From Pseudomonadota bacterium (GTDB lineage: Bacteria > Pseudomonadota > Gammaproteobacteria > Acidiferrobacterales > UBA6901): a stretch of 54,232 bases of DNA. The notes under the pieces are model-generated. The model was not told the origin of the DNA. It was given only the letters and a program-made list of their open reading frames with translations, and searched no databases. Positions 1-54,232 of this stretch are shown one piece after another. The translations under genes and the position numbers were made by a program. The first letter of the stretch is position 1, and every line of letters starts with the position of its first letter. The DNA lies in assembly GCA_021790335.1 (NCBI GenBank), contig JAJYEE010000019.1, positions 1 through 54,232 of the forward strand, read 5' to 3'.

Positions 1-335
1 TACCCCCACGTAGGAGCACCTAACGCCTAACGCTCACGAGCAGATGCGAATAAAATCAACGGAAGAAGCAGCGGCCCATAAGTCGCCGCCGTTAGGCCAA
101 AGCTGCGCCGTGGAAATCCAGGCTAGGCCGGCTTCCCTTTGGCACGGGGCTGACCCTCCCGCGCTGCACGCCCGGCGGAAGTCGCCGCCGTGAAAACGGC
201 ATCCACCGTTCCGCGGAGATCCGGGACGATGGCGACGGCTTCTCTATTCCAGGAAGACCCCCCAATGCAGGAGCGGCATTTACCTAGAATCAATTCGTTG
301 CTAACTGCGCACGATTACGGCGCCGCGCACAGCTG
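1..335. other. intergenic region downstream of hdrB, no gene seen
   Basis: No convincing coding frame is present. The short open frame starting near 190 has no ribosome-binding site and runs antisense into hdrB. A 13-bp direct repeat, AAGTCGCCGCCGT, occurs at 80-92 and 179-191. Any gene following hdrB on the minus strand would lie outside the window. Confidence 0.5.
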
Positions 336-1253
336 CTACTTTTTTGCCGGTTTCGCGGCAATTTCCTCAAGTCTGGCCGAACGGATGACGTTGCCGTCGA
401 GCCCCGCTTCCTTGGCGCTGCTGCCATAGGCAACTGCCATGAGCTGGCTGTAATAGGTCACCGGGATATGGAATTTGGTGCCATATTTCTTGTTGATCTG
501 ATCCTGATAAACCTCGACGTTCATCTGGCATACGGGACAGGGCGTAACGATCATTTCCGCTCCGAAGTCGTAGGCCGACTCGATGATCTTCTTGATTTGC
601 GCCTGGCTCTTCTCCGGCTCGCTGAACGCGAGCGCTCCACCACAGCACGTAACTTTCTGGTCGTACTTCTCGACCGGTTCGGCACCCATGATCTCGGTCA
701 GCTTGTCGAGATACTTCGGATTCTCGAACGACTCGCCGGCGACTCCGAATGGGCGGTTGGTCTGACATCCGACGTAACCCGCTATTTTGATGCCTTCAAG
801 CGGCTTGACCACCGGCTTGGCAAGCTGCTCATACCCAAAGTCCTCGATCAGCACTTCGACCATGTGGCGTATTTCAACTTCACCCTTATAGTCCATGTCC
901 AGCCCGGCTTCCTTCAGTGCCTCCTTGGTATCAGCCAGCAGCTGCTCGGATGCAGACAGGCGCTCATGGGTCTCTTTCGCCCCGAGCCAGCACGCGGCAC
1001 AGGTGGCGACGATATTCTGGCCTGGATTGTGCTTCTCCGACAATGCGATGTTGCGTGCATTCATCGCGTGACGCGGGAGTTCGCCGCCCTCGGCATAGCC
1101 GATGGAGGCTCCGCAGCAGTTCCAGTCAGGGATCTCATTGAGCTTGATGTCCAGCGTCTTGCACATGGATTCGACAGAAACCATGTAATTGGATGCGGAA
1201 GACTTGCGCTCCGAGGAGCAGCCGGGATAAAAGGAATATTCTTTTTTCGCCAT
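336..1253 (-). CDS. hdrB: HdrB-like subunit, two CCG domains
   Basis: HdrB-like protein of 305 residues. In heterodisulfide reductase this subunit holds two non-cubane [4Fe-4S] clusters and is the thiol/disulfide catalytic site; here it probably terminates the electron path of a Qmo-Hdr complex. Both CCG domains are complete: C12, C46-C47, C85 and C88 in the first, and C163, C203-C204, C239 and C242 in the second. The start at 1253 is preferred over the longer frame to 1295 because AAGGAG lies six bases upstream and the protein then begins directly with the conserved N-terminus (MAKKEYSFYPGC). It is the last gene of the qmoA-qmoB-hdrC-hdrB operon, 10 bp after hdrC. No membrane segment is visible, so it is expected to be cytoplasmic. 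The family is clear; the substrate is inferred from context. Confidence 0.9.
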   Translation of the reverse strand: MAKKEYSFYPGCSSERKSSASNYMVSVESMCKTLDIKLNEIPDWNCCGASIGYAEGGELPRHAMNARNIALSEKHNPGQNIVATCAACWLGAKETHERLSASEQLLADTKEALKEAGLDMDYKGEVEIRHMVEVLIEDFGYEQLAKPVVKPLEGIKIAGYVGCQTNRPFGVAGESFENPKYLDKLTEIMGAEPVEKYDQKVTCCGGALAFSEPEKSQAQIKKIIESAYDFGAEMIVTPCPVCQMNVEVYQDQINKKYGTKFHIPVTYYSQLMAVAYGSSAKEAGLDGNVIRSARLEEIAAKPAKK

Positions 1254-1263
1254 GATACGCTCC

Positions 1264-1887
1264 TTACGACGCAAAACCCTTGCGCCGGTTCTCAATCTCT
1301 TGGGCCTTCTTCAACATCTTGTGGATGTCGCTGGCGCCCTTACACTTGCCGCCACCCAGCAGGCCAAAGGGGTTCAACCGGCCAGTCTTGAGCAACCCGA
1401 GCCCAACGGGCAACATTTCTAGGCCCTTCTTCACGCCATTCGAGAACCCATCCATAAAATAGAGTCCGATCGACAACTTGAGCTCATTCACTCGCCCGCC
1501 CTTGATGATGTTCTGCCAGAATAGCTTGGCGAAGCGACGTGTCGGATTCATCTTCGGCGCAATCCCGAGGCGGTGGGCGTAGTTCGCCAGCCCGTGCATA
1601 ATGTGGGTAATGGGAAGCTCGCGCGGGCAGCGGACGATGCAGTTGTAGCAGGACGTACACATCCACATGGACTCACTCGTCAGCACTTCCTCGCGCTTGC
1701 CGGCACGGACCATCATGAAGATCTCCTGGGGTGGGTGTTCCCAGTACGGCCCGAAGGGACAGGAACCTGAGCACACACCGCACTGCATGCACATCTTTAC
1801 CCAGTTTCCTTCCTCCACGTTCGCCTCGACCTCCTTGAGAAAGTCGTTGCGATACTTCTCCACCATCACCTTGTTAAGCTCGCTCAT
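1264..1887 (-). CDS. hdrC: HdrC-like iron-sulfur subunit
   Basis: Ferredoxin-type subunit of 207 residues that passes electrons between the flavin subunits and HdrB. Two classical [4Fe-4S] motifs are visible: C33, C36, C39, C43 followed by Pro, and C77, C80, C83, C87 followed by Pro. It corresponds to the soluble N-terminal half of QmoC. The membrane cytochrome-b-like half of QmoC is absent, since no hydrophobic helices follow the clusters. The start has AGGAG about six bases upstream. It lies 9 bp after qmoB and 10 bp before hdrB. Replacement of QmoC by HdrC plus HdrB is known from some sulfate reducers and sulfur oxidisers, so this is a recognised variant rather than a truncation. Confidence 0.9.
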   Translation of the reverse strand: MSELNKVMVEKYRNDFLKEVEANVEEGNWVKMCMQCGVCSGSCPFGPYWEHPPQEIFMMVRAGKREEVLTSESMWMCTSCYNCIVRCPRELPITHIMHGLANYAHRLGIAPKMNPTRRFAKLFWQNIIKGGRVNELKLSIGLYFMDGFSNGVKKGLEMLPVGLGLLKTGRLNPFGLLGGGKCKGASDIHKMLKKAQEIENRRKGFAS

Positions 1888-1896
1888 GGTCAGCTC

Positions 1897-4122
1897 CTAG
1901 AACTTCATGGGGCTCAGGCCGATTTTCTGGATCGTTTCAGCCATTTCATTGATGATCTTCGGCGCCCGCTGAATATCGGTAATCGCAACCTCGCAGGTCC
2001 GCACGCGCTCCACTTCGAGTGACATTCCCTTCAGGGTGTCATCGATCTTGCTCATGCGGTAATAGGCCATTTCTGAGCCCTTCACGAAGTGACACTGATA
2101 GTTATCTCCTTTCTGGCAGCCCATAAGTACGACGCCGTCGTAGCCGCTGGTCAATGCGTCGTTGATCCAGATGGTGTTGACGCTACCCAGACAGCGGACC
2201 GGAACGATACGCGCGAATGCGCTGTACTGGATCTTGTTCATCGCAGCCATATCGAGCGCCGGATACGCATCGTTCTCGCAGGCCAGCACCAGGATGCGCG
2301 GCTTCTCGGAAAACTGGTCCGGGATATCCACCGACTTGATCTGGTAGCCCACGGTATCGACAGAATAGTTTTCGAATGAAATGACCCGCACCGGGCAGGC
2401 TCCCATGCAGGTACCGCAGCGGCGACAGCGTGATTCGTTGAACTGGGGATAGCGCTGTTCATCCTCGTCGATTGCGCCGAACGGACACTCCACCGTGCAG
2501 CGTTTGCACTGGGTGCAGCCCTCGCGCCGGAACGTGGGAAAGCTGAGATCGCCGGAGCGCGGATGGGCCGCGCGGCCAAGAGCCGCATTTTCTGCCGCCT
2601 GAATCGCTTTGAGCGCGGCGCCGGTCGCATCTTCGATCGCCTGCTGGGCGTCCATCGGACGGCGCACCGGTCCGCAGGAATAGATTCCGGTACGACGGGT
2701 TTCATACGGGAAACAGATGAAATGCGAGTCGTTGAAACCGTGCTTGAGCAAAGGCAGATCCTTGCCCTGGCGGTAGGTCAGATTGAGAATCGAAACCACC
2801 TTGGACTCGCCACCCTCCTTCTGCCCCTCGACGTTGGGCGCCCCGCCGGCGGTATCAATGTCGACCCCGGAGTTGGCGACCATGCCGGTGGCAAGAACGA
2901 CGAGATCGGCCTTGGCGACAGCGTCGTCATTCAGGATGAGATCCTTGAACTTCACCTGCAGCTCGGCACCTGGGACGACTTCGCTCACTGTGCCCTTGGT
3001 GAAGATCACACCCTTGCGCTGGGCGCTGCGGTAGAAGTCTTCGCCATTGCCCGGCGTACGCAGATCCGTATAGACCACGACCGCGTCCACGTTCGGGTTT
3101 GAGTCCTTGAAGTACATGGCCTGCTTGATGCTGGTATTGCAGCAATGGCCGGAACAGTACGCCAGATGCTTGCCACTTTCGTCGCGCTGGCCGGCACATT
3201 GCACGAACACGACGCTCTTTATTTCCTTTCCATCGGACGGACGCTTGATGGCCGCGCCATTGGCCGCACGTGCAAGCTGCTCGAGTCCTGCCTGATCTAC
3301 GACATCCGGGCTCTTTCCACCGCCGAGCTCTGGCAGCTTCTTGAGATCATAGGGCTCGAAGCCACTCGCCATGATGACGGCGCCGACGTTTTCGGTGCTG
3401 GTTCCACCCGATTCCTTGGAGATGTCGACGCTGAACTGGCCAGGCGCGCCGCTCGTACGGCTGATCGTGGAATTCAGGTGCACCGTGATCCGCTTGTCTG
3501 CCTCGATCTGCCTGACCAGCGCCGGCACTCCGGTTTCCATCGGGTCGGCGTAGGGTTCGTGCGACGGGACGCGCCGGTACAGCTTTGCCGCCCAGCCTCC
3601 GAGCTGCCCGGTCTTTTCGACCAGCAACACCTCGTAGCCGGCCTTGGCTGCCTCGATCGCCGAGGTCATGCCGCTGATGCCGCCGCCCACAACCAGAATG
3701 CGCTTGTTGTTACCGTGGCTTGGGTTGATCTGCGGGATCTGCATCTTCGCGACCTCGGCGCAGCCCATGCGAACATAGTCGGCCGCCATCTCCTGGGTGA
3801 TCTCCTTTGCCTCATCAGTGTCGGGTTGCACCCAGATCACCCCTTCGCGCAGATTGGCACGGGAGATCGCGACGCTGTCGAATCCGAAGGCATCCGTCTT
3901 GGCACGCCGCGAGCAGGCGGCAATAACCACATGGTTGACCCCTTCCTTTTCGATGTCCTGCTTGATCATGGAGATCCCTGCGCTGTTGCACAGAAATTCA
4001 TGTTCGCGCACCACCTGGGCCTTGCCCTCGCGCTGGGCCACGGTCATGAGCTGTGCCGTGTTCAGGCGTTCACCCAAACCGCACCCCTTACACACGTAGG
4101 CACCGATCTTGATGTCTGCCAT
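1897..4122 (-). CDS. qmoB: QmoB, HdrA-like flavoprotein with MvhD-like C-terminus
   Basis: HdrA-like flavoprotein of 741 residues, the second subunit of the quinone-interacting oxidoreductase that exchanges electrons with adenylylsulfate (APS) reductase. The N-terminus carries a Cys pair (C11, C14), and an FAD-binding GxGxxG follows at about 145-151. Two ferredoxin-type [4Fe-4S] motifs lie in the C-terminal third (CTQCKRC and CRRCGTC). The last roughly 140 residues resemble MvhD, the delta subunit of F420-non-reducing hydrogenase, with several Cys. Length and domain order match QmoB rather than plain HdrA. It follows qmoA with a 2-bp gap and precedes hdrC. The N-terminal Cys region and the MvhD-like tail make this assignment stronger than a generic HdrA call. 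Confidence 0.9.
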   Translation of the reverse strand: MADIKIGAYVCKGCGLGERLNTAQLMTVAQREGKAQVVREHEFLCNSAGISMIKQDIEKEGVNHVVIAACSRRAKTDAFGFDSVAISRANLREGVIWVQPDTDEAKEITQEMAADYVRMGCAEVAKMQIPQINPSHGNNKRILVVGGGISGMTSAIEAAKAGYEVLLVEKTGQLGGWAAKLYRRVPSHEPYADPMETGVPALVRQIEADKRITVHLNSTISRTSGAPGQFSVDISKESGGTSTENVGAVIMASGFEPYDLKKLPELGGGKSPDVVDQAGLEQLARAANGAAIKRPSDGKEIKSVVFVQCAGQRDESGKHLAYCSGHCCNTSIKQAMYFKDSNPNVDAVVVYTDLRTPGNGEDFYRSAQRKGVIFTKGTVSEVVPGAELQVKFKDLILNDDAVAKADLVVLATGMVANSGVDIDTAGGAPNVEGQKEGGESKVVSILNLTYRQGKDLPLLKHGFNDSHFICFPYETRRTGIYSCGPVRRPMDAQQAIEDATGAALKAIQAAENAALGRAAHPRSGDLSFPTFRREGCTQCKRCTVECPFGAIDEDEQRYPQFNESRCRRCGTCMGACPVRVISFENYSVDTVGYQIKSVDIPDQFSEKPRILVLACENDAYPALDMAAMNKIQYSAFARIVPVRCLGSVNTIWINDALTSGYDGVVLMGCQKGDNYQCHFVKGSEMAYYRMSKIDDTLKGMSLEVERVRTCEVAITDIQRAPKIINEMAETIQKIGLSPMKF

Positions 4123-4124
4123 GT

Positions 4125-5411
4125 CTAAACCTCCGCCCCCGATACCTTATTGATCACCTGAATGGCCCGCAGCGACGCAGCCGTGGCGCTCTGAACCGCG
4201 CGGTTCACGTCCAGTGCATTGGTGGCACAGCCAGCTCCGAAAATGGCTCCGTTAGCCGCATCGGCCTCGAGAAAACCGCTCGCATCGGCATGTACGCCGC
4301 CGGGAATGCCGCGCGCGTCGACGCTCGGCTCCATGCCGACCGCCAGAACACACAGATCGTGGCGGTTGTCGTAACGGTGATATCCCTCGGTATCCACACC
4401 ATGCAGTATTACGTCGCTGCTCTCACGATCTTCGGTGATGTTCGCCACTTTCGACTTGACAAACTTGACCGTCGGATTGGCCCGGACCTTCTGGTAGAAG
4501 TCCTCAAGGCGGTCGATGGCACGGATATCAATGTAGTAGATCGTCGACTGCGCCTGATCGCCGAACTGCTCGTTCACATAAGTGGACTGTTTGAGTGAAG
4601 CCATGCAGCAAATGCGCGAACAGTGCTTGAGATGATTGCGATCGCGCGAGCCGGCGCACTGGATGAAGGCCACATTCTTCGCTTCCTTGCCATCGGACGG
4701 CCGCACCAGTTTGCCGGCTGTTGGTCCGAAGGGATCCATCATGCGTTCGAACTCGACGCTGGTAATGACGTTGTCATAACGGTCGTAACCGTACGGCTGG
4801 ATCTTTGCGGCATCGTACGGCCGCCAGCCCGTGGCCCATACGATGGCGCCGACCTTGAGCGTCATCGTCTGCTCCTTCATACCCAGATCTATGGCGTCGT
4901 ACTTGCATGCGGCTTTAGCCTTTTCCGCATCGGGAGTGCCGATGATGCTGGAGTCGATCACATAGCGCTGCGGGTAGGCCATGTTAAAAGGAAGATACGC
5001 CGCCTTCATCTTGTTGAGTTTGTAATTGAAGGGGTTGTCGATCTCGGTGCTGACCGCATCGGCGCACGCGCCGCAGGCCGTGCAGTTTTCGTTCACATAG
5101 CGCGGCCTGAGCCGGATGGTCACCGTGTAATCGCCGGCACGGCCTTCGACTTTATCGACTTCGGCCAAGGTCAGCACGCGCAGATGCTTGTTCGCCTTAA
5201 TGCGTCGGAGATTGATCTCCATACCGCAGGTCGGGTGACACAGCTTCGGAAAGTACTTGTAGAGCTGGCTGACGCGTCCGCCCAGCGACGGATTTTTCTC
5301 AACCAACACAACGTCCTTGCCGCATTCAGCGGCTTCGAGGGCGGCGGTCATTCCGCTGATGCCCCCGCCTACGACCAGGATGGTCTCGTTTGTCGCGACT
5401 GCACCGGACAT
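4125..5411 (-). CDS. qmoA: QmoA, HdrA-like FAD subunit
   Basis: Flavoprotein of 428 residues, first gene of the operon. An FAD-binding GGGISG lies at residues 15-20. Cys at 58 and 62, a CTACGAC set at 110-116, and the HdrA-type cluster C252, C264, C268-C269 are visible. In sulfate reducers and many sulfur oxidisers QmoA and QmoB link APS reductase to the quinone pool. No aprBA genes lie in the visible flanks: upstream is the divergent cbbQ, and downstream the window ends. GGAGGT at 5419-5424 precedes the ATG at good spacing. Direction of flow is inferred: sulfite oxidation is more likely than sulfate reduction given the carbon-fixation genes next door. Confidence 0.9.
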   Translation of the reverse strand: MSGAVATNETILVVGGGISGMTAALEAAECGKDVVLVEKNPSLGGRVSQLYKYFPKLCHPTCGMEINLRRIKANKHLRVLTLAEVDKVEGRAGDYTVTIRLRPRYVNENCTACGACADAVSTEIDNPFNYKLNKMKAAYLPFNMAYPQRYVIDSSIIGTPDAEKAKAACKYDAIDLGMKEQTMTLKVGAIVWATGWRPYDAAKIQPYGYDRYDNVITSVEFERMMDPFGPTAGKLVRPSDGKEAKNVAFIQCAGSRDRNHLKHCSRICCMASLKQSTYVNEQFGDQAQSTIYYIDIRAIDRLEDFYQKVRANPTVKFVKSKVANITEDRESSDVILHGVDTEGYHRYDNRHDLCVLAVGMEPSVDARGIPGGVHADASGFLEADAANGAIFGAGCATNALDVNRAVQSATAASLRAIQVINKVSGAEV

Positions 5412-5758
5412 TGACTAACCTCCATCACCTTCGGATCTTCAGGGAACCTGGGCAAGACGCTGAAAAGAACCAGCATTGAATTGGGAGGCTAAACATACTG
5501 TGCTGTCCCGCTCGACGCTACCGTCTGATGCCCATAATCGGATTCAAGTTTTAAATGCCCGGATAGACTGACTATATCAATCATTGGCCGGACACAGCGG
5601 CAAAATCGCACTATTCTCGGAGAACCGGCAGAGGGGCGTCAATCGTTTTTTTCATGCGCTTGGTTTTTTGGCATACTGGCTCCGACGCGTAATGCGCCGA
5701 ATATCGGAATACCTCGCAACCGCGGGGCGCAATACCTGCTCTAATTCTAGGGGAAATC
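5412..5758. other. divergent intergenic region between qmoA and cbbQ
   Basis: About 350 bp, more AT-rich than its flanks, presumably containing the promoters of both divergent operons. On the minus strand, TTGATA near 5580 with downstream AT-rich sequence could form a weak promoter for qmoA. I see no convincing -10 element, operator palindrome or small gene. Confidence 0.4.
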
Positions 5759-6571
5759 GTGGACGCACACGCAGTGAGCACCAAAGAATACCTGGTTAAG
5801 AAAGAGCCCTACTATGAACCGCAAGGCGACGAAATTGCCTTGTTCGAAGCGGCATATCGCAACCAGATTCCGATATTGCTAAAGGGTCCCACGGGTTGCG
5901 GCAAAACGCGTTTCATGGAACATATGGCATGGCGCCTCAGTCGACCGCTTGTCACGGTTTCCTGCCACGACGACCTTACCGCCTCGGATCTGGTCGGCCG
6001 CTACCTCATCACCGCAGCCGAAACCGCGTGGGTAGATGGCCCGCTGGCACGCGCTGTCAGAATAGGCGCAATCTGTTATCTGGATGAAATTGTCGAGGCA
6101 CGCAAGGACACCACCGTCGTGATCCATCCACTGGCGGATGACCGTCGCATTCTGCCGGTGGAAAAGACCGGCGAACTGCTTGAGGCAACTTCAGAATTCT
6201 GCCTCGCCATCTCCTACAACCCTGGATACCAAAGCGTCCTCAAGGATCTGAAACAGAGCACCCGCCAGCGCTTCATCGGAATAGAATTCGGTTACCCCGC
6301 CCCGGACCTGGAGCAGCGCATCATTGTGCACGAGTCCGGCATCGGTCCGGAGATCGCGGAAAAGCTGGTGAAGTTCGCCGGTATGACGCGCAACCTCAAG
6401 GGCAATGGCCTGGACGAAGGGGCCAGCACCCGTCTGCTGGTGCATGCCGCCAAACTGATGGTAACCGGAATCGAACCGCGCCGCGCCTGTCGCGGCGCAA
6501 TTTCCGAGGCGCTCACCGACGACGCCGAGATGCTCGCGGCGATCAACGAGCTGAGCGCATCGCTGTTCTAG
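5759..6571 (+). CDS. cbbQ: CbbQ-type MoxR AAA+ ATPase
   Basis: AAA+ ATPase of 270 residues in the CbbQ/NorQ branch of the MoxR family. With CbbO it forms the CbbQO Rubisco activase, which removes inhibitory sugar phosphates from Rubisco by ATP-driven remodelling. Walker A (GPTGCGKT) is at 43-50 and Walker B (CYLDEI) at 106-111. Length matches CbbQ. The start is GTG at 5759; the next gene, at 6613, is the matching VWA partner. No Rubisco gene is in the window, so the related NorQ (nitric oxide reductase maturation) remains an alternative. The N-terminal sequence and the partner favour CbbQ. Confidence 0.8.
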   Translation: MDAHAVSTKEYLVKKEPYYEPQGDEIALFEAAYRNQIPILLKGPTGCGKTRFMEHMAWRLSRPLVTVSCHDDLTASDLVGRYLITAAETAWVDGPLARAVRIGAICYLDEIVEARKDTTVVIHPLADDRRILPVEKTGELLEATSEFCLAISYNPGYQSVLKDLKQSTRQRFIGIEFGYPAPDLEQRIIVHESGIGPEIAEKLVKFAGMTRNLKGNGLDEGASTRLLVHAAKLMVTGIEPRRACRGAISEALTDDAEMLAAINELSASLF

Positions 6572-6612
6572 TCGGGATCGGCCAGAAAGCCCCGACACCG
6601 CGCCCAACCAAA

Positions 6613-8745
6613 ATGACTCCATCCGCACCGCTCTCCGCGATCGAGCTCGAGGAAAAACTCGACGAGTATCTCGATCCGGTGTTGTCATCGCGTCGCACCG
6701 CCACGGGCCTGGCGGCAATGCTCGCGGAATTCAGCCGCGGCCAGCAGGAATTCGTGCTGCGTTGGATCGGGGTCATCGCCAAGACCAACGCCGAGCTTGC
6801 CTATCAGTTTGCTGCACAGGCACCCGCGGGTCTGCGCCTGATGGACCCGGATGACATCGAATCATGGATCATCCAGGCCATGGATACTTATGACAGAATG
6901 GGTCTTTATCCGGCCAGCGCGGTATTTCACGAGGGCGAGGCCTATGCGGCACGGGTACGTACCCGGGTCAACGGCATGTCGTTCGACGATGTATCGGGAA
7001 TCCTGGAAATCTTTGTGCGCGGATTGTCCGGACGACCGCTCAAACTCGAGCCGGGCGACGAGGTCTATACTGACACCAGCACCCTGTTTCTTCCGTCCGG
7101 CCTGGCCCGCCTTCCTAACAAGGATGAGAATTTCCGCCTGTACAAGGCGATGGCCGCTCATCTGTGGGCACAGACCTGGTATGGAACGTTCCGGTCAGAT
7201 CTGTGCGGGCTGTTCGCAAGCTTTCCAGACCAGGACAGGGCGAAGCAGATTTTTCATGCGCTCGAGACCGTACGCCTGGACGCGCGTCTTGCGGCCGATC
7301 TGCCGGGGCTGCATCGGGACATGCAGAGGCTGCGGGAAGATCTCGATGAAGCTGCCTATCCCGATACATGGCAGGAACAGCTGTGCGCGCTACGCGCACC
7401 GCAAGCTTCGGTTCAAACGACCATCGATGCCCTGAACACATTGTACGGCGATGTTCTGCCGGCTCCAATTTGTTACCAGGGGACACTGCAGGCAGGACGC
7501 GTCGAGCAGGTCATGGCCCAGCGCCTGGCACGCGAGAAGGATCAGCTCCGTGCCGCGCTGGCACGCCTGCTCGATGACAAGGGCCGGCGCACGGAGCTCG
7601 CCGGACTCGAAGGCGAACCGAAGGTCGACTCCGAACGGTTCCGCGTGGAGCGCACGCCGGATCCGGACCAGCCGGGAAAATGGCGCTATGAACTCACCAT
7701 CGACGGTCAGCTTGTGACTCCACCGCAGGACGTCAAGGCAATGATGGACTCCATTGTTCAGGACCTCGGCGATATCCCCGACGATTACCTGGTCGCTGCG
7801 GGAGATGGCAGTTACCAGCGTGACGGCGAGGAAAAGAATCCCGATGACGTCTGGAAAGGGACTTATCACGAGGAGGGGGCCTTTCTCTACAACGAGTGGG
7901 ACTACCGGCGCCAACATTATCGCAAGCACTGGTGCGTTCTGCGGGAGATCGATGTGCATCCGCTTGACGACGACTTCGTCACCCGCACCCGGCAGAAATA
8001 CGCCGCGCCCATCGCCAGTTTACGCAGGTCCTTTGAAGCGCTCCGGGGCGAGGAAAAGCTCCTTAAGAGGCTGAAAAACGGGGACAACATCGATTTCGAC
8101 GCATTGGTCGAAGCCTATGCGGATATGCGTCAAGGCATGGAAATGAGCGAACGCGTGCTCACAAAACTGCACAAGCAGGAACGCAATATCGCCGTTATGT
8201 TCATGGTCGACATGAGCGGTTCCACCAAAGGGTGGATCAACGACGCCGAACGTGAGGCACTTGTGCTGCTGTGCGAGGCGCTCGAGGTGCTGGGCGACCG
8301 CTATGCCATATACGGGTTTTCCGGCATCACCCGAAAGCGCTGCGAGCTCTACCGCGTCAAACGCTTTGACGAACCGTATTCGGATCTCGTGCGGGCACGC
8401 ATCGCGGGAATCAAGCCGGAAGACTACACGCGCATGGGCGTTACCATCCGCCACCTGACCCGGTTATTGAACGAGGTAGAGGCACGCACCAAGCTTCTGA
8501 TCACGCTGTCGGACGGTAAACCCGATGACTACGACGGCTATCGCGGCGACTACGGAATCGAGGACACGCGTCAGGCACTGATCGAGGCGAAGCGCGACGG
8601 GATTCATCCGTTCTGCGTCACTATAGACACGGAGGCGAGAGACTACCTTCCGCACATGTATGGCGCCGTGAACTGGACGCTTATCGACGACGTGCGCAGA
8701 CTGCCGCTGAAAGTCTCGGAAATCTATCGGCGGCTCACTACCTGA
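6613..8745 (+). CDS. cbbO: CbbO-type VWA protein, Rubisco activase adaptor
   Basis: Protein of 710 residues with a C-terminal von Willebrand A domain, the adaptor partner of CbbQ. The MIDAS metal site reads DMSGS at D533, S535 and S537, and a downstream SDGKPDD motif is typical of the CbbO/NorD family. In characterised CbbQO the VWA domain contacts Rubisco while the CbbQ hexamer supplies ATPase activity. It starts 41 bp after cbbQ and has no strong Shine-Dalgarno, suggesting co-translation with cbbQ. NorD is the main alternative name, since the families are hard to separate without neighbours. Confidence 0.8.
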   Translation: MTPSAPLSAIELEEKLDEYLDPVLSSRRTATGLAAMLAEFSRGQQEFVLRWIGVIAKTNAELAYQFAAQAPAGLRLMDPDDIESWIIQAMDTYDRMGLYPASAVFHEGEAYAARVRTRVNGMSFDDVSGILEIFVRGLSGRPLKLEPGDEVYTDTSTLFLPSGLARLPNKDENFRLYKAMAAHLWAQTWYGTFRSDLCGLFASFPDQDRAKQIFHALETVRLDARLAADLPGLHRDMQRLREDLDEAAYPDTWQEQLCALRAPQASVQTTIDALNTLYGDVLPAPICYQGTLQAGRVEQVMAQRLAREKDQLRAALARLLDDKGRRTELAGLEGEPKVDSERFRVERTPDPDQPGKWRYELTIDGQLVTPPQDVKAMMDSIVQDLGDIPDDYLVAAGDGSYQRDGEEKNPDDVWKGTYHEEGAFLYNEWDYRRQHYRKHWCVLREIDVHPLDDDFVTRTRQKYAAPIASLRRSFEALRGEEKLLKRLKNGDNIDFDALVEAYADMRQGMEMSERVLTKLHKQERNIAVMFMVDMSGSTKGWINDAEREALVLLCEALEVLGDRYAIYGFSGITRKRCELYRVKRFDEPYSDLVRARIAGIKPEDYTRMGVTIRHLTRLLNEVEARTKLLITLSDGKPDDYDGYRGDYGIEDTRQALIEAKRDGIHPFCVTIDTEARDYLPHMYGAVNWTLIDDVRRLPLKVSEIYRRLTT

Positions 8746-9161
8746 GCGTACCCCGTGCAACAGCAGGAGACCGCACCGCCTGCCGCACAGTCCTGCACTT
8801 GCAATACAGGCCGATTCTGCCTTGGCGAGCAAGGATGCGGGCCGATCCTGTCGGAAGTCGAGACAACATCTTCGCCTCCGGACCGCCCATTTTTTAGTTT
8901 GAATGCGTGCATCAAGCCGGAACGAGCCCAAGCCTTGTCAACCCAGCCTGTATGCGGCTGTAACCCTTCCCCTTTCAGGCAGCTTGGCCCGCGGTGGGAG
9001 GCTCCGTTTTCCACACCTGCCGAAAATCCGTAGGGCGGCGGCTGGCCGGGAACCGCCGCTGGTGGGGCATCCGATTCGCGGTTTTGGGTCACATGCACGC
9101 GGGTACGGATATTGCCGCTCCCCGCCTTGATCGGTTGCACCTGCGGGCGCAAGATAGATCC
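8746..9161. other. spacer between cbbO and archease, no gene seen
   Basis: About 415 bp with several short frames in all directions, none with a plausible ribosome-binding site, recognised family or steady codon pattern. An imperfect direct repeat, ggccgattctg/ggccgatcctg, lies near 8809 and 8841. No convincing terminator or promoter was found. Confidence 0.4.
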
Positions 9162-9176
9162 ATGGAACAAGGGCGT

Positions 9177-9596
9177 ATGGAAACCCGTTGGGAACATTTC
9201 CCGCACGGAGCGGACATTGGAATACGAGGCATCGGGCGTTCAAAGGATGAAGCCTTCGAACAAGCGGCGCTGGCCATGACTCAGGTCATCACGGACGCGA
9301 AGCGGGTGGCTGTGCGGGAAGCTGTAAATATCACCTGCCAGGCACCTGACGACGAGATTTTGCTCGTGGACTGGCTCAACGCCCTGGTATATGAAATGGC
9401 AACGCGCCACATGCTGTTCAGTCGATTTAACGTGCATGTCGACGACCACCATCTTGACGGCACCGCCTTCGGTGAACACATCGATCGCCAACGCCATCAG
9501 CCGGCGGTGGAAGTCAAAGCCGCTACTTACACCGGCCTTTCTGTAGGACAGAATCCCGACGGGCTATGGGAGGCCCAATGCGTCGTGGACGTGTAG
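9177..9596 (+). CDS. archease, RtcB activator
   Basis: Archease of 139 residues. It stimulates guanylylation of the RNA ligase RtcB and broadens its nucleotide use. The N-terminus ([18 protein letters not shown]) matches the family, whose conserved acidic residues bind a metal at the tip; an HGAD segment and a late AEV-type sheet region are visible. The frame is open back to 8994, but the extra residues look non-coding. ATG 9162 and ATG 9177 are both possible; 9177 is preceded by AAGGG and fits family length. The gene lies 155 bp upstream of rtcB, the usual partner, so the functional link is well supported. Confidence 0.85.
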
Positions 9597-9751
9597 CCGG
9601 GATTTTTCCAATCTACCGGCGCGACCTTCTGGCCGGCTGCGCGATTGCACCCGGCGATTGCGGAACCGACTGAAGCCCAACCGGACCTGAAACCTTCGAC
9701 AAGCGACAACCGGGGACTCAAAGCTCAGCACCGGCAAGTGCAGGTAAGATC

Positions 9752-11182
9752 ATGGACCTCTCATTGCTTACTCACCACGAAGGCTGCCGGTGGGAAATCG
9801 CTCCGCGGGGCAACATGCGGGTCCCGGCGGTGATATTCGCAAGCGAGCAGCTCATCAGTGACATGGACAACAAGGTGTATGACCAGGTTACCAATGTCGC
9901 AATGCTGCCCGGCATTGTGAAAGCGGCTTATGCCATGCCCGACGCGCATTGGGGTTACGGATTTCCCATCGGCGGCGTGGCCGCCTTCGATCCGGAAGAG
10001 GGTGGGGTCGTATCGGCTGGTGGCGTGGGCTTCGACATATCCTGCGGTGTACGCACCCTGCACACAGGGCTCGATCTGGCGGACATCGAAGGACTGAAAA
10101 ATGATCTTGCAGATGTGCTTTTTTTCAGGATTCCCGCCGGGCTCGGCAGTACCGGGCGCGTACATCTCGAACACGACGAAATGGACGCCATGCTCGCCGG
10201 CGGTGCGCGCTGGGCGGTGTCGCAAGGCTATGGCATCAGCGAAGACCTCTTGCACACCGAGGAGGGGGGCTGCATGCCCGGCGCGGTCCCGGACAGCGTT
10301 TCCGATCACGCCAAAAAGCGCCAGCGCGATGAGATGGGTACGCTAGGCTCCGGCAACCATTACCTGGAAGTCCAGCGCGTAGCCGAGGTATACGATTCCG
10401 TGGCGAGCACCGTATTCGGCCTGCACGAGAACGAGATAGTGGTTAGCATTCACTGCGGCTCACGCGGCCTCGGCCACCAGATCGGCACCGAATTTCTAAA
10501 AAAAATGGCGGTGTCGGCTCGCGAATACGGCATTGATCTGCCCGACCGTGAGCTTGCCTGCGCGCCGATATCCTCGCCGCTGGGACAGGAATACCTGGGC
10601 GCAATGCGCGCTGGAATCAACTGCGCGCTTGCCAACCGGCAGATCATCACGCACCTAACGCGCGAAGCGTTCGCCTCGGTGTTACCGCGCGCCGGACTGC
10701 GCGTCTTGTATGATGTCTCCCACAACACTTGCAAAGAAGAGCAACACGTAGTCGATGGGGTAAGTCGCCGGCTGTTCGTCCACCGCAAGGGGGCAACCCG
10801 CGCCCTCGGACCCGGTAACCCGCTGATTCCAGAGGCACTGCGTGCAGCCGGACAGCCAGTGCTCATCGGCGGGAGCATGGGTACGGCCTCGTACATCATG
10901 ACTGGAACCGCTCAGGGCATGACGCTTTCCTTTGGCTCGGCCTGCCACGGGGCGGGCCGCGCCATGAGCCGCCACCAGGCAAACCGCCGGTGGCGTGGAC
11001 GCCAGATAATCGACGACCTTGCACAGCAAGGAATCATCATCCGCAGCCTGTCTGCGCGTGGCGTGGCGGAGGAGGCCCCTGGAGCTTACAAGGACGTCAC
11101 GGCGGTCGTGAATGCCGCGGACGCCGCCGGCATCGCGCGGAAGGTAGTGAAGCTCGTTCCGGTGGTATGCATCAAAGGATAA
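9752..11182 (+). CDS. rtcB: RNA-splicing ligase RtcB
   Basis: RtcB, 476 residues, a GTP- and Mn-dependent ligase joining 3'-phosphate or 2',3'-cyclic phosphate RNA ends to 5'-OH ends. All active-site residues are visible: D64 and H66 in PDAHWGYGFPIGG, D95 and C98 in GFDISCG, N202-H203 in GSGNH, H234 in HCGSRG, H324 in DVSHN, and H399 in SACHGAGR, which is the His guanylylated in the family. The protein ends in Lys-Gly as usual. It follows archease and is 11 bp ahead of pncA. In bacteria RtcB repairs or processes tRNA and rRNA; no cyclase (rtcA) or rtcR regulator is in view. Confidence 0.95.
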   Translation: MDLSLLTHHEGCRWEIAPRGNMRVPAVIFASEQLISDMDNKVYDQVTNVAMLPGIVKAAYAMPDAHWGYGFPIGGVAAFDPEEGGVVSAGGVGFDISCGVRTLHTGLDLADIEGLKNDLADVLFFRIPAGLGSTGRVHLEHDEMDAMLAGGARWAVSQGYGISEDLLHTEEGGCMPGAVPDSVSDHAKKRQRDEMGTLGSGNHYLEVQRVAEVYDSVASTVFGLHENEIVVSIHCGSRGLGHQIGTEFLKKMAVSAREYGIDLPDRELACAPISSPLGQEYLGAMRAGINCALANRQIITHLTREAFASVLPRAGLRVLYDVSHNTCKEEQHVVDGVSRRLFVHRKGATRALGPGNPLIPEALRAAGQPVLIGGSMGTASYIMTGTAQGMTLSFGSACHGAGRAMSRHQANRRWRGRQIIDDLAQQGIIIRSLSARGVAEEAPGAYKDVTAVVNAADAAGIARKVVKLVPVVCIKG

Positions 11183-11193
11183 GGGGCCGGAAC

Positions 11194-11796
11194 ATGGCGG
11201 CAGAAAAGTCTTCATCGATGAAGATCGGGATCGGCGATGCGCTGATCGTCGTGGACGTGCAGAACGACTTTCTCCCCGGAGGCAGCCTGGCAGTACCGAG
11301 GGGTGATGAGATCATCGAAGTGCTCAATCATTACATTGCAGTCTTTTCGACCCGGAATCTTCCGGTATTCGCTACCCGCGACTGGCACCCGCTGCATCAC
11401 GTGTCCTTCCGCGAACAGGGCGGGCCGTGGCCACCCCATTGCGTAGCGGGCACCGTGGGTGCAGCTTTCGCATTCGGCCTGCGATTACCTGCATCGGTAC
11501 GGGTGGTTTCCAAGGGCACGACTGCGGAACAGGATGCCTATTCGGGTTTCGCAGGCACTGATCTTGACGCACAACTGCATGCGGCTTCGGTGCGGCGGGT
11601 TTTCGTTGGCGGACTGGCCACGGACTATTGCGTCCTCAATACCGTCAGCGACGCCCTGGCCAAGGGGCTCGAGACCTTTCTGCTTGAGGATGCCGTGCGC
11701 GCCGTCGACGTCTCGGCCGGCGACGGAGCCAGGGCACTTGCACAAATGCGCGCGCGGGGCGCCTGGCCCGTGACACGCGAAGCGATCGATGCATGA
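11194..11796 (+). CDS. pncA: nicotinamidase
   Basis: Isochorismatase-fold amidase of 200 residues converting nicotinamide to nicotinate. The catalytic triad is visible as D21 (VDVQNDF), K107 and C146 (ATDYCV), with a metal-binding RDWH segment at 62-65. AGGGG seven bases upstream supports ATG 11194; the frame extends to 10990 but overlaps rtcB deeply there. Its stop overlaps the start of pncB (ATGA at 11793-11796), so the two are translationally coupled and form a complete nicotinamide-to-NaMN salvage pair. Confidence 0.9.
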   Translation: MAAEKSSSMKIGIGDALIVVDVQNDFLPGGSLAVPRGDEIIEVLNHYIAVFSTRNLPVFATRDWHPLHHVSFREQGGPWPPHCVAGTVGAAFAFGLRLPASVRVVSKGTTAEQDAYSGFAGTDLDAQLHAASVRRVFVGGLATDYCVLNTVSDALAKGLETFLLEDAVRAVDVSAGDGARALAQMRARGAWPVTREAIDA

Positions 11797-13142
11797 CAGA
11801 TTTTCGCGATATCGAATCGACCCCCCTGGTTACGGATTTTTACCAGCTGACGATGCTGCAGGCGTATTTCGATCACGACATGAGGGATACCGCCGTGTTC
11901 GAGTTTTTCGTGCGTACACTACCTGCACAGCGCCGATTCCTCGTTGCAGCCGGTCTGGAGCAGGTTATCGGCTTCCTGGAAGGCCTGAATTTTGGAGCAC
12001 AGGAACTGGACTGGATAAGCCGCCAGGGTTCATTCCGGCCGGAGTTCGTCGACTATCTCGGTAAGCTGCGATTCAGCGGCGACGTTCACGCCATGGCCGA
12101 AGGTACGGTGTTTTTCCCGGACGAGCCGATTCTGCGCGTCACGGCGCCACTGCCCGAGGCACAGCTTGTCGAAAGCCGCATTATCAACTTGCTGCATTTC
12201 CAGACAATGATCGCCTCCAAGGCGGTACGTTGCGTGCTTGCGGCGCCCGGCAAGCTTCTGGTGGATTTCGGGCTGCGCCGGGCGCATGGCGCCGAGGCAG
12301 GTCTGCTTGCTGCGCGCGCGAGTTACCTAGCGGGTTTCGCCGGGACTGCGACCGTACTTGCGGCACCGCGCTTCGGCATTCCGTTGTTCGGTACCATGGC
12401 GCATTCGTTCATCGAAGCAAACGAGCTCGAGATCGATGCATTCGAGCGCTTTGCACGCTCGCTTCCCGAAAATGTCGTCCTGCTCATTGATACCTATGAC
12501 ACCGAAGCCGCAGCAGCCAAGGTGGTACAGCTCGCCCCACGTCTGGCGGCTGCGGGCATTACCATCAAGGGCGTACGTCTGGACAGCGGCGATCTGGGAG
12601 CACATGCCCGCAAGGTCCGTCGCATTTTGGATGATGGCGGTCTGCGGCACACGACGATATTTGCCAGCGGCAACCTCGACGAATTCGGTTTGTTCCGGCT
12701 GCTGGCGGAGGAAGCTCCAATTGATGGGTTCGGTGTCGGCACCCATATGGATACCTCGTCCGACGCCCCTTTTCTCGATTGCGCCTACAAGCTTCAGGAG
12801 TATGCCAGTCGACCGCGGCGCAAGCGCTCGGAAGGCAAGGCGACTTGGCCTGGAACGAAGCAGGTGTATCGCCGGTTTGACGGCGAAGGAATCATGCGAG
12901 GGGATGTGCTCGGTCTGGAAGGTCAGGGCGGCGAAGGCATGACGCTGCTGGAACCGGTCATGCGCGCCGGCCGGTGCATTGCGCCTCTTGCGACACTGGG
13001 GGCTGCGCGTGAACACGCGGCAGCCGAACTGGCACGCTTGCCACCCGAACTTCGGAAGATCACGGGAAGCGGGCAATACCCGGTCATGATCTCCTCGGCA
13101 CTGCGCGAACTCGCGCACATGCTCGACGTCCGTCCGACCTGA
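11793..13142 (+). CDS. pncB: nicotinate phosphoribosyltransferase
   Basis: Protein of 449 residues converting nicotinate and PRPP to nicotinate mononucleotide, using the product of PncA encoded just upstream. The N-terminus (PLVTDFYQLTMLQAYF) and the central segment with RLDSGDLG are hallmark NAPRTase sequences. A GTHMDTSSDAP region matches the phosphate-binding part. The start codon overlaps the pncA stop. It is 24 bp ahead of the polX gene, so archease-rtcB-pncA-pncB-polX may be one transcript. NAD is a product of this salvage route and a cofactor of many repair enzymes, but a functional link to RtcB or PolX is not shown by sequence. Confidence 0.93.
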   Translation: MTDFRDIESTPLVTDFYQLTMLQAYFDHDMRDTAVFEFFVRTLPAQRRFLVAAGLEQVIGFLEGLNFGAQELDWISRQGSFRPEFVDYLGKLRFSGDVHAMAEGTVFFPDEPILRVTAPLPEAQLVESRIINLLHFQTMIASKAVRCVLAAPGKLLVDFGLRRAHGAEAGLLAARASYLAGFAGTATVLAAPRFGIPLFGTMAHSFIEANELEIDAFERFARSLPENVVLLIDTYDTEAAAAKVVQLAPRLAAAGITIKGVRLDSGDLGAHARKVRRILDDGGLRHTTIFASGNLDEFGLFRLLAEEAPIDGFGVGTHMDTSSDAPFLDCAYKLQEYASRPRRKRSEGKATWPGTKQVYRRFDGEGIMRGDVLGLEGQGGEGMTLLEPVMRAGRCIAPLATLGAAREHAAAELARLPPELRKITGSGQYPVMISSALRELAHMLDVRPT

Positions 13143-13166
13143 CTGAACTGGGGAGCACCGGATCCC

Positions 13167-14891
13167 ATGCCTGTGCATAACGCCGACATCGCTGCGGTGT
13201 TCAATGAAATCGCCGACATCCTGGAGATCCAGGGAGAGAATCCGTTTCGCATACGCGCCTACCGCAATGCTGCACGGGTCGTGGGAGAGCTCGGTAAGGA
13301 AATCAGCGAGCTGTCGAATGAGGGAATGGAGCTCACCGAACTGCCGGGGATAGGCCGGGATCTTGCCGCCAAGATCCACGAAATCCTGGAAACCGGCAGC
13401 TGTGCAGCACTCAAAAGACTGCGTAAACAGGTCCCGACCTCCGTCACCCAGCTGATGCGCCTGCCAGGCCTTGGACCGAAGCGCGTCAGTGCGCTATGGC
13501 ACGACCTGGGTATCCAGACGGTCGAACAGCTGGACCGGGCGGCGCGGGACCAGCGCCTCGGTGAGCTTCCCGGATTCGGTCCCAAGACCGAGCAGCGAAT
13601 TCTGGAAGCCATCGCCGCACATCGTGACACAGCGGCGCGTTTTAAGCTTGCGGTGGCAGCTCAGTACGCCAGCGCCCTGGCACGCCACCTCCGCAAAATT
13701 CCGGCAGTCGAGAATGTGGTGGTGACAGGCAGTTTCCGGCGCATGAAGGAAACCGTCGGTGACCTCGACATTCTGGTCACCACTGGCGATCCCGCGGCCG
13801 TCATCGCCAGCTTCGTGAGCTATGACGAGGTGCGCGAGGTACTTTCAAAAGGCAGGACCAGGTCGACGGTAGTTCTCAAATCGGGCATCCAGGTCGACCT
13901 ACGCGTTGTCGCGCCGGAATCTTTCGGCGCCGCCCTGCACTATTTCACTGGATCCAAGGCACACAACATAGCGATTCGCCGGCTAGGTCAGGAACGGGGC
14001 CTGAAAATCAACGAGTACGGAGTTTTCAGAGGTAACACCCGGATTGCCGGAGACACAGAGGAATCAGTATATCGGAGCGTAGGACTGCCGCTCATCCCGC
14101 CGGAGCTACGTGAAGATCGCGGCGAGATCGAAGCAGCATTCCGCGGCGAGCTGCCGATGCTGGTCGAAACCCGCGACCTGAAAGGGGACCTGCATGCCCA
14201 TACCAGCGCCACGGACGGACGCAACTCCCTCAGAGAGATGGCCATGGCAGCCAAGGCCTGGGGGCTTGAATACCTCGCCATCACCGAACATTCGCGGCAT
14301 CTCACGATCGCCCATGGGCTCGACGCAGCCCATCTGCTCAGACAATGCGACGAGATTGACAGGCTCAACGCTGAACTCCCAGGCATCACTCTGCTGAAGG
14401 GCATCGAGGCGGATATCCTGGAGGACGGGTCACTCGATCTGCCGGATCCGGTACTTGCTGAGCTTGACCTCGTCGTCGGTGCGGTGCATAGCCAGTTCCA
14501 TCTGTCACGGGCAAGACAGACCGACCGGATCGTAAAGGCTATGGAAAATCCCTATCTGAATTTGCTCGCCCACCCTAGCGGACGCTTGCTTGGCAGTCGC
14601 GAACCCTACGACGTGGACATGCTCAAAATTATTCGTACAGCGCATAGTCAGGGCTGTTTTATCGAGCTCAATGCCCACCCTGAGCGGCTTGACCTGCTCG
14701 ACACCCAGTGCCAGATGGCACGTGAAGAGGGAGTTCTGGTCGCAATCAACTCAGATGCACATTCGGTGCGCGATTTCGACAACCTGGTCTACGGCGTGGG
14801 GCAGGCCCGGCGCGGTTGGCTGGAAAAGACCGACATCCTGAATACACGGAAACTGCACGCGCTCCGCGCCCTTTTGAAACGACGGGATTAG
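13167..14891 (+). CDS. polX: DNA polymerase/3'-5' exonuclease PolX
   Basis: Bacterial X-family DNA polymerase of 574 residues. An N-terminal 8-kDa-like region and helix-hairpin-helix segments (LPGIGRDLAAKI, LPGLGPKRV, LPGFGPKTE) come first. The nucleotidyltransferase palm follows with GSFRR and the catalytic pair in GDLDILV. The C-terminal PHP domain has DLHAHTSATDG, TEHS, HPSGRL and NSDAH, the metal ligands of its Mn-dependent 3'-5' exonuclease/phosphoesterase. The role is gap filling in base-excision repair. It follows pncB by 24 bp with no terminator between, and the 284-bp region after it carries the nrdJ promoter. Confidence 0.95.
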   Translation: MPVHNADIAAVFNEIADILEIQGENPFRIRAYRNAARVVGELGKEISELSNEGMELTELPGIGRDLAAKIHEILETGSCAALKRLRKQVPTSVTQLMRLPGLGPKRVSALWHDLGIQTVEQLDRAARDQRLGELPGFGPKTEQRILEAIAAHRDTAARFKLAVAAQYASALARHLRKIPAVENVVVTGSFRRMKETVGDLDILVTTGDPAAVIASFVSYDEVREVLSKGRTRSTVVLKSGIQVDLRVVAPESFGAALHYFTGSKAHNIAIRRLGQERGLKINEYGVFRGNTRIAGDTEESVYRSVGLPLIPPELREDRGEIEAAFRGELPMLVETRDLKGDLHAHTSATDGRNSLREMAMAAKAWGLEYLAITEHSRHLTIAHGLDAAHLLRQCDEIDRLNAELPGITLLKGIEADILEDGSLDLPDPVLAELDLVVGAVHSQFHLSRARQTDRIVKAMENPYLNLLAHPSGRLLGSREPYDVDMLKIIRTAHSQGCFIELNAHPERLDLLDTQCQMAREEGVLVAINSDAHSVRDFDNLVYGVGQARRGWLEKTDILNTRKLHALRALLKRRD

Positions 14892-15054
14892 GGCGCGTCC
14901 TCAATGGGTGTCAGATCCAGGTGTGGGTCAAGACCCCCTATCCTGACTCCTGGTCCTTCTTAATATATAGGCGCGAACATATATAGAGGTGAACGGGATG
15001 CGGGCTGGAATCGATAGCGATGACTAACATTGATGAATACGGGGATAAGAATTC

Positions 15055-15084
15055 TTGACATGCACAAACTGATGGGTCTACATT
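15055..15084 (+). promoter_or_regulatory. sigma70-type promoter of nrdJa
   Basis: A perfect -35 TTGACA at 15055-15060 and a -10-like TACATT at 15079-15084 with an 18-bp spacer. Transcription would start near 15091, just upstream of the NrdR box, and leave a leader of about 85 nt. Confidence 0.65.
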
Positions 15085-15093
15085 CGCGACCTA

Positions 15094-15109
15094 ACACAAT
15101 ATATTGTAT
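15094..15109 (+). promoter_or_regulatory. NrdR box
   Basis: ACACAATATATTGTAT matches the 16-bp NrdR consensus (acaCwAtATaTwGtgt) at nearly every position, and the following TTGTGT extends the palindrome. It overlaps the predicted transcription start, as expected for the ATP/dATP-sensing repressor NrdR. NrdR boxes normally occur in pairs. Only degenerate partners are visible, an AT-rich core at about 15125-15140 (31 bp centre to centre) or acactaaataatata at 15120. Confidence 0.7.
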
Positions 15110-15175
15110 TGTGTGCCCGACACTAAATAATATAAGCGTGTTTCTGCCAGCAAGCGCGAAGGAGGTATCTATCCA

Positions 15176-18100
15176 ATGAAGGCGGCGAAAATACAAGCCC
15201 AACAGGCTGACACCTACGACATTCCCCTCCAGCCGGCTTCCTATGACATTTGGGACAAGAAGTATCGGCTCAAAACGAAGGCGGGCGAACCTGTCGATCA
15301 GGATACGCTTGGAACCTACACCCGCATAGCGCGGGCGCTCGCTGACGTTGAGGAGACACCTGAGAAACGCACCGAATGGTTCGACCAGTTTCTTTGGGCG
15401 CTGCTAAATGGCGCGATCCCGGCCGGTCGCATTACGTCCAATGCCGGAGCCCTGGATCACAAGCCCGCCACCAGCACCATCAACTGCACCGTTTCCGGCA
15501 TTGTGTACGACTCGATGGACGGAATCCTGAGTGCCGTGCATGAAGCCGGCCTGACTCTGAAGGCAGGCTGTGTCGCACCGGAGACCAAGGTGGTAACAGA
15601 GCGCGGCGTGGTCACGGCAGAACGGGCGGTCACCGAGCGCCATGAACGCATGCTCTGCTACGACCGCGAGACGGGATCCTTCGAAATGCGCCGCATTGAC
15701 CGGCACATGACGACGCATGTGCCGCGCAATGAAAATATAGAAATTCGCTCTGGCGGCACAGTCCTGAAAACCTCCATCAGGCACCCGGTTCTGGTCTACC
15801 GCGACGACCAGCTCGTCTACGTGCGGGCCGACGAAGTCGGCGCGAGCGACGCCATGGTTCACCATACCTTCGCCTGGCTGGCCGATGAGAACCAGGCGCT
15901 GCGTGCCTGGTTCGCCGGAACCTGCCTTGGAGACGGCAGTGCCCATGGGAAACGGTTCGAAAGCAGGAATTATCATGTGGCATGGGCCGAAACGGTCCAT
16001 GCGGCTGGCCGCCGGATTGTCTTCAGGTTCCGCGCAGCGCAGCGTGAGGCGGCCGAACGCTGCGCCGCATTCTTCCAAGCTTTCTGCGGCCTCAAGGCGC
16101 AGTTCGTAGCCACCGCCACGGAGCATGGCACGCCCGTTTGGGATTTCACGGTCACCGGCTTGGAGACCAACCGGGTGTCCGAACTGATTGGTGGGCCGAT
16201 CGGGGAAAAAAGCGTCGATCTCCGAGTTCCCACCTGGGTGGCTGCTCACCCGGACAGGCATTTCCTCCCGTTTCTTGCAGGGCTGATCGACGCCGGCGGG
16301 ACGGTGAACCCAGAGCGTGGCGTAACCATTTCAATGCACAGTCAGGGATTCGCCGAGCAGGTCAAAGGATTGCTCGGCCTGTTCGGAGTACACGGTGCGA
16401 TCGTCGTCCGCGAGTCGCACGAGCAGGATTGCCGAATCCATGCCGGCTGCGACGCCGTCGGGTCGATACTGAGGATCATCGATTCGACGTTCCTCGCCAA
16501 GGTAGCCGGATACATGGCACATAGCGGCAAGCGGCGGCAAATCGGCGAACTTGCCAACCGGGAGACTAGGCAGCACGACCGCTATCACATGCCCAACCAG
16601 CTTATGGAGGCACTCAGCCTCGAGATCGACCTGCTCAACCATGAAGAGCGGCAAGCACTCGGTTTCTACCACGGTTACCATCGTAAGCGAACAGTAAGCC
16701 GCATTTGGCTCGATCGCTGGAGTGCGCGTTTCCCAAAGCTTCGTCCGCTCATCGATTTTGCCCGCACCTTGCGTCCTGTCGAGGCAGTGCGCCGCAACCT
16801 GAATGTCGCTGAAACCTTCTACGACTTCACTGTCGAAAGGCACCACAACTATCTGGCGGGCGAAAACGGACTGATGGTCATCCACAACTGCGGCATCGGC
16901 TACGAGTTTTCCACCCTTCGCCCCAAAGGGGCGTTCGTAAACGGGGCCGGTGCCCATACCTCCGGCCCGCTGTCCTTCATGGATATTTTCAACGCCATGT
17001 GCTTCACGGTCTCCTCTGCCGGCGGACGCCGTGGCGCGCAAATGGGCACCTTCGATATTTCGCATCCGGACGTTGCAGCCTTCATCCGCGCCAAGCGCGA
17101 AGACGGGCGTCTTCGCCAGTTCAACCTTTCGTGTCTTATCACCGACGAGTTCATGCAGGCGGTCAAGGATGACACTACCTGGGATCTCGCGTTTCCGGCC
17201 AATCAGCTTGAGTGCGACCAAGCTACGGCACGCATTGTCTGGCGACCCTGGCCGACAACCCAGGGCTATGTTACCAACGATCTGGGTCAGGTCGCCTGCA
17301 AGGTCTATAAGACCCTGCCTGCACGCCGCCTCTGGGACCTGATCATGGCGTCGACCTACGACTATGCCGAACCAGGCTTCATTCTGATCGACCGGATCAA
17401 CGAGATGAACAACAACTGGTTCTGCGAAAATATCCGGGCGACTAACCCCTGCGGAGAGCAGCCACTGCCGCCCTACGGCTCATGCCTTCTGGGATCAGTG
17501 AATCTTACGAAATTCATCGAAAGCCCGTTTACCGCGGAGGCACGTTTCGACTGGGACCGCTACCGCCGGGTAGTAATGATCTTCACACGCATGCTGGATA
17601 ACGTCGTGGAAATCAACGGCCTGCCTCTGGCGAAACAGCGCGACGAAATTACCCGCAAGCGCCGTCATGGCATGGGTTTTCTGGGGCTGGGCTCGGCCAT
17701 GACGATGCTTAGGATGACGTATGGCGATCCCGAATCACTCGCATTCACGGAGCGGGTTGCTCGGGAAATGGCCGAAGTCGGCTGGGAAACTGGCATCGCC
17801 CTAGCAGAAGAAAAGGGTCCAGCACCCATTCTTATCGAGGACTTTGCCGTCACCGCGGAGATGCTGGACAAGCGCCCGGAGATGAAACGCGACGGATACA
17901 AGATCGGTGACAAAGTGCCCGGAAAGGTGCTTCTTGCGAAGTACAGCCGCTACATGCAGAAGTTCAGCAAAGCGCTGACCGATCGTATCGCCGAAATTGG
18001 CGTGCGTTTCACCCACCATACGTCTATCGCTCCGACCGGGACCATATCGCTGTCGTTGGCCAATAACGCCAGCAACGGCATCGAGCCGTCATTTGCCCAT

Positions 18101-18622
18101 CAGTACAGCCGCAACGTCATCCGTGAGGGGCGCAAAACCAAGGAAAAAATCGACGTACACTCCTACGAACTGCTGGCCTACCGCACCCTGGTGAACCCGG
18201 AGGCCGACCCCAACTCGCAGGACCCGGAAACACGGCTGCCGGATTACTTCGTCAGCGCTGACAACATCTCTCCGCGGCAACATGTGGATGTACAGGCGGC
18301 AGCCCAGAAATGGGTGGATTCTTCTATCTCCAAGACCGCCAATGTGCCTACCGATTTTCCATATGAGGAGTTCAAGGACATCTACATGTACGCCTACGAG
18401 CAGGGTCTCAAGGGATGCACCACCTTCCGCTTCAATCCGCAGGCATTCCAGGGGGTATTGGTCAAGGAAAAAGACCTGGAGAAAACAACCTACCGCTTCC
18501 AGCTAGAAGACGGAGAGGTCATTGAAGCAAAGGGCAACGAGGAGATCGAGTATGATGGCGAGATTCACACGGCTGCGAATCTCTATGACGCCCTTAAGGA
18601 GGGCTATTACGGGAAGTTCTGA
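15176..18622 (+). CDS. nrdJ: class II ribonucleotide reductase large part NrdJa, intein-containing
   Basis: Adenosylcobalamin-dependent ribonucleoside-diphosphate reductase, translated as 1148 residues, of which 440 are an intein; the spliced enzyme is about 708. It reduces ribonucleotides to deoxyribonucleotides without oxygen-dependent radical generation. Extein hallmarks include NCTVSG, GCGIGYEFSTLRPKGA (recreated by splicing), NPCGEQ carrying the thiyl-radical Cys, and APTGTISL. The C-terminal domain is missing and is encoded separately by the next gene, as in pseudomonad NrdJa/NrdJb. A strong AGGAGGT nine to ten bases upstream fixes ATG 15176. The promoter and NrdR box lie just upstream. 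Confidence 0.93.
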   Translation: MKAAKIQAQQADTYDIPLQPASYDIWDKKYRLKTKAGEPVDQDTLGTYTRIARALADVEETPEKRTEWFDQFLWALLNGAIPAGRITSNAGALDHKPATSTINCTVSGIVYDSMDGILSAVHEAGLTLKAGCVAPETKVVTERGVVTAERAVTERHERMLCYDRETGSFEMRRIDRHMTTHVPRNENIEIRSGGTVLKTSIRHPVLVYRDDQLVYVRADEVGASDAMVHHTFAWLADENQALRAWFAGTCLGDGSAHGKRFESRNYHVAWAETVHAAGRRIVFRFRAAQREAAERCAAFFQAFCGLKAQFVATATEHGTPVWDFTVTGLETNRVSELIGGPIGEKSVDLRVPTWVAAHPDRHFLPFLAGLIDAGGTVNPERGVTISMHSQGFAEQVKGLLGLFGVHGAIVVRESHEQDCRIHAGCDAVGSILRIIDSTFLAKVAGYMAHSGKRRQIGELANRETRQHDRYHMPNQLMEALSLEIDLLNHEERQALGFYHGYHRKRTVSRIWLDRWSARFPKLRPLIDFARTLRPVEAVRRNLNVAETFYDFTVERHHNYLAGENGLMVIHNCGIGYEFSTLRPKGAFVNGAGAHTSGPLSFMDIFNAMCFTVSSAGGRRGAQMGTFDISHPDVAAFIRAKREDGRLRQFNLSCLITDEFMQAVKDDTTWDLAFPANQLECDQATARIVWRPWPTTQGYVTNDLGQVACKVYKTLPARRLWDLIMASTYDYAEPGFILIDRINEMNNNWFCENIRATNPCGEQPLPPYGSCLLGSVNLTKFIESPFTAEARFDWDRYRRVVMIFTRMLDNVVEINGLPLAKQRDEITRKRRHGMGFLGLGSAMTMLRMTYGDPESLAFTERVAREMAEVGWETGIALAEEKGPAPILIEDFAVTAEMLDKRPEMKRDGYKIGDKVPGKVLLAKYSRYMQKFSKALTDRIAEIGVRFTHHTSIAPTGTISLSLANNASNGIEPSFAHQYSRNVIREGRKTKEKIDVHSYELLAYRTLVNPEADPNSQDPETRLPDYFVSADNISPRQHVDVQAAAQKWVDSSISKTANVPTDFPYEEFKDIYMYAYEQGLKGCTTFRFNPQAFQGVLVKEKDLEKTTYRFQLEDGEVIEAKGNEEIEYDGEIHTAANLYDALKEGYYGKF
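15569..16888 (+). mobile_element. intein in NrdJa with LAGLIDADG endonuclease domain
   Basis: In-frame insertion of 440 codons. It begins with Cys (CVAPETKVV) after KAG and ends VIHN before the +1 Cys of CGIGYEF, so splice junctions are KAG|C and HN|C. Splicing block A is the first 15 residues, block B is TSIRHPV with Thr and His, and blocks F and G are YDFTVERHHNYLA and VIHN. The central endonuclease has a first motif FAGTCLGDG keeping its acidic residue. The second motif reads LAGLIDAGG, where the usual catalytic Asp is Gly. Splicing residues all look intact, as they must for an essential enzyme, while homing activity is probably reduced or lost. Confidence 0.93.
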
Positions 18623-18660
18623 CCGCCGGTCGGCAGCCCGGCTTCCAAGGAGATTTCGAC

Positions 18661-19341
18661 ATGGCCACCAAGATTGACAAGAAAATCACCGGATACGAGG
18701 TTGTAAAGGACGAGGCAGGCGCACAGAAGGCGGGCGCCGGCGAGACCAACGTTGTGCACATGCACGAAAAGCTGGAACGTCCTGAAACACTGGTGGGGAA
18801 TACCTACAAGATCAAAACCCCCCTTACCGAACATGCACTTTACGTGACCATCAATGACATTGTCCTGAACCCGGGCACGCCGCATGAGAAGCGCCGTCCT
18901 TTCGAGATCTTCATAAACTCGAAGAGCATGGATCATTTTCAGTGGATCGTGGCACTAACCCGCATTATCTCCGCCGTATTTCGCAAGGGCGGAGATGCGA
19001 CATTCCTGGTCGAAGAGCTGCGTAGCGTGTTCGACCCGCGCGGCGGATACTTCAAGAAGGGCAAATACACCCCATCGCTTGTTGCGGAGATCGGGGACGC
19101 CATCGAATGCCACATGAAGATGATCGGCATGATCCGCGCCGAAGAGCCAGATGTGGAACGACAGAAATTTATCGCTGAAAAGCGGGCTACCCATCAAGAG
19201 CGCTGCGGCAATGCGGACACCAACGACCATGGAGACTTTCCCGCAGAAGCTCAGCTTTGCGTGAAATGTTCGACCAAGGCGGTGATCAAGATGGATGGTT
19301 GCATGACTTGTCTGAACTGCGGCGACTCGAAGTGCGGGTGA
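18661..19341 (+). CDS. nrdJb: NrdJb, TSCPD-domain small part of class II RNR
   Basis: Protein of 226 residues, the separately encoded C-terminal part of a split class II ribonucleotide reductase. It contains the TSCPD-type domain (LYVTINDIVLNPG onwards), and its C-terminal 30 residues form a zinc-ribbon-like Cys cluster (CVKC, CMTC, CGDSKCG) that in RNR tails relays reducing equivalents to the active site. AAGGAG lies nine bases before the ATG. It follows nrdJa by 38 bp and is certainly cotranscribed. Its N-terminal 30 residues are Lys-rich and low in complexity, perhaps a docking linker. Confidence 0.85.
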   Translation: MATKIDKKITGYEVVKDEAGAQKAGAGETNVVHMHEKLERPETLVGNTYKIKTPLTEHALYVTINDIVLNPGTPHEKRRPFEIFINSKSMDHFQWIVALTRIISAVFRKGGDATFLVEELRSVFDPRGGYFKKGKYTPSLVAEIGDAIECHMKMIGMIRAEEPDVERQKFIAEKRATHQERCGNADTNDHGDFPAEAQLCVKCSTKAVIKMDGCMTCLNCGDSKCG

Positions 19342-19420
19342 TTCATGCACATCAATCGGCGGCGCACGTGATGATCGATTGCTTATCGACATCGTCGCCA
19401 GAAATTTTTTGGCAAAAAGT

Positions 19421-19439
19421 GTTTGCAATTTTTGCAAAC
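19421..19439. promoter_or_regulatory. inverted repeat GTTTGCAA-ttt-TTGCAAAC
   Basis: Perfect 8-bp arms around three T residues, some 80 bp after nrdJb and 17 bp ahead of a TTGACG -35-like element. It could be an operator or a weak transcript-end hairpin for nrdJ; a run of T residues does not follow it, which favours the operator reading. Confidence 0.4.
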
Positions 19440-19456
19440 GCTCATTAAAGTAGAAC

Positions 19457-19757
19457 TTGACGTGTGGTTAAATCGTGCTACACCTGAACTTAAAGGACCG
19501 TATCATCCATAAGTCGCTGCAAAGAGGTACGAAGACGGTGGACGGTTCTCTGCAGGACAAGGCGATCGGAACAAGCGATGCGCAGGTGTGACGCAGACGG
19601 GGTTACAGGACACATTGGATCGATTGCGAAGTTCAAATGCAATAATTTCTTCCGGCATCCGATGGTTGTCGGCGCCGCGCAATTCCTCATTTGACATGAG
19701 TTTCCCGCTGACGGAAGTTGTAGAAAGACAGCCATGGGCTGTCTTTTCTTTTTTGCA
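19457..19757 (+). ncRNA. candidate small RNA with intrinsic terminator
   Basis: No coding frame of note lies between nrdJb and position 19833, yet the interval has a promoter-like TTGACG (19457-19462) with TACACC 16 bp later and ends at a textbook terminator. This implies a transcript of roughly 265 nt. A local hairpin CTCAT-ttgac-ATGAG (19686-19700) precedes the terminator. I could not match it to 6S RNA, tmRNA, RNase P RNA or a known riboswitch by eye. The alternative is that the terminator simply ends the nrdJ transcript at a distance. Confidence 0.4.
19724..19754 (+). terminator. intrinsic terminator
   Basis: AAAGACAGCC at 19724-19733 pairs perfectly with GGCTGTCTTT at 19737-19746 across a 3-nt loop, followed by a T-rich run to 19754. 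A strong 10-bp stem. Confidence 0.85.
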
Positions 19758-19769
19758 GAGCAGCACCAG

Positions 19770-19796
19770 AAGGGACCGAAGGTCCCGTTTTTCTTG
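19770..19796 (+). terminator. second intrinsic terminator in tandem
   Basis: GGGACC (19772-19777), GAA loop, GGTCCC (19781-19786), then GTTTTTCTT. It lies 16 bp after the first terminator, and no gene intervenes. Confidence 0.8.
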
Positions 19797-19832
19797 TTAG
19801 TCCCCTAACCACACAAACTGAAGGAGTAAATC

Positions 19833-19913
19833 ATGGCAACAAAGAAGAAAGCTGCGAAGAAGAAAGGCACGAAGAAAGCCGCCAAGAAGAAGACCGCCAA
19901 GAAGAAGAAGTAG
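19833..19913 (+). CDS. 26-residue lysine-rich histone-H1-like peptide
   Basis: Tiny gene starting MATKKKAAKKK and made only of Met, Ala, Thr, Lys and Gly; 16 of 26 residues are Lys. It has an excellent AAGGAG six bases before the ATG and a clean TAG, so it looks translated. Composition resembles the Lys/Ala repeats of eukaryotic H1-like and AlgP-type bacterial tails, suggesting binding to nucleic acid or another polyanion. It stands alone between the tandem terminators and a strong hairpin at 19938-19970. Function is unknown. Codons mix AAG and AAA, so it is not a simple nucleotide repeat. Confidence 0.7.
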   Translation: MATKKKAAKKKGTKKAAKKKTAKKKK

Positions 19914-19937
19914 CTGAGCGGTCGGCAGGATGGTCCG

Positions 19938-19970
19938 GGTGGTCGCCCGCGATCTGTCGCGGCGACCACC
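19938..19970 (+). terminator. strong hairpin after the lysine-rich peptide gene
   Basis: GGTGGTCG and CCGCGA pair with TCGCGG and CGACCACC, giving a 14-bp stem with one bulged C and a four-base loop. The following sequence (gtctgtttcgg) has only a short T run, so it is either a terminator of modest quality or an RNA-stabilising 3' structure. Confidence 0.5.
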
Positions 19971-20054
19971 GTCTGTTTCGGACGGTTCGCAAACGGAGAA
20001 TTACCTACCTGGAAGTGGAGACCTCTATGGCGAACCAATGCCCTGCTTCATCAC

Positions 20055-20112
20055 AAACCGGCAGCCCCGCTGCGGATGTCTATAACTCAAGCACGGTGCT
20101 GCCGGTTTTTTA
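20055..20112 (+). terminator. terminator-like hairpin AAACCGGCAGC/GCTGCCGGTTT
   Basis: Perfect 11-bp arms at 20055-20065 and 20098-20108, then TT, separated by 32 nt that contain an inner CCGCTGCGG. The A run and T run flank the arms on both sides, so it could act in both directions, ending the plus-strand transcript and the minus-strand amgK operon. Confidence 0.7.
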
Positions 20113-20146
20113 CTGCCTCCGCGGGCACGTACTGCCGTCGTTGTCG

Positions 20147-20593
20147 CTAATCGACCCCTTCCTCATCTTGCGTCGCCTGGCTTAAACGTTCCAGAGCTAC
20201 TGCCAGCTTGTTTTCGCGCTCAGCCAACGGGCCGGTGACCGCTTGGCCAATTTCTGCCAGGATTTGCGCGAATTCCGCATAATCAGCGCCTCCTTCAAGG
20301 TCCTTTGCGGCCTTCTCGAGTGATAGCAGGCTGTCCCGCAGACTCAGGACTGAACCCAAAAAGTTCTTTGCGCGTTGCCTCACCTGCGGAATCCATGTCC
20401 GGTCGTTGCAAACCGAGCGCCACTTTTCGCCCATTTCGAGTGTCCGCCGGCGAACCTTTCCGGCCGACCCGGGGCTGCGGCTTCTGAGATCTCCCCAGAC
20501 CGCGATTTCCATAAGACGCAACCACCGTTTTCTGATATGCGCCATCCATTCTGGGTCGAGTTCAGTGAGGACATCGATCTCGTGCAAGGTCAC
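20147..20593 (-). CDS. hypothetical helical protein downstream of murU
   Basis: Unrecognised protein of 148 residues with a GTG start, 36 bp after murU on the same strand. No signal peptide or membrane helix is evident. The sequence is charged and probably mostly helical, with a basic first half (RKRWLRLME, RRRTLEMGEKWR) and an acidic tail (QDEEGVD). It sits before the bidirectional hairpin at 20055-20112. The placement suggests cotranscription with the cell-wall recycling pair but gives no function. Confidence 0.6.
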   Translation of the reverse strand: MTLHEIDVLTELDPEWMAHIRKRWLRLMEIAVWGDLRSRSPGSAGKVRRRTLEMGEKWRSVCNDRTWIPQVRQRAKNFLGSVLSLRDSLLSLEKAAKDLEGGADYAEFAQILAEIGQAVTGPLAERENKLAVALERLSQATQDEEGVD

Positions 20594-20629
20594 AAAGGTG
20601 CTCGCTGTCAGAGGAACCGGGGTTTGCCG

Positions 20630-21313
20630 TCAGTACCGGCTCAGCTCTTGATCGAGTTCGGCGAGACGCTCGGGAGTGCCGATATCCCGCCATCGGCCGG
20701 CATAATGCTCTCCCGTCACTTCGCCGCGCTCCATCGCTGAACGCAGCAACGGTGCCAAAGGAAATCTGGCTTGCGTACAACCTTCGAACATAGCGTGGCG
20801 GTAGACACCAATCCCGCTGAAGGTAAGCCGCGCCTCCCCGCCTCCAGCGCCGCCGGACGGGGCAAATACGCGCCCCTGCTTGAGGATGAAATCTCCGGCG
20901 GAATGATGTGCCGGATTGTTCACAAGCACCAAGTGGGCGAGGCCTGCCAGGTGCCGCGGTAACCGATTGAATGGATAGTCGGTCCAGATATCGGCATTCA
21001 CGACGACAAAGGGATCACTGTCGAGCTTGGGTAACGCCCGCAGAATTCCACCTCCAGTCTCAAGAGCGCCCTCGGGTTCGGGCGAATAGGCAATTCTTAC
21101 GCCCTGTGCCCACCCGTCACCCAGCGCCGCAACGATCTGTCCGCCCAAATAGGCATGGTTCAAGACCAGATCACGCAGATCCGCACGCGCCAGCGCCTCG
21201 ATCAGGTGCTGGACCAGGCTCTTTCCTCCAGCTTGCAGCAGCGCCTTCGGAGTGTGGTCGGTGAGCGGCCGCATGCGCTCGCCACGACCAGCGGCCAGTA
21301 TCAACACCTTCAT
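20630..21313 (-). CDS. murU: N-acetylmuramate-1-phosphate uridylyltransferase
   Basis: Nucleotidyltransferase of 227 residues that makes UDP-MurNAc from MurNAc-1-phosphate and UTP. The nucleotide-binding signature LAAGRGERMRPLT with the following PKALL lies at the N-terminus, as in sugar-phosphate nucleotidyltransferases, and length fits MurU rather than the longer GalU/RfbA types. Its start overlaps the amgK stop by 4 bp. AmgK plus MurU forms the anabolic recycling route that bypasses the fosfomycin-sensitive MurA step, known from Pseudomonas. Confidence 0.88.
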   Translation of the reverse strand: MKVLILAAGRGERMRPLTDHTPKALLQAGGKSLVQHLIEALARADLRDLVLNHAYLGGQIVAALGDGWAQGVRIAYSPEPEGALETGGGILRALPKLDSDPFVVVNADIWTDYPFNRLPRHLAGLAHLVLVNNPAHHSAGDFILKQGRVFAPSGGAGGGEARLTFSGIGVYRHAMFEGCTQARFPLAPLLRSAMERGEVTGEHYAGRWRDIGTPERLAELDQELSRY

Positions 21314-22317
21314 GCAGGCCCCACAACGGACCCCAGCTTCCGCAGCAACTGATGCAGCGGGTCGAGTTCCGGATAATGCGCGCTGACCTCCAGCACATAC
21401 CCCAGGGTGCGCGGGATCTCCGGAAGATACCCGGACTTGCCGTCACGGTGGTTCAACCGGGCGAAGATCCCGACGGCCTTCAGGTGCCTTTGCACACCCA
21501 TCCAGTCGAACCAGCGCAGAAACAGAACCTCATCCTCGCAGACAGGCAGACCGGACTGCAGAGCGAGCGTCTGGTAGCCCAGCGCCCAGTCCTCAACCCT
21601 CCCCCTAGGCCATGCGATATAGCAGTCGCGAAGCAGCGACACCAGATCATAGGTGACGGGACCGCACACCGCGTCCTGGAAGTCTAGAATCCCGGGGTTG
21701 TTTTCCGACGTGACCATCAGATTCCGGGAGTGAAAGTCGCGGTGTACCCATACGCGCGGCTGGTCCAGGGCGCAACGCGCCAGCTGTTCGAAGGTACTAT
21801 CAAGCACCGCATGCTCACTAAAACTGAGCTTTGCACCCAGATGTCGGGACAGGTACCACTCGCGAAACAGTTCCATTTCCCGGGTCAGGAGTGCGTAATC
21901 GTAGTCTGATAGAAACGCGCTGTCCGTAAAAATGCCCGCCTGGAGCACGACCAAAGCGCCCAGTGCGTCACCATAAAGGCGCTCGACACTCCGTTCGCTG
22001 AGATGCTGAAGGTACAGGCGATCGCCAAGATCGCTCAGCAGCAGAAATCCCCTGTCCAGATCCTGGCGAAATATCTCTGGCACATGTAGTCCGAGAGCGC
22101 GAAAGCGTGCCGCAACGGCGATATATGGCCGCAGGTCTTCCTTGTCCGGCGGGGCATCCATAACGATGTAGCTGCTACCGCCGACCGTCACCCGGAAATA
22201 GCGCCGGAAACTGGCATCCGCCGATGCCGCACGGATGTCACAATCGACACTTCCAAGAGTCGAGACAACCCAGTCTTTGAGCACCTCTAATCTGTCGTCC
22301 AATTTCCACCCGTTCAT
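21310..22317 (-). CDS. amgK: N-acetylmuramate/N-acetylglucosamine kinase
   Basis: Aminoglycoside-phosphotransferase-fold kinase of about 335 residues that phosphorylates the anomeric hydroxyl of MurNAc or GlcNAc recovered from peptidoglycan. The catalytic loop VHRDFHSRNL and the metal-binding ILDFQDAV are both intact, in the middle of the protein. MNGWKLDDRL at 22317 looks like the family N-terminus; a start at 22338 is also open. It is divergent from lptD across about 100 bp, an arrangement common in gammaproteobacteria. Confidence 0.87.
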   Translation of the reverse strand: MNGWKLDDRLEVLKDWVVSTLGSVDCDIRAASADASFRRYFRVTVGGSSYIVMDAPPDKEDLRPYIAVAARFRALGLHVPEIFRQDLDRGFLLLSDLGDRLYLQHLSERSVERLYGDALGALVVLQAGIFTDSAFLSDYDYALLTREMELFREWYLSRHLGAKLSFSEHAVLDSTFEQLARCALDQPRVWVHRDFHSRNLMVTSENNPGILDFQDAVCGPVTYDLVSLLRDCYIAWPRGRVEDWALGYQTLALQSGLPVCEDEVLFLRWFDWMGVQRHLKAVGIFARLNHRDGKSGYLPEIPRTLGYVLEVSAHYPELDPLHQLLRKLGSVVGPA

Positions 22318-22434
22318 GGCGCTGGATGCACCCGGCATCTGCAGGAACCGGTGCCTGCTGAATTAAAGATGCCGCGCTGCTTGATGGGACATCGATTCTA
22401 TGCGATTTTATGGCCATACAAAAATCGCCTCCGA

Positions 22435-24663
22435 ATGATGCCTCGTACCCCCCTGAAGTGGTGCATGGCGTGCGTGGCTTTATTGGCTGCTGAGCCTCTC
22501 TTCGGGGCGCAGGCCGCGGATTCCATGCCCGGCTGTCCCCAGATCCGCCCGCAACATGCCGGTATTCCCGAGGCTGTCCAGGCCTCGTCGAACAGCACAA
22601 ACGCGCTGATCTACATCGACGCCGACCAAGCAACAGCCAAGCTCAACGACACAAGCACCTTTACCGGCAATGTTGGACTGCGCCGCGGCAACATATGTAT
22701 CGGTGCCGACAGACTCACGTACGACCAGCGCAACAATCGGGTGCACGCCGAGGGCCACATCACCCTGAGAAGCGACGGGGGGGACATCATCCGCACCCCC
22801 ATCCTGAATTACAATCTGAATAACGAAACCGGATATACCAGTTCGGCACGCTTCCATATTGCCAGCAACGGGGCCCGCGGTACGGCCAAGGCCATTCGTC
22901 TTTCCGGCAACAACAAGCTGCAGCTTGAGGACATGCGCTATACCACCTGCCCTCCAGGCAACGACGATTGGGTACTCAGCGGCACGCATCTCGAACTCGA
23001 CAAGGCAACCAGCGTGGGCACTGCCCACAACGTGACCCTGCGTTTCATGCACGTGCCCATCCTCTACGTGCCGTATTTCAGCTTTCCGCTCACCGACAAG
23101 CGTAAGTCCGGCTTTCTGCCGCCGAGCTTCGGCAATTCGACCACGCTCGGGACCTTCATTTCGGCGCCGTATTACTTCAACCTGGCACCCAACTACGATC
23201 TGACCGTCACGCCGGTTCAGATGAGCAAGCGCGGCCTCCAGCTGCGGAACAAGTTCCGCTACCTTGGGGCCAGCTACTCAGGCACCGCCCAGCTTGAGTA
23301 TCTTCCGCATGACCAGACGACGGGAACGGATCGTGCAGCCGCCTTTCTGAATCATTATCAGACACTTTCCCCGTACTGGAGCGCATCGGCCAACCTTGGA
23401 TGGGTGTCTGACCAGGCTTATTTCACCGATCTGGACCAGGGCACCACCTATGCGACACAGACCTATCTGCCGCGCCAGCTTCAGCTTACCTATGGCGGTC
23501 CCATCTGGCAGTTCGGCGGAGGCCTGATCGGGTACCAGAACCTGGATCCGACGATCCCGACCATCGAGCAACCTTACAAACAATTGCCCCAGCTGTGGAT
23601 TTCCGCCAGCTCCCCGAGCCCTCCGAACTCGCTGCATCTGCAGTTGCGGGGCGAATGGGACTATTTCCAGCGCAGTGACAGCGTCGTCGGGCAACGGCTC
23701 GACGTACGCCCGGAAATCAGCCTGCCGTTACGAAACTCCTACGCCTTTCTCGTTCCGAAAGTGGAAATGCGGTACACCGGCTACGTTCTGAGCGGGAACG
23801 GTGTCCCGGCTCCTGCCGATGCCACGCCGCAACGCACGCTGCCCACTTTCAGCCTGGATACCGGACTGAAATTCGATCGGCCGCTCAGCCTGGATCGCAC
23901 AGCCTATACCCAGACACTTGAACCACGGCTTTACTACCTCTACGTTCCTTACCGCAACCAGAGCGCCTTGCCACTGTTCGATACCGGTGCGCCCGACTTC
24001 AGCTTCGACAGTCTTTTCCGCAATAACCGTTTTGTGGGAGCAGATCGCGTCGGGGATGCGGATCGCTTTGTTTTTGCCCTCACCAGCAGGTTTCTCGAGA
24101 CGGATACAGGAATCCAGCACCTGCGGCTCAGCATCGGGCGAATCGTCAATATTCGCCAACCGCTCATAACGCTGCCACCCCCGTTTGCTTCCAGCGCTGC
24201 AGCCGCTTCTGCCAACAGCGTCGGCGTGATACGGGCACGCCTGAGCCAGAACTGGTATCTTCGCAGCGGTCTCGAATGGGACAGCCACGGCGATACAAAC
24301 CAGCAGGGGGATTTTCTTGTTCAGTACCACCCCGCACGCGACAGCATCGTCAATATCGGATACCGCTACTCCCGAGGACAGGAATTGCAGAGTGACATTT
24401 CGGCCCAATGGCCGCTGTCAACGCGCTGGACCGGTCTGGCGCGCTGGAACTATTCCCAGTTCGACCACCGCACCCTGCAAGGCTATTTCGGGCTGCAGTA
24501 CCGAAGCTGCTGCTGGGCCATCCGCATTGTCAAACAGCATATCATCCTGGCAACGGGGGTCACCGACAATGCGGTGATCTTCGAACTGGAACTTACCGGA
24601 CTCGGAAAACTGGGCACACCCATGCAAAACCCGCTGCAACAGGGTCAGTTTATCTTCCAATAG
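22435..24663 (+). CDS. lptD: LPS-assembly protein LptD
   Basis: Outer-membrane protein of about 742 residues that inserts lipopolysaccharide into the outer leaflet with LptE. A signal peptide (WCMACVALLAAEPLFGAQA) is followed by an OstA/LptA-like jellyroll (YIDADQATAKLNDTSTFTG) and a long beta-barrel. The frame is open from 22351, but the extra residues would bury the signal peptide, so the Met pair at 22435-22440 is the likely start. It heads lptD-surA-pdxA-rsmA, the same order as in Escherichia coli. SurA, encoded next, is the chaperone that delivers LptD. Confidence 0.93.
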   Translation: MMPRTPLKWCMACVALLAAEPLFGAQAADSMPGCPQIRPQHAGIPEAVQASSNSTNALIYIDADQATAKLNDTSTFTGNVGLRRGNICIGADRLTYDQRNNRVHAEGHITLRSDGGDIIRTPILNYNLNNETGYTSSARFHIASNGARGTAKAIRLSGNNKLQLEDMRYTTCPPGNDDWVLSGTHLELDKATSVGTAHNVTLRFMHVPILYVPYFSFPLTDKRKSGFLPPSFGNSTTLGTFISAPYYFNLAPNYDLTVTPVQMSKRGLQLRNKFRYLGASYSGTAQLEYLPHDQTTGTDRAAAFLNHYQTLSPYWSASANLGWVSDQAYFTDLDQGTTYATQTYLPRQLQLTYGGPIWQFGGGLIGYQNLDPTIPTIEQPYKQLPQLWISASSPSPPNSLHLQLRGEWDYFQRSDSVVGQRLDVRPEISLPLRNSYAFLVPKVEMRYTGYVLSGNGVPAPADATPQRTLPTFSLDTGLKFDRPLSLDRTAYTQTLEPRLYYLYVPYRNQSALPLFDTGAPDFSFDSLFRNNRFVGADRVGDADRFVFALTSRFLETDTGIQHLRLSIGRIVNIRQPLITLPPPFASSAAAASANSVGVIRARLSQNWYLRSGLEWDSHGDTNQQGDFLVQYHPARDSIVNIGYRYSRGQELQSDISAQWPLSTRWTGLARWNYSQFDHRTLQGYFGLQYRSCCWAIRIVKQHIILATGVTDNAVIFELELTGLGKLGTPMQNPLQQGQFIFQ

Positions 24664-24786
24664 CGGCCAATCCCGGCGACCGGACAGGCAGCCGCCCGGG
24701 GGACAACGGTGCTTTACACAAACCGGGGGAAATGGACGCCATCCACCTGCGGCGAGCGCCATCAGATCATGATATCCTAGGCAATC

Positions 24787-26241
24787 ATGTCCAGCACGTT
24801 TGAGCAGAAGCCCCGCGTCCGCGGACAATGGCGGACCGTAACCATCGATATGCACAGGCAGCAAAATCAATTTCCCTGCATCTCCGCATCCCGGCCGCCC
24901 GGCCGTCCACTGAACCGTGCATGGCCGGCGCTGCTGGCGCTGGTCCTAGCAATCCTGCCGGCCACGAGCTTCGCCAACACACAGCCTCCCGCCTCGCCGG
25001 CCGCCACTCCTGGGATAAAAGTGGTCGACCGCATACTCGTGGTCGTCAACAACGACGTCATTACCCGCAGCGAGCTCGACAGCCGCATGAGGGACGTCGA
25101 ACACAGGATCGCGGCGCAACATATCGAGGCGCCACCCGAGAGCGTGCTGCGCAAACAGGTGCTCAAACACCTGATACTGGAACACCTACAGCTGCAGATC
25201 GCCAGGCGTGCCGGAATAAAAATCAGCCAGAATCGCCTCGACCGGGCGCTGCAAGACATCGCTGCCCGCAATCATCTCAGCCTTCCCGCCCTATATAAGG
25301 CCCTGGCAAGGGAGGGTATCGAGCCGAAGCGATTCCGCCAGCAGATCTACAACCAAATGGTCATTCAGAGACTTATAAACCGGGAAATCAACGATCGCGT
25401 AACCGTTTCACAGGCCGAAATCGCGAATTTTCTGGCAAATGAAGCCAAGCACGGCGGAACAACCCAATACAACATCTCCCATATCCTCATCGCCATACCG
25501 GACAGGGCGACACCGGCAGAGATCCAAAAAGCCCAACAGAAGGCGGATAACCTGCTCAGGCAGCTGCGCGCAGGCGCAAACTTCGAGCAGCTTGCCATCG
25601 CCAACTCGCAGGGACAGAGCGCGCTGGAGGGTGGTAACCTTGGATGGAAACAATCCGGCCAGTTGCCGCAGCTGTTCGTGAACGCTCTCAGGAAAATGCA
25701 GCCGGGGGACATCAGCGGGGTGCTGCGGAGTGCCAACGGCTTTCATATCCTGAAACTCAATGGACGTCGTGGCGGGAACCAAACCCATACCATTGTCCAG
25801 ACCCACGTGCGCCATATTCTGATCCGGACCAATGCACTCGTTACGCCGCAGGAGGCGCGCATGCGGCTGGAGCAGCTGCGCTCCCGTATCGAGAACGGCG
25901 AACACTTTAGCGCCCTTGCCAAGGCAAACTCCCAGGACCCGATTTCCGCTCCGAACGGGGGCGATCTTGGCTGGGTCAGTCCGGGCCAGCTGGGCCCTCA
26001 GTTCCAGAAGGCCATGGATGCCCTGGCAGTGGACCAGATCAGCGAACCGGTGCGCGTCCCAGATGGTTTCGATCTCATCGAAGTCCTGGGGCGCCGAGTC
26101 AAGGATGTAACCAACGAACTGAACGAAGCAAATGCGCGCGAACAGATTCATGCGCGCAAGGCGGCCGAACGCTACGAGCAGTGGGTGCGGCAGTTGCGCG
26201 CCGAAGCCTATGTGGAATATCTCGGCAAGAGCCTCAACTGA
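24787..26241 (+). CDS. surA: periplasmic chaperone/peptidyl-prolyl isomerase SurA
   Basis: Periplasmic chaperone for outer-membrane proteins, 484 residues from this start. Domain order is signal peptide (LLALVLAILPATSFA), N-terminal chaperone helices starting VVDRILVVVNNDVITRSEL, and two parvulin domains, the first with HILIAIPDRA and GGNLGW and the second with HILIRTNA and GGDLGW. A final helix (EYLGKSLN) completes the chaperone core. ATG 24850 would give a more usual n-region before the signal peptide; neither start has a clear Shine-Dalgarno. It lies 123 bp after lptD and 47 bp before pdxA. Confidence 0.93.
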   Translation: MSSTFEQKPRVRGQWRTVTIDMHRQQNQFPCISASRPPGRPLNRAWPALLALVLAILPATSFANTQPPASPAATPGIKVVDRILVVVNNDVITRSELDSRMRDVEHRIAAQHIEAPPESVLRKQVLKHLILEHLQLQIARRAGIKISQNRLDRALQDIAARNHLSLPALYKALAREGIEPKRFRQQIYNQMVIQRLINREINDRVTVSQAEIANFLANEAKHGGTTQYNISHILIAIPDRATPAEIQKAQQKADNLLRQLRAGANFEQLAIANSQGQSALEGGNLGWKQSGQLPQLFVNALRKMQPGDISGVLRSANGFHILKLNGRRGGNQTHTIVQTHVRHILIRTNALVTPQEARMRLEQLRSRIENGEHFSALAKANSQDPISAPNGGDLGWVSPGQLGPQFQKAMDALAVDQISEPVRVPDGFDLIEVLGRRVKDVTNELNEANAREQIHARKAAERYEQWVRQLRAEAYVEYLGKSLN

Positions 26242-26288
26242 GCGGTGGCAGCGGGCGGACCGGCAGTACCGACCTGCGTCCAGGATAT

Positions 26289-27272
26289 ATGGCTAGGCTA
26301 CCGATACTCGTCATCACACCCGGAGAACCTGCAGGCATCGGCCCGGACCTGTGCGTAAAACTGGCACAGACTCGTCCGCTGGTGCATGAAGTTCTGATCT
26401 GCGACCCGCAGGTGCTTGAACAGCGGGCCGCACGGCTCGGCCTGGATCTGCAGCTCGATGCCTGGGACGGACATGCCGGCACCGAGGCACGCCGTTTTAT
26501 TCTGCCGGTGCCAGTCGCGCGCCAGGTCGAGCCGGGCCGCCTGGATATCGCCAACGCCGCATACGTGCTCAAAACGCTTGAAACCGCGGTCGGCGGCTGT
26601 CTGAGGGGCGAGTTCGATGCGCTGGTGACGGGTCCGGTTCACAAGGGCATCATCAACGATGCCGGAACCCCGTTCACCGGCCACACCGAGATGCTCGCCA
26701 AGCTCAGTGGCGCCGCACAGCCGGTGATGATGCTCGCGTGTCCTGACCTGCGCGTGGCCCTGGTCACAATTCACGTCCCACTCGCGCAGGTCAGTCCGCT
26801 GATTACCCGCGAGCGGCTGTCGGGCGTGCTGACGGTCCTGCACCACGACCTCCAGGAGCGCTTCGGCATACCGGACCCCATGATCCGGGTTTGTGGCCTG
26901 AACCCGCATGCAGGTGAGGGTGGACACCTCGGCTCCGAGGAAGTGGAGGTTATCGGCCCCGTTGTCCGCGAACTCGCCCGCCTGGGGATGCGCCTGCAGG
27001 GTCCAGTCCCGGCGGATACGGCGTTCATTCCGTCACAACTGCAGGGCGTGGACGCCGTCCTCGCGATGTATCACGATCAGGGTCTTACGGTAGTGAAACA
27101 TCACGACTTCGCAAACACCGTCAACGTCACCCTGGGGCTACCGTTCGTGCGCACATCGGTCGATCACGGCACCGCACTTGAACTGGCTGCCAGCGGAGAC
27201 GCAGACACCTCCAGCATGAGTGCCGCGCTGGCTATGGCCCGGACTCTGGCCGGGCGCGGCATCAGACGATGA
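26289..27272 (+). CDS. pdxA: 4-hydroxythreonine-4-phosphate dehydrogenase
   Basis: Enzyme of 327 residues in the DXP-dependent pyridoxal 5'-phosphate pathway, oxidising 4-phosphohydroxy-L-threonine with NAD; the product is condensed by PdxJ. The N-terminus PILVITPGEPAGIGPDL, the GPVHKG and GHTEML segments, and the late YHDQGL with its metal-binding His are all present. The frame begins at 26181 inside surA, but ATG 26289 gives the family N-terminus. Downstream, rsmA starts 40 bp later. Confidence 0.93.
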   Translation: MARLPILVITPGEPAGIGPDLCVKLAQTRPLVHEVLICDPQVLEQRAARLGLDLQLDAWDGHAGTEARRFILPVPVARQVEPGRLDIANAAYVLKTLETAVGGCLRGEFDALVTGPVHKGIINDAGTPFTGHTEMLAKLSGAAQPVMMLACPDLRVALVTIHVPLAQVSPLITRERLSGVLTVLHHDLQERFGIPDPMIRVCGLNPHAGEGGHLGSEEVEVIGPVVRELARLGMRLQGPVPADTAFIPSQLQGVDAVLAMYHDQGLTVVKHHDFANTVNVTLGLPFVRTSVDHGTALELAASGDADTSSMSAALAMARTLAGRGIRR

Positions 27273-27312
27273 CCAGGCTACGCCGGCTTCCCTTGTCCTT
27301 CCGCGAAAATCG

Positions 27313-28149
27313 ATGACACCAGGGCACCGCCATCGCAAACGCTTCGGACAGCACTTTCTGCGTGACAGCAGCATAATCGCGCGCATTGTCGACGAGTTTG
27401 ATCCGGGACCGGATGACCAGATCGTTGAAATCGGACCGGGGAAAGGAGCGCTCACACACGCATTGCTAACGCGCGTCGAAGTCCTGCATGCCGTCGAGCT
27501 TGATCGCGACCTGGTGTCGTACCTGCGGGGAATGTTCCAACAACGCCTGGACGTCCACCAGGCTGACGCGCTGAAGTTTGATTTCTGTCGCCTGGCTCCG
27601 TCTGCAGAGCGGCTGCGACTCATCGGCAATCTTCCGTATAACATCTCTACACCCCTGCTGTTTCACCTGCTCGATGCCTGCCCATGCATACAGGACATGC
27701 TGTTCATGCTGCAAAAGGAGGTCGTGGATCGTCTGGCTGCGGCACCGGGTGGCGGAGACTATGGACGTTTGAGCGTGATGGTCCAGTGGCGCTGCCATGT
27801 CGAGCGGCTGTTCAGCGTACCGGCCAGCGCCTTCTCTCCCCCCCCGCAGGTCGAGTCGGCAGTAGTTCGCCTGACACCGTACCGGCAGGCTCCGGTAGTC
27901 GTAGACGATCCAAAGCGCTTTCAGCAAATCGTGCTCGCGGCATTCACCCAGCGACGCAAGGTTCTACGCAACAGCGTCGGCGGCCTGGTGCGTCCGGAAC
28001 TGTTCGAGCGGGCGGGAATCGACCCCGCCCGGCGCGCAGAAACGCTGAGTCTGGCGGAATTTGCAGCACTGGCGAATCTGGCGGCCAGCCCGGAGCATTC
28101 CGGGGACACGGACGGAGAATTCCGGGACATAAACCAGCACCGAGACTAG
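27313..28149 (+). CDS. rsmA: 16S rRNA dimethyladenosine transferase
   Basis: RsmA (KsgA), 278 residues, dimethylates the two adjacent adenines in helix 45 of 16S rRNA with S-adenosylmethionine. RKRFGQHFL opens the protein, IGPGKGALT is the SAM-binding motif I, and NLPYNIS is the catalytic motif IV. The start at 27313 fits these; the longer frame to 27220 overlaps pdxA. It is the last gene of the lptD operon and converges with plsC. The two stop codons share the bases CTAG at 28146-28149, so each gene ends inside the other's stop. Confidence 0.93.
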   Translation: MTPGHRHRKRFGQHFLRDSSIIARIVDEFDPGPDDQIVEIGPGKGALTHALLTRVEVLHAVELDRDLVSYLRGMFQQRLDVHQADALKFDFCRLAPSAERLRLIGNLPYNISTPLLFHLLDACPCIQDMLFMLQKEVVDRLAAAPGGGDYGRLSVMVQWRCHVERLFSVPASAFSPPPQVESAVVRLTPYRQAPVVVDDPKRFQQIVLAAFTQRRKVLRNSVGGLVRPELFERAGIDPARRAETLSLAEFAALANLAASPEHSGDTDGEFRDINQHRD

Positions 28150-28898
28150 GCGACTTCCTTCGGCCGAGACGGTTGTCGGCCGTGCCCAGAGTGGTTTTCC
28201 AGGCTGGTCATGGTTTGGCGCATCCATTGTTCCGCGGTGTCCCGTATCTGCTGGGCTGACCGGCCATGACTGTCGATCACCGGCCCGATGACGACTCGGA
28301 TCGTACCGGGTCGCTTGATGAACCCCCGCCGTGGCCAGAATGAACCTGCATTGTGCGCCACGGGCACAACCGGATAGCCGGTCTCGGCGGCAAGCACCGA
28401 GCCCCCGATCCCATGCCGCTTGTTTTGCCCTGGACCGACCCGCGTGCCCTCCGGGAATACCACAACCCAGCGACCGCGATCCAGACGTTCGCGGCCTTGC
28501 GTGACGATCTGCTCGAGTGCGCGCGAGCCGCCGCCGCGGTTGATGGCGATCGGCTGCGTCAGGGCGAGTCCCCAGCCGAAAAACGGGATCAGAAGTAACT
28601 CGCGTTTGAGCACCCAGACCTGGGGCGGAAAAATGACCTGGAAGGCCAGCGTTTCCCACGAAGACTGGTGTTTTGCCAGGATTATCGCCGGACCGCTCGG
28701 CAGGTTCTCTTCCCCTTCAACCCGATAGGTCAGATTGCAGACCACCTTTAACAGCCAGACTTGCAGCCGTGCCCAGAGGCTTATGAACCGGTACCGTGTC
28801 AGCGGTGGAAAAGGCGCCGTGAACAGGCTGAGGATGGCGTAGACAACGACGGTGGAGAACATGAGGATATTGAACAGTAACGAGCGCAGCGCAAGCAT
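28146..28898 (-). CDS. plsC: 1-acyl-sn-glycerol-3-phosphate acyltransferase family
   Basis: Membrane acyltransferase of 250 residues that acylates lysophosphatidic acid to phosphatidic acid. An N-terminal hydrophobic segment (LLFNILMFSTVVVYAILSLF) anchors it. The catalytic motif reads KHQSSWE, with Glu in place of Asp in HX4D, a variant common in the proteobacterial members, and FPEGTR is the glycerol-phosphate-binding motif. It starts 1 bp after the GmhB-like stop codon, the usual gmhB-plsC order downstream of glyQS. The open frame runs on to 29405, but only the part from 28898 is coding. Confidence 0.9.
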   Translation of the reverse strand: MLALRSLLFNILMFSTVVVYAILSLFTAPFPPLTRYRFISLWARLQVWLLKVVCNLTYRVEGEENLPSGPAIILAKHQSSWETLAFQVIFPPQVWVLKRELLLIPFFGWGLALTQPIAINRGGGSRALEQIVTQGRERLDRGRWVVVFPEGTRVGPGQNKRHGIGGSVLAAETGYPVVPVAHNAGSFWPRRGFIKRPGTIRVVIGPVIDSHGRSAQQIRDTAEQWMRQTMTSLENHSGHGRQPSRPKEVA

Positions 28899-28899
28899 A

Positions 28900-29427
28900 T
28901 CAATCCGCACCCCGTCCGGCGATAAGAGAGTCGATGAAGGCTCCGAGAGTGTCGAAATCCTCTGCCGGGCTGGTCTGCCTCCTGCCGGCACCACCCAGCA
29001 GCACCGGCTGCGCTCCAGCTGCTTTTGCCGCATTCGCTTCATCCCCCGTTGCGCACACGGCAGGAACCGACGACAGATTGATCTTGAATCGCTCGGCAAT
29101 CTCCTGATACAAACCGGGCAAAGGCGGCCGGCAGCGACAGCCCGCATCAGCGGAATGGGGGCACACAAAAACCGCATCGACCTGCCCGCCCTTGTTCCGG
29201 ACCGACTCAAGCATACGCACGTGAATGCGGTTGAGCATCTCCATCTGCGGCACCCCGCCCGCGACACCTGGCTGAGCGGTTGCAACCACCACCCGGTAGC
29301 CTTCCCGCTGCAGACGCGCCAGTGCCTCCAGGCTGCCCGGTAGCGGCGCCCAGTCATCGGGCTGCTGGACGCCGCCGGCGAGGGTCCTGTTGATAACACC
29401 ATCACGGCTTAGAATGACGAGTTTCAT
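28900..29427 (-). CDS. GmhB-like HAD protein with lost catalytic residues
   Basis: Protein of 175 residues in the position of gmhB (D-glycero-D-manno-heptose 1,7-bisphosphate phosphatase) between glyS and plsC. The fold and zinc site are preserved: C89, H91, C97 and C99 match the CxH...CxC loop. The catalytic centre is not. The motif that should read LDRDG reads LSRDG, so the nucleophilic Asp is S7; D9 remains. The motif II segment TNQSG reads TAQPG, and the Lys of CRKP is P101. GD at 128-129 is kept. It should be inactive as a phosphatase unless rebuilt, yet the frame is intact over its full length. MKLVILS at 29427 is the natural start. Confidence 0.8.
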   Translation of the reverse strand: MKLVILSRDGVINRTLAGGVQQPDDWAPLPGSLEALARLQREGYRVVVATAQPGVAGGVPQMEMLNRIHVRMLESVRNKGGQVDAVFVCPHSADAGCRCRPPLPGLYQEIAERFKINLSSVPAVCATGDEANAAKAAGAQPVLLGGAGRRQTSPAEDFDTLGAFIDSLIAGRGAD

Positions 29428-29624
29428 TCGGTCGCGCCCGGGGCGGCCTCCGCACCGAGACCGGCCGGTGAAATCACCGCCGGCAACGCGCAAACACAGT
29501 CACCGGCGGCAGCCACAACACCCAACGGGCGAGAATTCGGTCCGACACAGTCATTCGCGCCTGCCGGACGAGCGTCGCACATCCGTATCATCGGTTTTAT
29601 CCTGGTGGGAAGCCGATCCGCAGC
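29428..29624. other. spacer between GmhB-like and MazG-like genes
   Basis: About 200 bp with no gene. It contains the near-palindrome CCGGCcGGTGAAATCACCgCCGG around 29460-29485, which could form a hairpin or bind a dimeric protein. No promoter consensus was convincing. Confidence 0.35.
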
Positions 29625-29954
29625 CTAGTCACGGAATTCTGAAACACGTATACGTCCGTTGATCATGCGGCTTTGGCGCGACTCAAGTTTACCCATCTTG
29701 TCCCAGAATGCCTGGCGCAGGTCGAATCCGGCACTGATCGCGGTCCCCAGCACCAAAATGAACAGGTCCGCCACCTCTTCCGCGAGCGCCTCGGTGCTCT
29801 TGCCCTTGGTGACGCAGGCGGAAACTTCGCCAAGCTCTTCCGCCATGAGCGCCACGCGGTAGACAAGGTCCTCCCCGCCGCTCTCGCGGAACCGGTGTTT
29901 GTCGTGAAAAGTCTGGACTGCCGCAAGCATGTCCTGGTAAGAATCCGGATTCAT
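29625..29954 (-). CDS. MazG-like nucleotide pyrophosphohydrolase
   Basis: Small all-helical NTP pyrophosphohydrolase of 109 residues. The metal-binding pattern is visible as EELGE followed about 15 residues later by EEVADLF (E..E and E..D), the hallmark of MazG/dUTPase-like folds. Such proteins cleave (d)NTPs to the monophosphate and pyrophosphate, often as house-cleaning enzymes. The natural start is MNPDSYQ at 29954, 28 bp after glyS on the same strand. Its place between glyS and the gmhB-like gene differs from the usual glyS-gmhB-plsC order, so it may be an inserted gene. Confidence 0.8.
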   Translation of the reverse strand: MNPDSYQDMLAAVQTFHDKHRFRESGGEDLVYRVALMAEELGEVSACVTKGKSTEALAEEVADLFILVLGTAISAGFDLRQAFWDKMGKLESRQSRMINGRIRVSEFRD

Positions 29955-29982
29955 CACATTGCACCTCGCACTTCGTCGCGCC

Positions 29983-32211
29983 TCATCCCTGTTGCCGGGC
30001 CTGCAGCTTCGAAATATCCGCAGCACCGAGAAACAGGCTGCTGAGTTCGTTCAGCAGTGCAAGGCGATTGTCGCGTACGCGGACATCCTCGGCCATAACC
30101 ATTACCTGATCGAAGAACTCGTCGACCACGGTACGCAACCCCGCCAGCCGTTTGAGCGCTTCGGTGAAAGCACCGTGCCCGATCAGATCCTCAACCTCCA
30201 GGCGCAGCGAGCCCATCTGCTGCGCCAGTCTCTGCTCCGCGCTTTCGGTCAGCAGCCCCGCTTCGACACGGCCAGCCGGCCCGCCACCGGCCTGCCGAAG
30301 GATGTTGCGGATGCGCTTGTTTGCGCTTGCAAGCGCCTCTGCCTCGGGCAGGCACCGAAAAGCCTGGAGGGCCTCAAGGCGCGGCATTACCTGATCGAGA
30401 TGCGTCAAACCGAGACTCAGGACGGCGTCGATCTCGTCCGGCAGAAACCCCTTGTCGCGCAGATAGGGTTTGAGCCGCTCCAGCAGAAACCCATGAAGAT
30501 CCTGCACCACACCTTCGGAAATGACATTCGGGTCGAAGTAGCCGCGCGCCAGCGTGAGCAACTCCCCCAGGTCGAGCGCTAGCGAGCGTTCCACCAGAAT
30601 GCGCACGATGCCCAGCGCCTGCCGCCGCAAGCCGAACGGGTCCTTGTCGCCGGTAGGGACAAGCCCCACACCGTAGATACCGACCAGGGTAGCGAGCTTG
30701 TCCGCCAGCGCCAGACACACGCCGGCCGCCGTGGACGGTAATCGGTCTCCCGAGAAGCGCGGCGCATAGTGCCCCCGGATCGCCTGTTCGGTGCCGGTCG
30801 ATTCGCCGTCATGCCGGGCGTAGTCAGCGCCCATATAGCCCTGCAACTCCGGAAACTCTCCGACCATTTCGGTCAACAGGTCGGCTTTGCAAAGATGCGC
30901 CGCACGTTCTACATCGCATCTATCCGAATCCGGCATTCCTAGGCGTCCAGCAATCTCGCCCGCTAGCTTTTCCAGACGATGTACGCGCTCGAGCTGACTG
31001 CCCAGCTTGTTTTGATAAACCACGCTGGCAAGCTTCGGAACTCGGTCTTCGAGCCTGATCTTCCTGTCCTGCTCATAGAAGAATCTGGCGTCACTCAGCC
31101 GCGCCCGCAGCACGCGTTCGTTACCGTGGATGATGTGCCGGGGTGTACGGGTCTCCATGTTGCTAACCACCAGGAACCGCGGCAACATCCCTCCAGCCGC
31201 CTGTTTATGGACCAACGGAAAATATCTCTGGTGGTGTTGCATGCTCAATGCAAGGCAGGGGATGGGAACGCTCAGGAAATCCGGATCAAACTGACCCGCA
31301 TAGACGGCGGGCCATTCCACCAGGGCTGCAACCTCATTCAGCAGCTCAGCGTTATTGCGGATGACCTCCTCTGCCGCAAATCCCCATTCATGGCCAGGGA
31401 ACTGGATCATCGTTCCACCAGCACCCAGAACCAGCGCCCCTTTCCTGACTTTTCCGGCCGCCGCGCGCAGCTTGTGTTCGATCTCGCTGCGGCGTTCGGC
31501 GAAGCTGGCGATAACATGACCCCTGCGACGCAGCGTATCAGCATAGCGTCCGGCATGAGGAATGGTCAGCTCGCCGCGACTGAGAAAACGATGTCCTGCA
31601 GTCACGTTGCCACTTCGCAGCCCGAAAACCCGGCCGGCAACGACGCGCGCGCCGTGCATCATCACAAGACCGTGTACCGGCCGCACAAACTCAACTTCGC
31701 CGCTACCCCAGCGCATGAGCTTGGCGACCGGCAATTTTTTAAGGCTCATCTCGACGATTGCCGCCAGGTGCCGCGCCAGCGGTTCACCCTTCTGTTTCGA
31801 GCGATACACGAAGTATTCACCCTTCTCACCACTGCGGCGCTCGAGGCTGCCCGGGTCAACGCCGCATGACTTGGCAAATCCGCTCAATGCGGCTGTGGGC
31901 TTGCCTGATGGATCGTAGCCAGCACTGACCGAGGGGCCGCGGCGCTCGACAATGCGATCTGGCTGTCTCCCGAGCACGCCGGTAGCGAGCACGGCCAGTC
32001 GCCGCGGCGTCGCAAACACCTGCTGCGTGCTGTCGGCACGCAGCAGGGCATTCCGGCCCAGGCCTTCCACCACCCCAGCTGCGAACGCCTCGGCGAGTCG
32101 CTGGAGCGACTTAGGTGGAAGTTCCTCGGTGAGCACTTCGACAAGCAGGATATCGCCGGTCTGGCGCGGAGGAACGCGATTCCGCTCCGCTTTCGCAGAT
32201 CTTGCGCTCAT
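29983..32211 (-). CDS. glyS: glycyl-tRNA synthetase beta subunit
   Basis: Beta subunit of the tetrameric bacterial glycyl-tRNA synthetase, 742 residues, a little longer than usual. It begins with a basic N-terminal extension, then [16 protein letters not shown], the conserved family start. The body contains the HD-like region, and the C-terminal anticodon-binding-like domain ends near [11 protein letters not shown]. The start overlaps the glyQ stop by 4 bp. With GlyQ it charges tRNA-Gly. Confidence 0.93.
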
Positions 32212-33095
32212 GTATTATTTCGCTGCGTCTGCTTCAACAGGGGAAAGCCAAGCGCCTGGCGCGACTCGAAATAGCTCTGCGCCACAAGACGAGCCAGGGC
32301 ACGCACACGCCCGATATAGGCTGCACGCTCCGTTGTAGAAATGGCGCCGCGCGCGTCCAGAAGGTTGAATGTATGGGAGCATCTCATGACCATCTCGAAG
32401 CCGGGCAGCGGAAGCTTCTCGGCCATGAGGCGCCTAGCCTCGGATTCGTAGTCGTTGAACTGCTGAAAAAGCCAGTTGATGTTGCTGTGCTCGAAGTTGT
32501 AGCGCGACTGCTCGACTTCGTTCTGGTGGTACACGTCACCGTAGCTGACACCGTCTGTCCATTCGATATCATAGACACTGTCGACACCCTGAAGGTACAT
32601 GGCCAGCCGCTCGAGACCGTAGGTGATCTCGCCGAGCACCGGCTTGCAGGGCAGGCTCCCAACCTCCTGAAAATAGGTAAACTGCGTCACCTCCATGCCG
32701 TCCAGCCAAACCTCCCAGCCCAGGCCCCAGGCACCGAGCGTGGGCGACTCCCAGTCGTCTTCCACGAACCGGATGTCGTGCGCACGGGTATCAATGCCTA
32801 GCGTCCTCAGGGACCCGAGATAGAGATCCTGAATGTTGTCGGGCGATGGCTTAAGTACCACCTGGAACTGATAGTAGTGTTGCAACCGATTTGGATTATC
32901 ACCATAGCGGCCGTCCTTAGGGCGTCGCGACGGCTGGACATATCCGGCTTGCCACGGTTCCGGCCCCAATGCGCGCAGAAATGTGGCCGTATGGAAGGTT
33001 CCGGCCCCCATCTCCATGTCGTAGGGCTGCAGAATGATGCAGCCCCGATCGGCCCAGTACCGCTGCAGCGCCAGTATGAGATCCTGAAAGTTCAG
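32208..33095 (-). CDS. glyQ: glycyl-tRNA synthetase alpha subunit, apparent CTG start
   Basis: Catalytic alpha subunit of glycyl-tRNA synthetase, about 295 residues. [22 protein letters not shown] is a family signature normally found around residue 30-40, so an ATG start at 33017 would lose essential sequence. Upstream and in frame the sequence continues with perfect homology ([17 protein letters not shown], then CIILQPYD) back to a CTG at 33093-33095, six bases after AAGGGA, and then to a TAA stop. No ATG, GTG or TTG exists between. The gene is therefore complete only with a CTG start, or there is a local sequence error. Class II synthetase core residues are all present ([28 protein letters not shown]). 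Confidence 0.9.
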
Positions 33096-33186
33096 AAATT
33101 GTCCCTTGCTGATTTATAAACGGCCTTATCGGCCGGATTATAGCCTGTCGAACGCTGCAGGTGCACAGAGTGTGGATCGCTACGGT

Positions 33187-34020
33187 CTAAATCGTATGCG
33201 GGCTCCTGACAGCCGTGACTCCCGCCGGGGCGGAGTTTGCCGGTCCGGTCAGATTCTGGGCTTTCATCCCAGGATTCGGGCCTTCTGAAGGGCCGCCATA
33301 TAGGCGAACCAGCTGGTTGTAAATCTTCCGGAAATGATGCAGGAAAAACGCGCCACGGTGCGCGGGGTTGTTCCGGACCGGGCTAGGCAATGACGCCGCG
33401 AGTTGAACGGCCTGAACTAGGGAAATCTGCGATACGGGTATCCCCCAATAGGCCTGGGAGGCAGCTCCGACCCCGTAGATACCACGTCCGAATTCGGCGG
33501 TGTTGAGGTAGATTTCCAGTATCCGGCGCTTGCCGAGGTGATGCACCAATCCCCAGGTGAGCAGCGCCTCATTCCCTTTGCGCAGGAAGGTGCGTGACGG
33601 GGTCAAAAACAGATTTTTTGCTGTCTGCTGCGAAATCGTGCTGGCACCATAGACAATGCGCCCCTTCCTGAGGTTGTACTCGAACGCATCGCGCATGGCG
33701 GTAAAATCGAATCCGTCATCTTCATAGAAGCGGCTGTCTTCCGCGACAATGACCGCGCGCTGCAGATACCCGGGAATCTCCCATAACGGCACTGGATCCC
33801 AGCGCATGCGCGGCCAGTGATTGGCTGACCGCACCGACAGATAATGGCGCATGAAGCGCGTTTCGGGGATTGCGCCGTGCTCAAGCTGCTGCCAGTTCGG
33901 CCAGAGGCTGGCGAGATAGATCAGATCGGCGGCAACAAAAAGCACAATGACACGCAGGACCCAGTGGACTGCCCGCCACAATCCCGCCGGCTGGCGTCCT
34001 GAACGTTTCGCTCTAGCCAT
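33187..34020 (-). CDS. mtgA: monofunctional peptidoglycan glycosyltransferase
   Basis: MtgA, 277 residues, polymerises lipid II into glycan strands at the inner membrane. A single N-terminal membrane segment (VLRVIVLFVAADLIYLASLW) precedes a GT51 domain with the catalytic Glu in VIVAEDSRFYEDDGFD, GASTISQQ and the later GKRRILEIYLN motif. No transpeptidase domain follows, which separates it from class A penicillin-binding proteins. GGAAG about nine bases upstream supports ATG 34020. A gap of 91 bp separates it from glyQ on the same strand. Confidence 0.93.
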   Translation of the reverse strand: MARAKRSGRQPAGLWRAVHWVLRVIVLFVAADLIYLASLWPNWQQLEHGAIPETRFMRHYLSVRSANHWPRMRWDPVPLWEIPGYLQRAVIVAEDSRFYEDDGFDFTAMRDAFEYNLRKGRIVYGASTISQQTAKNLFLTPSRTFLRKGNEALLTWGLVHHLGKRRILEIYLNTAEFGRGIYGVGAASQAYWGIPVSQISLVQAVQLAASLPSPVRNNPAHRGAFFLHHFRKIYNQLVRLYGGPSEGPNPGMKAQNLTGPANSAPAGVTAVRSPHTI

Positions 34021-34636
34021 CTTTACTGACTTCCGGTGCTTGCCCGAAGGGCGATACACGAATCAATGCGGAGACGCGCATGCTCTTTTTTGCGCACTCC
34101 GGAACCCTTACAAAAGTATACCAGCACAGCCGGCCCGGGGGCCCATTCCGGGCGGCACGTCCTCGCAACTCCCTTTTGCCCCACCCGGGACTCCGTCGGC
34201 CTTCCCGGCCGGACTGGTGCTGTCCGCCGGCCAAATCACCTTGGCGGAAAGCGCAACGGAACGGAAACCAGGCGTCCAAATCCGGTGATTTCGGGGAATT
34301 GGGAATTTCCATTTATCGACCCCTGTCAGCGGGGTGGGAATGGACAGACACCGCGAATTCGCATAAGGTTCATGCCCAGGCTTTGCCATACACGGTGAAG
34401 CCAGACCCGAACCACCGGGGCGGAACTGGGCCCGCAGGCAGGCCCGCACTCAGACATCGCGCTGACTGTCGGGCCGCCTGCAGGACCCTGCTGATGTTTT
34501 CATGGCGCATATTTTTAGCCGAATCCTGTGGGAAACCCCTGATTTTCAAGACTGATTTCCGGGTCAGCCGGGGAGCGGGCTCTGAAGCCGTCGGTGTCTC
34601 GATCAGGACCAAATAGTTTAGAATCTCCTCGGTCTA
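34021..34636. other. non-coding interval between mtgA and the PP-loop gene
   Basis: About 615 bp. Frames of 100 or more codons exist on both strands but have no ribosome-binding sites and read as low-quality, Arg/Pro-rich shadows of G+C-rich sequence. A small hairpin CCCCTgtcagCGGGG lies around 34321-34335. TAGAAT at 34619-34624 is a good -10 for the structured leader that follows, but its -35 is poor. Confidence 0.45.
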
Positions 34637-34690
34637 AGCAGGCGACTCTAGCCACGATGAAGTCCCGTCATGCAGGGACGGTCGCCTGCT
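34637..34690 (+). promoter_or_regulatory. structured leader upstream of the PP-loop gene
   Basis: AGCAGGCGAC at 34637-34646 pairs perfectly with GTCGCCTGCT at 34681-34690. Inside it GTCCC (34662-34666) pairs with GGGAC (34675-34679). This makes a 10-bp outer stem with a nested 5-bp hairpin. It would lie at the 5' end of the mRNA if TAGAAT at 34619 is the -10. A 7-codon frame (34711-34734) sits between it and the gene. It resembles a regulatory leader, but I cannot assign it to a riboswitch class. Confidence 0.5.
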
Positions 34691-34738
34691 GGCTCAACCC
34701 TTAACTGAAGATGCACTTGAAGAATTCCGCATAACGCG

Positions 34739-35782
34739 ATGACCCAGGCACGCAAGGCAGTGGCACTGATATCCGGCGGGCTCGACTCGCTGCTTGCTGC
34801 GCGTCTGATGCTCGACCAAGGCATCCATGTCGAGGGGCTCAATTTCTATACCGGATTCTGTGTCGAGGGTCACACGCACGCGATCCGCGAACGTCGCCGG
34901 GACAAGCCGAGACGCAACAATGCGCTCTGGGTAGCTGAACAGCTCGGCATCAGGCTTCATTTGATTGAAGTCGTTGAGGAATACAAGGCGATAGTCATCA
35001 ACCCGAAACACGGCTACGGGGCAAATCTGAATCCCTGTCTGGACTGTAAGGGATTCATGGTAGGCAAAGCGCGCGCGTGGATGGAGGCAAATGACTTCGA
35101 TTTCATTTTCACTGGCGAAGTGCTCGGACAGCGCCCAAATTCACAGCGCCGCGACGCCCTGCCGGTGGTCGCACGGGAGTCTGGTGCATTCGACCGTCTG
35201 CTGCGCCCTCTGTGCGCCAAGCTGCTGGCCCCGACATTGCCGGAGCGCGAGGGCTGGGTGGACCGGGACAAGCTGCTGGCGCTGAACGGCCGAAATCGCA
35301 AACCACAGATCGCACTGGCGGAAAGTTACGGTTTCCACGGGTACGCCCAGCCGGCCGGAGGCTGCTGCTTTCTGACCGACGCCAACTATTCAAACCGGCT
35401 TTCGGATCTCTGGGCGACACGTGGCAGCAAACACTACGAAATCGACGACATCATGCTGCTCAAGGTCGGACGGCACATGCGTCCAGCCCCGAATTTCAAG
35501 CTCATCATCGGACGCGAGGAAGGCGAAAATAATTATCTGGGCGGGTACCGCGGACGCTTCGTGCACATGGCGGCCACTAGCCACCACGGGCCGCTTGTAT
35601 TGATCGAAGGCGAACCCACGGATGCCGATGTACAGCTCGCGGCACGCCTTACGGCACGCTTCGGTCAGGGGCGCCATGCCGACAAGGTGACCATAGAGGT
35701 GACCGACCCGCGCGGCGGATCGAGGCTGCTCGAAGTTTCGCCGCTTCCCAGCAACGAGATTCCACCGAGCTGGTACCTGTGA
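34739..35782 (+). CDS. MnmA-like PP-loop ATPase with DUF814-like C-terminus
   Basis: Protein of 347 residues with a PP-loop ATP-pyrophosphatase N-terminus (SGGLDS at 12-17), the fold that adenylates tRNA for sulfur insertion in MnmA and ThiI. A Cys pair CLDC at 100-103 and an adjacent pair C209-C210 could carry persulfide or a metal cluster. The C-terminal third, with IGREEGEN and a GPLVLIEG segment, resembles the NFACT-R/DUF814 RNA-binding domain. There is no THUMP or rhodanese domain. It is followed without a gap by tusA, a sulfur-carrier gene, which supports a thiolation role. The exact modified substrate is unknown. Confidence 0.75.
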   Translation: MTQARKAVALISGGLDSLLAARLMLDQGIHVEGLNFYTGFCVEGHTHAIRERRRDKPRRNNALWVAEQLGIRLHLIEVVEEYKAIVINPKHGYGANLNPCLDCKGFMVGKARAWMEANDFDFIFTGEVLGQRPNSQRRDALPVVARESGAFDRLLRPLCAKLLAPTLPEREGWVDRDKLLALNGRNRKPQIALAESYGFHGYAQPAGGCCFLTDANYSNRLSDLWATRGSKHYEIDDIMLLKVGRHMRPAPNFKLIIGREEGENNYLGGYRGRFVHMAATSHHGPLVLIEGEPTDADVQLAARLTARFGQGRHADKVTIEVTDPRGGSRLLEVSPLPSNEIPPSWYL

Positions 35783-35799
35783 TGAACCGGTACCAGCTC
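35767..35799 (+). promoter_or_regulatory. 11-bp inverted repeat enclosing the stop/start junction
   Basis: GAGCTGGTACC (35767-35777) is the exact reverse complement of GGTACCAGCTC (35789-35799). The 11-nt loop holds the stop codon of the PP-loop gene and the GTG/ATG starts of tusA. In mRNA the tusA start would sit in the hairpin loop, opened by ribosomes finishing the upstream gene, a natural device for translational coupling. Confidence 0.7.
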
Positions 35800-36024
35800 G
35801 ATGCCCGCAATCTGCTGTGTCCGATGCCGGTCATACGCACCCAGGACAGGATGGCCGCATTGCAGTCCGGCGACATTCTAGAGGTGCGCTGCACCGACCC
35901 CGGTGCCATGCAGGACATCCCGACTTGGTGCCGGATCAGCGGCCATGAGGTGCTCGATAGCCGCATCGAGGACGGTGATGTTGTCGTGACCATCCGGGCC
36001 GGCGGTCCGGCAGGTTCGAAATGA
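35782..36024 (+). CDS. tusA: TusA-family sulfur carrier protein
   Basis: Sulfurtransferase of 80 residues from ATG 35782; GTG 35779 is also possible and would add one Met. The CPMP motif (C13, P16 in LLCPMPVIRT) carries the active-site Cys that binds persulfide. Members hand sulfur from cysteine desulfurase or rhodanese to tRNA-modifying or sulfur-oxidation enzymes. Here it is fused in an operon with a PP-loop ATPase rather than with dsrE/rhd or hdr genes, so a tRNA or cofactor thiolation role is favoured. It overlaps the next gene by 4 bp (ATGA at 36021-36024). Confidence 0.88.
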   Translation: MNRYQLDARNLLCPMPVIRTQDRMAALQSGDILEVRCTDPGAMQDIPTWCRISGHEVLDSRIEDGDVVVTIRAGGPAGSK

Positions 36025-37190
36025 GCGACGGAGCCGGACCGCGGCTGCTCGACAACACCGACCCGGCTCGCTATCAGGCGAGCCGTCGCGTAACCTGCGT
36101 GAGTCTCCTGACGAACGCGTTCCTGGCCCTGGGTCAGGTGGTCATCGGCTTCATGGGCCGCTCCCAGGGCCTGGTCGCGGACGGATTTCATACGCTTTCC
36201 GACCTGACAACCGACACCATGGTGCTGTTTGCGCTGGCGCACAGCTCCAAGGCCGCCGACGAGGAGCATCCATATGGTCACGCTCGCATCGAGACAGCAG
36301 TAACAGTTGCCTTGGGCGCGGTACTGCTGCTGGTGGCCGTGAGCATCGCCGTGAAGGCCGGCCTGCATCTGCTTAGCGGGACGGTATTTCCACCTCCTTC
36401 TGCGCTTACTCTATGGGCGTCAGGTATTACTATACTCACGAAAGAGGGGTTGTACCGCTATACCGAGCGCGCAGCGCGGCGCTTTTCGTCCAAGCTCCTG
36501 CATGCAAACGCCTGGCACCATCGCAGCGACGCGATTTCTTCGATAATCGTTTTCGTCGGCATCGCTGCCACCATCGGCGGTATCCATTACATGGATTCGC
36601 TGGCCGCGATTGGCGTCGCGCTGTTTGTCGGCAAGGTCGGCATCGATCTCGGCTGGCCAGCCGTGAACGAACTGATCGACACCGGACTTGATGCTGATCA
36701 GCTGCAGCGCATCCGCAGTGCGATTCTCGGGGTGAGCGGTGTCAAGACGCTACATCTTCTGCGCACGCGCCGGCTGGGCGGGCGCGGACTGGTTGATGTC
36801 CACTTGATCGTCGATGAAGCAATAAGCGTGTCCGAAGGCCATCAGATCAGCGAAGCGGTGCGCGTGAAGCTGATCAGCGAAATCGACGGAATCGCGGACG
36901 TGATGGTCCATATCGACCCCGAGGACGACACCGCGCGGTCACCATCATCGGCACTTCCGCTGCGCGACCAGGTGCTGGCGCGGTTGAACCGGTATTTCGA
37001 GCATATTGAAGCGACGGACCGGATCGAGCGGGTGATTCTTCATTACCTGGATGGACGCATTTGCGTGGAACTCGTCATTCCGCTCAGCGCCGCCCAGGAT
37101 TACACGGAAGCCACGCGCCTGGCCGAGCAACTGCAAGAATCGGTGAAGCACGATCCTGATATTTCCAAATTGGTCGTCTATTTTCATTGA
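36021..37190 (+). CDS. cation diffusion facilitator metal transporter with extended C-terminus
   Basis: CDF-family H+/metal antiporter of 389 residues, larger than the usual 300 or so. The metal site is formed by HxxxD in TM2 (H57, D61) and HxxxD in TM5 (H166, D170), the His-Asp pattern typical of zinc-preferring members. Six membrane segments precede a cytoplasmic domain (residues about 225-300). A second domain of similar size, from LRDQVLARLNRYF to the end, looks like another ferredoxin-like CDF tail. It overlaps tusA by 4 bp. Coupling of metal export to a sulfur-transfer pair is unusual, since thiols bind the same metals. Confidence 0.85.
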   Translation: MSDGAGPRLLDNTDPARYQASRRVTCVSLLTNAFLALGQVVIGFMGRSQGLVADGFHTLSDLTTDTMVLFALAHSSKAADEEHPYGHARIETAVTVALGAVLLLVAVSIAVKAGLHLLSGTVFPPPSALTLWASGITILTKEGLYRYTERAARRFSSKLLHANAWHHRSDAISSIIVFVGIAATIGGIHYMDSLAAIGVALFVGKVGIDLGWPAVNELIDTGLDADQLQRIRSAILGVSGVKTLHLLRTRRLGGRGLVDVHLIVDEAISVSEGHQISEAVRVKLISEIDGIADVMVHIDPEDDTARSPSSALPLRDQVLARLNRYFEHIEATDRIERVILHYLDGRICVELVIPLSAAQDYTEATRLAEQLQESVKHDPDISKLVVYFH

Positions 37191-37207
37191 TGCACCATAA
37201 TGAATCA
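37191..37207 (+). promoter_or_regulatory. NtrC half-site upstream of glnA
   Basis: TGCACCATAATGAATCA begins with the TGCACC half-site of the NtrC consensus but has a degenerate second half. It lies 30 bp upstream of the full site, as expected for a paired enhancer. Confidence 0.5.
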
Positions 37208-37220
37208 ATATCGTTCAATA

Positions 37221-37237
37221 TGCACTATTATGGTGCA
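37221..37237 (+). promoter_or_regulatory. NtrC binding site upstream of glnA
   Basis: TGCACTATTATGGTGCA matches the NtrC dyad TGCAC(C/T)-N5-GGTGCA. It is centred about 85 bp upstream of the -12 element of the sigma54 promoter at 37301. Confidence 0.8.
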
Positions 37238-37300
37238 TGCCATTTAGTCTCACTACAAGGAAACAAGCGTAAAAACAAGAGATTAAACCCGTTTCCGTAA

Positions 37301-37316
37301 TGGCATATTTCGTGCA
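37301..37316 (+). promoter_or_regulatory. sigma54 promoter of glnA
   Basis: TGGCATATTTCGTGCA has the invariant GG and GC with the required 10-bp spacing and close agreement with TGGCAC-N5-TTGCA. With the NtrC site upstream it explains nitrogen-regulated expression of glnA. Confidence 0.8.
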
Positions 37317-37415
37317 AAATGTCGGGCTCAAGTTCGCTCAGGATTAGTGCCAAAGCGGCATGTCCAATTTCAATTCAGTATTGTGGTTCAATTTCCCTTT
37401 TTAGGAGGAAACCAG

Positions 37416-38825
37416 ATGTCCGGCGCCGACGTACTTAAGATGATCAAAGAAAAGGAAGTGAAATTCGTGGACTTCCGCTTTACCGACACCAAGGGCAAAG
37501 AGCAGCACGTGTCGGTGCCCGCGAGCACGGTTGATGCTTCCCTGTTCGAGGAGGGCAAGATGTTCGACGGCTCTTCGATCGCGGGATGGAAAGGCATCCA
37601 GGAGTCCGACATGATCCTCATGCCGGATGCATCCACCTCAGTGATGGATCCGTTCATGGAAGAGAAGACGCTGATCCTGCGTTGCGACGTGGTCGAACCG
37701 AACACCATGCAGGGTTACGAACGCGATCCCCGCTCCCTGGCGAAACGCGCCGAGGCCTACCTGAAGAGCACCGGGATTGCGGATACGGCGTATTTCGGCC
37801 CGGAAGCCGAGTTTTTCATTTTTGATGACGTACGCTGGGGCTCCGACATCAGCGGGTCTTTCGTCAAAGTCGATTCAGAGGAAGCCTCGTGGAACACCGA
37901 AAAGGTGTATGAGGGCGGCAACATGGGGCACCGCCCCACGGTCAAGGGCGGCTATTTCCCGGTACCCCCGGTCGACTCGCAGCAGGACATCCGCTCGGCC
38001 ATGTGTCTTGCCATGGAGGAGATGGGGTTGAGCATCGAGACCCATCATCACGAGGTGGCAACCGCCGGCCAAAACGAGATCGGCATGAGATTTGAAACTC
38101 TGGTCAAGAAGGCCGACGAGCTCCAGATCTACAAGTATTGCGTGATGAACGTCGCACATGCCTATGGCAAGACCGCGACCTTCATGCCAAAGCCGCTGGT
38201 CGGAGACAACGGTTCCGGGATGCACGTGCACCAATCGCTCGCAAAGGGCGGCAAGAATCTGTTCACGGGCAATGGCTATGGCGGGCTGAGCGATCTCGCG
38301 CTGTACTACATCGGCGGCATTATCAAGCACGCGCGTGCCGTGAACGCGTTCACCAATTCGCTTACCAACAGCTACAAGCGCCTGGTTCCCGGCTTCGAAG
38401 CGCCCGTCATGCTGGCATACTCCGCGCGCAACCGGTCCGCATCGATCCGTATACCGTATGTTGCCAACCCGAAAGGACGCCGCATCGAAGTGCGGTTTCC
38501 CGACGCCGGCAGCAACCCCTACTTCGCCTTCGCCGCCATGATGATGGCGGGTCTCGATGGTATACAGAACAAGATCCATCCGGGCGAGGCCATGGACAAG
38601 GACCTGTATGACCTGCCTCCGGAAGAGGAGAAGAAGATTCCGACCGTGTGCCACGCGCTCGACCAGGCGCTGGACGCCCTGGACAAGGATCGCAAGTTCC
38701 TTACCGCCGGCGGCGTGTTTACTGACGACCTCATCGATGCTTATATCGGTCTCAAGATGAATGAAGTCACGCGTCTGCGCATGACCACCCATCCAGTGGA
38801 GTTCGACATGTACTACAGCGTCTGA
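37416..38825 (+). CDS. glnA: glutamine synthetase type I
   Basis: GlnA, 469 residues, makes glutamine from glutamate, ammonia and ATP. It opens [22 protein letters not shown] and contains the metal-binding EAEFF segment, the HHEVA motif, [10 protein letters not shown] and the NRSASIRIP loop. [10 protein letters not shown] contains the Tyr adenylylated in type I-beta enzymes, so activity is probably controlled by GlnE/GlnB. AGGAGG about seven bases upstream fixes ATG 37416; the frame extends to 37347 only by chance. Its own promoter and terminator make it a monocistronic unit. Confidence 0.97.
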
Positions 38826-38850
38826 GTCGATACCAATACGGCTGTCCCGA

Positions 38851-38879
38851 AACGCCCCCGCCATGGGGGCGTTTTTTTT
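38851..38879 (+). terminator. intrinsic terminator of glnA
   Basis: AACGCCCCC-gccat-GGGGGCGTT followed by T residues, 26 bp after the stop codon. Perfect 9-bp stem. Confidence 0.93.
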
Positions 38880-38913
38880 AAGTGTGATTTTTCTCGATCA
38901 GACTCTCAAATCA

Positions 38914-38930
38914 TGCACTCTTTTGGTGCA
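38914..38930 (+). promoter_or_regulatory. NtrC binding site upstream of ntrBC
   Basis: TGCACTCTTTTGGTGCA, the same dyad as in front of glnA, 63 bp before a sigma54-like promoter. Suggests NtrC controls its own operon. Confidence 0.8.
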
Positions 38931-38992
38931 TTTCATTTCCTGCTAAAATAGATTTTTGATCTAAGTCCTTTATTTTTCAACGAAATTGAAAA

Positions 38993-39008
38993 TGGTGCAA
39001 TTCTTGCT
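38993..39008 (+). promoter_or_regulatory. sigma54-like promoter of ntrBC
   Basis: TGGTGCAATTCTTGCT keeps GG and GC at 10-bp spacing and a good -12 TTGC. The -24 element (TGGTGC) differs from TGGCAC in two positions, so it may be weak. Confidence 0.6.
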
Positions 39009-39051
39009 ATCGGATCAGTAGCCCTGCCTAACGGGGAAAAGGTAAGCATCA

Positions 39052-40104
39052 GTGAATGACTGTCAGCATATTCTCGACAATCTGAGCGCGACGGTGATCG
39101 TGCTCGGCAGTTCCTTGCGTCTGCTTACCATCAATCCGGCCGGGGAAATGCTGTTTCAGATCAGTGCCCGCCAGATCCTCGGACAGTCCATCGCCGAGCT
39201 GCTTCCGCGCAATCCATCATTGATCCAGCAGCTCAGCGAAGCACTTCGCAGCGGGCACCCTTTTACCGAGCACGGTCTGCGGGTCAGTCTTGCGGACGGC
39301 CGCGATATCACCGTGGACTGTGCGGTCACGCCGCTTGCGGACGACGTCGCTACCGAGCTGCTCATGGAATGGACCCCCGTGGACCGGCTGCTACGCCTGG
39401 CACGCGAAGAGAAAATGCTTGACCAGCACGCCACCAGCCGTGCACTGATTCGCGGCCTCGCGCATGAGATCAAGAACCCGCTGGGCGGACTGCGCGGTGC
39501 GGCACAGCTTCTCGAACGCAAACTGCCCAGCCGCGAACTTGCGGAGTACACGAGCATCATCATTCGCGAAGCAGATCGCCTGCGCGGCCTGGTCGACCGC
39601 ATGATCGGACCGAATGCGCCTCTCAACAAGCGTCCGACAAACATCCACCAGGTGTTCGAGCATGTGCGCAGCCTAGTATTGGCAGAGATCCCGGAAGGCA
39701 TCAGCATTCGCCGCGACTATGATCCGAGCCTACCGGAGTTTCCGGCCGATTCGGATCAGCTCATCCAGGCGATTCTCAACATCGCCCGTAACGCAGCACA
39801 GGCCCTCGACGGAAAGGGGACGGTCTGGCTTCGCTCCCGCATCGAGCGCCAATTCACCATCGGACAACACCGCCACCGCCTGACGCTGCGCGTCGAAATC
39901 GAGGACAATGGCCCGGGTGTACCGGATGAGCTCCGCGAACACATATTTTATCCGATGATCACCGGCCGCGCCGAAGGAACCGGTCTGGGTCTGTCGATTG
40001 CCCAGGACATCATTCACCAGCACGGAGGGATGATCGAGTGTGTCAGCCGGCCGCTGCAGACGATATTCCGCATCTATTTGCCAATGGAGGATAGAAATGG
40101 GTAA
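39052..40104 (+). CDS. ntrB: nitrogen regulation sensor kinase NtrB
   Basis: Soluble histidine kinase/phosphatase of 350 residues. A PAS domain (residues about 5-110) is followed by the H-box GLAHEIKNPLGG with phospho-acceptor H138, and an ATPase domain with N-box NIARNA and G boxes DNGPGVP and GTGLGLSI. No membrane helix is present, as expected for NtrB, which is controlled by PII rather than an external signal. The start is GTG, seven to ten bases after a purine-rich GGGGAAAAGG. It overlaps ntrC by 8 bp. Confidence 0.93.
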   Translation: MNDCQHILDNLSATVIVLGSSLRLLTINPAGEMLFQISARQILGQSIAELLPRNPSLIQQLSEALRSGHPFTEHGLRVSLADGRDITVDCAVTPLADDVATELLMEWTPVDRLLRLAREEKMLDQHATSRALIRGLAHEIKNPLGGLRGAAQLLERKLPSRELAEYTSIIIREADRLRGLVDRMIGPNAPLNKRPTNIHQVFEHVRSLVLAEIPEGISIRRDYDPSLPEFPADSDQLIQAILNIARNAAQALDGKGTVWLRSRIERQFTIGQHRHRLTLRVEIEDNGPGVPDELREHIFYPMITGRAEGTGLGLSIAQDIIHQHGGMIECVSRPLQTIFRIYLPMEDRNG

Positions 40105-41491
40105 GCAGGAAGCGGCGTGGGTTATCGACGACGACCAGTCCATTAGATGGGTCCTCGAAAGAGCGCTGCAACAGGAGGGCATCGCAGTACGCACCTTCGA
40201 ATCCGCGGAGAACGTACTCGCGAACCTCAGCCATCAGCAGCCTGATGCGATCATCACGGATATTCGCATGCCCGGTATCGGCGGGCTTGATCTTCTGGAA
40301 TCAATCCGTGCGCGCTTTCCGGAGTTGCCGATCATCATCATGACTGCGCATTCTGATCTCGAGAGCGCAGTTGCTGCATATCGTGGAGGCGCATTCGAGT
40401 ACCTGCCAAAGCCTTTCGATGTTGACGACGCGGTACGGCTCACGCGTCGCGCCATAGAACATCACCGCAGGCACCGCAATGGCCCTGTGCCCGAACCCAA
40501 TGCGGTACCTGAAATCATTGGCGAAGCTCCCGCCATGCAGGAAGTGTTTCGGGCCATCGGACGTCTGTCGCGCTCACATCTGAATGTGCTCATTAACGGC
40601 GAGTCGGGCACCGGCAAGGAGCTGGTGGCGCGTGCACTTCACCGGCACAGCCCACGCGCGGACAAGCCTTTCATCGCGATAAACATTGCGGCTATCCCCG
40701 GAGAACTTCTGGAGTCCGAGCTGTTCGGGCACGAACGCGGGGCGTTTACTGGGGCGCTGACACAGCGCAAGGGCCGGTTTGAACAGGCACATGGCGGCAC
40801 TCTGTTTCTGGACGAAATCGGGGACATGCCGGCGGAACTTCAGACACGGTTGCTGCGCGTGCTTTCGGACGGTAAGTTCTATCGGGTCGGTGGACACGAA
40901 CAAATCGAAACCGACGTGCGCATCATTGCCGCGACCAATCAGGATCTTGAAAGCCGGGTCAGGGACGGCCGCTTTCGCGAAGATTTGTTTCATCGTCTGA
41001 ACGTGATTCGCGTGCACATCCCGCCATTGCGGGCACGCCGGGAAGACATTCCGGTTCTGGCCCGCCACTTTCTCGAGACATCCGCGCAGGAACTGCGCAC
41101 GGAGACCAAACAGTTGCTGCCGGAGACGGAAGCCTACGTGGGCGGTCTGTCGTGGCCCGGAAATGTCCGTCAGCTCGAGAACACCTGCCGCTGGCTTACA
41201 GTCATGGCACCGGGACAGAGCGTACGGATCGAGGATCTACCGCAGGAATTGCGCGAAGCCGAGCCCGATGCACAACGGGTACCGGACTGGGAGGCAGGGC
41301 TGCGCCGGCTGATCGAACAGCGCCTGACGCTTGGTGAAACAAATATTCTCGAAAAACTCAATCCCAATTTCGAGCGCATCCTGATTGAGGTGGCACTTGC
41401 GCACACGGGCGGCAGAAAACAGGATGCGGCGCGTAAGCTTGGCTGGGGCAGGAACACGCTTACGCGCAAACTCAAGGAACTTGGAATGTGA
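40097..41491 (+). CDS. ntrC: nitrogen regulation response regulator NtrC
   Basis: Sigma54-dependent activator of 464 residues. The receiver domain has its acidic pocket at 11-13 (DDD) and phosphorylated D55. The AAA+ domain has GESGTGKE (Walker A), the sigma54-contacting GAFTGA and the Walker B FLDEIGD. A Fis-type helix-turn-helix ([23 protein letters not shown]) ends the protein. The start at 40097, inside the end of ntrB, is supported by GGAGG nine bases upstream. Its binding sites are seen before both glnA and ntrB. Confidence 0.95.
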
Positions 41492-41972
41492 ATGGGAAGG
41501 ACTCGCGCCGGATTTTGAGTAAAGCGCCATCGTTGATCCGTTATCACCGATGTCCGGACGTTAGTTGAACAAATTCGGTTGATTAGCCGAGAGCGCGAAG
41601 TTATTGGCGGTCTTGTTATTCATCATTCCATCCTGATGGGTTTTCAAAAAGTGAACCGTGCCCAACTGCCTAATCGAGTTCCACGCAAATGCGTGGTGCT
41701 GTTATTCATCCAATACCGCCCAAATTACTGGTATTGTCACCAAACGACTGGGTGGGATACGTGTGGCACGCGACTCGCGATATGTGATCGTGACGGACAG
41801 GCACTAAATTCCATTGCAATGGAAAAGTTACCGATGCCAGCTAATTTCATCCTCGGAATTTCAATCCGTATCTCTATTGCACTTTTTTTTGGAGCACCTA
41901 ATATATTAATTGAACGTCGTCATCCACTAAATTAATAAGTCAAATCCGCCAACAACAAGAAAGGAACCTTCC
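41492..41972. other. AT-rich spacer with palindromes, no gene accepted
   Basis: About 480 bp of lower G+C than both flanks. A 118-codon frame (41579-41935) has no ribosome-binding site and an irregular sequence, and I do not accept it. Notable structures are a hairpin CCACGCaaaTGCGTGG-like at 41681-41696 and a perfect 16-bp palindrome TTCCATTGCAATGGAA at 41809-41824. TTGCAC (41877-41882) and TAATAT (41899-41904), 16 bp apart, form a plausible promoter for the gene at 41973. Confidence 0.5.
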
Positions 41973-42668
41973 ATGCGAAGACGAATTGCTGCGCTGACAC
42001 TGTCGCGTCAGCTTGGATTCATTCTGGCATTCATGTGCGCGCAGGCCTCGGCCCATACCGTCGGGGTCACCCTCGATGCCGGCACGATGGGCTTCGGCGC
42101 CGACCTCGGCACCCAGATCATCCAGAACACGCTCGATGTGCGCGCCGGGTTCACGAGCTATACCTACTCGCGCAGCGGGACCTACAGCAAGGACGGCTCG
42201 GTGATCCCATACAACGGGCAGTTCCAGCTTTCCGGCATTCCGGTGCTGCTCGACTGGTTGCCGTTCCACGGCGCCTTCCGGGTGACCGCCGGAGCCTTCG
42301 ACAACCGGACGAACTTCAATCTCGACGCCACTCCCGCACCGGGCAGCACGGTCACCATCAACGGCAACGTCTATCCGGCCTCCGCGGTCGGCTCGTTCAC
42401 CGGCAAGGTTGACTATACCCGCAAGATCGAGCCCTACCTCGGCATCGGCTGGGGCAACCTCGCGCCGAAGCGTCATGGGTTCGTCTACAGCGTGGACCTC
42501 GGGGTGATCTTCACGGGTTCCCCGCAGGTGACGCTCAACGCGAGCAATCCGACGAACAACGCGACGCTTACCGCCGATGTCGCCTCGGCGCAGGCCTCGG
42601 CGCAGGCGAACGCGAATAGCGCCACAATGTGGCCACTCATCCAGGTTGGCTTGGGATACGCGTTCTAA
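41973..42668 (+). CDS. small outer-membrane beta-barrel protein
   Basis: Protein of 231 residues, probably an outer-membrane barrel. The N-terminus is a signal peptide ending near CAQASA-HT. Alternating hydrophobic strands with aromatic ends follow, and the last residue is Phe (QVGLGYAF), the recognition signal for the BAM complex. A low-complexity loop rich in Ala, Ser, Gln and Asn (around residues 205-220) lies between the last strands. AAGGAA eight bases upstream supports the start. It resembles OmpW/OmpA-like small barrels in size but I cannot name the family. The unusual spacer before it and the transposase remnant after it suggest a region that has been rearranged. Confidence 0.7.
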   Translation: MRRRIAALTLSRQLGFILAFMCAQASAHTVGVTLDAGTMGFGADLGTQIIQNTLDVRAGFTSYTYSRSGTYSKDGSVIPYNGQFQLSGIPVLLDWLPFHGAFRVTAGAFDNRTNFNLDATPAPGSTVTINGNVYPASAVGSFTGKVDYTRKIEPYLGIGWGNLAPKRHGFVYSVDLGVIFTGSPQVTLNASNPTNNATLTADVASAQASAQANANSATMWPLIQVGLGYAF

Positions 42669-42686
42669 GCGCCTCGGCCCTGCGAG

Positions 42687-42706
42687 CGCCCGGCGGGAAC
42701 CGGGCG
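42687..42706 (+). terminator. hairpin after the barrel gene
   Basis: CGCCCGG and CCGGGCG with a 6-nt loop, 19 bp after the stop codon. No T run follows, so factor-independent termination is uncertain. Confidence 0.4.
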
Positions 42707-42784
42707 TGATTCAACCCTGATCTGAACAAGCGGCCCCTAATGTGAACGCCGGTCCGGATCCGCGCATAAATGACGGCGAGATTG

Positions 42785-43610
42785 GAAACAACCATATTCA
42801 CTGGCCGATCACCGGGGAGGACCACGAAGTCGTCTTCCCCTTGCCACGTCGCGGTCACACAGCCATGTACAGACCTTCCTCGGGTCCTTCACCGGTACGC
42901 TGCTAAGCGATGGCTATGAGGCCTATGCCGCCTCCCCCAAAAACGATACCGAGGTAGTCCACGCCGAGTGCGAGGCACATTGCCGACGTCACTTCGAGGG
43001 GGCCAAAGAAGCCGAACCCGCGGCCACCACCGAAGCGCTGGCTTTGATCGCGATGCTCTTCCGGCACGAGGAGACCATCCGGGACAGACACCTCGAGGGC
43101 GCACGAGAAGCTCACTTATCACATGGCCCACAGCGAACCGGTCGCACGGGCCTTCTGGCACTGGTGTGACGAACAGCGCCATCGGCCGGATTTAATACCG
43201 GGCAACCTGCGGAGCCAGGGCATTGAAGTACGCGCGCGAGCGGCGCGTCAGCCTGCAGGTGTTCCTCTCGGAACCCGAGGTGCCGGTCGACATCAATCAT
43301 CTTGAGCGGGCGCTGCGCGCCATTTCTCTGGGACGGCGCAACCGGCTTGTTTTCTGGATCGAGCTCGGTACCAAGCAGGTCGGTATCATCGAGAGCCTGA
43401 TCGCGACCTGCAAGCTGCATGGTGTCGATGTCTATACCTACCTGGTCGATGTGCTGCAGCGCGTGAGCCTGCTTCCGGCAAAAGACGTCATCGAGATCAC
43501 GCCGCGTGTGTGGAAGATGAAGTTCACCCACGATCCCATGAGATCAGACATCGCGCCCGCGGATCAATACCGGTCTGGGTTGGGCGGTTACCCTTGCACT
43601 GCTACCGCAG
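42785..43610 (+). pseudogene. IS66-family transposase (tnpC) remnant
   Basis: C-terminal part of an IS66 TnpC transposase broken over several frames. One frame gives HWPITGEDHEVVFP, a second QTFLGSFTGTLLSDGYEAYA and RRHFEGAKEAEPAATTEALALI. A third gives SEPVARAFWHWCDEQRHRPDL. A fourth stretch, open from 43223 to 43663, gives HLERALRAISLGRRNRLVFW and SLIATCKLHGVDVYTYLVDVLQRV. At least three frameshifts separate these blocks. The N-terminal half, tnpA, tnpB and recognisable terminal inverted repeats are missing. The element is dead and old enough to have several lesions, but still obvious. Confidence 0.85.
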
Positions 43611-43723
43611 CGCCTTCATGGCGAACACGCGTCTTGCGCTTCAGGTCGAGGCCGTTCCGGTAACCGGAGCGCCTCCGGTGTTTGTTACGGCAGCCTTGCC
43701 CGTTGCTTTGCGCCAGCACAAAA

Positions 43724-44971
43724 TCAATCCTCGGCCAGCACGCGCTTTGCAAGCTTCGGCAGATCACCTTCAAGACCAACGGCCCGCCGCATGACCGAAC
43801 GTTTGACCGGAACAAGCACGTCAACTGCGGTGAGACCGAAATTGCGTGCAGCCCGGATCGGCCAGTAATCCGTGCCGAAGGCGCGCTTGAAAATGTCGGT
43901 AACCGCCAGCATCATCAGATTATCGCTTTTGCGCCAGCGTTCGAAGCGGCGCAGTACCTCGAATGTCCCGATATCACGCTTCAGCCGGAACGCGTTGCCG
44001 ATCACTTCTGCGAGCGTCGCCGCGTCGAGCAACCCGAGATTGACTCCCTGTCCGGCTAGCGGATGAACACGGTGCGCCGCGTCTCCAACTAGAGCCACGC
44101 GCGCATCGACATAATGCTGGGCATGCGCAAATCCGAGCGGGAACGCAGCGCGTGCGCTCACCGCCCCGATTTCACCCAGCCTGTCTCCAAAGCTTGCCTG
44201 AAGCTCCTGGCGGAAGGCGTTGTCCTCGAGATCCAGCAGTGACTTTCCGTAACGGGAATCGCAGGACCATACGATAGAGGACAGGTTCGGATCGCACAGC
44301 GGCAGGAACGCCAGTGGTCCGCTTGCGAGAAACACTTGGCACGCAACCTCGCCATGAGGCGCGGAGGTTCGAACAGTGGCAACGATGGCGATCTGGTCAT
44401 AACTCCCGCTGCAGCTATCGATACCTGCCAGTTTACGCACTCGCGATTCCGCCCCGTCAGCACCCACCACGAGCCGCGCCGTAAGCGTCGTCCCATCAGA
44501 AAGCGTTGCCGTGACACCCGCTTCGCGGATTTCGATAGCCACAAGCGTGGCCGGACACATGAGACTGACAACCGGCAACCGGGCGATGTGGGTATGTGCG
44601 GCATGTATGATTGCCCGATTTTCGATGATGTAGCCAAGCTGCGCCTCGCCGAGCTCGGCCGCATCGAAATGGATGGCGCCGGATCCCCTGGCGTCCCACA
44701 CGTACATTTCCCGCAGCGGACATACGCGTCGCTGCACGAGGTCCCGCCAAATACCGAGATTCTGGAATATCTCTCGGGATGCCAGCGTTATGGCACTCAC
44801 GCGCAGATCGTATTCGTCCTTGAAATCGGCCGCTGGAGCCTGGCCATCGACAATGACAACACGCATTCCAGCCTGTCCGCAGGCGAGTGCGAGCGCGGCG
44901 CCGACCATGCCCGCACCAACGATGATCAGATCGCAATCCATGCTGGCGCGACGACTATTCATCTTGTTCAT
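43724..44971 (-). CDS. ubiI: UbiH/UbiI-family FAD monooxygenase
   Basis: Aromatic-ring hydroxylase of 415 residues in the ubiquinone pathway. The N-terminal FAD motif is GAGMVGAALA; the middle GADGAESRVR and the late GDAAHRVHPLAGQGVNLGL are the family's second and third FAD signatures. Position after pepP and ubiH matches E. coli ubiI (visC), which hydroxylates C5 of the ring; UbiF-type activity is the alternative and cannot be separated by eye. The start at 44971 has AGGG upstream; 44941 is a second option. The 3' end faces the IS66 remnant. Confidence 0.87.
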   Translation of the reverse strand: MNKMNSRRASMDCDLIIVGAGMVGAALALACGQAGMRVVIVDGQAPAADFKDEYDLRVSAITLASREIFQNLGIWRDLVQRRVCPLREMYVWDARGSGAIHFDAAELGEAQLGYIIENRAIIHAAHTHIARLPVVSLMCPATLVAIEIREAGVTATLSDGTTLTARLVVGADGAESRVRKLAGIDSCSGSYDQIAIVATVRTSAPHGEVACQVFLASGPLAFLPLCDPNLSSIVWSCDSRYGKSLLDLEDNAFRQELQASFGDRLGEIGAVSARAAFPLGFAHAQHYVDARVALVGDAAHRVHPLAGQGVNLGLLDAATLAEVIGNAFRLKRDIGTFEVLRRFERWRKSDNLMMLAVTDIFKRAFGTDYWPIRAARNFGLTAVDVLVPVKRSVMRRAVGLEGDLPKLAKRVLAED

Positions 44972-45040
44972 CGCAGCGACCCTGGGCTGCGCCAGTGGCG
45001 GACTGCACGGTCCCGTACTGCCAATCTGTTCATGGGTCGG

Positions 45041-46270
45041 CTAGGACAGCGGCAGGCCACGGGCGAGTCGGGGAAGTCTTCCGGCGAGGCCCATGGTTCG
45101 ATACACCAATCCGCGCTTGATGCCCGGAATGAGGTCCACTGCGACCAGACCCAGATTGCGTGCAATCACGAGGGGCGCAAAGCTGTTGGAAAACAGCCGC
45201 ACGAGGCCGTCAGTGAAGCGGCTGACCGCGAGGTTGTCGCGCCGTCTCCAGTCTGCGTAGGTGCGCAGCACGCCGACGGACCCCAGGTCCTCACCCCGGC
45301 ACCGGGCACCGGCAAGAACTTCCGCCAGGGCGGCGACATCACGCAATCCCAGATTGAACCCCTGTCCCGCGACCGGATGCAGGGTGTGCGCTGCGTTGCC
45401 GATGAGAACCAAGCGCGGACGCACATGTTCCGCCACACGCGTCAGGGCGAGCACGTAGGATCGACGCACGCCAGACTTGATGAACCGGCCAAGACGCCTG
45501 CCAAAGCCGTCTTGCAGCCGGTCGAGAAAGGCCGCGTCCGGCAGCGCCAGCACTGCTTCCGCCCGCTCTGGAGGCAGACTCCAGACAACGCTGCAGCGAT
45601 TCTCCGACATGGGCAAAAGCGCAAGCGGGCCGTCCGCCGTAAACCGCTCATATGCGGTCCCCTGGTGCGGACGTTCAGCCGTTACGTTGGTCACCACTGC
45701 GGTCTGACGATAGTCGACCCGCTGCACCGCAATCCCCGACTCGGTACGCACTGCCGAGTCGCCTCCATCGGCAGCCACGACCAGCCAGGCGGTCAGTTTA
45801 CGCACGGATCCCGCATGGTCGATCTCCACCGAGGCGCAGTCACCCGCAAAATCTGCCGTTTTCAGGGTGGCGGGCTGCAACAAATCGACCTCAGAAGTCG
45901 CCCGCAGCCGCGCGTTCAGTGCGCCGCCCAGAACACGGTTTTCCACCACGTACCCGAGGGCTTCGACACCGGCTACGCGGGCATCCAGGTGCGTGAATCC
46001 AAAATGGCCGCGATCCGAAACATGGATGCGTCTGATGGCTGTCACGCCAGACGCCGCCTGCAAACTTTCCCAGACGCCCAGCGCGGAGAATATGCACTGC
46101 GATCCATAGGCCAGCGCGACGGTTCGATCATCATAACTCGGCTGTCGCGTATCGCCATAGGGCACCGACTCGACCACACCCACGCGCAGGCCACTACCCC
46201 CGAGGGCTATGCCCAGACTGGCGCCAACCATGCCGCCACCAATGATCAGGATGTCGTAATCCGGTTTCAT
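45041..46270 (-). CDS. ubiH: 2-octaprenyl-6-methoxyphenol hydroxylase UbiH
   Basis: FAD monooxygenase of 409 residues hydroxylating C1 of the ubiquinone ring intermediate. GGGMVGASLG binds the ADP part of FAD near residue 12; DRTVALAYGS, AADGGDSAVR and GNAAHTLHPVAGQGFNLGL are family signatures, with Asn where many members have Asp in the last. It lies between pepP and ubiI on the same strand with short gaps, the classic gammaproteobacterial order, and its dependence on O2 fits an aerobic respiratory chain. Confidence 0.9.
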   Translation of the reverse strand: MKPDYDILIIGGGMVGASLGIALGGSGLRVGVVESVPYGDTRQPSYDDRTVALAYGSQCIFSALGVWESLQAASGVTAIRRIHVSDRGHFGFTHLDARVAGVEALGYVVENRVLGGALNARLRATSEVDLLQPATLKTADFAGDCASVEIDHAGSVRKLTAWLVVAADGGDSAVRTESGIAVQRVDYRQTAVVTNVTAERPHQGTAYERFTADGPLALLPMSENRCSVVWSLPPERAEAVLALPDAAFLDRLQDGFGRRLGRFIKSGVRRSYVLALTRVAEHVRPRLVLIGNAAHTLHPVAGQGFNLGLRDVAALAEVLAGARCRGEDLGSVGVLRTYADWRRRDNLAVSRFTDGLVRLFSNSFAPLVIARNLGLVAVDLIPGIKRGLVYRTMGLAGRLPRLARGLPLS

Positions 46271-46345
46271 AGGCAGTCCCGCTGTCCAAGCCGGCCTCGA
46301 TGGCGCCAGCGAACAGGCGTCTGGCTACTCCGCGCACATCCGGTG

Positions 46346-47653
46346 TCACCGGCCACGCATCAAAGTCTCGATCTCGGAAATCGTCTTCGGTGCTTCGTGA
46401 CTGAGCACCTCGTTGCCATCGCGCGTTACCAGCACGTCATCCTCTATCCGCACACCGATATTCCAGAACTCGCATGGTATGTCCTTGTTTCCCGCAGCGA
46501 TGTACAGGCCTGGCTCAACGGTCAGAACCATGCCCGGCTCCAGAAGCCGCCAAGAATCGCTCACCTTGTAATCGCCGACATCGTGCACGTCCATTCCCAG
46601 CCAGTGGCCGGTGCGGTGCATATAGAAACGCTTGTAGTCGCCGTTCTCCACGAGTCCATCGACATCCCCCTTCAGCAAGCCGAGATCCCGCAACCCCTGT
46701 GCAAGGATGCGAACGGCGGTATCGTGCGGCTCGTTCCAATGGTTTCCTGCGCGAACCTTCGCGATGGCCGCAAGCTGTGCCTCCAGCACGACTTCATATA
46801 CGGCCTTCTGGGTATCGCCGAATTTGCCATTGACCGGGAAGGTGCGCGTTATATCGGCGGCATAGCCGTCGACCTCAGCCCCGGCGTCGATCAGAAGCAG
46901 GTCACCGTCCTTGAGTTCCTCGCTGTTTTCAGTGTAATGCAGGATACAGCTGTTGGCTCCGCCTCCAACTATCGGAGGGTAGGCAGGTGATCGGCTGCCG
47001 CCTTTAGCGAATTCGTAAAGCAGTTCGGCTTCAATCTCATACTCCATCGCGGCGGGCCGGCAGGCGATCATGGCCTGCCGGTGGGCGCGTGCCGAAATTT
47101 TGGCCGCCTTGCGCATCAGGCGCAATTCTTCGGGCCGCTTGATCAGGCGCATCTCGTGAAGGATGTGATCAAGGTCGACAAATTCCCCAGGTGCGTGCAC
47201 CCCGTTGCGCGCCTTGGCACGGACTTCGTTGACCCAGCTCATGAGCCGATGATCGAATTCGGGATTGCGTCCCATGCTGCAGAAGACCTTTTCACGGTTT
47301 TCAAGCAGCCCCGGAAGAATGTCGTCGATGTCGTCGATGGGAAACGCGTCATCGGCGCCGTACTGCTCCTGCGCGCCATCGACGCCGGTGCGTCTGCCCT
47401 CCCAAGTTTCCTTTTCCGGATTTTTGTCGCGGCAGAACAAAATGAACTCGCCGTGAGGACGCCCCGGCACGAGTACTGCGACCGCCTCCGGCTCGGGGAA
47501 ATGGGTAAGGTAGTAGAAGTCACTGTCGGGACGAAAAGGAAAATCCACATCGCGATTACGGGTACGCACAGGCGCCGTTGGCAGTATGGCAACGCCCCCA
47601 CGCATGTGGTCCATCAGTTCGCGCCGACGTTTGCTGAAAACGGTCATATCCAT
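46346..47653 (-). CDS. pepP: Xaa-Pro aminopeptidase PepP
   Basis: Metallopeptidase of 435 residues removing N-terminal residues that precede proline. The pita-bread fold is shown by the metal ligands in LLIDAGAEVDGYAADITRTFP (both Asp), the His of HRTGHWLGMDVHDVG, and the two Glu of TVEPGLY and VRIEDDVLV. The open frame reaches 47809, but MDMTVFSKRRREL at 47653, after GGGGCG, is the family N-terminus. It is the first gene of the pepP-ubiH-ubiI cluster. Confidence 0.93.
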   Translation of the reverse strand: MDMTVFSKRRRELMDHMRGGVAILPTAPVRTRNRDVDFPFRPDSDFYYLTHFPEPEAVAVLVPGRPHGEFILFCRDKNPEKETWEGRRTGVDGAQEQYGADDAFPIDDIDDILPGLLENREKVFCSMGRNPEFDHRLMSWVNEVRAKARNGVHAPGEFVDLDHILHEMRLIKRPEELRLMRKAAKISARAHRQAMIACRPAAMEYEIEAELLYEFAKGGSRSPAYPPIVGGGANSCILHYTENSEELKDGDLLLIDAGAEVDGYAADITRTFPVNGKFGDTQKAVYEVVLEAQLAAIAKVRAGNHWNEPHDTAVRILAQGLRDLGLLKGDVDGLVENGDYKRFYMHRTGHWLGMDVHDVGDYKVSDSWRLLEPGMVLTVEPGLYIAAGNKDIPCEFWNIGVRIEDDVLVTRDGNEVLSHEAPKTISEIETLMRGR

Positions 47654-47900
47654 CGCCCCATTATGCCCTATGGGGCGGGTGGTTTGAAAACTGACCGCAA
47701 TATCCGACTGGTGGCTGCGGTGCACGTCTGGACACACATTTTCGTCCGTTCGTCGGCACCGGATGCGGCATGCTGGGCAGGTCGTGCGCTCTGTTATATA
47801 TTGATTCACTCCGACATGGTTGCTTGGTCAGCCTGTCCGACCCTTAAATCCGACCCTTAAACTAGTGAGCTAGGCAGAAAAACCCATATGGAGTCTCCCC

Positions 47901-48317
47901 ATGAATGAATTCAATCTCGCGACAAGATCCGTCAGCCGTTTCCTGATCCTCTGCCTGGTATTCATGGGAGTCCATGTGGCGGCAGCGCGCGCGCAGATCA
48001 TCGGCACCGAGACCATGATTAACAGCCGGGCGGCGACTTCCGAAAACCGGGCACGCGTACAGGCTTTTCTCGAGCGCAAAGAAGTGCGCAGGCAGATGCT
48101 GGCAATGGGCGTCAATCCGAAAAATGTGAGTGCGCGCGTCAACAGTCTGACTAACGCCCAGGTTGCGGACCTCGCGGGCCGGATCGGCAAGCTGCCGGCT
48201 GGCGGCGACTTTGGGGGGGTGCTATTCGTTGCCCTGGTCGTATTTCTGGTTCTTCTGTACACCGACATCATGGGTTACACCGATGTCTTTCCGTTCGTGA
48301 AGAAGCACGCGCGCTAG
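47901..48317 (+). CDS. PA2779-like membrane protein
   Basis: Protein of 138 residues resembling the PA2779 family of unknown function. An N-terminal signal segment (FLILCLVFMGVHVAAARAQ) is followed by a helical region with RARVQAFLERKEVRRQMLAMG and a C-terminal membrane helix (VLFVALVVFLVLLYTDIMGY). GGAG lies seven bases before the ATG. It is followed by a PA2778-like lipoprotein peptidase, the same pairing as in pseudomonads, so the two probably act together in the envelope. Confidence 0.8.
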   Translation: MNEFNLATRSVSRFLILCLVFMGVHVAAARAQIIGTETMINSRAATSENRARVQAFLERKEVRRQMLAMGVNPKNVSARVNSLTNAQVADLAGRIGKLPAGGDFGGVLFVALVVFLVLLYTDIMGYTDVFPFVKKHAR

Positions 48318-48431
48318 CTGGGCACCAGGGGCGCAGACGGCTGCGGGTCAGGCCGTCAGCCAAACGCATTGGATATGGCCAGCCAGGACGGACGTTTGCG
48401 GTACGGGACGATGCTCGTTTGGGTGCGCGAT

Positions 48432-49460
48432 ATGGCTGTGCTCCGGACGGGCTCCCTCCGGCATCGGGCTGCGGCCGGTCTTGCGCTCATCGCGCTTCTG
48501 TCCGGGTGCGCCACTACGCCCCAGACGGATCGCGCGCGCGCCAGCACGCAGTTCGGCCATGAAATCAGCCATGTCAGCGGTGTTCCATTTTTTCCGCAGA
48601 AGGCATACCAGTGCGGCCCGGCGTCCCTTGCGATGGCACTCAACTGGGCAGGAGTCCGGGTCACACCGGATCAGCTGACCACTGAAGTCTATCTGCCGAA
48701 GCGCAAGGGCAGTCTGCAAATCGAGATGGTGGCTGCGGCGCGGCGCAACGGACGCATTGCCTATGTCATCCAGCCTGGCCTGCCGTCGCTTCTGAGCGAG
48801 CTCGGCGCCGGCAACCCGGTGGTCATCCTGGAGAACCTGGGACTGAGCTGGTACCCGGTATGGCATTATGCCGTCGCGGTTGACGTGGACGTGGCAGCCG
48901 ATGAGATTGTTCTGCGTTCCGGCGAGATTGCCCGCCAGAAGATGCCACTCGGCCTTTTCGAACGCACCTGGGCGCGCAGCGGGGACTGGGGCCTGCTGGT
49001 TCTGCCACCAGACCGCCTACCGGCCACTGTTCAAAAGGAACCCTATCTCAGGGCGGTGGCCGCCTTGGAGCGGCTGAGACACTTCCGCGAGGCACGCATC
49101 GCCTATGCCACCGCGCTGCGGCGCTGGCCAGACAGTCTGGTCGCCGAGATCGGAATGGGCAATGCATGCTACGCACTGAAGGATTTCCCCGGCGCCGAAA
49201 ATGCCTACCGGAATGCGGCGCGTCTGCATCCTGGTTCGGGCATTGCGTACAACAATCTTGCGCAGGTACTGGCCGACGAAGGCCATCTTTCCGAGGCGGC
49301 GGAAGCGGCACACCACGCCATCACCCTGGGAGGACCGCTGGTGGCCACCTACAGGAAAACTCTGGCCGAAATCGAAATCCGTCAGGGCGTGGACAGGCAG
49401 AGCAAACGCTCGCTTCCGCACACCGAACGCACTGCGACACCCGCACGGCTCAGGCACTGA
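48432..49460 (+). CDS. PA2778-like lipoprotein cysteine peptidase with TPR
   Basis: Lipoprotein of 342 residues from this start. The lipobox is LLSG-C with lipidated Cys26. A C39-like papain-fold domain follows, with the catalytic Cys in QCGPASLAMALNW and the His in WYPVWHYAVAVD. The C-terminal half has TPR-type repeats (PDSLVAEIGMGNACYALKDF, PGSGIAYNNLAQVLADEG). Related PA2778 proteins are processed beside a PA2779 partner. Starts at 48408 and TTG 48369 are also open; 48432 gives the cleanest signal peptide. The substrate is unknown. Confidence 0.82.
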   Translation: MAVLRTGSLRHRAAAGLALIALLSGCATTPQTDRARASTQFGHEISHVSGVPFFPQKAYQCGPASLAMALNWAGVRVTPDQLTTEVYLPKRKGSLQIEMVAAARRNGRIAYVIQPGLPSLLSELGAGNPVVILENLGLSWYPVWHYAVAVDVDVAADEIVLRSGEIARQKMPLGLFERTWARSGDWGLLVLPPDRLPATVQKEPYLRAVAALERLRHFREARIAYATALRRWPDSLVAEIGMGNACYALKDFPGAENAYRNAARLHPGSGIAYNNLAQVLADEGHLSEAAEAAHHAITLGGPLVATYRKTLAEIEIRQGVDRQSKRSLPHTERTATPARLRH

Positions 49461-49582
49461 CGGCCGTTGACCGAACGACACGCGCTCCATCCAGCGCTGC
49501 CGCCCTACAGCTCCATTGAAGGGGCTACGGGTCGAGGCAGCCGATTTGCGCGGTATGGGTCAGCCGAGGGATCGGCGGGCTT

Positions 49583-49900
49583 TCAGAACTGCTCGATGCG
49601 AGCTTCATAGGGAAAGATCAGCAACCGGTACAGCCTTTCTCCGATCTGGATATGGCCGTACTGCGGGGTCCCGATGGTTACCGTATTTCCGCCCGCAGGC
49701 GACAGTCCGGCACCGCCAAAACGTCTCTCAAAAATGAGCGCGCGCAGCAACTCCTCCAGCGTCCCGTGGTCGATGTCACCGGTGTTGTCGACCAGTCGAC
49801 AGGCATGGCCATTGTCCATTTTGCCGTCGACTATTACGGCATTGGCATTGATAGGATTCTGTACGTCGAATCGGCGCACTGTATCGGTAAGATTCGGCAT
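49583..49900 (-). CDS. hypothetical protein
   Basis: Unrecognised frame of 105 residues from ATG 49900 (TTG 49918 also open). Third-position base use is moderately G+C-biased like its neighbours, and the sequence has alternating hydrophobic residues with NAVIVDGKMDNGH and GDIDHGTLEELLRAL. The opposite strand is also open over much of the stretch, so strand choice is uncertain. It lies between the PA2778-like gene and a maturase remnant, a region with signs of decay. Confidence 0.4.
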   Translation of the reverse strand: MPNLTDTVRRFDVQNPINANAVIVDGKMDNGHACRLVDNTGDIDHGTLEELLRALIFERRFGGAGLSPAGGNTVTIGTPQYGHIQIGERLYRLLIFPYEARIEQF

Positions 49901-50069
49901 GTTCAGCCTGGTGACCAAATAACCTGCGTTACGGGGCTGCTGCTTAGCCTATCACCTTGGACTCCCAGGCAATAGACTGGATGACGCAGCATTGCCCAAC
50001 ATGTTTTGAATCTTGGCCGGGGGGCATCATTCCAGCGAGACTTGGGTCTGATCGGGCGGCTGGGATCTG

Positions 50070-50327
50070 TCATACCTTGTACTTCCGTATCACCCGCCAC
50101 ACGAGGTACTGATCGATCTTGTCGAAGACCGCACAGTGTGCAGATCGGTAGAGGCCACCGTAGTTATTTACCCAGTCGTGAAGTGTCGCGCCAATTTCTT
50201 CGGACATACCTGTCAACGCCATCGTATGCCAGTAATGCAACCGCCAACTGTGCAAAGTCTGCGCCAATTGCGGGGCCACATGTCGACCAAACGACGTTCG
50301 AGGCATTCCTGATTCAAGGCAAATCAA
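50070..50327 (-). pseudogene. group II intron maturase C-terminal remnant
   Basis: Frame of 85 codons whose last 40 (LHDWVNNYGGLYRS, then IDQYLVWRVIRKYK) match the C-terminal tail of group II intron reverse transcriptase/maturases, which usually reads like GWINYYGRFYRS and RKYKR. The reverse transcriptase, the maturase X domain and the intron RNA are missing; no domain V motif is recognisable downstream on the minus strand. The 5' part of the frame does not resemble the family and overlaps the end of tamB by 14 bp. Confidence 0.65.
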
Positions 50328-53300
50328 TCCGATAATACAAGTTTACGCCGCTGCCGACGGTACCGCCCTCCGTCTGCAGCTCAATCGAGCGGCTGAGACG
50401 GTAACGCAAGCGCGCTACGGTACCGGCACCAAAAATGGATTGGCCGATGCTGACATACAGATCGGGCGTCAGATAACGTCCCAGCGTAATCATGGTGCCG
50501 GTGAGCCCTGGGGTACCGGTGGATTCGACACCGATGTTGGCGAGGCCTGCCCCACCCAGAAGTCGTTGCCGGAACAAGGTCGCCTGGGTAGCGGAGAAGA
50601 TCTGGCTGGCCGCCGCGGCGAGAAGAGTGTTCTGGCTCTGCAGTCCGCTGGCTGGATAGCCGAAAAGCAGATAGGAAAGAACGTCCGTGTCGGACATGGC
50701 AGGCACCGAGTAGAGTTGCACCTGGGGAGACTGAAGGGTCCCGGTCACCTGCACCCCCGCCTGGACACTCTCCTGACTCATCGCAAGACCCGTGGGCGCG
50801 ATGTGGCGCAGGGCCAGGACGTCTAACGCCGCCAGATTCGGTGGCCCATGAAAACGGATTACACCACGGCTAAATTTCAGGTTTTTCCCGTAGATCTGAT
50901 AGCTGCCGTTGACCATATGCAGCGTCCCTTCCAGCTGGGGCGGCTGCCCATCCTTGACTCCGACCCGGAGCTCTCCCTGCAGACCGGACTGCAGACCACC
51001 CATGATGACCTTGGCATCATCGCCGAGGGCCACACGCAAGCTGACGTTGAGGGCCGGCCCCCGCCCGGACTCTGCCGGAGCTTTCGCGAACACCACGTCC
51101 CTGCTCGGGCGCACACCGCCGATCTGACTGCCCAGGATGCGCAACTGGTCGGCGGCCACGTCTCCCGTGATGCTGATACGCCGTCGATCACCCTCTATGA
51201 GGATGTTCGGTGCTACCGCAGCGGTGACTTCCGGAAGGTTGAGGACGGAGAAATCCTTGCCAGTCACCTGCATCCGGTAATGGGACGGGGCAAACCCGGA
51301 CAGTGTGACCGCCCCCTGTCCACCGATGCTCCCCGCCCCCGAGTTCGCATGAAATTGGCTGATGGTCACGTGGTTACCCTGCGCGCGAAACTGCGCACTG
51401 ATCCCGGTCACTGAAATGCCGGCCTGGGGGACATAAACGGCGGCGTCCTTCAAATCTGCGCTGCCGCTCCACGCTGGATGCTCCCAGGTTCCAGCAAGCT
51501 GCAGATTGGCACCGAGTTGCCAGCCGAGGCCCGCGGTCACGCCGTGCAACTGGGTGGCTGCCGGCATGTAGTGCCCGATGTTCAAAAGAAACTTTCCCTG
51601 CACCGGACCGGTCGGTGGCCATTGGAAGGGGACACCGAGGGTGATAGGCAGAGTTACCGTCGCCCGCGCGGCACCAAAACCCTTTGCCAGACTCAGTCGG
51701 CTTACGACACCGAACGCCTTGGGCGCCGCATTCAAACGCATAGTCCAGGATGATATGGGAACCTGGATTGTTGCTCGGTCCGGCTGCCGCCAGGTGAACA
51801 TGGCGCCCCACAGGCTGGCATCTCCATCCGCCGTGCACAACGCCGTGCAGCGGGCGGCGAGATCGAGATCGGCCCGCCCCCTCAACTGTACCGCTCCCGA
51901 AGCGTCAACCAGGTCCAGTGGCAACGCACTGACCCGCAATGATCCTTGCCCTTTCTGGTCGGAAAAGTTCCAGTGGCCTTCCATACGGAGGCTGGCCCCT
52001 TGCCCGTCGGCAAGACTCACAGTCGAGACTGTAATACGTCCGCGGTGCCAGCCGATCCGGGCAGGCGCGGTCAGACCCCAGCGGCCGACGTGCTGACCCG
52101 TGATCCCCAGATGCTGCAGGGCGACGTTCCAGGCGCCCGCATCGCGCGATACCTTGGCGGCGAGGCGTGCCGTATCGTCCCGCCAGCGGACCTCGATACG
52201 ACTGTCAAAGGCGGCCAGCGCCCCCTGGGCCCGGACATCCAGGGAGATTTTTTCACTGGCAATCCGCACTCCCCGGGCCTTCAGATTCAACCTGGCCCGG
52301 CCGTCCGCCTCCGATGCGGCGGCAAGGTGCAAGGACGCCGCCCGATACGCATCGAAACCGAGGCCACGCCCCGCGCCCTCAATCTGCCCCAGCCAATGCC
52401 CGCTGGCGTAGGCCACCCAGCCCGAGACGCGGCTTTCCCCCTGCAGCTTTGGAAAAATATCGGCCCATCGAGAGACCCGAGCGGTAAAGGCGACGCGCCG
52501 CCCCAATGCTCCAGCGGCACTCAAGCTCAGGCCAGGACCTCTTAGGTCCAGGGCATCCACCCGGAATACCCGCGGCGCGAAGCTAAGCTGGACATGACCC
52601 TGCAGGTTCTGCCGATAAATACGGCTGGGTCCAAGGTCCAGAGTCAAATGTCCGCCCAATCCACCGACCTCTTTTGCCAACAGCAGCCCCAGGGTGCCAT
52701 TCAGGTCACCGCGCATATTCGGCAACAGGACCTGCGGACTCACGCCAGTGAGGGCAAGACTTGCAGCGATGCGCAGCCTGGGGCGCCAGGCCAGTTCCAG
52801 CCATCCTCCTGTCGAACGCCCCCCCAGCAGAGTGCCGGAAAGAGCAGTCAGCCGGACCCCTGCTTTGTTCCCTGCAAGAAGCCCGGCAAGCCGCCAATGG
52901 GCCTTAGACGCTCGAAACTCCAGACTCCCTCGGTAGGCCTGAGGGCTTCCTTCCAGTTGCAGATCCACCGCATAGGGTCCGGCAGGAACGGGCTTGGGCC
53001 AGTTTGGTAGGCAAAACTCTTTCACGTGCAGGCCCAGACGGTAAGGTCGCGAAGCGGGGCCGACAGAAAGGACGGCATCTACCAGGGCTGGCTGGCCCAA
53101 TCGGGGCATCGCCACGCGCGCATTGCGCAGCCGGAGCGCATGCCGCTCCAGCAGAAGATCTGCCGTGACGGTCATGGGCATGCTGCCTTCCACGCGGAAG
53201 GCTACCGGCCCGCCCATGATGACGCCCGCCCGGCCGTGCTTCCAGTCGATGCTCCAGGCGGTCCGCGTACCGCGCATAGTCCAGGTACCGGAGCTTTGCA

Positions 53301-53868
53301 GACTGCGCGCGGTCCATCCCAGATCCAGGGATCCTTCCATCTCTCCCTCAGACAAGGCCAAACGAAAATGTCCTGAGCGCAGGTATCCGCCGCTCCATGC
53401 CAGATCGCCCGAGAAGTGCCGCAATTCGAGCTGCTTCTGTTGCCCCTTCCACCATGTCAACTGCGCGAGATCCAGGTGTCCGATCCGCACACGCAAGATA
53501 CGGGACCACAGAGGTAAGGGAGGCAGGGAAAGATCTGGTACCGACGTCGGTTTCGGTGACGATACCAGATGGATGTCCACACCGCTCATTCGCAGCGTTT
53601 TCACCAGCACCTGCCCGCGTAACAAGGCTGCTGGTGACCAGTCAAGATCAAGGTGATCGATCGCCAGCCACTTCGACCCCGCGCGCCACCGCAGTCCCCG
53701 CAGAGCCAAGGGGCCCGCCAGGCTGCCCCGCAAAGTTGTGACCTTCAGCCCGGGGACGCGCTCCACAGTCCAAAGTGCCCCTGCAGGAGTGAAAAACAAC
53801 CAGTATCCGGCCCAGCCCGCCACCGACAAAGACAGGCCGAGCACGGCAATGGCTAGGAGCCGCCTCAC
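50314..53868 (-). CDS. tamB: TamB, translocation and assembly module inner-membrane protein
   Basis: Large AsmA/DUF490-family protein of 1184 residues that bridges the periplasm from an N-terminal anchor (LLAIAVLGLSLSVAGWAGYWLFF) and works with TamA in outer-membrane protein insertion and lipid transport. The body is a long series of beta strands (groove-like repeats), and the C-terminal DUF490 region ends in YRLSRSIELQTEGGTVGSG, then NLYYRIDLP, typical of the family. The start is GTG, overlapping the tamA stop (53865-53868). Confidence 0.93.
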   Translation of the reverse strand: MRRLLAIAVLGLSLSVAGWAGYWLFFTPAGALWTVERVPGLKVTTLRGSLAGPLALRGLRWRAGSKWLAIDHLDLDWSPAALLRGQVLVKTLRMSGVDIHLVSSPKPTSVPDLSLPPLPLWSRILRVRIGHLDLAQLTWWKGQQKQLELRHFSGDLAWSGGYLRSGHFRLALSEGEMEGSLDLGWTARSLQSSGTWTMRGTRTAWSIDWKHGRAGVIMGGPVAFRVEGSMPMTVTADLLLERHALRLRNARVAMPRLGQPALVDAVLSVGPASRPYRLGLHVKEFCLPNWPKPVPAGPYAVDLQLEGSPQAYRGSLEFRASKAHWRLAGLLAGNKAGVRLTALSGTLLGGRSTGGWLELAWRPRLRIAASLALTGVSPQVLLPNMRGDLNGTLGLLLAKEVGGLGGHLTLDLGPSRIYRQNLQGHVQLSFAPRVFRVDALDLRGPGLSLSAAGALGRRVAFTARVSRWADIFPKLQGESRVSGWVAYASGHWLGQIEGAGRGLGFDAYRAASLHLAAASEADGRARLNLKARGVRIASEKISLDVRAQGALAAFDSRIEVRWRDDTARLAAKVSRDAGAWNVALQHLGITGQHVGRWGLTAPARIGWHRGRITVSTVSLADGQGASLRMEGHWNFSDQKGQGSLRVSALPLDLVDASGAVQLRGRADLDLAARCTALCTADGDASLWGAMFTWRQPDRATIQVPISSWTMRLNAAPKAFGVVSRLSLAKGFGAARATVTLPITLGVPFQWPPTGPVQGKFLLNIGHYMPAATQLHGVTAGLGWQLGANLQLAGTWEHPAWSGSADLKDAAVYVPQAGISVTGISAQFRAQGNHVTISQFHANSGAGSIGGQGAVTLSGFAPSHYRMQVTGKDFSVLNLPEVTAAVAPNILIEGDRRRISITGDVAADQLRILGSQIGGVRPSRDVVFAKAPAESGRGPALNVSLRVALGDDAKVIMGGLQSGLQGELRVGVKDGQPPQLEGTLHMVNGSYQIYGKNLKFSRGVIRFHGPPNLAALDVLALRHIAPTGLAMSQESVQAGVQVTGTLQSPQVQLYSVPAMSDTDVLSYLLFGYPASGLQSQNTLLAAAASQIFSATQATLFRQRLLGGAGLANIGVESTGTPGLTGTMITLGRYLTPDLYVSIGQSIFGAGTVARLRYRLSRSIELQTEGGTVGSGVNLYYRIDLP

Positions 53869-54232
53869 AGGGTGACCCCCACCGAAAAGACCACGCGTGC
53901 AAATGGAGCGCTCGGACCGACTAATGGGTGCGCGACATCCAGACGTACCGGACCGAACGGCGAGTACCAGCGCACGCCCATCCCCGCGTCCCGAAGGACA
54001 GGAAACTCAGCGAAACCATCGAATGCATTCCCGGCGTGATAAAAAGCAACAATGCCCCAGTCCCTTCCGATGAACCGTTCCACTTCCGCGCCAACCACCA
54101 GAAGGTCGCGCCCGCCCACCACCACGCCATCCAGCTCCGGCCCCTGGGAGAGAAACGCATAACCCGGCAAGGTGCCCTGACCGCCGGCGAAGTACCGCAG
54201 GGTGGGCGGCAGACGGTTAATGGACCCTGGCA
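53865..54232 (-). CDS. tamA: TamA, 3' end only
   Basis: C-terminal 122 or so residues of the Omp85-family barrel TamA; the gene continues past the window edge. The conserved INRLPPTLRYFAGG and GYAFLSQG (strand-6-type motif), DLLVVGAEVERFI and the terminal strand VRLDVAHPL...FSVGVTL are visible. It is translationally coupled to tamB. Confidence 0.9.
   Translation of the reverse strand, partial: PGSINRLPPTLRYFAGGQGTLPGYAFLSQGPELDGVVVGGRDLLVVGAEVERFIGRDWGIVAFYHAGNAFDGFAEFPVLRDAGMGVRWYSPFGPVRLDVAHPLVGPSAPFARVVFSVGVTL

Follow-up and report, generated by a model that had tools for sequence, protein, structure and literature searches.

A putative HAD pseudophosphatase in the glyS-linked gmhB slot of Gammaproteobacteria

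PcrP of Pseudomonas aeruginosa (PA2803 subfamily) is a HAD protein that lacks the nucleophile and the residues of motifs 2-4, is inactive and binds partner proteins (PMC12632274). The protein described here resembles PcrP in its HAD fold, in the classes of residue lost and in its retention as a protein. PcrP, however, belongs to a phosphonatase-derived C1-cap family found in pseudomonads only, does not recur in a fixed operon slot, and is not described with a zinc site like the one considered below in the available part of its report (PMC12632274). The C1-cap phosphonatase kinship of PcrP is not shared by our protein, whose nearest relatives are GmhB/HisB-N proteins. Descriptions of GmhB pseudoenzymes were not found in the literature searched.

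The glyS-linked GmhBs, represented by Bordetella bronchiseptica 3l8h and Burkholderia thailandensis 4pnh and presumably including P. aeruginosa PA0006, are like our protein in fold, zinc ligands and position after glyS. They differ in possessing the nucleophile, the motif II Asn, the motif III Lys and both motif IV Asp residues, all of which it has lost. The zinc has a structural role in structures of GmhB. YaeD-type GmhB (TIGR00213; Escherichia coli 2gmw) belongs to the same superfamily subgroup, and the second GmhB of the genome is of this type, whereas the protein studied here falls in another clade and reaches only 58.6 bits against the TIGR00213 cut-off of 149.6 in a profile search. In E. 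coli an unidentified enzyme partly covers for GmhB (PMC9302095), so that even a bacterium with a heptose pathway may do without GmhB catalysis for some time.

Residues, fold and setting of the slot protein

The window is the whole stretch of 54,232 nucleotides that was analyzed, from a bacterium of the order Acidiferrobacterales (contig JAJYEE010000019.1). The gene in its gmhB slot (28900..29427, minus strand), called pseudo-gmhB below, is a single open frame of 175 amino acids plus stop; the other window features given here lie on the same strand. Losses were called from the translation by alignment with intact orthologues from sister families. Relative to these, Ser replaces the nucleophile Asp of motif I at codon 7 (29407..29409; LSRDG), Ala the motif II Asn at codon 51 (29275..29277; VATAQPG), Gly the loop Arg after motif II at codon 57 (29257..29259; QSGVARG in intact proteins) and Pro the motif III Lys at codon 101 (29125..29127; CRCRPP), while at codons 126-130 (29038..29052) the GDxxxD of motif IV has become Cys-Ala...Glu (Ala126, Glu130). 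All four HAD motifs are therefore broken, by Ser7, Ala51, Pro101 and Ala126/Glu130. Among 94 intact relatives, D7, D9, N51 and D126 are each present in all 94 and K101 in 93. Asp9, the second Asp of the DxD (29401..29403), is kept, and the zinc-site region (29131..29163) retains C89, H91, C97 and C99. The earlier note had read Ser7, the motif II Ala, Pro101, the four zinc ligands and the complete frame, each of them exactly as translation gives it; the two motif IV losses and Gly57 are additional to what it listed. A clear Shine-Dalgarno sequence was not seen ahead of the ATG, at 29428-29445.

The GmhB family profile NF006506 recognizes the protein with E=3.7e-45 and 153.7 bits, below its 178-bit cut-off. 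Of the features that mark a GmhB, the structural zinc site CxH...CxC is present, and so is the fold, as judged from an AlphaFold2 model (pLDDT 91) that aligns with 3l8h, the B. bronchiseptica GmhB, at TM 0.93 and with 42% identity over the structural alignment. The DxD with a nucleophile Asp is absent, its place being taken by Ser7-Arg8-Asp9, as are the motif II Asn, the motif III Lys and the motif IV DxxxD. The protein thus combines lost catalytic residues with an intact predicted fold and, as described below, purifying selection (dN/dS about 0.1), as a HAD pseudophosphatase would. Judging from its residues, it is likely to be catalytically dead and to have no phosphatase activity.

Upstream lie a gene that we take, from sequence features, to encode a MazG-like pyrophosphohydrolase-type protein (29625..29954) and glyS, encoding the beta subunit of glycyl-tRNA synthetase (29983..32211). 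Many relatives share this placement of the MazG-like gene between glyS and gmhB, others lack the gene, and it appears as an accessory member of the conserved cluster. The constant partner is glyS, located upstream of the slot gmhB in nearly all lineages examined; this adjacency is weak evidence on a partner for the slot protein, because glyS adjoins intact GmhBs as well. Downstream, a plsC-like acyltransferase gene (28146..28898), identified by motifs and by tblastn to relatives, starts 1 base past the pseudo-gmhB stop, and the two genes are probably co-translated. A tie of the slot gene to plsC was weakened by the near-constancy of upstream glyS and by several gene-keeping lineages, for example Hydromonas and Microbulbifer, in which a downstream plsC match was not found. 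The plsC frame is also open upstream across nearly the whole of pseudo-gmhB (28146-29405; a 419-amino-acid open reading frame), probably as a GC-rich artefact.

Age of the losses, selection and heptose genes

The same set of losses occurs in four congeners and in one genome of a second genus (G005), and since it is common to six separately assembled genomes it reflects neither chance nor sequencing error. Among the six slot proteins of the family, the nucleophile position holds Ser or Gly and the motif II position Ala, Val or His, motif III has Pro in 6/6 and motif IV is lost in 6/6, while the zinc ligands are invariant. Conservation of Ser7 and Pro101 in close relatives, which the earlier note had proposed to examine, thus holds in full for the Pro and in part for the Ser, which alternates with Gly. 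In the order's other families, each of the 24 slot proteins that were read has an intact DRDG. In a GmhB tree the six family proteins form one clade within the slot proteins of the order, on a long stem (0.66), indicating that the losses of this family are a single conversion passed on by vertical descent, and they are older than the split of the two genera.

Pseudo-gmhB is under purifying selection equal to that on its neighbors. Between the window and the nearest species, dN/dS (Nei-Gojobori) is 0.10 for pseudo-gmhB, compared with 0.11 (glyS) and 0.09 (plsC). When more distant species are used, pseudo-gmhB gives 0.04-0.20, values that glyS and plsC also span, and the canonical gmhB copy 0.09-0.14, although dS is near saturation for these pairs and weight is placed on the nearest pair and on pN/pS intervals. 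These values, together with losses that predate two genera, support the non-catalytic role that the earlier note had raised. That note had named two signs which together would count against its reading, namely relatives with an intact motif and relaxed selection on this gene; such relatives do exist, as sister families, and the relaxation is absent.

As the earlier note had anticipated, a second GmhB is encoded elsewhere, at G000:C99:8334-8783 beside gmhA, hldD and hldE. It scores 164 bits, above the TIGR00213 cut-off, and has all catalytic residues. TIGR00213 replaced PF13242 as the probe for this second copy because PF13242 also matches other HAD proteins. The gene sits in a compact heptose operon of order hldE-hldD-gmhA-gmhB, with hldE fused (G000:C99:8241-11942), and in the GmhB tree the canonical second GmhB and the slot proteins fall in separate clades (100/100). 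The hldE open frame is 478-594 amino acids long in the window's genus, and the best full-length hldE match is 318-361 amino acids for most of the order's other families. The hldE length and the separate GmhB clade suggest that the genus acquired the whole heptose cassette, and heptose would be made in this genus via the canonical GmhB of this operon.

In G005 (UBA6908; 97% complete), a gmhA-type SIS protein, an hldE above the cut-off, GT9 heptosyltransferases and a second GmhB were all not found, and its LPS is apparently heptose-free. This genome nonetheless retains pseudo-gmhB. Since the gene is kept there without a detectable heptose pathway, heptose alone cannot explain its retention.

Recurrence behind glyS

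When 84,980 species genomes (GTDB) were scanned with the family alignment, under a pattern that demanded [SG]RDG, 30 further loci were obtained at which a GmhB has Gly or Ser at the nucleophile position, among them those of Caldimonas tepidiphila, Hydromonas duriensis, Formosimonas limnophila, Microbulbifer variabilis and a Sedimenticola MAG. At 29 of the 30 the gene lies behind glyS on the same strand, and at the remaining locus glyS was not found. An hldE (TIGR02198, E <= 1e-40) was not found in 27 of the 30 genomes. Most of the genomes in this analysis are MAGs, so that some hldE absences could be gaps. Each of the three hldE-bearing genomes has another GmhB with an intact DxD. Three Microbulbifer genomes with a dead slot GmhB were searched for a GT9 enzyme and none was found. 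The conversion is recurrent across Gammaproteobacteria, Burkholderiales included. In C. tepidiphila (L053:6001-7200), two GmhBs stand in tandem behind glyS, the first with a Gly nucleophile position and the second with an intact DRDG, and both are kept. With about 30 genomes found to have a GmhB match and no hldE, a gmhB annotation cannot be equated with heptose synthesis.

Conservation within the dead set (n=37) was weighted for sequence similarity. The zinc ligands are kept at 94-100%, His69 at 100%, Gln52 at 97% and Asn13 at 95%, compared with 82% for Asn51, 72% for Lys101, 59% for Asp126 and 27% for Arg57. Asp9 is present at 100%. For 30 of the 37 proteins this follows from the construction of the search pattern, and the other seven, which come from two lineages and are free of the filter, also keep it.

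As an unbiased control, 60 families of the class were represented by one genome apiece, chosen by whole-protein match and not by motif. The nucleophile Asp is present in 59 of the 60 families; the exception has Ala (G099), and neither hldE nor GT9 was found in its complete genome. Among the 59 intact control genomes, 52 have hldE. We scored a slot GmhB as dispensable when hldE is absent or another GmhB match is present in the genome, and 12 of the 59 intact genomes are dispensable on this rule (7 without hldE, 5 with another GmhB match), so dispensability does not force loss. Among rows of the glyS tree, 36 are lost and dispensable, 0 lost and needed, 10 intact and dispensable and 40 intact and needed. 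On this tree (FastTree, 93 rows) at least 10 switches between intact and lost are required, 7 of them forced by well-supported branches, a count that is a lower bound because the tree is quick, the intact and lost rows were gathered by different routes and the further losses were motif-filtered. In independent pairs, loss went with dispensability in 7/7 in most random pairings (mean 6.7 for, 0 opposite; median p 0.016, range 0.016-0.063).

Retention of the slot gmhB after heptose loss is common and not universal. Of the genomes without hldE at the class level, a convincing slot gmhB is missing from 13, whereas 8 retain a GmhB match; in 7 of these 8 the nucleophile Asp is intact, and one (G060) has no glyS nearby.

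Possible roles of the slot protein

Annotation treats gmhB simply as an LPS-core gene. Repeated loss of its catalytic residue, in a gene retained under strong selection by bacteria that have no detectable heptose pathway, implies another role for this conserved neighbor of glyS. In our judgment the slot protein is probably a HAD pseudophosphatase that has arisen recurrently and is retained for a role that is non-catalytic and does not depend on heptose, with the canonical second GmhB making heptose. By analogy with PcrP, binding would be the most likely such role: the protein would be kept folded and stabilized by zinc, and would act by binding a protein or ligand partner. Conversion would then recur wherever the slot GmhB becomes dispensable for heptose, and intact slot GmhBs may already possess the second role. 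We hold it an even question whether the glyS-linked GmhB of Gammaproteobacteria, again with Burkholderiales, has an unrecognized second, non-catalytic function that becomes its sole one once heptose is lost or outsourced, hence the many independent pseudo-GmhBs.

Ordinary decay, in which a copy made redundant by the second GmhB persists as a pseudogene with its frame still unbroken, could draw on the presence of the canonical copy in the genus and on the long stem branch of the family. We rejected it on dN/dS, which for the nearest and other pairs alike stays within the glyS and plsC range; the same losses in two genera with no frame damage and the invariant zinc ligands also leave it scarcely any probability, and the earlier suggestion of a decay that has not yet had time to damage the frame falls with it. 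The slot protein could instead be a different active enzyme in which Asp9 or the zinc site serves another hydrolysis or transfer. Such an enzyme would fit the persistence of Asp9, Gln52, His69 and the zinc ligands, and in several pseudo-GmhBs of other lineages Asn51, Lys101 and the two Asp residues of motif IV are still present. However, the window's family is also without the metal-binding motif IV and the Lys, the zinc is structural in GmhB structures, and replacing the nucleophile normally abolishes phosphoryl transfer in the HAD superfamily, so we regard another activity as unlikely.

A slimmer chance attaches to a regulator of heptose synthesis that pairs with the canonical GmhB or sequesters heptose bisphosphate. 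Pseudo and canonical GmhB do coexist in the window's genus and in the C. tepidiphila tandem, but such a heptose-tied role was set back by the genomes without hldE (27 of the 30 other dead-slot genomes, and G005), and G005 and the three Microbulbifer genomes also lack a detected GT9. It is very unlikely that only the frame matters, the gene coupling translation from glyS to plsC or carrying an overlapping element. The one-base junction with plsC would suit such coupling, whereas selection acts at the amino-acid level, about 200 bases separate pseudo-gmhB from the next upstream gene in the window, and a downstream plsC match is not always found, as in Hydromonas and Microbulbifer.

If the slot protein is indeed kept for a non-catalytic role, the pseudo-GmhBs offer a natural separation-of-function series for finding it. 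The most degenerate case seen is a GmhB relative from an uncultured member of the Salinisphaerales (L092:6001-6528), in which zinc ligands are missing along with the nucleophile.
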